DNA of 33,494 bases from a virus, in IMG/VR virus record IMGVR_UViG_3300046810_000265, positions 1 through 33,494 of that record. One strand, 5' to 3'. Below are positions 1 to 33,494 of this stretch, in pieces (the first letter of the stretch is position 1; every line of letters begins with the position of its first letter). Under the pieces are notes generated by a model. That model was not told where the DNA came from, searched no databases, and saw only the letters and a program-made list of their open reading frames with translations. The position numbers and the translations under genes were made by a program.

Positions 1-145
1 GCGACGTCACTGTGGTGCGCGCAATGCCCAATTGGCGGGCAAGCATTGCCACGCTCTCGCGAGCGTTGATTTGCAGGGCGGCGATTAGCTGACGATCGAT
101 TTCGTCGAGCACGGGCGGGCGGGTGTCGGGCAAGGAAGGCTCCAT
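1..145 (-). CDS. Lrp/AsnC-family transcriptional regulator, N-terminal part
   Basis: The reverse strand reads from an ATG at 145 off the left edge of the window, giving about 48 residues. They include DEIDRQLIAALQINARES and LARQLGIARTTV, the typical first helices and winged helix-turn-helix of Lrp/AsnC regulators, which bind DNA as oligomers and respond to amino acids through a C-terminal RAM domain (outside the window). The gene lies outside the prophage and is host chromosome. Its target cannot be inferred from this fragment. Confidence 0.8.
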   Translation of the reverse strand, partial: MEPSLPDTRPPVLDEIDRQLIAALQINARESVAMLARQLGIARTTVTS

Positions 146-290
146 AGGGCGCGGAACTTGGAGCGAGCATGTTACAGGCTCAACCGACGAGACGCTTGTG
201 GGCGGTAATCGAATGGTTGGCCAACGGGGCGCAAAGAGTGGAAAGAAAAATCCGCGTAATTGCGTGGATTTTTATGCGTTGGATTGACCG

Positions 291-1031
291 TTATCTGGCC
301 ATTCTGCGTAAGGCTTGATCGATAAGTTCGATCTGGAAGCGGTATCGGAGATTTACGCGTTTGAGCAATACCGCTCCTATTGAAAGTCCGAGTACCAAGG
401 CAATGATCATCAATAAGGCGCTATTACCCCAGTTTCCGCTCACAGGTCCGGCCAACAAGGTCTTACTGATCCAGGGGAAACCGCCGAATTTTTCCGCGCA
501 GACGTAGGCCGTTCCCAGCAGAGCAAGGGCTGCGGCTTTTTCTCCAAAAAACAGGGCGACACGCGCTTCTGCTCGATTGATTCTGAGTTCGAGCCAATAC
601 TTTGCATCTAGAAGTGCCACTTCCGAATGAGGTTGAAGTGAATCTACCAACGCATTTTCGTGCCTGACATCGGCAATCATGCTTTTCAAGGTGATGGTCT
701 CCCATCGGAAGAGCGCGTAGACCAGTGCGGCCATGGGTGTAAGCAGTGACAGCAAAGTAGATATTGTCGAGAAGAACACAAGATAGAGAGCCAGATATTT
801 GGCCTCTTCCGGCAGCGCAGTCTGCGACGTATGCCAGTAGGCCATGCCGGCAGCGACGGCCATCCCGGCACCGCCGAGAATGAGACACCAATTGGCAAAT
901 TTCTCCGCATTCACTTCGAGCCTGCTACGCCTTGCAGATGCCTTCAGGGGTCTGCATGTACTCAGCTGTTCAAGAACTTTGATGGTGTCGTCGATGTGTA
1001 TTTCTGGAAGTTCCTTTTCCATTACGCTCAT
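291..1031 (-). CDS. Multi-pass membrane protein of unknown function (host flank)
   Basis: A 246-residue protein with no recognised family. The start at 1031 is supported by a GGAG about nine bases upstream. It shows hydrophobic segments at roughly residues 45-65, 79-108 (long, perhaps a hairpin), 158-178 and 205-223, with a charged central part (about 110-155) rich in Glu, Arg and Asp and a basic C-terminal tail ending in RRMAR. It is probably an inner-membrane protein. It lies between the Lrp-type regulator and the tRNA remnant, outside the 45-bp repeat, so it belongs to the host chromosome rather than the prophage. No motif points to a catalytic function. Confidence 0.7.
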   Translation of the reverse strand: MSVMEKELPEIHIDDTIKVLEQLSTCRPLKASARRSRLEVNAEKFANWCLILGGAGMAVAAGMAYWHTSQTALPEEAKYLALYLVFFSTISTLLSLLTPMAALVYALFRWETITLKSMIADVRHENALVDSLQPHSEVALLDAKYWLELRINRAEARVALFFGEKAAALALLGTAYVCAEKFGGFPWISKTLLAGPVSGNWGNSALLMIIALVLGLSIGAVLLKRVNLRYRFQIELIDQALRRMAR

Positions 1032-1130
1032 TGCGTGCTCCGTCGCGATTGGATTTTACGTATGTCCCGCATGCACCACTCACATCCAGGTGGACGGGTT
1101 CGACTGAGTGGCTGACGAGACACAACAACA

Positions 1131-1163
1131 AAAAAGGCCTATGCCATCAAGCATAAGCCTTTG
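1131..1163 (-). terminator. Rho-independent terminator, original host tRNA terminator
   Basis: On the minus strand AAAGGCTTATGC and GCATAGGCCTTT pair around a short TTGAT loop, followed by a run of T. It sits immediately beyond the CCA end of the left tRNA fragment, exactly where the terminator of the minus-strand tRNA would have been before phage insertion. In the lysogen it is separated from the tRNA by about 32 kb. Confidence 0.75.
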
Positions 1164-1169
1164 TTTGTT

Positions 1170-1214
1170 TGGTGGGCCCACACGGACTTGAACCGTGGAC
1201 CAAAGGATTATGAG
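1170..1214. repeat. Left attachment repeat (attL core, tRNA 3' fragment)
   Basis: This 45-bp stretch, starting tggtgggccc and ending ggattatgag, is identical to 33368-33412. In the minus direction it is the 3' part of a tRNA from the anticodon loop to the encoded CCA. Past 1214 the tRNA sequence stops (ccccag here against tcctct at the right end), so this copy is a remnant created by integration. The repeat defines the left prophage boundary. Confidence 0.93.
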
Positions 1215-1310
1215 CCCCAGTCAGGGTAGCGTGTTCATTGGGCAAAACCAACAGAATTGACGGTTTGAGAATGTTTCTGTGCATATGTGCAGTAATGAAA
1301 CCTGCGTGAA

Positions 1311-1344
1311 TTGGACGTCCATTGGACGGAATGTATCCCGTCCA
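1311..1344. promoter_or_regulatory. Candidate integrase arm-type sites, left arm
   Basis: TTGGACG occurs at 1311-1317 and again at 1322-1328, 11 bp apart, followed by an inverted CGTCCA near 1339-1344. The same pair with the same 11-bp spacing is present at the other end of the prophage (33266 and 33277). Placement about 100 bp from each core repeat is what is known for arm-type sites of P2-like and lambda integrases. The assignment is inferred from symmetry. Confidence 0.55.
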
Positions 1345-1352
1345 TTACCGAT

Positions 1353-2372
1353 TCACTTCTTGATCATTGAGCGTTGCTGTCTCGTCATCATGTTGATGAT
1401 TTTTGCCGTACTTTTGTCGAGGGCTTTTTCTGTACCAAGCGACAACAGCAACACGGGTTGCTGACTTCGGCCCCGATTGACCATTAGGCGCCCGAGAAAT
1501 GCAGCGGCCCGGAGATTGTCCCTGAACTCCTGTCTCAGGCAACGCCTTATCCCGCCAGTCAAAAGGTCAGCTAGCTGAACACCGAAATCGCTTTTCGAGT
1601 CGATGAATTTAAGGTCTTCCCGGATCAATTTCTTGATGTCCAAAACGTCGCCCAGATCCACGTCAAGGTTGTAGTGGTCTCTGAGGTAGGTAGGCTTCTC
1701 CTTCTCTGGAAACTCATACCTTGTCATGTGGCTGTAATCGAAGCCTTCGACTCTTGGCATTGGGTCAGCAATGGACATGCTTTGTAGATAGGGAGGGCTG
1801 AGATTCTCGAACGCATCTTCGTACTCAGTTATTTTTTTCGGATCTTTTTGATCCACCCGCCAGACGAACGATCCAAGAGTCTCCGGGTTACTCTGGACGT
1901 AGTAAGTCATCGCTTGCGAGACGAGGTAATGCATCAGCCTAATTTGGCAGATGAACTGGATGTAGAGCTGATCTGAAAGTCTGAGTACCTGATCGGAGAT
2001 GTTCTGGACATCGTCTCGTAAGGTTTGATGGACCAGTTTATCTATGTGCTCTACAAGCCCCTGAGCGGACTTTTCTTTGTGAACACCTACAGCTTCAGGC
2101 GTGTTGAGATGAGCATCCGTGGCCAACGCAAATAGCGTGCAATTCAACTGAGCTAACCTGTTTAAAAGGCGAAAGTAGCTCATCTCGTCGCTAACCTTGC
2201 CAAACTTCAACTCGTCGTCCGGGCTAACCCCGTTCTCAGCTTTGAATTCATGAAGAGCGTGTTCGGCTGCGCCCATCGCTTCTTCCAAAATCACAACTGC
2301 GCCCACGGCGCTCCAAGCGTTGTGTTCCGGGGTGAAGGTGAACGATCCTGATTCATCGATAAAAATGTGCAT
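1353..2372 (-). CDS. DUF3800 domain protein (putative nuclease-fold cargo gene)
   Basis: A 339-residue protein. It opens with IDESG (D6, E7) followed by a hydrophobic strand, and near residues 259-275 carries SDFGVQLADLLTG; both are hallmarks of DUF3800, a family with a predicted RNase H-like fold in which the acidic residues would coordinate metal. The biochemical role of the family is not established, though members are common on mobile elements and next to defence genes. It is the outermost prophage gene on the left, directly inside the attachment repeat and divergent from the 330-residue gene at 2594. It is more AT-rich than the structural genes, which fits an acquired cargo gene. The family call is firm; the function is open. 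Confidence 0.85.
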   Translation of the reverse strand: MHIFIDESGSFTFTPEHNAWSAVGAVVILEEAMGAAEHALHEFKAENGVSPDDELKFGKVSDEMSYFRLLNRLAQLNCTLFALATDAHLNTPEAVGVHKEKSAQGLVEHIDKLVHQTLRDDVQNISDQVLRLSDQLYIQFICQIRLMHYLVSQAMTYYVQSNPETLGSFVWRVDQKDPKKITEYEDAFENLSPPYLQSMSIADPMPRVEGFDYSHMTRYEFPEKEKPTYLRDHYNLDVDLGDVLDIKKLIREDLKFIDSKSDFGVQLADLLTGGIRRCLRQEFRDNLRAAAFLGRLMVNRGRSQQPVLLLSLGTEKALDKSTAKIINMMTRQQRSMIKK

Positions 2373-2593
2373 TCCATTCCCACTACCAGTGGCCGGACAG
2401 ACCGTAGAGTTGAAATAGACGGTAGTCGAAAATTTGAGTGGACGAATCCCTTGGTGAAGTCTCTACAAATGTGGGAGCCTGTTGCTTCCTCCAGAACCAA
2501 CGTTGAACTCGCTGGGAGAAAATTTCCCAGTGTCTATAGCGGTAAGGTCTATCTTGTTCTTTTCACATGCTAAGCCGGAAAGGTAGGGATTCC
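2373..2593. promoter_or_regulatory. Divergent intergenic region between the two cargo genes
   Basis: About 220 bp separate the starts of the DUF3800 gene and the 330-residue gene, so both promoters should lie here. It contains AT-rich tracts near 2515-2570 that could hold -10 elements for the rightward gene. I see no convincing operator palindrome. A short GTGGGAGC near 2471 resembles part of a Pseudomonas REP element but lacks the second arm. Confidence 0.4.
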
Positions 2594-3586
2594 ATGACTG
2601 ATTTCTTTCAAGAAACACCTTCCGCCACCAAATGGGCAGAAGAAGCTGAGCAGCGCCACCAAGCTGGAATATTCGGAAAAATTATGCGAGCAGTGATCTG
2701 GGCGGATGTTCGCGGTTCAGATGGAGAACTGTTGGTCGCTGTCGATCCAGATAGACTGGTTGCACGGATAAATAGCAGTCCGTTTACCCTTCTTGAAGGT
2801 CACGATCCGGGTTGTCCAAAGGGAAAAATCTTGGAAAGTGCGTTATTCGAACACTCTGACGGTCGAAAATTTGTTGCTGCACTGCTGGGGTGTTATGCCG
2901 GTGGCGACGTTTTGAGTTTTCGTGAACTGGGCATAGATATAGATACGCCAGTCCCACCACCTGAGCGCCTTCCAGAACTCTCGGATGATGTACGAATCGA
3001 GATCGGAACAGATTCCAGGGAGGTGGATGAAGAATGGTTGGATCAAGTTACGAATGATCCGCCCGTCAGAATCAAGCGCACTGAGCGCTCGCACAACGCA
3101 GCAGACCCATTACACGAGCTGATTGTGGTCGGTCTTCCCTATGTATTCTTTGTCTGGAACCCGTTCGTGACAGCCATCGCTACGGAGGCCGGCAAGGCGT
3201 CCTATGCCGGAATCTATGCGTGGGTTCGAAGGTTGCTAAGCCGAATGGCGGATAGACGTAGTCCGATTCTCGATTTTCATTCACATAAGGACGGCTGCCA
3301 AGTGTCTTTTTTATTCAGAGGAAAGGACGAGAAAAAGCTTCACGAAGCCATGGATGCATTGGCTGGTGCGGCGGCTCAAGCGGCTAGATTAATTTCGCGG
3401 CTGAAGGCTCTGGGGAAAATAAGCCAGCAACTGGTTTATGAGTACGACAAAGAAAAGTGTCTATGGGCGCCGTCGTTTGTTTTATTGAATGATGATCGAA
3501 TCATCACTGACAACCTTGCTCTGATCGCAATTGAAAATCTTCCAACAGGTTTGAGTCTTGGTCTGAGTCGAAGCGATTCACTGTGA
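2594..3586 (+). CDS. Uncharacterised cargo protein, 330 residues
   Basis: I do not recognise a family. The chosen start is the ATG at 2594 with an AAAGGTAGGG stretch just upstream; a start at 2567 would add nine residues. Visible features: a mixed alpha/beta N-terminal part (about 1-120), an acidic linker with many Pro, Glu and Asp (about 115-170), one hydrophobic stretch around residues 175-191 (LIVVGLPYVFFVW) that could be a membrane segment or a buried strand, a basic region RRLLSRMADRR, then an Ala-rich helix (about 275-300) and a C-terminal part with LVYEYDKEKC. It is relatively AT-rich. It is divergent from the DUF3800 gene; the two may form a functional unit, but that is inference. Confidence 0.7.
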   Translation: MTDFFQETPSATKWAEEAEQRHQAGIFGKIMRAVIWADVRGSDGELLVAVDPDRLVARINSSPFTLLEGHDPGCPKGKILESALFEHSDGRKFVAALLGCYAGGDVLSFRELGIDIDTPVPPPERLPELSDDVRIEIGTDSREVDEEWLDQVTNDPPVRIKRTERSHNAADPLHELIVVGLPYVFFVWNPFVTAIATEAGKASYAGIYAWVRRLLSRMADRRSPILDFHSHKDGCQVSFLFRGKDEKKLHEAMDALAGAAAQAARLISRLKALGKISQQLVYEYDKEKCLWAPSFVLLNDDRIITDNLALIAIENLPTGLSLGLSRSDSL

Positions 3587-3737
3587 AATAGATTTGGTAA
3601 TGCATCAGGTTGCGGGAGACGCTACAGCTCAAGCATTTCTTGGGCTGTGGCTGTTTCCGAATGGAGAACAAAAATGTGGATTCAACACGTTTGATCGTTC
3701 TGGCTCGATTGGAAAAACTCGTGAAAACTTGCGCTTT

Positions 3738-4082
3738 CTAATTTTTCACCCAATGAAATCGGCACCTTTGTGCTCCCCCTCTTTCAGAACTGTCCCATCT
3801 CTCCGCGCAATTTGTTCTCCTTTTTTTGCAAAACCTTGCACTGCGTGCAACGGTCGATTTGCTCTTTAGACCCATAGCCCACCTAGCCGAAGTATTCGTT
3901 TGCACAACATTCGATTTTGCACAAAAAAACGACGTAGGCCCCGTCGGCGGGAGGGGGATAAGTGCTTTTTCGAAAGATTTTTTCTTTCTGCATAAGTTTT
4001 TGCAAACGCCTTCACCGGCGAACGTCCAGCCACATCCAGGCGAGGTACTGGGGTGAATGACGACCGCCAGTCGCTCTTTCAA
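3738..4082 (-). CDS. Possible small basic protein, doubtful
   Basis: The interval 3587-4108 has no clear gene. The longest plausible frame is this minus-strand one (114 residues from a TTG at 4082), rich in Cys, Lys, Arg and Ser, with PLPPTGPTSFF near the middle. The plus strand is also open in part (3594-3869 and 3826-4056) but looks less protein-like. There is no good ribosome binding site. The region has poly-T/poly-A tracts and GC-rich patches such as the one at 3940-3958, so it could instead be regulatory or encode a structured RNA. Treat as a placeholder. Confidence 0.25.
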   Translation of the reverse strand: MKERLAVVIHPSTSPGCGWTFAGEGVCKNLCRKKKSFEKALIPLPPTGPTSFFCAKSNVVQTNTSARWAMGLKSKSTVARSARFCKKRRTNCAERWDSSERGGAQRCRFHWVKN

Positions 4083-4108
4083 TGCGGACAGTGAGTGGTA
4101 CCGATATA

Positions 4109-4124
4109 CTGTCTATGCATACAG
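4109..4124. promoter_or_regulatory. LexA (SOS) box
   Basis: CTGTCTATGCATACAG matches the LexA consensus CTG-N10-CAG with an AT-rich alternating centre, and lies in an extended palindrome (atactg...cagtat). It is 28 bp upstream of the ATG at 4152 and overlaps the likely promoter, so LexA should repress the two-gene operon that follows and DNA damage should release it. Confidence 0.8.
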
Positions 4125-4151
4125 TATATTGAGCATTATAGGCGCCCGCGT

Positions 4152-4403
4152 ATGACCAGACATTTCTCAGCGACTGTTACCGATAAAACCTCAGCGATGT
4201 CGCATTGGCAAATGATGCTGCGCGACGATGTGGCCCTGCTGGCAATGCCAGGCGCGCACCATAAGGCTTTGCTTAAGCAGGCCCATGCGCTGCACCAGGA
4301 TCAGTTAATCGATGATGGCGATCTAAGCGACTTGTTAGAGTTCGCGGACGCCGCGCTGGCTTTCGCTGTGGAAACCATGCTCGACATCAAGTGCGACGAA
4401 TAA
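4152..4403 (+). CDS. SOS-controlled small protein 1 (candidate antirepressor operon)
   Basis: An 83-residue, largely helical, acidic protein without a family I recognise; it contains LRDDVALLAMPGAHHKALL and a Leu/Asp-rich second half (DDGDLSDLLEFADAAL). The ATG at 4152 follows the LexA box directly; the ribosome binding site is weak (AGGCG). It forms an operon with the next gene, nine bases downstream. Placement in a P2-type prophage with a short, non-cleavable repressor suggests a role in SOS induction like coliphage 186 Tum, but there is no visible sequence likeness to support this, only context. Confidence 0.7.
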   Translation: MTRHFSATVTDKTSAMSHWQMMLRDDVALLAMPGAHHKALLKQAHALHQDQLIDDGDLSDLLEFADAALAFAVETMLDIKCDE

Positions 4404-4412
4404 GGGGCAGAC

Positions 4413-4709
4413 GTGTATCTGTTGGTAACCCCGATGCGAGTTCGCGGTGTCGCTCTCACAATCAAAGAACGGATCCGCTATCGTGCCAGCAGGGTCAACG
4501 TGATGGTGAGTTCGACAGTCAGTCAAGAACTCGGCAGGGCAACGAACGTCGCCCGTGCTGTTGTGGGCATGCCGTCAGATCCGGATGCGCTGCCGCCACT
4601 GATGGACGCCACTCTGGCCGGAATGTCTGTACAGGGATTCGTTCTGAGCGGCATTGAGTATATTGACGGTTGCTCTTACGCGCAGTCTTGGTGGTGCCGA
4701 GAAGGGTAA
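4413..4709 (+). CDS. SOS-controlled small protein 2
   Basis: A 98-residue protein starting at GTG 4413, with AAGGGG about eight bases upstream. It has a basic N-terminal part (MRVRGVALTIKERIRYRASRV in outline), a central Ser/Ala-rich stretch and a C-terminus ending in SWWCREG. No known family. It is co-transcribed with the preceding gene under the LexA box, so it should be made during the SOS response. The sequence from 4710 to the terminator at 4865 has no convincing gene. Confidence 0.65.
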   Translation: MYLLVTPMRVRGVALTIKERIRYRASRVNVMVSSTVSQELGRATNVARAVVGMPSDPDALPPLMDATLAGMSVQGFVLSGIEYIDGCSYAQSWWCREG

Positions 4710-4864
4710 CCCTGCTGTGTTACGTGTCGCCGAACTGTGCGCTTGAGAATGGCTGCAATTTCGAACTATTGGATAACAATCTGCGTTACGTCGTATCGAA
4801 TGTGCTGCGCGTTGGGCGAGGGACCAAGTTGGTTAACAAGGCGCAAGATTAACTACAGCTCAGA

Positions 4865-4896
4865 AAAAAACAGGGGCCAAATGGCCCCTGTTTTTT
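4865..4896. terminator. Strong, near-symmetrical Rho-independent terminator
   Basis: CAGGGGCC and GGCCCCTG form a perfect 8-bp GC-rich stem with an AAAT loop, flanked by A6-7 on the left and T6 on the right. It should stop the rightward SOS operon and could also work leftward. It could therefore also limit transcription leaving the tail operon. Confidence 0.9.
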
Positions 4897-5561
4897 ACAC
4901 ACAATTACAGCTGCTGAATGATTTTGAACAAGCGGACAGACCAATACGCAGCCTGCAATGCTCGAATCAATTCTTCAGGAATGAATCGAATGAATGACTT
5001 CATTTGATAAAACCTCTGAACCAAGTGGGTCTGCGCATTTACATATAGATTGCGCAGTGCATACCACTCACCTAGTAACGTTCCACCGAGAAAAGCGGAC
5101 GGGAGTCGGGTAAATCCGATCTCCTATAGAGCGTCGACGAAGGAACGATTTCCCTACGTCTAACTCCATGATTGCGTCCTGCCATGCTTGACGGGTTCGT
5201 CACTTGTCCATAGCCTCAGAGGTCTGACGCTTCAAAGGTATGTCTTGGTGAGCAGATGAAGTGACTCTACCATAGGTAAGTTGCTTCCTTTCAATCAAGA
5301 ATTTCCCCCCTCAAGCCCGCACCCTGTGCGGGCTTGTTGTTTCCGGACGGGTTTACGGACGCAAGTGTAATACAGTTCTCGCGCACAGAGCGCAGTCCAC
5401 GCGGGTTTGCCCGAACCAACCGTATTTTTCTAAAAACTCTCAACGTTTGATACAAATTCGTCGCACAGTCTGTCTCATCCGACGAACGGTCATGCGTTGC
5501 TTAAAAAACGCACAGAATTTGAAGTTAGTTGCACTGGATTTCGTCAGCCTAATTCACCTTC
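4897..5561. other. Non-coding interval downstream of the late operon
   Basis: No reading frame here looks like a gene on either strand. The only clear element is a hairpin at 5312-5336 (listed separately). The stretch is moderately AT-rich. A small RNA gene cannot be excluded, but I see no definite promoter-terminator pair. Confidence 0.5.
5312..5336 (+). terminator. Hairpin, probable terminator
   Basis: CAAGCCCGCA and TGCGGGCTTG form a perfect 10-bp stem with a CCCTG loop, followed by TTGTTTCC. The T tract is on the plus side only, so it most likely ends a rightward transcript. No gene is recognisable between it and the terminator at 4896. Confidence 0.6.
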
Positions 5562-5599
5562 GGATATCTTTAGATAACTTTCGATAGCTAGAGATATCC
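5562..5599. repeat. Long inverted repeat / stem-loop
   Basis: GGATATCTTTAG and CTAGAGATATCC are complementary over 11 of 12 positions with a 14-base spacer. The element is AT-rich and directly precedes the decamer array at 5621. It could be a protein-binding dyad or an mRNA 3' stem-loop for the late operon; it lacks a T run and is not a standard terminator. Confidence 0.65.
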
Positions 5600-5620
5600 T
5601 TGGCAAACACGAAACAACGC

Positions 5621-5720
5621 TAAGCAACTCAATGCAACTCAAAGCAACTCAAAGCAACTCAATGCAACTCAATGCAACTCAATGCGACTCTGCGGAAGTC
5701 TGCGGAAGTCTGCGGAAGTC
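5621..5720. repeat. Tandem decamer array, ten units
   Basis: Ten 10-bp units lie exactly head to tail: seven variants of AANGCAACTC (one with GCGACTC), then three identical TGCGGAAGTC. The following 70 bp carry decayed traces (agtctg, gtaagtc, gtaactc). Period 10 is close to one helical turn, so a protein bound to each unit would face the same side of DNA. It lies between the end of the late operon (5814) and the SOS operon. Function unknown; minisatellite slippage is the plain alternative. Confidence 0.85.
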
Positions 5721-5813
5721 TGGGATAAGACTACGTAATTCCACGTGAGTCTGAGTAGGTCTGGGGTAAGTCAACGTAACTCGACTTAGCGACTGAAACG
5801 AAAAAACCGTGAA

Positions 5814-6788
5814 TTATCCAAAAGTCACTGGCTTGAGGATTTCTGCTAGCAAGCTCGCCTGCGTTGCCGCTCCCACAAATGTCGCCGAGTTCGAGGGAAC
5901 TGGACTCGGCCCATGCGTATGCGCAGCCAGTTGCGCGTTCATCTCCTGGAGCAGATCGAGCGTATCGCACACGACTTTGAACAAATTCACTGCGTCAGAC
6001 CCGATCCAGTTTTTCGGCGCCTGCATCCGCTGGCTGACTCCGGCCACGCTCTCACGCAAGCCTTCGATCCGTTCCTGCATGTCCCCACCCACCGTGGCGT
6101 TGTGCTTTTGGCCAACTACCACGTTCAAATCCCGCCCGGTTGCCTGGTGCAGATCGTCCACCGCCGCCAAGCTCGCGGATCCGCCCGATAGCAACTTCAA
6201 CGCGCCCAGCGCCTCGATCTTTTTCACACCACCCACCGTCTCGGTCGAGTGGTCATCGATCGTCTGCGTATGGCTCTGGAACTGCTCGCGGTTGTCGAGG
6301 GCTTCAACTTCGCGCTCGATCGCTTGATCGCGGATCTTGCCATCGGTCTGGCGCAACCAATTCCCATCGGCGTCAACGCGCTGCTGGGCCGTGCCGCTTT
6401 GCTGCCACACTTGATCGCCTTTCGGCACCTTGGGCATGCTCAGGCCGTGCGGCAAGATCGATTGGATGTAGGGCTTGTTCGGCATCCCGTAGGCGAAGCA
6501 CACCACCACGCGCGTTCCTTCCTCGGGAAAGGCGTAGATGCCCATTTCCTCGCCACCGGTAGGCAGTGGCAGAGGAACGCCAGTGAGCGGCGGCATGGCC
6601 TGATCCGGCGCATCGTCGGGGCCGAGAACTACAATGTCCACGGCGTAGCGCGGGCGAAAGTCGTCGCAGATACCCGCGTCCGCCGGCGCGTCGGCCACGG
6701 CGGTGACCTGGGCGAAGCGCGGTAGGTGATAGCCACCGGTGAGTTCGGGAAATTGGCGCTCTACTGCGCGGCGAATTGCGTCTTCCAT
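5814..6788 (-). CDS. Baseplate spike protein, P2 gpV / Mu gp45 type
   Basis: A 324-residue protein. An N-terminal part (about 55-130) has the OB-fold pattern of phage spikes (FPEEGTRVVVCFAYGMPNKPYIQSIL); the middle (about 165-255) is repetitive and beta-rich (QSHTQTIDDHSTETVGG, VVVGQKHNATVGGD), as in triple-stranded helical shafts. Near residues 290-292 it has HTHG, the HxH motif that in P2 gpV and Mu gp45 binds an iron ion at the needle apex. It should form the trimer that punctures the outer membrane. It is longer than P2 gpV (211 residues). It is the last gene of the late operon and overlaps the hub gene by 28 bp. Its 3' end contains a REP-like sequence (see findings). Confidence 0.85.
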   Translation of the reverse strand: MEDAIRRAVERQFPELTGGYHLPRFAQVTAVADAPADAGICDDFRPRYAVDIVVLGPDDAPDQAMPPLTGVPLPLPTGGEEMGIYAFPEEGTRVVVCFAYGMPNKPYIQSILPHGLSMPKVPKGDQVWQQSGTAQQRVDADGNWLRQTDGKIRDQAIEREVEALDNREQFQSHTQTIDDHSTETVGGVKKIEALGALKLLSGGSASLAAVDDLHQATGRDLNVVVGQKHNATVGGDMQERIEGLRESVAGVSQRMQAPKNWIGSDAVNLFKVVCDTLDLLQEMNAQLAAHTHGPSPVPSNSATFVGAATQASLLAEILKPVTFG

Positions 6789-7465
6789 CGGATGGCCATC
6801 TGGTCATTGGCGAGCGCCACGCTGGTGACGCGCTCGCCGGTGTTGATCGTTGCACCTGGTCGCAACCCGGGAAGGGCCGCGACCATTGCGCTCTGGTTGC
6901 CCTGGTAGCCGTCGAACAGCTCCGTGGGGATTTGCAGTGGCGCACGTGCGCCGAAAAAACTGTCGGCCCAACTGCCGGCGAACACTTCGCCATTGCCCAG
7001 CTGGTGCCAGGTGAAGTCGGGAATGCCGAACACACGGGCCAGACTGTCCATTGCTTGGTAGCCGGCGGCGAGGTTGTAGAAATACGGCGTCTTCACACTG
7101 GCGTAAGGCCGATCCGGAACGCGGAAGCGCAGGCCGGTCTGCTCGCTGATCTCGGCCAGCACGGCGCGCAGATCAACGTGACGCAGGTTCATCGGCAGCG
7201 GGTTGGCCAGCACGGCGGCAAGCTCTCGGCAGAACAGCACCTGCTCGACCGCGTTGGCGGCGGTGCAGCGTTCGACGTAGCCGATAAAGTGCCGTTGCAG
7301 CGTGCCTTCGTTGTAGCCGATATCCAGCGTTACCAGACCTTTCAGCGTTACGGCGGACTGCACCGTAAAGTTCGCCCGGCCGGGGCTGGTGGCGTCCAGT
7401 CGTACGTCCTCCTTGATCAGCTCGATCGGCGCGCCGTTGATGGTCAACACCTTGTGCAGTTTCAC
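6761..7465 (-). CDS. Baseplate hub protein, gpD / gp44-like
   Basis: A 234-residue protein beginning at a GTG that overlaps the upstream stop by four bases (GTGA). It shows the hub pattern: a first beta domain (about 1-90, with LDIGYNEGTLQRHFIGYVERC), a segment PLPMNLRHVDLRAVLAEISEQTGLRFRVP typical of phage late control D / hub proteins, and a C-terminal beta domain. It is known from the family that such proteins form the trimeric hub on which the spike sits. It is shorter than P2 gpD (387), but the immediate spike neighbour agrees with the call. Confidence 0.75.
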   Translation of the reverse strand: MKLHKVLTINGAPIELIKEDVRLDATSPGRANFTVQSAVTLKGLVTLDIGYNEGTLQRHFIGYVERCTAANAVEQVLFCRELAAVLANPLPMNLRHVDLRAVLAEISEQTGLRFRVPDRPYASVKTPYFYNLAAGYQAMDSLARVFGIPDFTWHQLGNGEVFAGSWADSFFGARAPLQIPTELFDGYQGNQSAMVAALPGLRPGATINTGERVTSVALANDQMAIRWKTQFAAQ

Positions 7466-8022
7466 GTCGGCTCACTCCCGCCCAGCCACTTGTCCACGCG
7501 GCCCAGCACCTTTTCAAAACCGCTCAGCTCCGGGTTGTCGCTCGACGGATCGGCGCCGCCGGTACCGGCACCGCCCCCGCCAACCACGCTGCCCGGGGCG
7601 GCTTGGGCGTTGACCTTGTTGCCGGCGCGCCGGCCTTCGACCTTTTCCGGGTTCGATTCGCGCTCGCTCAGCGTAAATTGGACGAGCCAGGCTTTCAGGT
7701 TGTCCGCCTCCCGCGCACTGATGCCGTCCGAGAACTCCACCTGACGCACGCCGAAGGCCTCGGCCGTGTCGTTGACGATCCGGTAAAGGTGCATCTGGCC
7801 ACCGCCGGCGGTGGATTCGGCCAGGCGCATCAGGTCGGTCAGTTGCACCTGATCGACAAAGGGAATCATCAACGAGATAGTCAGTGTCTTGGGCTTGAAG
7901 CCCTTGTGGGCCGTGTCGGTGTTGCTGGTCTGTCCCGACATGTCCCCGCTTTCTATGCGCAGGTTGGCCGTGACCTTCAGGTTCTTCCCTTGGACTTTTT
8001 GCCCGTCGAGCAACAGCGTCAT
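7462..8022 (-). CDS. Putative baseplate/tail-tip protein, 186 residues
   Basis: The start at 8022 is set by an ATGA overlap with the stop of the upstream gene. The N-terminal 120 residues are beta-rich (MTLLLDGQKVQGKNLKVTANLRIES, then LTISLMIPFVDQVQLTDLMRLAE and VEFSDGISAREADNLKAWLVQFTLSE in outline), followed by a Gly/Ala-rich low-complexity linker (about 130-158) and a short helix ending KWLGGSEPT. The pattern resembles small baseplate adaptor or tube-initiator-like proteins next to the hub in other myophages. I cannot name the family; a structural role follows from position in the tail operon. Confidence 0.65.
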   Translation of the reverse strand: MTLLLDGQKVQGKNLKVTANLRIESGDMSGQTSNTDTAHKGFKPKTLTISLMIPFVDQVQLTDLMRLAESTAGGGQMHLYRIVNDTAEAFGVRQVEFSDGISAREADNLKAWLVQFTLSERESNPEKVEGRRAGNKVNAQAAPGSVVGGGGAGTGGADPSSDNPELSGFEKVLGRVDKWLGGSEPT

Positions 8023-8942
8023 AGGCCCACCAGCTCCTGTACAAAACTTAGCCCTTGCTTGCTCCCGACCAACAACAGGCCGGCGCACTGCACCCATTCA
8101 TGCCCAGGGGCGTCGCCGCTCAGCAGGTCGCGTCTTAGTTCGCTCGCCGTACCCGGGCCGATCAGGCGGGCGCGCATGCTGATGTCAGGGTTGCCCCCGG
8201 CCAGCAATTCTTTCAGGTCGGTCAGTTGCTGATCGCGGCCCTGCTGCTGGGCGCTCTTGCGGGCGGCCAGCGTCGCCAGATCACCCAGTGGCGAGCTGTC
8301 GGCCGCGTAGCCCTCGAGCACGGCCAACTGGCCGGCCATGGATTGCTTGGCAGCCTTGACCACGGTGCAGCGTTCCAAGGGCAGCGTCTGCCAACGCGGC
8401 AACGGGCCGGCGCCGGGGATTTCCCACTTTTCACTCTCAAGCTTGACCAGGTGCTGGGCGCGGCGCTCGGCGCGCACCAGGTCACCGATCGGCAGCAACG
8501 CGTTGAAGCGCGACAGAGCGCTGGCCAGCTGTTCCGAGCGCGTGCCCAGGAACAAGATCGACAGCGCGTACTGCGGCCCGGCCGGGCGCCCGGTGTCGGT
8601 AACGTCTTCAAGCTTTTTCGCCAGGTGTTCCAGCGCGTTCGGCGCCGACAGAAAGCGCTGATAGCCCTTGCCCTGGCCAATTCCGCTTTGAAACGGTGTC
8701 ACGACCAGGCACGCCGGCACCTCGCCCAACTGCTCGGCGAGTGCCGCACGCCCGGCCGCGATCGCGCCTTTCGCCGCGTCACCGACCGGCCCCGGGCTGG
8801 TGTTGGCTAAGCCATCCAAACCAGCCAGACGCTGGGCGGTGCTGGCCAGCTCACCGCCGGCAAGGTTCTTGGCGGCGGTCAGGCCGTCCATCCACTGCGT
8901 GGCCAGCGCTGGCCAGCGCATTGTCACCGGCGCCCAGGTCAT
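8019..8942 (-). CDS. Tail-operon protein of unknown function, 307 residues
   Basis: The start at 8942 and the end at 8019 both use 4-bp ATGA overlaps with neighbours, so translation is coupled. The protein is Ala/Leu-rich and mostly helical in its first 90 and last 120 residues. The middle (about 80-170) has a beta-rich part, LVVTPFQSGIGQG and LSILFLGTRSEQLASALSRFNALLPIGDL. It has no family I recognise, no signal peptide and no membrane segment. The location between fibre assembly and hub genes suggests a baseplate or tail-assembly role. Confidence 0.65.
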   Translation of the reverse strand: MTWAPVTMRWPALATQWMDGLTAAKNLAGGELASTAQRLAGLDGLANTSPGPVGDAAKGAIAAGRAALAEQLGEVPACLVVTPFQSGIGQGKGYQRFLSAPNALEHLAKKLEDVTDTGRPAGPQYALSILFLGTRSEQLASALSRFNALLPIGDLVRAERRAQHLVKLESEKWEIPGAGPLPRWQTLPLERCTVVKAAKQSMAGQLAVLEGYAADSSPLGDLATLAARKSAQQQGRDQQLTDLKELLAGGNPDISMRARLIGPGTASELRRDLLSGDAPGHEWVQCAGLLLVGSKQGLSFVQELVGL

Positions 8943-9646
8943 GCCGGCGGCGTCCAGCTGATGGCTTTGAGTGCCTTGAGATTTTTGTCTTTCACCGCTT
9001 TGGCCACAGCCTGGCGCAGCGTCTCGGCGTGCACCTGCGCGGCCTGCCGGAAACGCACCAGGTCATGGCTGACTTTCTGCAACTGGGCGATCGTGTGCGG
9101 CCGGAAGGCCAGCACCTGGTCGGCGTCGTAGCACGGATAAGCGTCGTCCATGCCCAGCAGCACCTGGCCGTTCAAGTTCACCTGGTCTTCGATCGCGCTG
9201 CTGTAGCGGTACACCTCGCCCAGGGCGCTGGAGTTGAATCCGCCGGCGAGGTACGCCGCGCAGTCGGCGCCGATCAATTGCAGTTTTTTGGCTTGGAGTT
9301 CAGCCAGTACCGCGTCGATGTCATCTACCCACTCGCCGTTCTTCCAGATCTGGTTCGGCCCGGGCTTTTTCATGGTGTAGCCCGCCGGCACCGGTTCGAA
9401 ACCTTCCAATGTGCGCGGCTCGCCGGTGTCGGTGCTGTACACCACTACGCCGCCGAAGTAATCCACCAATTGCCAATCGCTGCCGTTCCACCAGGCGGCT
9501 TTGTGTTCCGGGATCGCCGGCGGCGCCGTTTCCACGCAGCCGCCTGGGATCATATAAACGCCCGGTTCCAGTGGTGATTCATCGGCCTTTACCGCACCCA
9601 CGAGGATGCCCAGGTGGTTGGTCTGATAAACGAGTTTTTCGGTCAT
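8939..9646 (-). CDS. Tail fibre assembly protein with DUF4376 domain
   Basis: A 235-residue protein from the ATG at 9646 (a TTG at 9658, overlapping the fibre stop, is possible and would add four residues). The N-terminal half has Pro/Gly-rich beta repeats typical of phage fibre assembly proteins (PLEPGVYMIPGGCVETAPP, WNGSDWQLVDYFGGVVYS in outline). The C-terminal half (about 125-235) matches the DUF4376 pattern, including AYLAGGFNSSALG, YRYSS and LLGMDDAYPCYDADQ. Fibre assembly proteins cap or fold the fibre tip during trimerisation. It directly follows the fibre gene it should serve. Confidence 0.8.
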   Translation of the reverse strand: MTEKLVYQTNHLGILVGAVKADESPLEPGVYMIPGGCVETAPPAIPEHKAAWWNGSDWQLVDYFGGVVVYSTDTGEPRTLEGFEPVPAGYTMKKPGPNQIWKNGEWVDDIDAVLAELQAKKLQLIGADCAAYLAGGFNSSALGEVYRYSSAIEDQVNLNGQVLLGMDDAYPCYDADQVLAFRPHTIAQLQKVSHDLVRFRQAAQVHAETLRQAVAKAVKDKNLKALKAISWTPPA

Positions 9647-9654
9647 GCTCGATC

Positions 9655-11313
9655 TCAATACTTGATGCAGAAAAGAAGGGCCATGTTCTTCGGTCGGGTT
9701 TCGGTACCGCCGGCGGCGGCTACGGTTACGCCGTGGGTATGGTTGCCCCCGCCGCCAATACCGACGTTGTGCGCATGGTTACCGGCGGCATCCATTCCGA
9801 CTGTGTGTTGGTGATGGCCGGCCCATGACGTTTCTTGAGCACCCGCGGCCTGCCTGATGGTGTTCGGCCCACCCGCGCCCTGGCCGATACCCGGTGCACC
9901 TGGCGCGCTGTGGGAGTGGTTGCCCTGCGCATCAGTCCAGGCACGGTGAGCATGGTTGCCCTGTGCGTCCGTCCATGCGCCGTGAATGTGGTCGCCCACA
10001 GCAGCGGCCGAGGCCGTATGTGCGTGGGAATGAATCATCATGTCCTGAAAGGTGCCGAACACCCGCGCCGGGTCAAGCCCGCGCCCGTCGTCCACAGAGC
10101 GAAGAAACAGACCGCGCAGATCGGGGAGACCAAACGTCGTGGAACCATCACCGACACCGAACACGATGCCAATGCGCGCAAACAGCCCTGCGTACGTAGT
10201 GCGTGACACCACGGCACCGTTGCACTTGAGCCAGCCTGGGGGCGCGGCGTTCATCGCGAACGCAGACACGATGCCGGTCAGAGAGTCGCCGACTTGTTTT
10301 TGCAACTTGTTCAGCGCCGCAGTGCTGGCGATGATCTCGCTGCTGTTCGTTTCCGGATCATCGCTGATGGCGTTGGGCAGATTGCCCAGGTCTACGTCTT
10401 CTTTGGTCGTGCCTCGAGCGCGCAGCAGTGGATAGTCACCGGTGCGCGATGCGAGGTACTTGATCAGGGCACCGCCGACCGGCTCGGCGTCCCGCAGATC
10501 CACGATGTTGCTGGATGAGATGAAATCGGCGAGCGGCACGCAGTAATGGCGCACGCCGGCGGCGTCGGTGTAATCCGCCTGCTCGCCGAACACCACTTTC
10601 CAAGCGGCTACCCGATCGTTCAGCCTGCGTTCCAGACATACGTCCAGCCAGATTTTGCCTACCGGAATCACGCCGGTGACGGCTTCAGATTTGGCGATCG
10701 CCACGCGGATGCCTTCGACGTAGGCCGTCCCTCCGTTGATCTGATAGCCCGCTTCGACCTTTTCGAAAATCAGCGAGTTGCTGAAGAAAAACGCACGCCC
10801 GTACAGGTTTCGGTTAGCCAATCGTTCACGCTCATCGATGCCAGCAAGGCGCACGGTAAAGTCGTGTTGCCAGGTACTGGCGTCGATTTTCACACCGGTC
10901 AGTTGCATGGCACCGTCAAACGCCACCAGAAAGTTGCGGGTGACGTTGTTGCCGATTTGCAGGGGCGGGATGTTCTTGCGCTTCTGTTGCAGCGGCACGT
11001 AAGACACGGCGAACAAAATCCCGTCGGCGTCCTCGAGGGCGACGTAATTGAAATCCCAGTCGCCAATGTCCGAACCGAGCTGGGCGCTGTACACGATCTG
11101 GTTTGGATTCACGAAGCCGGCGTTTTCTTTGGGTATGTCGTAGACCTGGACAATCTGGCCCGCCGGCGGCTTGCCGGCAGCGCGACCCACTGGCGTTTCG
11201 GGATTCAGCCCGGGCACGTTGGCAAAGATGAATTTGCTGATGATCAGCGGCTTCTTCTGACTTTGTTTCAGGGCAATCTGGCTTTCGCCGGCCAAGGTGA
11301 TACTGGCGCTCAC
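9655..11313 (-). CDS. Tail fibre protein: tail-collar N-terminus and HxH-rich tip
   Basis: A 552-residue protein starting at GTG 11313 with AGGAG nine bases upstream. Residues 1 to about 160 match the phage tail-collar fibre family (DUF3751) that attaches the fibre to the baseplate. Residues about 347-424 are a collar domain (PPGWLKCNGAVVSRTTYAGLF, then DLRGLFLRS). The last 128 residues contain seven HxH motifs (HSHAH, HIH, HAH, HSH, HHQH, HAH, HTH) in Gly/Ala-rich repeats. In the T4 long tail fibre tip such motifs bind iron along a trimeric needle. The protein should be the receptor-binding fibre. Followed by its own assembly gene. Confidence 0.88.
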   Translation of the reverse strand: MSASITLAGESQIALKQSQKKPLIISKFIFANVPGLNPETPVGRAAGKPPAGQIVQVYDIPKENAGFVNPNQIVYSAQLGSDIGDWDFNYVALEDADGILFAVSYVPLQQKRKNIPPLQIGNNVTRNFLVAFDGAMQLTGVKIDASTWQHDFTVRLAGIDERERLANRNLYGRAFFFSNSLIFEKVEAGYQINGGTAYVEGIRVAIAKSEAVTGVIPVGKIWLDVCLERRLNDRVAAWKVVFGEQADYTDAAGVRHYCVPLADFISSSNIVDLRDAEPVGGALIKYLASRTGDYPLLRARGTTKEDVDLGNLPNAISDDPETNSSEIIASTAALNKLQKQVGDSLTGIVSAFAMNAAPPGWLKCNGAVVSRTTYAGLFARIGIVFGVGDGSTTFGLPDLRGLFLRSVDDGRGLDPARVFGTFQDMMIHSHAHTASAAAVGDHIHGAWTDAQGNHAHRAWTDAQGNHSHSAPGAPGIGQGAGGPNTIRQAAGAQETSWAGHHQHTVGMDAAGNHAHNVGIGGGGNHTHGVTVAAAGGTETRPKNMALLFCIKY

Positions 11314-11322
11314 GGTGCGCTC

Positions 11323-11847
11323 CTACAGGCTGGCAACCAGCGTTTGCTGGTCGTCGTTGAAGTCGATCAGGGCGATTTGCAGCCCCACGGGGGTGATGGT
11401 CACGAAGTCATAGCGCCGGCAGGTGCGGCCGTATTGCTGTATCAGGACGCGCAACAGCTCCGGGTTCAGGGATAGCTGGGCGTTGCTGAATTTGAGCAGC
11501 ACCACGTCCCAGTCCCGCTCGGGCTGACGCTCCTCGATCTCGACGTAACCCACGCCCAGGCGCTCGAAAATGCGCTTCATGCCGGCGGTACTGCCGGCGT
11601 CTACCGAGTTGATGAAGGCGTGTTTGACGCGCAGGCGGAATAACGCTTCCGGCTCACCCTGAAAGCGCGTCACGTCGCGCTGCCAAGCCCACAGTTCAAG
11701 AATGCTCATGTGGCAGGTGTCGGGATCGATCTGCGAATAGGGCCAGCGCAGCCAGCCGGTCACGGTTTCCCACCACGCTTGTGCAGCCGCGACCAGTTTT
11801 GAAAGCTCGGTACCGCCCAACCAGAACGGCAATTTGAGTTTGTTCAT
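11323..11847 (-). CDS. I: Baseplate tail protein I (P2 gpI family)
   Basis: A 174-residue protein, nearly the length of P2 gpI (176). The N-terminal half has a Trp-rich segment (AWWETVTGWLRWPYSQIDPD and LELWAWQRDVTRF) characteristic of tail protein I, which forms the baseplate periphery and links to the fibre. The ATG at 11847 overlaps the stop of the J gene (ATGA). Gene order J-I-fibre is the same as in P2 (J, I, H), which supports the call. Confidence 0.85.
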   Translation of the reverse strand: MNKLKLPFWLGGTELSKLVAAAQAWWETVTGWLRWPYSQIDPDTCHMSILELWAWQRDVTRFQGEPEALFRLRVKHAFINSVDAGSTAGMKRIFERLGVGYVEIEERQPERDWDVVLLKFSNAQLSLNPELLRVLIQQYGRTCRRYDFVTITPVGLQIALIDFNDDQQTLVASL

Positions 11848-13016
11848 TGCACGCTCACTTTCACGACGGACAGGCGCGGGATGTCCAGACCGCTGATGAT
11901 GTCCGCCCCGGGCGTAAACCGAAGAGAGGCGATATCGGCAAACTGCTGGTGCAGTTCTTCTGCCAGCCGGCTGAAGCTGAATCGGGACTGTGGGTAAGTC
12001 AGTGTCGGTTGATAGTCGCGGGGCGTGCTCTCACGAAACGCCGCGCGGATGAACAGTTCGACTTCGCTTTTCAGCGTCTCGATCTGCTCCGCGCTCAGAT
12101 TGGGCTGAGGCCACAGGGCCATTTCCACGCTGACCGGCACTTGCGGCATGACCATGGCCAACAGATCATCGCCGTGGCCATGGTTGCCCAGGTCGCGGAT
12201 ATGGGCGTTGATTTGCTCCAGGTAAGTCGCCGCCGGCACACCCGCATCAAACAGCACAAAGGCGTTGGCACTGCCCGGGCCACGCGGTGCGCCGTGTTCG
12301 AAATACACGCCATCCGGACGCACGCCCGGGAAGGCTGAAATCATGGCGCGATACACCGCGTCGGTGTGCCACTGGTTCACGGCCGAGAACTGGTTGCGCA
12401 CGCGCAGGCGCAACTGGTCGTTCGGTTCCGGATCTGCCCCGGGCGACTCCAGCCAACTGTCCTTGTTCACCACTTGGACAATGCCGGAGATCGGCGCCGG
12501 CAAGATCGCATAGTAACCGGGCGCAAGATTGAAGCCGCTGCCGGCCTCGATCGCTTCCACTGGGACGTCCAGCTGGAGCTGTCCTTGCAGGAACGTCGCC
12601 GGCGCCGTGGTGACCAACTGATAGACGTTGCCGTTGATCGCTGCCGACTGCACCACGATGCCTTTTTCCAGCTCCATCACGCCGTCCGGAGTCGCCCGGG
12701 TGAACAGCAATTTACCCTTGGCTTTGGTCGCGCCCTTGCGCTCGACGTTGACTGCCCAGGCGAGCGTGTCCAGCCAGGCGTCCACCGCCGTTTTCACAAA
12801 GAAGTTCGGCAGCACGGTCATGCAAAGGAAGTCGAGCAGCCACAGTACCGGCTTGGTCACCAGCGCCGTCATCACCCGCCAGAACGGCGAATAGCTGCTG
12901 GTGTTCGCGACCTTGGCGCCCTGCGCTTCGACCTCCTTTTCCCATGCGGCCTTCAATCGCGCCTCAGTGGTCGGGATCCCTGCATCGGCGATCACTTGTT
13001 TAAAATCGACGCTCAC
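11844..13016 (-). CDS. J: Baseplate protein J
   Basis: A 390-residue baseplate J-like protein (P2 gpJ / Mu gp47 superfamily; longer than P2 gpJ at 302). It includes the pattern AWLDTLAWAVNVERKGATKAKG near the N-terminus and LESPGADPEPNDQLRLRVRNQ near residue 200, where family members have the (E)xxD/N-x-LRxR motif. These proteins form the wedge ring of the contractile baseplate. It starts at GTG 13016 in a GTGA overlap and is translationally coupled with the gene upstream and the I gene downstream. Confidence 0.9.
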   Translation of the reverse strand: MSVDFKQVIADAGIPTTEARLKAAWEKEVEAQGAKVANTSSYSPFWRVMTALVTKPVLWLLDFLCMTVLPNFFVKTAVDAWLDTLAWAVNVERKGATKAKGKLLFTRATPDGVMELEKGIVVQSAAINGNVYQLVTTAPATFLQGQLQLDVPVEAIEAGSGFNLAPGYYAILPAPISGIVQVVNKDSWLESPGADPEPNDQLRLRVRNQFSAVNQWHTDAVYRAMISAFPGVRPDGVYFEHGAPRGPGSANAFVLFDAGVPAATYLEQINAHIRDLGNHGHGDDLLAMVMPQVPVSVEMALWPQPNLSAEQIETLKSEVELFIRAAFRESTPRDYQPTLTYPQSRFSFSRLAEELHQQFADIASLRFTPGADIISGLDIPRLSVVKVSVQ

Positions 13017-13330
13017 AGACTTACCTCAATCGATCCGAATTTCAGGGTTTTGGCGGTGACCAGGTACACGCCTGGTTCCTGTTGAGTGATGCGCGCAGTG
13101 CCGGGCACCAAGCGCACGTCGTCCTCCACCAGCAGCTCCAGCTGCTGGATGCAGTCGCGTTGTTTCAGCCGATCGCGCTCGCCGACCAGAACGACCAGCA
13201 GCCCGCTGTCGCGGATCATGTGGGCGATGTCCTGGGCGATGCAGGCGCGGTCATCGATCAGCCGCGGCTGATGCGACGGATCCAGCGCCAGGTCGTTGTC
13301 GATGATCAACAGATCTACGTAATCGCTCAC
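13013..13330 (-). CDS. DUF2590-family phage protein (gpW/gp46-like position)
   Basis: A 105-residue protein starting with a GTG that overlaps the tape measure stop. Its pattern (LLIIDNDLALDPSHQPRLIDD, QDIAHMIRDSGLL, GTARITQQEPGVYLVTAKT) fits DUF2590, seen in K139-type P2-like phages. Its position just before baseplate J equals that of P2 gpW / Mu gp46, the lysozyme-like (GPW/gp25) wedge protein, so it probably plays that baseplate role. The functional link is by position and is not proven. Confidence 0.75.
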   Translation of the reverse strand: MSDYVDLLIIDNDLALDPSHQPRLIDDRACIAQDIAHMIRDSGLLVVLVGERDRLKQRDCIQQLELLVEDDVRLVPGTARITQQEPGVYLVTAKTLKFGSIEVSL

Positions 13331-15312
13331 CCGCCTACCCCCATCGCAACCATGTTTTCCATCTCCAGCGGCGACATCGGCTTGCTGGTGTGAATCTCCA
13401 CCTTCTCCACATGCGTGCCTTTGTTCTGGCTGCTGTTGGTGTTCTGAATGCTGGTCAGCAAGCCACCCGCCGGCACCGCTGTAGGCCGCGCAGGGAAAAG
13501 GCTAGGGATTGCCGCATTGATGGTTTGCTGGGCTTTCTGCGCGGCGGTGGCCGTGTCGGAAGCGTTGGCCGCAGCATCGACGCCCGGGATCTCGGGCATA
13601 CCGCTGAACCGCGCCTCGATGTTCACGCCCGGGATGCTGTTCAGCAGCTCGATCACGCCGTTAACAGCTTTGGTAAAAATGCCGACGATGCTGTCCCACG
13701 CAGCCTTGGCCATGCCCGACCAGCCGCCCATGGAGTTGAACCAGTCGGCCAGTTGCTGGAATTTGTCCGCGACGAATTGGAACGCGGCCGTGTTCATCAG
13801 GGCGGACGTCCATTCGTCCCAGTAGTAAACGGCGGCCGCCACGATCGCGATCAAGACAGCGATCCCCACCACGATCAGGCCGATCGGGTTGGCCGTCAGC
13901 GCAAAGTTAACCAGCCAGATTGCGCCCTGCCACAGCAGCATCACGCCGCGAATGATCCCCAGCGCTGCGCTCAACGTGTAGATCACGGCGACGTAAGCCA
14001 GGATCGCCAACTTCTGCAGAACGAAACCGGCGACGGTGCGCAGGTTGAGCAATTGCACGACCTTCCACACCGTGACCAGACCCAGCCAGGTCATCCGCGC
14101 AATGCCCACCACCATCGTCAGCAACGACAACGCGCCGACAATGACCATGATCGTCAACGCGGTGATGCCGATCACGCGGGTGATGTTGGGGAACAGTTGC
14201 GTCCAGCGCACCAGCGTTTTGCCGATGTCCACCATCCTGTTCATAAACGGGGTCAGTACCGGAATCAGCACCTGGCCGAACACCACGCGCATGACCTCGA
14301 CCAGGGACGCCCATTGCTGCCAGGGATCGACCATCGCTTTGGCCATTTGCTCGGCGTTTTCCAGCCCACGCACGTTGCCCAGTTGCTCGATGCCGTTGCG
14401 CAGTCGATCGGTATCCTTGGCCAGTGCCCCGATGATCTGCGCACCTTCTCCGCCGAATGCTTCGACCAGCTTGGCCCCGGCCGCCGCCGTAGTCAGATCG
14501 CCGAATTTGCCCTGGAGCTTGTCCAGGATGGTCATCATCGGCAGGACTTTGCCCTGCTGATCGGTGAACTGCATGCCCAGCTTTTCCGAGGCGGCGCCGA
14601 TGTTTTCGAAAAACGCCTTGTAGCGTCCGCCGGCGTCGCCGCCTTCCATGGTGCTGCTCAGGGTACCGATCACCGCCATCTGTTCGGCCAGATCCACGCC
14701 GGAGGTCGTGGCGATCGCCCCCGCTTCCTTGAATGCGTCTTTCATCGCGGCGCCGCTGGTGCGGAACAACTGCACCGCCAGCGCGGTTTGCCCGCCAAGC
14801 TTTTCAACCCACGCGCCTTTCCCCATCGCATCGGCTTGGGACTTCTGAAGGTTGTAGAGCGTACCGACGTATTCGCCCATGGTTTCAGCGTCGGATTTCG
14901 TAGCCTTGGCCAGCAGGTTGCTGGTGTTGGTGAAGGTCGCCAACTGGTTGCCGGCAAGTCCCTTGATGGCACCCTCGATCAGGTACGCCGAGGCCACAAA
15001 GTCCTTGGCGTTCTCGCCGTAGTTCACCGCGAACTCCAGCGACTTGGCATTGAGCGACGACAGCGCATCTTCAGCCACGCCCAGCGATCGGACATCGCCC
15101 AGGGAACGGTTGACCTCCAGCGCAGGTTCCATGGATTGAGTGATGGCGACGACTGACGCCGTCAAACCAGCCATGCCCAGGCCGATCGTCTTGATGTGCT
15201 GCTCGCTCTGATCGGCAAGGTCGGAAAAACCCGCTTTCACCTTGCCCAGGGGCGCGGTGACTTTGTCCGTCAGGCTCAGGATGAAAGCCAGGCTGGCGCT
15301 TTGGTCTGCCAA
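13327..15312 (-). CDS. Tail tape measure protein
   Basis: A 661-residue protein starting at TTG 15312, five bases after the end of the frameshifted chaperone frame; no ATG lies near and the N-terminus (LAFILSLTDKVTAPLGKVKAGF) is typical of tape measure proteins. Residues about 100-330 form the conserved helical phage tape measure domain (ASAYLIEGAIKGL, TALAVQLFRTSGAAMKDAF). Hydrophobic segments occupy about 375-500, expected for a protein that may enter the host inner membrane on ejection. The rest is helical with an Ala/Thr-rich linker near 590. It sets tail length and is packed in the tube lumen. Confidence 0.92.
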   Translation of the reverse strand: MADQSASLAFILSLTDKVTAPLGKVKAGFSDLADQSEQHIKTIGLGMAGLTASVVAITQSMEPALEVNRSLGDVRSLGVAEDALSSLNAKSLEFAVNYGENAKDFVASAYLIEGAIKGLAGNQLATFTNTSNLLAKATKSDAETMGEYVGTLYNLQKSQADAMGKGAWVEKLGGQTALAVQLFRTSGAAMKDAFKEAGAIATTSGVDLAEQMAVIGTLSSTMEGGDAGGRYKAFFENIGAASEKLGMQFTDQQGKVLPMMTILDKLQGKFGDLTTAAAGAKLVEAFGGEGAQIIGALAKDTDRLRNGIEQLGNVRGLENAEQMAKAMVDPWQQWASLVEVMRVVFGQVLIPVLTPFMNRMVDIGKTLVRWTQLFPNITRVIGITALTIMVIVGALSLLTMVVGIARMTWLGLVTVWKVVQLLNLRTVAGFVLQKLAILAYVAVIYTLSAALGIIRGVMLLWQGAIWLVNFALTANPIGLIVVGIAVLIAIVAAAVYYWDEWTSALMNTAAFQFVADKFQQLADWFNSMGGWSGMAKAAWDSIVGIFTKAVNGVIELLNSIPGVNIEARFSGMPEIPGVDAAANASDTATAAQKAQQTINAAIPSLFPARPTAVPAGGLLTSIQNTNSSQNKGTHVEKVEIHTSKPMSPLEMENMVAMGVGG

Positions 15313-15317
15313 AGTCG

Positions 15318-15506
15318 TTATCCGTTCAGCGCGAGGGCGATGCCGTTAGCCACGGCAAACTCCATGCGTTTCCAGTGTTCGTCCTCCAGCCACTTGGCCG
15401 TCCCCATCGCCTCGGGCGTGGGTTCGGCACCAGGTAGCCAGTGGTTCGTCAGGGCCACCAACTGGCCCAGTCCGTTTTCGCTTAGGCGCTCAGCGTGGCC
15501 GAGCGC
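15318..15506 (-). CDS. Frameshift extension of the tail assembly chaperone (GT-like C-terminal part)
   Basis: This open frame lies between the 96-residue chaperone gene and the tape measure and has no usable start of its own. It is entered by a -1 slip on A-AAA-AAG (15506-15512). The extension has 62 residues (starts ALGHAERLSENGLG, ends AVANGIALALNG), giving a predicted 151-residue fusion. Lambda G/GT and P2 E/E' use the same arrangement: the fusion and the short form are tail assembly chaperones for the tape measure and are not in the finished tail. Position, phase and slippery sequence all agree. Confidence 0.85.
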   Translation of the reverse strand, partial: ALGHAERLSENGLGQLVALTNHWLPGAEPTPEAMGTAKWLEDEHWKRMEFAVANGIALALNG

Positions 15507-15772
15507 TTTTTTACAAGCACCTCAACCTTCGGGCCGTACTCTTCCAGCAGCGCACCGGCGAGCTGCATCACCATGACCGGGTTACCCAGCAGCGGTTTCA
15601 AAGTGGCTTTTTCCTCCTGCTTGACGGTGTTCATCAACAGGTTGTTGCCTGGTGCCACCTTGTTGGTCTGGGTCAGCGCGTTGAAGTATTTGGTGACGTC
15701 GGCCGGAGTCAGGGTGAAGGTGAATTCGTGTTCGCCGACTTCCAGGGTGATATCGGTGTTTTGTTCGCTCAT
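15482..15772 (-). CDS. Tail assembly chaperone, short form (G-like)
   Basis: A 96-residue protein from the ATG at 15772 (in an ATGA overlap with the Rz stop), starting MSEQNTDITLEVGEHEFTFTL with LTPADVTKYFNALTQTNKV following. It is acidic and helical, as in small tail chaperones of P2-like phages. Codons 88-89 (AAA AAG after a GTA) make the slippery heptamer A-AAA-AAG, after which normal reading adds only RSATLSA. It lies directly upstream of the tape measure, as chaperones do. Most product should be this short form, and a minority the fused form. Confidence 0.85.
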   Translation of the reverse strand: MSEQNTDITLEVGEHEFTFTLTPADVTKYFNALTQTNKVAPGNNLLMNTVKQEEKATLKPLLGNPVMVMQLAGALLEEYGPKVEVLVKKRSATLSA

Positions 15773-16284
15773 GGGGTAGATCTCTTGTTGAGGTTGAAAA
15801 AAGTGGTGGTCTGTTTCGCCGGCGATTGCCGGCACACGCCTAGCGCGTACTGCTGCAATCCGTGGATCATTTGCCGGCTGAGGGCGAGCTGATCCCGGAG
15901 GGTGAAATAATCCGGTCGAGCGTCTGTTGCGAGTTCGGCGCGACCTGCATCAGCCACGCGGGCGGCGCCGGCGGTCGCGGGCACAGATCCGGTGGCGGGA
16001 CAGGCGGCGCGGACGAGCAGCCGCTGAGTGCCATCGCCAACAGCGAGGCGCAGACGCTGGTTTTCAGTACGTACATGGGTCAATTCCGTTGTGTTGCGTT
16101 GGTCGATCGCGTCCCGCTCGGCGAGCATTGCGCCGCTGATGCGTGCCGCCTCACGCAGGCCGTTCACTTCCCATTGGGCGCTGTCGCGCTCGCGCCGCGC
16201 GGTGTCGCGCTGGTCTTCTAATGTGTCGAAACCGACCCAGACGACCAGGCACAGCACGATCAGGAACAACCCTTCGCGCAGCAT
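15769..16284 (-). CDS. Inner-membrane spanin (Rz-like)
   Basis: A 171-residue protein from the ATG at 16284, beginning with a hydrophobic membrane anchor (LREGLFLIVLCLVVWVGFD) followed by a long charged coiled coil (about 22-80, EDQRDTARRERDSAQWEV). This is the topology of i-spanin Rz, which spans the periplasm and fuses inner and outer membranes at the last step of lysis together with Rz1. It overlaps the endolysin stop and the chaperone start, completing the order holin, endolysin, Rz/Rz1. Confidence 0.8.
   Translation of the reverse strand: MLREGLFLIVLCLVVWVGFDTLEDQRDTARRERDSAQWEVNGLREAARISGAMLAERDAIDQRNTTELTHVRTENQRLRLAVGDGTQRLLVRAACPATGSVPATAGAARVADAGRAELATDARPDYFTLRDQLALSRQMIHGLQQYALGVCRQSPAKQTTTFFNLNKRSTP
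15867..16076 (-). CDS. Outer-membrane spanin lipoprotein (Rz1-like), nested in Rz
   Basis: A 69-residue reading frame embedded in the Rz gene in another frame. It has a short signal peptide with lipobox (LLAMALSGC, Cys about residue 20) followed by a Pro-rich mature part (APPVPPPDLCPRPPAPP). Lipobox plus proline richness and the nested position are the defining signs of Rz1 o-spanins. The protein would be anchored in the outer membrane and bind the C-terminus of Rz. Confidence 0.85.
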   Translation of the reverse strand: MYVLKTSVCASLLAMALSGCSSAPPVPPPDLCPRPPAPPAWLMQVAPNSQQTLDRIISPSGISSPSAGK

Positions 16285-16817
16285 CACAGCCCCTCCGCGC
16301 ACAGCCGGGATTCGGCCAGCCGACGGTTGTGCAGCCCTTGAACAAAACGCTTGCGGCCCTTGGCATCGGTGACAAAAGCCCACACCGGCGTTTTGCCGTC
16401 AGGCGCCCAGGCCAACGCCTTGCAGCCGTCAGCGATCCGGCCGGCGTTGATCAAGCCCACCGCGCGACTGGCGCAGGTGCTGGGCACGCCTACGTTGTGT
16501 GCGTGGCTGCTCAGAGCATCGAACGTGTTCTGACCTACCTGTTGATTGGTGATGCAGTCCGCCAGCAACAACTGGCCTTTACTGATCACCATGTTTTCAA
16601 CCTCGGCGCACCGGTCGTGCGACCAGTAGTCGCCGACGACCACCGGGAACGGACTGGTGTGTCGAGTGATGCCCATGCACACCGTTGGCAGGCCTCGGGC
16701 GAGCTTGTCGGCATAGACGACGTTTTCCCCGTTACCTTCCCAATTGCCCAAGAACGCCACCAGTGAGGTACTGACGAGCGCGAGCGTGCCGGCGGCGATC
16801 TTGTTACGCAGGCTCAT
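16284..16817 (-). CDS. Endolysin, glycoside hydrolase 24-type lysozyme with N-terminal SAR-like segment
   Basis: A 177-residue protein from the ATG at 16817 (ATGA overlap with the holin gene). Residues about 6-25 form a weakly hydrophobic Ala/Gly/Ser/Thr-rich segment, like the signal-arrest-release segments of P21-type endolysins, which are exported by Sec and later released. Then WEG (catalytic Glu), YADKLARGLPTVCMG and the downstream ITRH match the E-D-T region of phage lysozymes, though spacing between Glu, Asp and Thr is a few residues longer than in T4 lysozyme. The product should cleave peptidoglycan glycan strands. SAR identity is inferred. Confidence 0.82.
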   Translation of the reverse strand: MSLRNKIAAGTLALVSTSLVAFLGNWEGNGENVVYADKLARGLPTVCMGITRHTSPFPVVVGDYWSHDRCAEVENMVISKGQLLLADCITNQQVGQNTFDALSSHAHNVGVPSTCASRAVGLINAGRIADGCKALAWAPDGKTPVWAFVTDAKGRKRFVQGLHNRRLAESRLCAEGL

Positions 16818-17143
16818 GGGATAAACACACGAAGCAGCACCGGCCCGAACATCTGCAAGATGGCCCATAGGGTGCTGGCGATCGCCAGCGCCCAGGTGAT
16901 TTTGCTGGCAATCGCAGACACAACGGCCGTCAGCCTTTGCTGGCCTACGTTCAGTTCTGCCAACTGGCCAGACATGTGTTCAAAACGCTGCTCCAGCATG
17001 GTTACGCGGGTAGGCACCAGCTCATGCCGGGTTTCCATCTGGCCCAGGCGATAGTCGATCATCGCAACATCCCGCTCGATCGCGGTAAGCCGGCCATGTG
17101 CCGAAAGCGGTGCAGTGGGAGTAGGCTGGAGACTGTCGCTCAT
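16814..17143 (-). CDS. Putative holin, coiled coil plus C-terminal membrane segment
   Basis: A 109-residue protein. Residues about 18-80 are helical and probably a coiled coil (AIERDVAMIDYRLGQMETRH); residues about 82-106 are one hydrophobic segment (ITWALAIASTLWAILQMFGPVLL). It lies directly upstream of the endolysin with a 4-bp overlap, which is the classical place of a holin. The topology resembles XhlA-type proteins and type III holins. It is called holin mainly from context. Confidence 0.7.
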   Translation of the reverse strand: MSDSLQPTPTAPLSAHGRLTAIERDVAMIDYRLGQMETRHELVPTRVTMLEQRFEHMSGQLAELNVGQQRLTAVVSAIASKITWALAIASTLWAILQMFGPVLLRVFIP

Positions 17144-17352
17144 CGGCGGTTTCCTTTTTCAAAGGTGGTCTGGCACTGGACGCACCGCGCCATGCCGCCC
17201 AGCGCCTGGCGCGCCGGTGGGATCTCTTTGTCGCAGTCCTGGCAATGGGTCAGGCTTGGCCCGACCGGCACCGGCTTCAGCAGCTGGGCCTTGATCGCCT
17301 GATCACGTTGGCGTTGCTCCAGCTCCTGGGCGCGGTCGAACCAGTCCACCAT
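17140..17352 (-). CDS. TraR/DksA-type zinc finger protein
   Basis: A 70-residue protein with HCQDC near 36-40 and CVQC at 57-60, the C4 zinc finger of the TraR/DksA family, preceded by a short helical N-terminus (DRAQELEQRQRDQAI). TraR and DksA enter the secondary channel of RNA polymerase and change promoter use without binding DNA. The protein overlaps the tail tube gene stop at TAATG and the holin start at ATGA, thus is made with late proteins. A role in shifting host transcription late in infection is inferred. Confidence 0.85.
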   Translation of the reverse strand: MVDWFDRAQELEQRQRDQAIKAQLLKPVPVGPSLTHCQDCDKEIPPARQALGGMARCVQCQTTFEKGNRR

Positions 17353-17804
17353 TACCGAAGCCCCTCGATCTCAGAAGCGTCGAGGTACGGAACGCCGTTG
17401 ATGTGGACAAAGTCCGGACTGGTGACGTCGAACGGCACTTTGTGCTTGGTTTTCTCGCCACCCTTCGGATCGATCCCCAACAGGCTGGAGATTTTCACCT
17501 TGCAGCCGAACGCCTCCACGCGCAGTTCCTCGTCTTCGCCGGCCTTGGCGAAGAACACCGCATCAAACGGTTTCAGTGCGCGGAAGCTGCCCGCCGATCG
17601 CGCCGCGTCGATCAGCAAATTGAAGTTGGTGGTATCCAATTCGAATTCGCCGGCAGCAGAGACGTCGCCGTCCACGGTGCCGTCCGGGACGCCACGGGTC
17701 TGGGCCACGGCTGAGTTGTCGGTGATGTCCAGGGTGCAGCTTTCGACGTGCAGCGCGATATCGCCCAGGCTCACGTCGAAGTTCTTGCCGCCAATCTTTG
17801 CCAT
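17352..17804 (-). CDS. Tail tube protein, DUF2597 family
   Basis: A 150-residue protein matching the DUF2597 family pattern (MAKIGGKNFDVSLGDI, SCTLDITDNSAVAQTRGVPDG, DVSAAGEFELDTTNFNLL). The position right after the sheath equals that of P2 FII, and a two-sheet beta protein of this size suits a tail tube subunit. Six bases separate it from the sheath stop, so co-translation is likely. Tube function is well supported by context and moderately by sequence. Confidence 0.83.
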   Translation of the reverse strand: MAKIGGKNFDVSLGDIALHVESCTLDITDNSAVAQTRGVPDGTVDGDVSAAGEFELDTTNFNLLIDAARSAGSFRALKPFDAVFFAKAGEDEELRVEAFGCKVKISSLLGIDPKGGEKTKHKVPFDVTSPDFVHINGVPYLDASEIEGLR

Positions 17805-17810
17805 GGGGTG

Positions 17811-18926
17811 TTACTCCGCTTTGTCAGTGGAAAGATCCAGGGCAATGTTCGCCGTGAGGTCTTTCGGGCAGTTCAGGGGTTTGAGCTTGATGTAGGCCGC
17901 GACCTTGGTTTTGCTCAGCCATTCCAGTACCAGGTCGCCGTCCTTCGGCTGCTCGATGTCGCCGGGGAACACTTCACCGTTGAACTTGACGGACTTGGCC
18001 ATGGCACGCAGCGGCGCCATCAACTGGTTGGTATTTACAGCCATGCTGTTGGGGGTGTTGTTCAACCGGCGATCGGCCACGCGGCGAATCAGCAGCGGGC
18101 GGATCTGGCGAGCGGCCTTGTCGGTGATGCGCAGGTACTCGACGACTTGAAAGTCACTGCCGGGGGTGTCCAGCATGTTGCCGTCACCCCAATACACGCC
18201 CGGGTAATCCGGATAGGTCTGCGATACAGAGAAACGCGCTCGATCCAGCTCGCTGCGTACAGCCGAAGGCAGCGGCACTTTTTCGCCATCGATTGGCACA
18301 GGGCCAAGACCCAGCACCGGGCCGGTGGCTACCCGCATCGGGCTGTCCGCGATGCTCACGGAAGAATGCGCCAGGCGCCCGGAGAGAACGCCGAGGTCGT
18401 TGCCGTGCAGTTGCGGCACTGGCAAGACACGCGGCGCGGCCAGATCCGCCACCAGCACCTTTTGCTCGCTCACGTACTGCGCCCAGGTCTGCTCGGCAGT
18501 GATGCCAGCGACGGATGCCATAACAAACACGCGGCGCCCGTATTTGTTGTTGAGGGCGATTGCAGCATCGTGCATGGCTGACAGCTCAGCGGCCGCGGTG
18601 ACAGGCTTGGTAATCACCACCGCCTCCACGGAAAAGCCCTGTTGCTGGGCTTTTTCCAGCGCGGTTTCCCAGTCGCCCTCGGCGCCGATCGGCGCGGCGA
18701 TACAGGCCCAGCGCTGACCACCGTTCAAGCGGGCGGCGGTGATTTGGGTTTTCAGATCGCTGACCGGGACGCCCAGGGTGGCGTCCAGATCGCTGTCGGT
18801 GTTCAGCGCGATGAACTGGCCGACGTTCTTGCCGGCCGGGCCGATGAAAAGAAAGTAACGTTCAACCTCAGTCACGGCACCCTGGCCCAGATTGAGATTG
18901 TCGACGGTGACTTGACCGAGTGCCAT
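17811..18926 (-). CDS. Tail sheath protein, DUF2586 family
   Basis: A 371-residue protein fitting DUF2586, the sheath of K139-type P2-like phages. It begins MALGQVTVDNLNLGQGAVTEV and contains YPGVYWGDGNMLDTPGSDFQVVEYLRI in outline near residues 240-265 and a C-terminal part with WLSKTKVAAYIKLKPL, the pattern of sheath C-terminal arms. Together with the tube gene next to it this shows a contractile tail, so the phage is a myophage. Smaller than P2 FI (396). Confidence 0.87.
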   Translation of the reverse strand: MALGQVTVDNLNLGQGAVTEVERYFLFIGPAGKNVGQFIALNTDSDLDATLGVPVSDLKTQITAARLNGGQRWACIAAPIGAEGDWETALEKAQQQGFSVEAVVITKPVTAAAELSAMHDAAIALNNKYGRRVFVMASVAGITAEQTWAQYVSEQKVLVADLAAPRVLPVPQLHGNDLGVLSGRLAHSSVSIADSPMRVATGPVLGLGPVPIDGEKVPLPSAVRSELDRARFSVSQTYPDYPGVYWGDGNMLDTPGSDFQVVEYLRITDKAARQIRPLLIRRVADRRLNNTPNSMAVNTNQLMAPLRAMAKSVKFNGEVFPGDIEQPKDGDLVLEWLSKTKVAAYIKLKPLNCPKDLTANIALDLSTDKAE

Positions 18927-18937
18927 GCAGTGCCTCG

Positions 18938-19618
18938 TTAGCGGGGTGAAGTTAGGATTTGTTGAAAGACCTGGTTAACCAACTCGCGGGTTTCATTACC
19001 GGTGGCCACGCCGAGGAACTGGCGTTTAGGCAGGGTGATGTCCCAGCTTTGAGCGCCGGACGTCTCGGTTTTTTCCTTGTTCAAAATGCGGATCAGCAGC
19101 CCGGCCTTGGCGTAATTCACATGCTGCTGAATCCACGCTACTGAAGGCCGTGTCGGCTTTTTCTTGCCCTTCTGCCGAACGCTGAATTCGAGCTTGCGCA
19201 GGCGTTTAGCTTGTTTGTCAGTGCAAGCAATGCCCGGCGGTACGTTGTTCCAGCGGCGCATTTGCGCAGCGGTACGTCGCTCGGTGGCGCCGTTGTGTTG
19301 CTGCGTGGCAACCCAGCGCGTCAGCGCGTTTTTCCAGCCCAGTTCCGCTTCGTCCGCACTGACCCGCGTGACCACGAGCAGTTTGGCCAGACCGGCTTCC
19401 ATCTTTTTTTTGCCCTTGGCTGATCCCTTGCGCTCGGCGAACGGCGTACCGTCCAAGTTGTGCTGATCGCGCTGGCGTTTGCGGCTCATCGAGCGCACCC
19501 GCTTGGTCACGTTGTTCAGCAGACGCCGGCGCAGTTTAGGCGGCAGCTCAAGCAAGGCCAGTTGGGCATCGAGGTTGAGCAAGCCCCGGACATCGAGGTC
19601 GCACGGATTAGCGCTCAC
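18938..19618 (-). CDS. S: Virion morphogenesis / tail completion protein S (gpS-like)
   Basis: A 226-residue basic protein; the start is a GTG at 19618 with GAGG about ten bases upstream, overlapping the R gene end by 11 bp. The pattern LLNNVTKRVRSMSRKRQRDQHNLDGTPFAERK is typical of the phage virion morphogenesis family that contains P2 gpS (150 residues) and Mu gpG. It has an inserted Lys-rich middle compared with P2, making it longer. Such proteins act at the head-proximal end of the tail (tail terminator or completion). Confidence 0.85.
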   Translation of the reverse strand: MSANPCDLDVRGLLNLDAQLALLELPPKLRRRLLNNVTKRVRSMSRKRQRDQHNLDGTPFAERKGSAKGKKKMEAGLAKLLVVTRVSADEAELGWKNALTRWVATQQHNGATERRTAAQMRRWNNVPPGIACTDKQAKRLRKLEFSVRQKGKKKPTRPSVAWIQQHVNYAKAGLLIRILNKEKTETSGAQSWDITLPKRQFLGVATGNETRELVNQVFQQILTSPR

Positions 19619-20057
19619 CGGTGGCCACCTCGCCGCGATCGGCAACCCACAGGTCAAACGGGATAAACGCCCAGCGTTTGCCGAAGGCTTCGATCTCCCC
19701 GGCCGGTTCTTCAGACAGGTACTGCGGCTCGACAAATTCCAGCGTGATTTCCACGTCGAACAGGTCGGTGTCCAATGGATCTACCGCAAACTCCGGCGCC
19801 GGCAGTTCGTACCGGTCGCGGTCGGCGTCGTGGTTTTCCAGCCAACTGCCGACCAGGGCCATCAGCCGAGCAGGATGGTCGGCAAAGCGCTCCAGAATGA
19901 TCGCGGCTTGATAGTGCATGTCGGCAAAGTGCATGCCGTCGACGTCGGGCTTCCAGACCAGCACAAGCTTCACCTGCTCGGTGAAACTGTCGAGCTGTTC
20001 CGGCTGCACCAGGCGCCGTTCGCGCAGGTACGCGGTCAGACCTTGCAGCTTGTTCAT
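19608..20057 (-). CDS. R: Tail completion protein R (gpR)
   Basis: A 149-residue protein (P2 gpR is 155), with MNKLQGLTAYLRERRLVQPEQLDSF at the start, the usual N-terminal pattern of the GpR family, and ITLEFVEP near the C-terminus. The family acts in completing the tail and joining it to the head. The ATG at 20057 overlaps the stop of the L gene (ATGA). Order L-R-S matches P2 with the lysis genes moved elsewhere. Confidence 0.87.
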   Translation of the reverse strand: MNKLQGLTAYLRERRLVQPEQLDSFTEQVKLVLVWKPDVDGMHFADMHYQAAIILERFADHPARLMALVGSWLENHDADRDRYELPAPEFAVDPLDTDLFDVEITLEFVEPQYLSEEPAGEIEAFGKRWAFIPFDLWVADRGEVATGER

Positions 20058-20518
20058 AGCAGCGCCGCCGTGATGCGGCCACGGCCTTGCAGCACGCGCA
20101 CAGCCGACTGGCTGAACGCCAAGAACGTTTCCTTGAGTTCAGGTGCTTCCTTCGCGGTGTTCTCGGCGTTTTCGCGCCGGGTCACGGATGCGAACTGAGG
20201 CAACGCGCTGGCCTTGGCGCGGCAGTACACGGCGCGCTTGTACAACTTGGCCTTCCACAAACCTTGCGAAAGTAGCAGCGGATCCGCCGCTTCGACGTTG
20301 GTGATGCCCAAGGCTTCCCAGCGTTGTTTCCGCTCGGTCAGATCGGTGTTGACCTCGGCCATTGCGATCATCAAAGCGTCGGTCAGCAGATCGCCCAGGA
20401 ACTCCGCCGGCAGGCGGTAGCCCTTCTGAAACTCGGACACGGAGAGGTTCGGCCAAAAGCCGTCGTTCTCGATTGTCTGTTCCACAAAGGTGGTTGGATT
20501 CCCGGAAAAGCTGCTCAT
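20054..20518 (-). CDS. L: Head completion/stabilisation protein L (gpL)
   Basis: A 154-residue protein (P2 gpL 169). It carries the gpL pattern: NDGFWPNLSVSEFQKGYRLP near the start, LTDALMIAMAEVN, and KLYKRAVYCRAKA in the second half. gpL closes the filled head and forms the connector to the tail. 98 bp separate it from the small terminase gene; this gap has no gene. Confidence 0.9.
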   Translation of the reverse strand: MSSFSGNPTTFVEQTIENDGFWPNLSVSEFQKGYRLPAEFLGDLLTDALMIAMAEVNTDLTERKQRWEALGITNVEAADPLLLSQGLWKAKLYKRAVYCRAKASALPQFASVTRRENAENTAKEAPELKETFLAFSQSAVRVLQGRGRITAALL

Positions 20519-20616
20519 TGCTGGCCACTCAAATAGGGGCGGGAAAACTGTTTCAGTGAGTCATGGCCGTAAATGGTTGGCTCACATCCACAGTTTCTCG
20601 CCGGGGGGGTAGTCGG

Positions 20617-21321
20617 TTATTCGGTGGCGTTGTTAGCCAGTTCTTTTGCCAGCGCTTTGCGAGCGCCTTCCAGGCGCGTGCCCACACCGGCGGCGGGGTG
20701 CAATTCAGTGGCGCGTTCAAAGTGGGTGATGGCTTTCGCCCATTCCTTGGCGTCGAGCGCACGGATGCCAATCAACTTGTGGTACTTGGCCGGGATCTGT
20801 TCGGTCAGATCCCATTCACCATCCACGAAGGGCAGCATGTTGCTCAGGTACGGCTCGGGGTTGCGCCCGCACTTCTGTTCGTTTTCGGCCCACTCGATCA
20901 CCGCATCGCCAACGAAGGTTGGGATGTCACGTTTGAAGCGCTCAGGCATGGGTTGCCCTTGCCCAATGGCGAACATCGCCACTTCAAGGCCCAATTCGAA
21001 CTGCTCGGTGTCGAACAGCCAGACCATGACTTGCACCAGTACCGAGTTCGGGTGATTCAGCCCGGAATCGCGGTAGCGCTCGACGTAGTCCATGTATTTG
21101 GGCAGCAGTTCGTCGCGTTTGAGCTGCTGGCGGCTGGCGAGGTTGTTCATCTCGCTGAGGCGTTCCAGATCGATCGCCAGCGCGCCTTCCATCAGCTTGA
21201 GGTGCTTTTGCGCATTGGCTGGGCTGGCCAGTGCAGTGCTAGAACTGTAAGGCTCGGCGGCTCCCACCGCCGCCGGGCCTAAGGCCAGAACACGCCGCTT
21301 GTGCGCGAGTGCGATGCTCAC
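20617..21321 (-). CDS. M: Terminase small subunit M (gpM)
   Basis: A 234-residue protein (P2 gpM 247). The start is GTG 21321 in a GTGA overlap with the capsid stop. It includes HPNSVLVQVMVWLFDTEQF and MPERFKRDIPTFVGDAVIEWAE, typical of gpM, followed by a C-terminal segment with tetratricopeptide-like AIRALDAKEWAKAITHFERATELHP in outline. gpM recognises cos and, with the large subunit P, cuts and packages DNA. The P2 relation implies cos packaging. Confidence 0.9.
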   Translation of the reverse strand: MSIALAHKRRVLALGPAAVGAAEPYSSSTALASPANAQKHLKLMEGALAIDLERLSEMNNLASRQQLKRDELLPKYMDYVERYRDSGLNHPNSVLVQVMVWLFDTEQFELGLEVAMFAIGQGQPMPERFKRDIPTFVGDAVIEWAENEQKCGRNPEPYLSNMLPFVDGEWDLTEQIPAKYHKLIGIRALDAKEWAKAITHFERATELHPAAGVGTRLEGARKALAKELANNATE

Positions 21322-22340
21322 GGCAGAAGTTCCAGGTTGGCCGCTTCAATGGCCGCGAATTTCTCCAACTGCTCGATCACGTAGCCCTCGTTGCGGCCGT
21401 TGTAATCTTCGACGCGGGAGCGTTTCGGGTTCTCGATCAAGTGCCGGCGCCAGCTGCTGTCCTGGAAGTACAGCGACAGGTTGTCCCAACTGGTGACCAC
21501 TAGACCCGTGGCTGGAAAGTGTGGGATCAGGAAGGACGGCAAGCCGCCATAAGTGGCGATCACCTGGGCACCTTCAATCCGTTCTTTCTCGGTCGGGGTG
21601 TCGCCTTGCTTGGCGTACAGCTTGCCTTTGTCATTGGCCAACAGGTCGCTGCCGATGATCGCGATCAGATCGCCGGCATCACGGAACACCGGATCAATCA
21701 TCTGTTTGACGTCATGCACCAGGGCGTCAAGGTTGGCGTAGTCGCCGCCGGCGCCGAGGGTGATTTTGCCGGCGGTTTTACCTTCCTTGAGTACCTGGGC
21801 GGGAATCTGTTCGCGGGCGATTTGCAGCCAACCCTTATTCACATCCTCAAGCATCGGGTGCGCGACGATATCGGTCTGCGGCGCCGCGTGGGTGCCGTGC
21901 CAGCCGATCATGATTCGATCGAGGGCGATCTGACGCTGCACAGCCGCGCTGTAGCGATCGGCAAAGTCGGGGAACTTGGCCCAGCTGTCGATCTTGGCGA
22001 ACGACAGCCCCACATCTGATTCGGTGTGGAACAGCTCATAGTCCAGGCCCGAAAGATCGCTGAAATCCTTGGCTTCACGGTCGGTCGTTTTGGTGTTGGT
22101 GCGGCTGGACACTGGCCCAGTGACGCCGATCATCACCTTTTGACCTTTGATTTCGCTGACCGGAACCACGTTGATGCGACTCAGAAAGTCGGATTTCTCG
22201 GTGATTTTGTCGTTCAGTTCCTGGGCGATTGCGGGTTCAACGGCGAACTGGCGAGAGGCGTCCTGGACGTTGTACGTCTCGGCCAGATCGTCCTGCATCA
22301 GAGCGAACTGCTCTTGGGCGTTACTGCTCAGCGTGGCCAT
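21318..22340 (-). CDS. N: Major capsid protein N (gpN)
   Basis: A 340-residue protein (P2 gpN 357) with the gpN pattern: N-terminal scaffold-interacting arm with the conserved FLSRINVVPVSEIKGQKV, central HTESDVGLSFAKIDSWAKFPDF, and C-terminal ENLSLYFQ-type motif (WDNLSLYFQDSSWRRHLIENPKRSRVEDY in outline). It has the HK97 fold by family knowledge. In P2 it is trimmed at the N-terminus by gpO. Encoded just after the scaffold/protease gene. Confidence 0.95.
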   Translation of the reverse strand: MATLSSNAQEQFALMQDDLAETYNVQDASRQFAVEPAIAQELNDKITEKSDFLSRINVVPVSEIKGQKVMIGVTGPVSSRTNTKTTDREAKDFSDLSGLDYELFHTESDVGLSFAKIDSWAKFPDFADRYSAAVQRQIALDRIMIGWHGTHAAPQTDIVAHPMLEDVNKGWLQIAREQIPAQVLKEGKTAGKITLGAGGDYANLDALVHDVKQMIDPVFRDAGDLIAIIGSDLLANDKGKLYAKQGDTPTEKERIEGAQVIATYGGLPSFLIPHFPATGLVVTSWDNLSLYFQDSSWRRHLIENPKRSRVEDYNGRNEGYVIEQLEKFAAIEAANLELLP

Positions 22341-23267
22341 TTACACGACTCTCCGCTTTTGGCTGTGAGTCGCGCCGGTGGAACGCGGCACCTGGCGGCC
22401 CTTCGGGGTGTTGAGCAGCGTGTTGAATTTCTTGTCCAGGTTGGCAATCGCAGTGGCCAACGCGGTGGTGGTCGAGGCGCCTTTGCGGCGGCGGGAGAAT
22501 TCGCGCTCTTCTTCAGCGGCGTCGAGAATGTCCTGAACGGAAGTTTCGACGTTATCAATCGGTTCCTGCTCGACCACTACGTCAGTGGTCACAGGCTCGA
22601 TCAAGGTTTGAATGCCGGCAGTCACAAGCAGCAACTGCTCGACCAGGGCCGCCAGCGCTTTGGCTGTAGCTTCATCCATTGGGGGTTTGCTCTCTGTTTG
22701 GGTTTGCGAGGGTGCTGCGGAGGATTCTTCAATGCCGAGCCGCTTGAACAGGCTGGTGAACATCGCAGCCAGCTTGCTCAGGTCGCCTTTTGGCTCAACA
22801 TCCATCAGGGGGCCAAGTTCGACCGAGGCGGCGAAATACGCGGCCTTACTGGTTTTGTGGGAGAAATACAGTTCTTGAGTGCCGAGGCTGGCCGGCGAGT
22901 CGGTAACGGCCAGACCGGTCAAATAGGTTTTGCCCGAGCCAGCAAAGTTGGGAGTGACTTCAATGCTGGTGAACAGTTTTTCGCCCTGGTCATTCAGCGA
23001 CAGCAATTTGTCATTGGGCTTGAGCTGTGCCTCAAGGGCGATTTGCCCCGGCTCCAGATCTTCGCCTTCCTCAACCAGGCGGACGGCGTAGACGGTGCCG
23101 TGGGAACCCATCCAGCGTTCGTGTTCGCTCCAGATGACTGCCGTGTATTTCGACGGCTTGTAGGTTTCGGCGACATCGCGCAGTTCCTGGGGAAGGATCT
23201 CGCGGCCATCGGCGGTGGTGCCGCTGGTGGCGACACGTTTCCATAACGAAACAAGGGAACGGGGCAT
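22341..23267 (-). CDS. O: Capsid scaffolding protein and serine protease O (gpO)
   Basis: A 308-residue protein (P2 gpO 284). The N-terminal protease part shows candidate catalytic residues D20, H49 (in SEHERW) and a Ser in VTDSPASLGT (S124 or S127), corresponding to the Asp-His-Ser triad known from P2 gpO. The C-terminal third (about 230-308) is a helical, Gln/Glu/Arg-rich scaffold part. It processes itself, the capsid protein and the portal during head assembly. First gene of the leftward late operon. Confidence 0.92.
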   Translation of the reverse strand: MPRSLVSLWKRVATSGTTADGREILPQELRDVAETYKPSKYTAVIWSEHERWMGSHGTVYAVRLVEEGEDLEPGQIALEAQLKPNDKLLSLNDQGEKLFTSIEVTPNFAGSGKTYLTGLAVTDSPASLGTQELYFSHKTSKAAYFAASVELGPLMDVEPKGDLSKLAAMFTSLFKRLGIEESSAAPSQTQTESKPPMDEATAKALAALVEQLLLVTAGIQTLIEPVTTDVVVEQEPIDNVETSVQDILDAAEEEREFSRRRKGASTTTALATAIANLDKKFNTLLNTPKGRQVPRSTGATHSQKRRVV

Positions 23268-23430
23268 GGGCGTTAACTGTGCTCAATCGGTGGTTTGAGC
23301 CACCACGATAGGGAGCCACCAGCGCCCAAACAAACGCTTTGCTTTCGCGTTCCTCCTATTTTCACGATCTAGGAGGATGGCGGAATTTAACACCGCGTTT
23401 TACCGGTTTTCGCCGCATAGACTGCGGCCC
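23268..23430. promoter_or_regulatory. Divergent late control region (O operon / terminase-portal operon)
   Basis: The 163 bp between the O and terminase starts should hold the two divergent late promoters that the Ogr-type activator controls in P2. I see a perfect dyad GCTCAA-N8-TTGAGC at 23281-23300 and a direct repeat GAGCCACCA at 23297-23305 and 23313-23321. These are candidate activator sites; they do not fit the P2 TGT-N12-ACA consensus exactly. An AGGAGG at 23370-23375 directly abuts the ATG at 23377 and therefore does not support that ATG as start. Confidence 0.5.
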
Positions 23431-25488
23431 ATGCTCTATTCAATCGAAGTCAAAGAAGCCGCCAAACGCCTCTATCTGCGTCGCTGCAAGCCGAGAGAGA
23501 TTCAGGCGCAGCTCAAGCTGCCGAATATCCGCATCGTCTATTACTGGATCGCCAAGGGCGGCTGGGACGAGATGTTGTCGGATGAGGAACCGCTGACCGC
23601 GGTCAGCCGGCGAATCACCCTGATCTTGGAGAAAGCGGCCACCCTGACCAAAGGCGAGCTAGACGAACTTGACCGACTCACGACCGTCCGCGATCGGCTG
23701 TTGAAACAGTCCGCCAAGCCGTTGCCGGCAATGACCACTGATGCTGGGTCGGATAACCCGGGAGAGCAGCGGGGACAGCGTGGGGAACGTCGGGAGCGAG
23801 GCGAGAAGAGGGGCCGGAAGCGCGAGAAGAAAGTAAAAAACGACGTCAGTGAACTGACCGAAGTGGACTTCCTCGATAAGTTCATCAGCAAGATGTACGG
23901 CTATCAAAAGGATCTGTTCGCGGCCAAACAGAACCCGCTGACTTGCCGAATTCGAAACATCCTCAAAAGCCGCCAGGTGGGGCTGACCTACTACTTTGCC
24001 GGCGAAGCGTTCATGGACGCCGTGCTCACCGGTGACAACCAGATTTTCCTGTCGGCAAGCCGCGCCCAGTCCGAGATTTTCCGTAGTTACATCATCGCAT
24101 TCGCACAAGAATGGTTTGGCCTGGAGCTGACCGGCAACCCGATTGTGTTGAGCAAAGACGGCAAACCATGGGCCGAGCTGCGTTTTCTCAGTACCAACAG
24201 CAGCACCGCCCAAGGTCACCACGGCCATGTTTACATCGACGAATATTTCTGGATTCGTGACTTCGAAAAACTGAACACCGTTGCCAGTGCCATGGCAACA
24301 CACAAGAAGTGGCGCAAGACCTACTTTTCAACACCGAGCGCGGTATCGCACCAGGCCTACCCATTTTGGTCCGGCGAGAAGTTTCGCAATGGCAAACACA
24401 AAAGCGCCAAAGATCCATGGCCAAGCGAAAAACAAATTGCCGCTGGTGCCCGCTGCCCCGATGGTCAATGGCGCCAGGTCATCACCATCCTCGACGCGAT
24501 CGCCGGCGGTTGTGATCGGTTCGACCTGGAGCAGCTGCGGCTGGAGTTTGACGGCGACAAATTTGAACAGTTGTTCATGTGCAAGTTTATCGACAGCACT
24601 CAGAGCGCCTTTTCCCTGCCGGATCTGGAACGCTGCTACTCCGACCTGGCCTTGTGGACGGACTACGATCCCGACGAATCCCGCCCCTTCGGTAACAGCC
24701 CCGTGTGGATCGGATACGACCCCAGCCGTACGCGCGACGACGCCAGTTGCGTGGTCGTTGCCCCACCGCTGGAGCCTGGTGCCAAGTTCAGGATTCTGGA
24801 AAAGCACAGCTGGCGCGGGCAGTCGTTCAAGTACCAGGCCGAGCAGGTCAAGAAACTTACCGAGCGTTTCAACGTGCAACACATCGGTATCGATACCACC
24901 GGCATCGGCTACGGCGTGTTTGACCTGGTGCGCGACTTTTACCCGCGCGCGACTTCGATTCACTACAGCCTCGAAACGAAAAACACCTTGGTACTTAAAG
25001 CGCAGGACACGATTCAGGGCAGCCGGATCGAATGGGATGCCGGCTGGAACGACATCGCTCAAGCCTTCCTGACCATCAAGCGCGGCACCACGGGTGGCGG
25101 GCAAGTTACCTACAGCGCATCGCGTACCGACGCCTCGGGCCATGCCGATATTGCCTGGGCGATCATGCACGCCCTGGCCCACGAACCCCTCAATACCAAC
25201 AAGCAGCGGCGTAGCAGCTACTCAATGACTGGATCAGCAAACAATGGCTCGAAAAAAGCGGCAGCAAAAACCGGAAACCAAAGCTCCCGGGCAAGCGCGG
25301 ATGTTTTCATTCGGCGCACCCGAACAGGTACTGAGCGAAAACATCGGGCAATACCTGGGCGTGTTTGCCACGCACGACGGCCGGATCTACACACCACCAG
25401 TTTCGCGCCAGGGGTTGGCCAAATTGCTGCGCGCCAATGCGCACCACGGCGCCATTCCCGGGTTCAAGCGCAATTTGCTGCTGCGTGA
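23431..25488 (+). CDS. P: Terminase large subunit P (gpP), ATPase
   Basis: Starting at ATG 23431 (MLYSIEVKEAAKRLYLRRCKP; an ATG at 23377 would add 18 residues) the frame gives 685 residues against 590 in P2. Residues about 1-45 are a helix-turn-helix-like DNA/gpM-binding part; a basic linker (RGERRERGEKRGRKREKK) follows; the ATPase part has KSRQVGLT (Walker A-like) and VYIDEYFW (Walker B); the C-terminal nuclease part has IGYDPSRTRDDAS and IGIDTTGIG. It translocates DNA into the head. The last ~80 residues overlap the portal gene by 245 bp and look like the shadow of that gene, so the true end or a lost stop is in doubt. Confidence 0.92.
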   Translation: MLYSIEVKEAAKRLYLRRCKPREIQAQLKLPNIRIVYYWIAKGGWDEMLSDEEPLTAVSRRITLILEKAATLTKGELDELDRLTTVRDRLLKQSAKPLPAMTTDAGSDNPGEQRGQRGERRERGEKRGRKREKKVKNDVSELTEVDFLDKFISKMYGYQKDLFAAKQNPLTCRIRNILKSRQVGLTYYFAGEAFMDAVLTGDNQIFLSASRAQSEIFRSYIIAFAQEWFGLELTGNPIVLSKDGKPWAELRFLSTNSSTAQGHHGHVYIDEYFWIRDFEKLNTVASAMATHKKWRKTYFSTPSAVSHQAYPFWSGEKFRNGKHKSAKDPWPSEKQIAAGARCPDGQWRQVITILDAIAGGCDRFDLEQLRLEFDGDKFEQLFMCKFIDSTQSAFSLPDLERCYSDLALWTDYDPDESRPFGNSPVWIGYDPSRTRDDASCVVVAPPLEPGAKFRILEKHSWRGQSFKYQAEQVKKLTERFNVQHIGIDTTGIGYGVFDLVRDFYPRATSIHYSLETKNTLVLKAQDTIQGSRIEWDAGWNDIAQAFLTIKRGTTGGGQVTYSASRTDASGHADIAWAIMHALAHEPLNTNKQRRSSYSMTGSANNGSKKAAAKTGNQSSRASADVFIRRTRTGTERKHRAIPGRVCHARRPDLHTTSFAPGVGQIAARQCAPRRHSRVQAQFAAA

Positions 25489-26266
25489 ATACATCCCGTC
25501 GGAAGGGTGCTCTATCGCGACCATGAGCCGCGCGGCGCTCGACTTTATGGTTTTCGGCGAAGCGTATTTCCTACGCAATCGAAACGCCTTTGACCAAGTG
25601 CTGGAGATGGAACACCTGCCGACAATCAACATGCGGGTCAAAGTGGATGGTGGTTTTGTAATGCTGCTCCCGGACGGCAAGGAAGTGGAGTTCGACCAGG
25701 ATGAGATCGAGCACGTCATGAACTACGACGTGGAACAGAACATCTACGGCGTGCCTGATTATCTGGGCGGCATGCAGGCGCTGCTGCTCAACGAAGCGGC
25801 AACTCTGTTCCGCCGGCGCTACTACAGCAACGGCGCCCACGCGGGCTACATCTTCTACACCAATGACCCGAACCTGAGCGAGGACGACGAGGACGAACTG
25901 AAGGCCCAGATAACCGCCAGCAAAGGTGTGGGTAATTTCCGCTCGATGTTCGTCAACATCCCGGGCGGGGCTAAGGAGGCGATCCAGATTATTCCGGTGG
26001 GGGACTTCCAGGCGAAAGACGAGCTGGAGAAGGTTAAGAACATCACTCGCAATGACGTCATTGCCGCGTGGCGGATGAACCCGGCGTTGGCCGGGATCAT
26101 CCCGGAAAATAGCGGGGGATTCGGCGATATCGAAAAGATTGACCGGGTTTACACCAACAATGAGATTCGACCGATCTGCCAGCTGTTTGATCAGATGAAT
26201 GACAGTTTGCGACCAGACCGGCGCATTGCATGGCGCGAAGTTGTCGAGCCACGCGCCGCCGATTGA
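25244..26266 (+). CDS. Q: Portal protein Q (gpQ)
   Basis: A 340-residue protein, almost the length of P2 gpQ (344). It carries the family pattern: ARMFSFGAPEQVL near the start, HHGAIPGFKRNLL, FMVFGEAYFLRNRN, IYGVPDYLGGMQALLLNEAATLFRRRYY in outline and WRMNPALAGIIPENSGGFGDIEKI near the C-terminus. Twelve copies form the dodecameric portal vertex. Its start lies inside the terminase frame (245-bp overlap), an unusual extent; the ATG at 25244 is supported by the protein pattern. Confidence 0.93.
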   Translation: MARKKRQQKPETKAPGQARMFSFGAPEQVLSENIGQYLGVFATHDGRIYTPPVSRQGLAKLLRANAHHGAIPGFKRNLLLREYIPSEGCSIATMSRAALDFMVFGEAYFLRNRNAFDQVLEMEHLPTINMRVKVDGGFVMLLPDGKEVEFDQDEIEHVMNYDVEQNIYGVPDYLGGMQALLLNEAATLFRRRYYSNGAHAGYIFYTNDPNLSEDDEDELKAQITASKGVGNFRSMFVNIPGGAKEAIQIIPVGDFQAKDELEKVKNITRNDVIAAWRMNPALAGIIPENSGGFGDIEKIDRVYTNNEIRPICQLFDQMNDSLRPDRRIAWREVVEPRAAD

Positions 26267-26310
26267 GGTGTCGCAAGCGTTAGTGGTAGCGGTGCTTCTT
26301 GAGTAGAATA

Positions 26311-26326
26311 GTGTGTATACATACAC
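26311..26326. promoter_or_regulatory. Operator-like element upstream of the late activator
   Basis: gtgtgtatacatacac lies 18 bp before the activator start. Its right part TACATACAC is identical to 31891-31899 in the repressor/early control region, and it contains the palindrome TGTATACA. I interpret it as a repressor operator or promoter overlap; see findings. Confidence 0.5.
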
Positions 26327-26343
26327 CTTGGGGAAGGGGCGCA

Positions 26344-26604
26344 ATGCGGATTACATGCAGGGACTGTGGTGGAAAGGCACTGATTGGCTCGCGGGAAAAC
26401 ATGTCGCTGGAGTACGCAAAGTTGTACTGCCAGTGCCTGAATCCACATTGCGGGCACTCTTTCGTTATGAGCCTCACTTATTCGCACCCGTTGCGCCCGT
26501 CAGCGTCGTCGGTCGATCAGCTGATTTTCGATCGACTGCGCGCAATGCCGATTGCTCAGCAGCAACAATTGTTCGATCAGCTTAGTTTGACTCCCGCCTG
26601 TTAA
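26344..26604 (+). CDS. ogr: Late gene activator, Ogr/Delta zinc finger family
   Basis: An 86-residue protein from the ATG at 26344, preceded by GGGGAAGGGGCGCA. It has CRDC at 5-8 and CLNPHC at 31-36, the C2-C2 pattern of Ogr/Delta/B zinc-binding activators, in the same place as in P2 Ogr (CPLC ... CQNVNC), followed by the HSFVMSLTYSHPL segment, which resembles the conserved TF-TYE region. It should bind upstream of late promoters and contact RNA polymerase alpha. Its location just past the portal gene differs from P2, where ogr follows D. Confidence 0.9.
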   Translation: MRITCRDCGGKALIGSRENMSLEYAKLYCQCLNPHCGHSFVMSLTYSHPLRPSASSVDQLIFDRLRAMPIAQQQQLFDQLSLTPAC

Positions 26605-26788
26605 ACACCTCGCCAAGTTCTCTTGAGCATTCCAGTAATCGACCGTGACTCCAAGTCATGGTCGCTACAACTCCGCCGCTTTCTTCTTCGTCCAGTGGTC
26701 TCGCACCGACTGATACGCTCAATGAGATTATTACCTTCGCAACTTCCTCGATGATGTCTCTTGTTTGGATAATAGTTCGCTCGTCCAT
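26582..26788 (-). CDS. Small protein of unknown function, 68 residues
   Basis: An acidic protein (MDERTIIQTRDIIEEVAKVIISLSVSVGARPLDEEE in outline) with GGAG about ten bases before the ATG at 26788, which supports translation. It converges with the activator gene and overlaps its end by 23 bp. It has no recognised family; the N-terminal part looks helical and amphipathic. Confidence 0.6.
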   Translation of the reverse strand: MDERTIIQTRDIIEEVAKVIISLSVSVGARPLDEEESGGVVATMTWSHGRLLECSRELGEVFNRRESN

Positions 26789-27270
26789 TTCAATGGCTCC
26801 ATGCTGGGCGGGTCAGATGCGGCGCACTTTACTTATTTGAAATTTAGATTGTCAAATAATATTTTCTGGAGGTTTGGTGCTCTTTTAAGTTCCTGATAAA
26901 TCCAAGCTACACCGTTCCTGTGTCCGTTGGAAGCCCATGGCAGAGCGCTTAATCGATAATTTTCGGGGTTGGATTATTGACTTGGCGGAGTAGTGTCTTT
27001 CATGCGATCGCACAAATACGACGATTATGATTACGCACGAAAGTATAGTTTCATGCATACGTACTTACATACGTAAGGAAGGTTTTTTAATTAAGGTATC
27101 GATAGATGTTGGGGGGCAGTGCGGGTAATTGCGAATGTTTAGCTAAACTTTCGCAGGGTTGTGCTGCTAATTGGGTTTTAGTGCTGCGTTTAATATTGAA
27201 GCTGATAAAGCATGAATCTACAAATTCATGCATTAGCTAGGATGCGTGCAATGTTCGAATTGCAGAATGG
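26789..27270. other. Long non-coding region with several dyads (possible cos/regulatory region)
   Basis: No convincing gene lies here. Elements seen: repeated CATACGTA at 27056-27063 and 27068-27075 (12 bp apart); a 24-bp imperfect palindrome at 27131-27154 (gcgaatgtttag and ctaaactttcgc, 11 of 12 paired); an inverted repeat CATGAAT/ATTCATG at 27211-27230; a G6 tract at 27111-27116. In P2 the cos site lies between the portal gene and the replication region, and this is the corresponding interval, so cos may be here. I cannot identify the nick sites. Confidence 0.45.
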
Positions 27271-27271
27271 G

Positions 27272-27293
27272 AAAGGGCGCCGAAGCGCCCTTT
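27272..27293 (-). terminator. Hairpin terminator of the early operon
   Basis: AAAGGGCGC and GCGCCCTTT pair perfectly; in the minus-strand RNA the loop is UUCG closed by C-G, an extra-stable tetraloop. It follows the end of the last early gene (27335) by about 40 bp. The T run after the stem is short. Confidence 0.7.
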
Positions 27294-27334
27294 AATGAGT
27301 GAAATGTGCAGAAGGATTTTAGCGGCTAAAAATG

Positions 27335-27577
27335 TTACGGCTGGTTACGCGACAGCGGGAAGGTGATGACTCCGTATCTTCGATGCCCTTGCAGATCTTC
27401 GAACGCAGCGACAACGAAATCACGCGGTAATGGAATGTGCGCCACTCCGTTGCCGGTATCGTGGTGGAGCAGGGTGGTTGCCTCTACCAGGTGAAAGTCG
27501 GCGGGTAGCTCCATCTGTTTCCTTGCGTCGTCATATTGGGCGTCACTGATTGCGAAAAATTGGCCATCGATCAGCAT
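27335..27577 (-). CDS. Early-region protein of unknown function, 80 residues
   Basis: A small protein with AAGGAG eight bases before its ATG and a 7-bp overlap with the upstream gene, so it is well supported as translated. It shows LIDGQFFAISDAQYDDARKQ and a beta-rich second half (DFVVAAFEDLQGHRRYGVITF). No family recognised. Last gene of the early operon. Confidence 0.65.
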   Translation of the reverse strand: MLIDGQFFAISDAQYDDARKQMELPADFHLVEATTLLHHDTGNGVAHIPLPRDFVVAAFEDLQGHRRYGVITFPLSRNQP

Positions 27578-27852
27578 GCGTTTGCTCCTTGTTGTACCGC
27601 GTATGGTTTGGCAAGTAGTTGCGCGACGACATCCGCGTCACGATCGGACAGCTCGCCGAGGTTGTGGGCCATTGAGGCCAGGCTTTCAAGACGCTGGCGG
27701 GCGTCTGGCGTTTTGTGAATCTGGTAGCTGATCAGGGCGGCGCCGATCACGGCTATCGCCAACAATGGGCGTGGCGGTTTGAAGGCTTTACTGGCTTGCT
27801 CCGGCAGTGTGATAGCCTTGCTACCGCTGCTGCTTGGGTGCTGTGCTTGCAT
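27571..27852 (-). CDS. Small membrane-anchored protein, 93 residues
   Basis: The start is ATG 27852 with AGGAG about ten bases upstream (an upstream start at 27906 would precede that site and is less likely). Residues about 30-48 form one hydrophobic segment (PLLAIAVIGAALISYQI) flanked by Lys/Arg/Pro on the N-side, followed by a helical C-terminal domain (RQRLESLASMAHNLGELSDRDADVVAQLL). A single-pass inner-membrane protein of unknown role in the early operon. Confidence 0.65.
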   Translation of the reverse strand: MQAQHPSSSGSKAITLPEQASKAFKPPRPLLAIAVIGAALISYQIHKTPDARQRLESLASMAHNLGELSDRDADVVAQLLAKPYAVQQGANAC

Positions 27853-27914
27853 GGTGTTGCTCCTCTTGTGGTGGTTGGTGTCGGGGAGGTGCGAACTCCT
27901 CGACACCGTCTCTA

Positions 27915-28166
27915 TTACGCCTGCCGTAATTGGCTTGCCGTGAACACCGGGCGCTGCTCACAGCGCACCTCAAACAATCCCAAGTCATGGCCGTCTACGT
28001 CCTGCATATGCACGACGGTGACGAACGTTGGTGTGTCTTCCGGGTGATCCCTCCAGTGCGCGGCAGCGGCCAGCTCGGCTAGATCCTCTGCCGTGCGTTG
28101 ATCGACATAGCTGGACGGCAATGGCAGCTCGCCGGGGAGCGCGTTGGCGACATAGCGAATAATCAC
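27915..28166 (-). CDS. Early-region protein of unknown function, 83 residues
   Basis: The start is GTG 28166, overlapping the stop of the upstream gene by four bases (GTGA), with GGAGG in front. The product (starting MIIRYVANALPGELPLPSSY) has an Ala/Glu-rich helix (AEDLAELAAAAHWRD) followed by beta strands (TFVTVVHMQDVDGHDLGLFEV). No family recognised. Confidence 0.65.
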   Translation of the reverse strand: MIIRYVANALPGELPLPSSYVDQRTAEDLAELAAAAHWRDHPEDTPTFVTVVHMQDVDGHDLGLFEVRCEQRPVFTASQLRQA

Positions 28167-28471
28167 TGCGCCCCTCCTTGAACCTGTTGCACCAGGTGAA
28201 CCACGAAGTAGGAAGGAATGCCCGTGTAAATTCCCAGCCTCTCTAACTCCCTCGCAGCTCTGATTTGGAACGGGGTGCACTCGTCGGCCAAGAACTGTTT
28301 GGCGCCGGACGCAGCCGCCCGAGTGATCTGATCAACGAAGAATGGGGATGTGCACTGCGCGCCAATGACGATAGGCGCGTCGATCCCCTGCGCTTTCAGT
28401 TCGGCTTGAATGGCCAGCAGCCGCGTGGTTTTGCCTGTGGCTGGGCCGCCAGTGATGACTTGTACTTGCAT
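28163..28471 (-). CDS. Miniature P-loop NTPase-like protein, 102 residues
   Basis: Starts at ATG 28471 with AAGGAG about ten bases upstream. Residues 8-16 are GGPATGKTT, a clear Walker A motif; LADE at 61-64 could be the Walker B. The length is far below a full AAA+ or RecA core. It contains IVIGAQCTSPFFVDQITRAAASGAK and ends in VVHLVQQVQGG. Likely a nucleotide-binding early protein; substrate unknown. Its translation start shares 19 identical bases with that of the gene at 27852. Confidence 0.75.
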   Translation of the reverse strand: MQVQVITGGPATGKTTRLLAIQAELKAQGIDAPIVIGAQCTSPFFVDQITRAAASGAKQFLADECTPFQIRAARELERLGIYTGIPSYFVVHLVQQVQGGAQ

Positions 28472-28539
28472 GGTGTTGCTCCTTTTTTCGCTGGTTGAAT
28501 CAGGCTCCGCGCCTGAAGAAATGTCGGGTGTGCCCCGGC

Positions 28540-28970
28540 GTACCCCGGAACATCCGGAACAATTAAAAGTGAATGGCCGCTGGCCCACGGTTTACGGGAC
28601 TTTCAGCGTGTTCAGCACTTGGATGAATGAGGCGGAACATTCCAGAACAGCTTTTCTGCAATCTCGCCTGTAGGCCGTGTACTACGTGGGTTTGCGTGGT
28701 GTTCCAGGAATTGGTGGTGGCGGAACACTTATGGAACAGCGAATGAAAAGTTGTTCCGGTGCGTTCCAGCGTGTTCCGGTCTGAGGTAACAGAGGGGTGG
28801 CTGTTAGCTATCTGTTTTTTATAGATATTTTTCTTATAGATATTAATGTTCCAGATGTTCCCCTTGTTCATTGGCAACCCACGCATTTGCCAGAAAACAC
28901 TGTTGCCCCCCCACACACGTAGTTTTATCCCCAGGACGTTCATCAAGATTTGCTCCCCTTCCGGAACAGC
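28540..28970. repeat. Iteron-like cluster with AT-rich tract, candidate replication origin
   Basis: GGAAC or its complement GTTCC occurs twelve times: 28547, 28556, 28634, 28701, 28722, 28733, 28753, 28763, 28773, 28848, 28857 and 28963. Eleven of the twelve extend to GGAACA, most preceded by C-C or C-T (consensus CYGGAACA). Less than one pair-strand match is expected by chance. A 40-bp AT-rich tract at about 28811-28848 (with two tatagatatt-like copies) lies between the subgroups and could be the unwinding element. It directly follows the primase-helicase gene. Confidence 0.7.
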
Positions 28971-31597
28971 CAGCAGTTAAGCGAGCGCTTCTCGATGACC
29001 GACCGGACTTTGCGGGTTTCTATGAAGGTGTGTGAGGAACTGAGTGGGAGCGCTCGGTGCAGTTGAGTCGCGTGAATGACTTCCTGACCTGCCAGGCGGC
29101 AAGCGTTGTGGAAGTGTTCGATGTTGATGGCGATAAGGTCTTTATCAGCGCTGTGGTTGAGCGTTTCCTGAATCACTTCGCGCTCGCCAAGTGCATCGCT
29201 GATCGAAACCACGCGCTCGTTAAGGTAGTGATAGATCTGCCAGAAGCGACCGGCTGTTGGGTTCTCAGTGCTGACACGCTGCTGACGGTCAATGGCGCGC
29301 CGTTCGATATGTTTGATGACCTGTTCCAAGGTGTCGTCGCTCCAGTCCGGAAACAGCGGCTGTGTGGCTTTTGCAGCAGCCATCAACTGGGCGTGGCACA
29401 GAACAATTCGTTGATGCTGAAGCACTGGGTTCGCTTGCAAACGTTGTTCGTATTCGGGGAAAGCGTCGAAGTAGCGCTGTAGCCAGGCAGATTCCTGTCC
29501 AATGCAGTGGCCGAGGTAGCCAGCAAGTTGCTCGACGGCAATGCCGTTCAGGCGCGTGGCCAAGACTTTCAACGCAGGGGTGTGATGCGCTCTATTCGCA
29601 TGGAAATGTGTGATGCGCGTCAGGATCGCTTCCGAGCCTTCAACGCTGGCGTTCTGTGCAATACACAATGCTGCGAGGAAAATCAGGCTGTCGGTGTCAT
29701 TGCTTGAAGACTTGACCCCTACCGTTCGAAGCGTGGCGTTGTGGTCAAACAAGGGTTTCCACTTTTCCCAGTTGTATTGACTGATTACCGTGCGGCCCTG
29801 GGCGTCCACGGCTTGGCTGTCCGACTCGATCAAAACCACCGGAAGGTTGCTTACCTGAGAAAGTGCGCGGGTCAGGCCGATCGCACTGGCGCCGTCGCTA
29901 TTTGGCTTGATGCCCTCATAGTTGGAGCGGCCGAGTAAACGCCAAAGGAAACGCAGCAAACTGGACTTGCCGGCGCCGGCGTCACCGGTCAGTTCCAAGA
30001 AAGGCCATGACTCCTGTTTGGTGCGGATTTGTTGCACGAAAAGCGTGGCAGTCCACCATGAAAGCGCCGCCAGCCCGTTCAGGTGATGCACTGAAAAGAA
30101 ATCAGAAAACCAGCTCGGGTCGAATCCAGAACCGCGGACTATCGAGAGGCTGTTGAGCGAGGTTTTCAGACCGATTTTCCCGACCTCAAGATAGCCGTGG
30201 CTGTTCGCCAAGTATTCGCGCCCTTTGTGATAGCCGAACTTCTGAAAGCAGTAGGTCTTGCTCGATGCGTCGTAGCCGACGAAGGGCAGCGATCGGACGG
30301 TTAGCGCGTTGTCGAGCCACTTGCTGCGCAACATGGCCAACACCTTTTCCCCGCCTTCGAAGTTGCCGCCTGGTGTGCGTTCCAGCAGTGACTTGGCAAA
30401 GCTGCGCGGATCGCCGATGGAGTTTGGCGCCAACGGTTCTTTGCAGTTCTGTGCCGAGTTGGGGAAGTTGAATTGGAAGAAAAACTGCTGGTCGCCACTG
30501 AGGGCATCGCGCTGGATGTATTCGAAGTGCGGTACGCAGTTGGCCACCTGCTTGAGGTCGCAATGCTTTTCGAACATCGGCCAATGGCCGTTGACCGTGT
30601 CGCCGTCCAGATCCTTATTTAACTCGTCGGTGTTGATCTTGGCCGAGTACAGGCGGTTCTGAAAATCGACGAGGAAGAAGCTGCGCGGTCGTTTCAGGTA
30701 GAGCAGAAAAGCCTTTTTCGTTGCGCTGACCGCCACGAACAAGCGCCCCTGGTAACACGCCTCCAGCATGAAGTCGTCATTCAGTTGGCCATCTCGGTAC
30801 ACGTCGTCCCAGTCGCGATCGGCGCCGGCGAGTGCCACCCATGCCTTTTCATCTTTGGCGTGCAGCTGGCTACGGTATTTCGGAATGACAGAGTGGCCGG
30901 CCGCGTCGTCGTCCAGTGCGATGATCCAGCGCACGTTGTTGCCCTTATTCGCCTCGACGATGTCCCAAGGAAAGTTGTTCGCCGAGATTGATGCAATGGC
31001 CTTGTAGCCGGCGAGGAACAAGGCGATTGCGTGAAAGATGCCCTCCACGATGTAAACGCTGTCGCCTGGCTCGATGGTCATGCCAGGCGGCACCCATGCG
31101 CCGCCCTTGTAGGACATCTTCCATTTGATACCGGCTTTATCACCGCCGTTGGCTGTGACCATGGTCGAATCAATGATGCGTTCCCAGTACCCGTCGCAGA
31201 GCGGGAACCGAACCGTGTCAGCCCATTGACCGTCCGCCACTTTGCGTCGGGCCTGCTCGTACCAGCCTTTCATCTTGCTGATGTCGAAACCGCGATTACG
31301 CTGTAGGTAGGCATCGGCCGTGGCATTCGGATTCAGCTCGGTACGGGGAAAGCGCTCGCTGAGGTTTTCGAACAGGTGGCTGTAGCGTTCCCGTGTTTTT
31401 TCCTCGAACTGGCACTGGTTCAGGCGATTGCATTTGAGCTGATACGGCTGCTTGCGAGCGATGTACAACGTGCGCTCGCCGCACCCTGGGCATACACCTT
31501 TTTGAAAGTACGTCGTGCCGATGTCTTTGAAGTCCAGGTCATGGTCATGCTCCAGGGCTTCGACTACTTCCAGGCGGTAGATGTCTTCGAATTGCAT
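28943..31597 (-). CDS. Bifunctional primase-helicase replication protein
   Basis: An 884-residue protein from ATG 31597 (AGGGG about nine bases upstream). Residues 36-62 are a zinc-binding part (CPGC...CNRLNQC); residues about 181-235 are Toprim-like (VYIVEG with E185, then IALDDDAAGH with D229-D231); residues 538-545 are GDAGAGKS (Walker A) and 587-593 VVLIESD (Walker B). This is the layout of phage primase-helicases such as P4 alpha-like or DnaG/helicase fusions. It should make primers and unwind DNA at the phage origin. Main gene of the early operon and the only replication initiator candidate seen. Confidence 0.9.
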   Translation of the reverse strand: MQFEDIYRLEVVEALEHDHDLDFKDIGTTYFQKGVCPGCGERTLYIARKQPYQLKCNRLNQCQFEEKTRERYSHLFENLSERFPRTELNPNATADAYLQRNRGFDISKMKGWYEQARRKVADGQWADTVRFPLCDGYWERIIDSTMVTANGGDKAGIKWKMSYKGGAWVPPGMTIEPGDSVYIVEGIFHAIALFLAGYKAIASISANNFPWDIVEANKGNNVRWIIALDDDAAGHSVIPKYRSQLHAKDEKAWVALAGADRDWDDVYRDGQLNDDFMLEACYQGRLFVAVSATKKAFLLYLKRPRSFFLVDFQNRLYSAKINTDELNKDLDGDTVNGHWPMFEKHCDLKQVANCVPHFEYIQRDALSGDQQFFFQFNFPNSAQNCKEPLAPNSIGDPRSFAKSLLERTPGGNFEGGEKVLAMLRSKWLDNALTVRSLPFVGYDASSKTYCFQKFGYHKGREYLANSHGYLEVGKIGLKTSLNSLSIVRGSGFDPSWFSDFFSVHHLNGLAALSWWTATLFVQQIRTKQESWPFLELTGDAGAGKSSLLRFLWRLLGRSNYEGIKPNSDGASAIGLTRALSQVSNLPVVLIESDSQAVDAQGRTVISQYNWEKWKPLFDHNATLRTVGVKSSSNDTDSLIFLAALCIAQNASVEGSEAILTRITHFHANRAHHTPALKVLATRLNGIAVEQLAGYLGHCIGQESAWLQRYFDAFPEYEQRLQANPVLQHQRIVLCHAQLMAAAKATQPLFPDWSDDTLEQVIKHIERRAIDRQQRVSTENPTAGRFWQIYHYLNERVVSISDALGEREVIQETLNHSADKDLIAINIEHFHNACRLAGQEVIHATQLHRALPLSSSHTFIETRKVRSVIEKRSLNCWLFRKGSKS

Positions 31598-31607
31598 TGC
31601 CAGCCCC

Positions 31608-31829
31608 TCAGCGCTTGGCCGAGGCGGACATGACGCGCTCTGCCTGCTGAGCGGCTTCGATGGCCAGGGCGAGCATGTTGATCAGCACCGCTTCCTTGGA
31701 ACCTTCGCTCTTTTCACGGATGAGAATTCGGCCGCGCTCGATGTCGTTCCGGATGGCTCGTTCCGACTGGCCGGAGCGCCGTGCCAGCTCTCTTACAGTG
31801 GTGTAAGGCGTGTCGATCGTGATCTGCAT
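31608..31829 (-). CDS. Small helix-turn-helix protein, Cox/excisionase or early regulator
   Basis: A 73-residue protein from ATG 31829 (GGAG nine bases upstream). Residues about 10-33 (TTVRELARRSGQSERAIRND) form a MerR/excisionase-like helix-turn-helix with IERGRIL following; the C-terminal half is an Ala-rich helix. It is the first gene of the leftward early operon, directly opposite to the repressor, which is the place of P2 cox or 186 apl. It probably represses the lysogenic promoter and directs excision. Confidence 0.75.
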   Translation of the reverse strand: MQITIDTPYTTVRELARRSGQSERAIRNDIERGRILIREKSEGSKEAVLINMLALAIEAAQQAERVMSASAKR

Positions 31830-31916
31830 TTGATAAGCTCCGTGGGTATATATGCAGCAGATATGTGTCTGCATCCACAGAATATGTATGTACATACACA
31901 AAATCAAGGGGTCGGT
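31830..31916. promoter_or_regulatory. Lysis-lysogeny switch region with operator palindromes
   Basis: The 87 bp between the divergent repressor and Cox-like genes must hold both promoters. It contains a perfect 14-bp palindrome TGTATGTACATACA at 31885-31898, extending to TACATACAC, and an inverted repeat ATGCAG-N11-CTGCAT at 31852-31874. The first shares nine bases with an element upstream of the late activator gene. Likely operators for repressor and Cox-like protein. Confidence 0.65.
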
Positions 31917-32165
31917 ATGGATTTAGGAAGCAAGCTCAAGGAAGTGCGGCTGACAGAGCGACTGACTCAGACAGAGATCTGCGAACTCACCGGCGTCAAA
32001 ATGGACACTTGGAAGGGCTATGAGTACGGACGTAGCAAATCAGTTAGCTCGGTCGAGCTGCTGAAGGTGACCATGCACCCGAGATTCAAAAAGTACGCGC
32101 TGTGGCTGGTAACTGATGAGGTAGCACCCGAAGCGGGTCAGATAAGCCCTGTGATCGGCCAGTGA
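31917..32165 (+). CDS. Prophage repressor, short XRE-type (C/CI-like)
   Basis: An 82-residue protein, AAGGGG about eight bases before ATG 31917. Residues about 6-45 (LKEVRLTERLTQTEICELTGVKMDTWKGYEYGRS in outline) form an XRE-type helix-turn-helix. The remainder is too short to include a LexA/CI autoprotease domain. P2 C (99 residues) is also short and not SOS-inducible. It should maintain lysogeny by repressing the early promoter. The integrase follows 16 bases after its stop, so both make one lysogenic operon. Confidence 0.8.
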   Translation: MDLGSKLKEVRLTERLTQTEICELTGVKMDTWKGYEYGRSKSVSSVELLKVTMHPRFKKYALWLVTDEVAPEAGQISPVIGQ

Positions 32166-32181
32166 GGGTAGGTGAACGTCC

Positions 32182-33246
32182 ATGCCGATAAAGAAACTGG
32201 CTGACGGTCGCTACGAAGTGGACTGCCGTCCGGACGGCAGCTACGGCTATCGAACCCGCAGGATTTTCCCTACCAAAAACGAAGCGACCCATTATCACAG
32301 TAAGGTCATGGGGGAGGCTGCATCAGGGCGCGTTGCGAAACCCGCAAAGCACGACGCCAGAAGCATGCTCGATCTCGTCAACCGCTGGTACGTCGTCCAC
32401 GGCCAAAACCTCAAAACTGGCGAACAGCGCTTGGCGTTGTTGATCAGCATGGTCAATCGGATGGGGAACCCGAAGGCGCACAAGTTCACGTCTGCTCACT
32501 TTGCGCAGTACCGTGCAGAGCGTGCCGAGGGTAAACATTCCAGAAGTACGCCGGGCGCTGGTTATGCCAAGGGTGACGCAGATCCGAAACCCATCAGCGC
32601 AAACATGCTCAATCATGAGCTGGCGTATCTGCGCGCTGTGTTCAACGAGCTGGCCAGACTGGGCGAGTGGGACGTGGACAACCCACTCGGCAAGGTTCGT
32701 AAATTGAAGTTCGACGAAACCGAGATGGTGTATCTGCTGACCGAGCACATCCAAGAGCTACTTGGCGATCTGGCCAAGCGCGATTCGGATGCAGGTTTGA
32801 TCGCTGAAGTGTGCTTGGCAACCGGTGCCAGGTGGGGCGAAGCGGAGAAGCTGCAGCCGCGCCAGGTGCGCAATCAGATGGTGCATTACAGCCGGACGAA
32901 GTCCAGTAAGAACCGCTCGGTGCCAATCTCGAAACGCCTCGAGGATCGATTGAAGGCCGCGCTGCCGTTCAGACCTTGCTACATCACCTTTCGGCGTAGT
33001 GTCGCGGCGATCGGATTGGAACTGCCTGATGGACAGATGACGCACGTCCTGCGGCACACCTTCGCCTCTCATTACATGATGAACGGCGGGGACATCCTGA
33101 CGCTTCAGAAAGTGCTGGGGCACGCAACGCTGGCCATGACTCAGAAGTATGCGCACTTCAGTCCTGGACACATGGCGGAGGTTGTCACTTTGAATCCGTT
33201 GGCTGGCATCTTGGAAGCGAAACCAGTGGTCGCCGAGGTGGCGTGA
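32182..33246 (+). CDS. int: Tyrosine integrase
   Basis: A 354-residue tyrosine recombinase. Catalytic residues are visible in order: R217 (ATGARWGE), Lys 240 or 243 ([10 protein letters not shown]), H288-x-x-R291 (HVLRHTF), H314 (VLGHATL) and nucleophile Y323 (QKYAHFSP). The N-terminal ~60 residues ([24 protein letters not shown]) resemble an arm-binding domain. It inserts the phage into the tRNA gene located 122 bp downstream. Standard position between repressor and attachment site. Confidence 0.95.
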
Positions 33247-33265
33247 AGGCTCGTCCAAAAACAGA

Positions 33266-33283
33266 ATTGGACGAATTTTGGAC
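33266..33283. promoter_or_regulatory. Candidate integrase arm-type sites, right arm
   Basis: TTGGACG at 33266-33272 and 33277-33283, 11 bp apart, the same heptamer and spacing as at 1311 and 1322. The pair lies between the integrase end and the right core repeat. Interpreted as arm-type binding sites for integrase. Confidence 0.55.
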
Positions 33284-33338
33284 GGAAGGCATTTTGTGCA
33301 ATCCAGTTGACCTGTTTTTTTAAAACGCCAGAAACGAC

Positions 33339-33363
33339 GAAAGCCACGTAATACGTGGCTTTC
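33339..33363 (-). terminator. Phage-supplied terminator-like hairpin behind the tRNA
   Basis: GAAAGCCACGTA and TACGTGGCTTTC form a perfect 12-bp arm pair around a single central base. It begins four bases after the CCA end of the intact minus-strand tRNA. It may end tRNA transcription in the lysogen, and in the other direction the integrase operon (weak T tract). Confidence 0.65.
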
Positions 33364-33367
33364 AAGG

Positions 33368-33412
33368 TGGTGGGCCCACACGGACTTGAACCGTGGACCA
33401 AAGGATTATGAG
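33368..33412. repeat. Right attachment repeat (attR core)
   Basis: Identical over 45 bp to 1170-1214. It spans the tRNA from the encoded CCA to the anticodon loop; beyond 33412 it continues as the intact tRNA. It marks the right prophage boundary. Confidence 0.93.
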
Positions 33413-33444
33413 TCCTCTGCTCTAACCAACTGAGCTATAGGCCC
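33368..33444 (-). tRNA. tRNA with CAU anticodon, probably tRNA-Ile2 (may be annotated tRNA-Met)
   Basis: The minus strand folds into a full cloverleaf of 77 bases: acceptor GGGCCTA with TGGGCCC, D arm GCTC AGTTGGTTAGA GC, anticodon arm GAGGA-CTCATAA-TCCTT, T arm CACGG-TTCAAGT-CCGTG and encoded CCA. The anticodon is CAU. The acceptor pairs C4-G69 and C5-G68 are determinants known for TilS-modified isoleucine tRNA in E. coli, whereas E. coli elongator tRNA-Met has other bases, so Ile2 is favoured. It is the phage integration site and remains intact. Confidence 0.92.
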
Positions 33445-33494
33445 TCAGTAGGTCGCGGATTATAGCGACGGTTTCTCGGCTGTGCTATCCGAAT

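Follow-up and report, generated by a model that had tools for sequence, protein, structure and literature searches.

SaPI Rep binds iterons that lie directly downstream of its own gene by means of its C-terminal domain (PMC7581432). In Vibrio PLE, the DNA-binding domain of the RepA_N initiator and the iterons of the origin co-vary and are swapped as a module (PMC8263062). In satellite P4, GGTGAACAG-type iterons are organized into separate ori and crr clusters, with crr just 3' of the gene for alpha, a protein that has a zinc plus TOPRIM primase and an SF3/D5 helicase with a Pox_D5 C-terminus. The locus compared to these systems here is found in the window, by which we mean the whole 33,494-nt stretch of viral DNA that was analyzed (IMG/VR record IMGVR_UViG_3300046810_000265). 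As in SaPIbov1 Rep/ori and SCCmec Cch, short iterons are located directly downstream of the gene for a putative initiator-helicase and, as with P4 crr, the array is 3' of the primase gene. By contrast to P4, the window has one GGAACA cluster only and, by contrast to the satellite lifestyle of the SaPIs, the element is a phage that encodes terminase, portal, capsid and tail proteins of its own, from the same kind of virion gene families as those of P2. The features of the locus are as follows.

28163 to 28473, minus strand: gene for a small P-loop-like protein downstream of the array; ribosome-binding site and ATG at 28473 conserved
28547 to 28968, no strand assigned: iteron array, 11 copies of GGAACA and 2 degenerate ones in both direct and inverted orientation, spaced 9-11 bp within groups; relatives with same skeleton
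28547 to 28561, plus strand: outer iteron pair (CGGAACATCCGGAACA), 9 bp period; exact in 24/26 and 22/26 aligned loci
28634 to 28649, plus strand: two iterons with a 10 bp period, of which the window has the second in degenerate form (AGAACA); 26/26 and 21/26 loci
28700 to 28705, minus strand: single inverted iteron, 22 bp to the next group, as in P4 ori; 21/26 loci
28722 to 28738, plus strand: iteron pair, 11 bp period; 25/26 and 23/26 loci
28752 to 28777, minus strand: three iterons with a 10 bp period, the middle one being GGAACG in the window; from the locus alignment
about 28808 to 28848, no strand assigned: AT-rich tract that includes two copies of tatagatatt, a candidate unwinding element; from sequence and placement in relatives
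28847 to 28861, minus strand: iteron pair, 9 bp period, adjoining the AT-rich tract; 23/26 and 26/26 loci
28963 to 28968, plus strand: iteron inside the last primase codons, in some relatives only; 16/26 loci
28943 to 31597, minus strand: TOPRIM primase-helicase, 884 aa, phrog_1139, proposed origin-binding initiator; AlphaFold2 model and fold match
28961 to 29137, minus strand: C-terminal winged-helix-like domain (codons 821-879), proposed iteron reader; AlphaFold2 and switch-test columns
29003 to 29005, minus strand: codon 865 (Arg), for the residue at the predicted wing tip; agrees with the iteron allele in every case
31608 to 31829, minus strand: Cox-like excisionase/repressor gene directly upstream of the primase gene; rejected as iteron reader

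A tRNA gene at 33371-33444, just beyond the integrase gene (32182-33246), is a likely attachment site.

Iteron array 3' of the primase-helicase gene

Because the primase gene is on the minus strand (28943-31597), the array is located past its 3' end, with the first iteron within the last codons. The first-pass annotation had described 12 GGAAC/GTTCC pentamers within 28540-28970, 11 of them GGAACA and in both orientations, together with an AT-rich tract bearing two tatagatatt-like copies, and had placed the cluster directly after the primase-helicase gene with a chance expectation below one. Recounting gave the same numbers, with six GGAACA copies on the plus strand (starting at 28547, 28556, 28634, 28722, 28733 and 28963) and five on the minus strand (28700, 28752, 28772, 28847 and 28856), and the AT-rich tract and the position directly 3' of the gene were found as described. 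Outside of the array, GGAACA occurred at background level only (20 copies in 33 kb of the window, or 0.6 per kb), and from this density 0.26 copies would be expected in 28540-28970 compared to the 11 detected (Poisson P ~7e-15 for that stretch alone). No second cluster of GGAACA was found in the 33,494-nt window, and the excess of the motif over dinucleotide shuffles for the window as a whole (31 observed vs 17.05 ± 4.19) is due to the cluster at 28540-28970. Two further sites carry a degenerate form of the iteron in the window (AGAACA at 28644-28649 and GGAACG at 28762-28767), and relatives have GGAACA at both positions.

The same array was detected 3' of the primase gene in 29 of 30 loci with relatives (primases 77-96% identical to that of the window, or about 57% for the phi3 group), with order, orientation and 9-11 bp periods maintained. 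When 26 distinct loci were aligned, iteron columns were 97% identical vs 71% for spacer columns. Of the outcomes that the first-pass annotation had named as refuting an origin role, the two that sequence comparison can reveal (equal motif density elsewhere, and loss of the motif in relatives with the same primase-helicase) were not observed. The array is thus kept with the same primase-helicase, and an enrichment by chance or composition without function, for which the shortness of the motif is the only argument, is refuted by this conservation; with a Poisson P of about 1e-14 in addition, we regard it as vanishingly improbable. The AT-rich tract of relatives was always located just after the first iteron pair, with a median AT content of 82% in the best 40 bp, and was lower (65-72% AT) in the GGAAGG loci and some of the GGAATG loci described below.

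Arrays were also searched for apart from this group of primases. Among 300 Pseudomonas genomes examined by a 16-mer pair search, no solo array was found; arrays occurred only beside the primase gene, and the one extra two-copy match is explicable by chance. In viral contigs, 59 GGAACA clusters without primase were detected, of which 54 were single-strand and coding-like and 5 were on both strands, with at least one of these five belonging to an unrelated phage. Within the flanks read, no comparable array was found beside distant phrog_1139 primases (about 30% identical). A conserved DnaA site was not found, a perfect DnaA box being present in 2 of 88 loci and one with a single mismatch allowed in 10 of 88. 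GC skew was uninformative as an origin marker, as it follows gene direction.

Several individual loci are of note. On one Pseudomonas contig (L015:5001-7674), the primase gene is not open in one frame, due to a frameshift or sequencing error, and the array is intact (12 copies). A contig of 1492 bp (L336:19-180) carries six GGAACA at 0, 55, 65, 80, 145 and 154, which is the phi3-type skeleton, and is probably a fragment of a member of the same primase/array group. A further contig, from an unrelated phage encoding a Prim-Pol primase along with a D5-type helicase (L267:7344-8939), has 12 GGAACA as direct and inverted pairs of 9 bp period directly 3' of the helicase gene and beside AT-rich DNA (L267:7040-7335); the use of the same iteron word with a different initiator is possibly convergence. 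Two viral contigs (L252:6898-7340 and L322:951-1390) have GGAACA on both strands with spacings that are mirror images of each other, and no phrog_1139-type primase in the contig stretch examined. Pseudomonas phage UFJF_PfPro, the primase of which is 30% identical, has ten TGTCAG/CTGACA in 450 bp (L005:11068-11520) about 3.4 kb past the primase gene and beyond the integrase gene, a candidate origin of another type.

Predicted domains of the primase-helicase and likeness to known initiators

The AlphaFold2 model of the primase-helicase had a pLDDT of 88.2 for the whole protein and 89.6 for the C-terminal 112 residues. The predicted C-terminal elements (strand 821-824, helices 826-836 and 843-852, and strands 857-865 and 872-879) have the topology of a winged helix, and the domain is therefore termed winged-helix-like; in the model, the first wing strand terminates at residue 865, residue 870 falls within the wing loop, and the second helix begins at residue 843. 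No significant match was found when the isolated C-terminal model was compared to the PDB by Foldseek, and a PDB sequence profile search with the primase returned nothing significant. The best PDB matches of the whole model were SCCmec Cch (5dgk) and SaPIbov1 Rep (8tch), at E values of 2e-12 to 4e-11 and TM (target) of 0.53-0.57, with DnaG catalytic cores matched more weakly. Based on these fold matches, the protein looks like a TOPRIM primase combined with a self-loading initiator helicase and a DNA-reading tail. Its full-length fold is shared with SaPIbov1 Rep and Cch, which are self-loading initiator helicases of the DUF927 type; the DUF927 profile did not match the window protein, so the likeness is by fold alone. 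The primases also differ, those of SaPIs being of the AEP type and that of the window being a TOPRIM primase fused at the N-terminus of the helicase.

Analogy to P4, as proposed in the first-pass annotation, held in part. P4 serves well as a functional analogue, and a relationship was found between the N-terminal zinc/TOPRIM primase and that of P4 alpha, which matches phrog_1139 at E 8e-23 over residues 31-344, with Toprim_3 in both proteins. The P4 iteron GGTGAACAG and the GGAACA of the window have GAACA in common, and the spacing of P4 ori (11, 22, 43 and 10 bp) resembles that of the window (11, 22, 56 and 10 bp). By contrast, SaPIbov1 Rep and SCCmec Cch are the closest matches of the full model, and neither the crr nor the SF3 helicase of P4 was found; D5_N, DUF5906 and Pox_D5 match P4 alpha and not the window protein. 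We place the replicon in neither the SaPI nor the P4 family and suggest, by analogy, that it works like them. The Phage_GPA domain of P2 gpA was detected in neither the window nor 18 related records, some of them possibly fragments. This fits a replicon other than the rolling circle of P2, with the caveat that virus records may be fragmentary.

Iteron spelling and residue 865

The lone exception among the 30 loci was phage PaBSM-2607-JFK, which is without the GGAACA array and was instead found to have a TGGAAGG array on the same skeleton. This exception led to the finding of four iteron spellings among relatives, GGAACA, GGAAGG, GGAATG and GGTATG, on a common skeleton. Each class has its own motif almost exclusively (GGAACA loci average 11.5 copies of GGAACA vs 0.1 of GGAAGG), with allele assignments weaker for six GGAATG loci of 3-4 copies each. 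The array of PaBSM-2607-JFK (L038:7181-7501) is annotated inside a 106-aa ORF, which may be spurious or may be a gene that the array overlaps. After the first iteron pair, ATGAATACAG is conserved in the GGAAGG and GGAATG classes.

When 880 columns of 88 distinct primases were compared to the iteron allele, residue 865 was the only column to match without exception: Arg with GGAACA (64), His with GGAAGG (11), Tyr with GGAATG (12) and Trp with GGTATG (1). The second-best column was K870, which belongs to the same wing loop at a distance of five residues, and the third scored 0.53. For a switch test, a tree (of a quick type) was built from residues 1-780 only, that is, without the C-terminus. Five allele switches were found on this tree, and residue 865 alone of the 880 columns changes on all five branches and nowhere else; the five switches represent three independent pairs only, too few for a significant sign test. 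The runners-up were 872, 843, 881 and 882, such that the top five columns all fall in residues 843-882. His and Tyr at 865 each arise in two separate places on the tree.

A nearly minimal comparison was provided by L117 and L118 (the same contigs as L043 and L045), a pair close to a natural experiment. Their primases differ at eight of the last 46 residues and at only two positions ahead of these (apart from start-codon choice), and 7 of 9 iterons differ at the same base, changing GGAATG to GGTATG. Between L044 and L045, an increase in DNA divergence begins about 140 bp ahead of the stop codon and extends across the array. Since the array adjoins the C-terminal codons, both can be transferred in a single recombination event; this linkage accounts for the pairing of C-terminal codons with the array but not for the single matching column. 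The joint switching of iteron spelling and residue 865 points to the primase-helicase as the iteron reader and supports its C-terminal domain as the putative iteron-binding part. As part of our best explanation overall, in which we have good confidence, residue 865 at the predicted wing tip would be a main determinant of the spelling read. The stronger claim of a nearly one-residue code, in which 865 largely decides the iteron read (Arg GGAACA, His GGAAGG, Tyr GGAATG, Trp GGTATG), is put forward tentatively, its chances being somewhat short of even.

The Cox-like protein was also considered as the reader, because L044 and L045 differ in it too. Cox of P2 binds repeated short sites and the cox-like gene adjoins the primase gene, so the array might be operators for this or another phage DNA-binding protein, e.g., a repressor. 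The identity of the Cox-like protein does not, however, track iteron spelling in either direction: copies 87-97% identical occur with different iterons (L113/L118, L110/L117 and L165/L135), and copies 60-71% identical occur with the same iteron (L116/L155 and L117/L121). The Cox-like protein was rejected as the source of iteron specificity and, with the array 2.6 kb off, past the primase gene and away from the Cox/repressor promoter region, operators of any such protein are a highly improbable explanation. L116 and L155 share the same primase and iteron allele with Cox-like proteins 71% identical, which reveals that exchange of the immunity region is not coupled to the replicon.

Concerted switching would likewise keep base pairs intact if the inverted iterons paired in the early transcript as a terminator or processing site, and the fold energy is modestly better than that of shuffles (z -2.0). 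Against such an RNA element are the tandem direct pairs, the unequal orientations, the fixed 9-11 bp spacing and the lack of an Rfam match. An RNA helix would also leave the match of residue 865 unexplained, and we consider this explanation very unlikely.

The array as a candidate replication origin

We conclude that the array is, with good probability, the replication origin of a P2-like Pseudomonas phage and that the adjoining primase-helicase is its initiator. The best reading is a self-contained initiator-iteron replicon in P2-like Pseudomonas phages that would work like those of SaPIbov1 or P4 with its domains combined in another way. As we infer it, the C-terminal winged-helix-like domain of the primase-helicase would bind the GGAACA iterons, many of which are about one helical turn apart, and the array would serve to assemble helicase rings. 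Melting of the AT-rich tract next to the outer iteron pair would follow, allowing the helicase to load and unwind, after which the fused TOPRIM primase would make the first primers and host polymerase would copy the DNA.

Plasmid iterons and P4 crr serve in control as well as initiation, and the array could bind the primase C-terminal domain and yet be an autoregulatory or incompatibility (copy-control) site, with the origin elsewhere. The position of the array within the early transcription unit and past the primase gene, like that of P4 crr, would suit such a role. A separate origin is at odds with the single motif cluster of the window and with the AT-rich tract fixed beside the iterons in relatives, and in SaPIs a locus of this anatomy acts as an origin (PMC7581432). 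We regard a copy-control site of this type as unlikely, and retain the array as the probable origin.

Two aspects appear to be new, namely the way the domains are combined in P2-like Pseudomonas phages and the series of four alleles matched by one residue; a search of open-licence papers found no description of either. PLE differs in having two module types, iterons of about 30 bp and an initiator of the RepA_N family, compared to the four single-spelling alleles on one skeleton observed here. This work proposes where and how replication starts in a group of P2-like Pseudomonas phages without detectable gpA, and puts forward a candidate initiator, its sites and a key residue. It also provides a natural series for an old question, that of how the specificity of a protein and that of a dozen dispersed DNA sites can shift in step. 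If the one-residue code is true, these phages would, time and again, change one residue and the roughly dozen sites of an entire origin in concert, giving rise to mutually incompatible replicons, and this re-spelling may be driven by satellites, superinfecting relatives or origin-directed nucleases.
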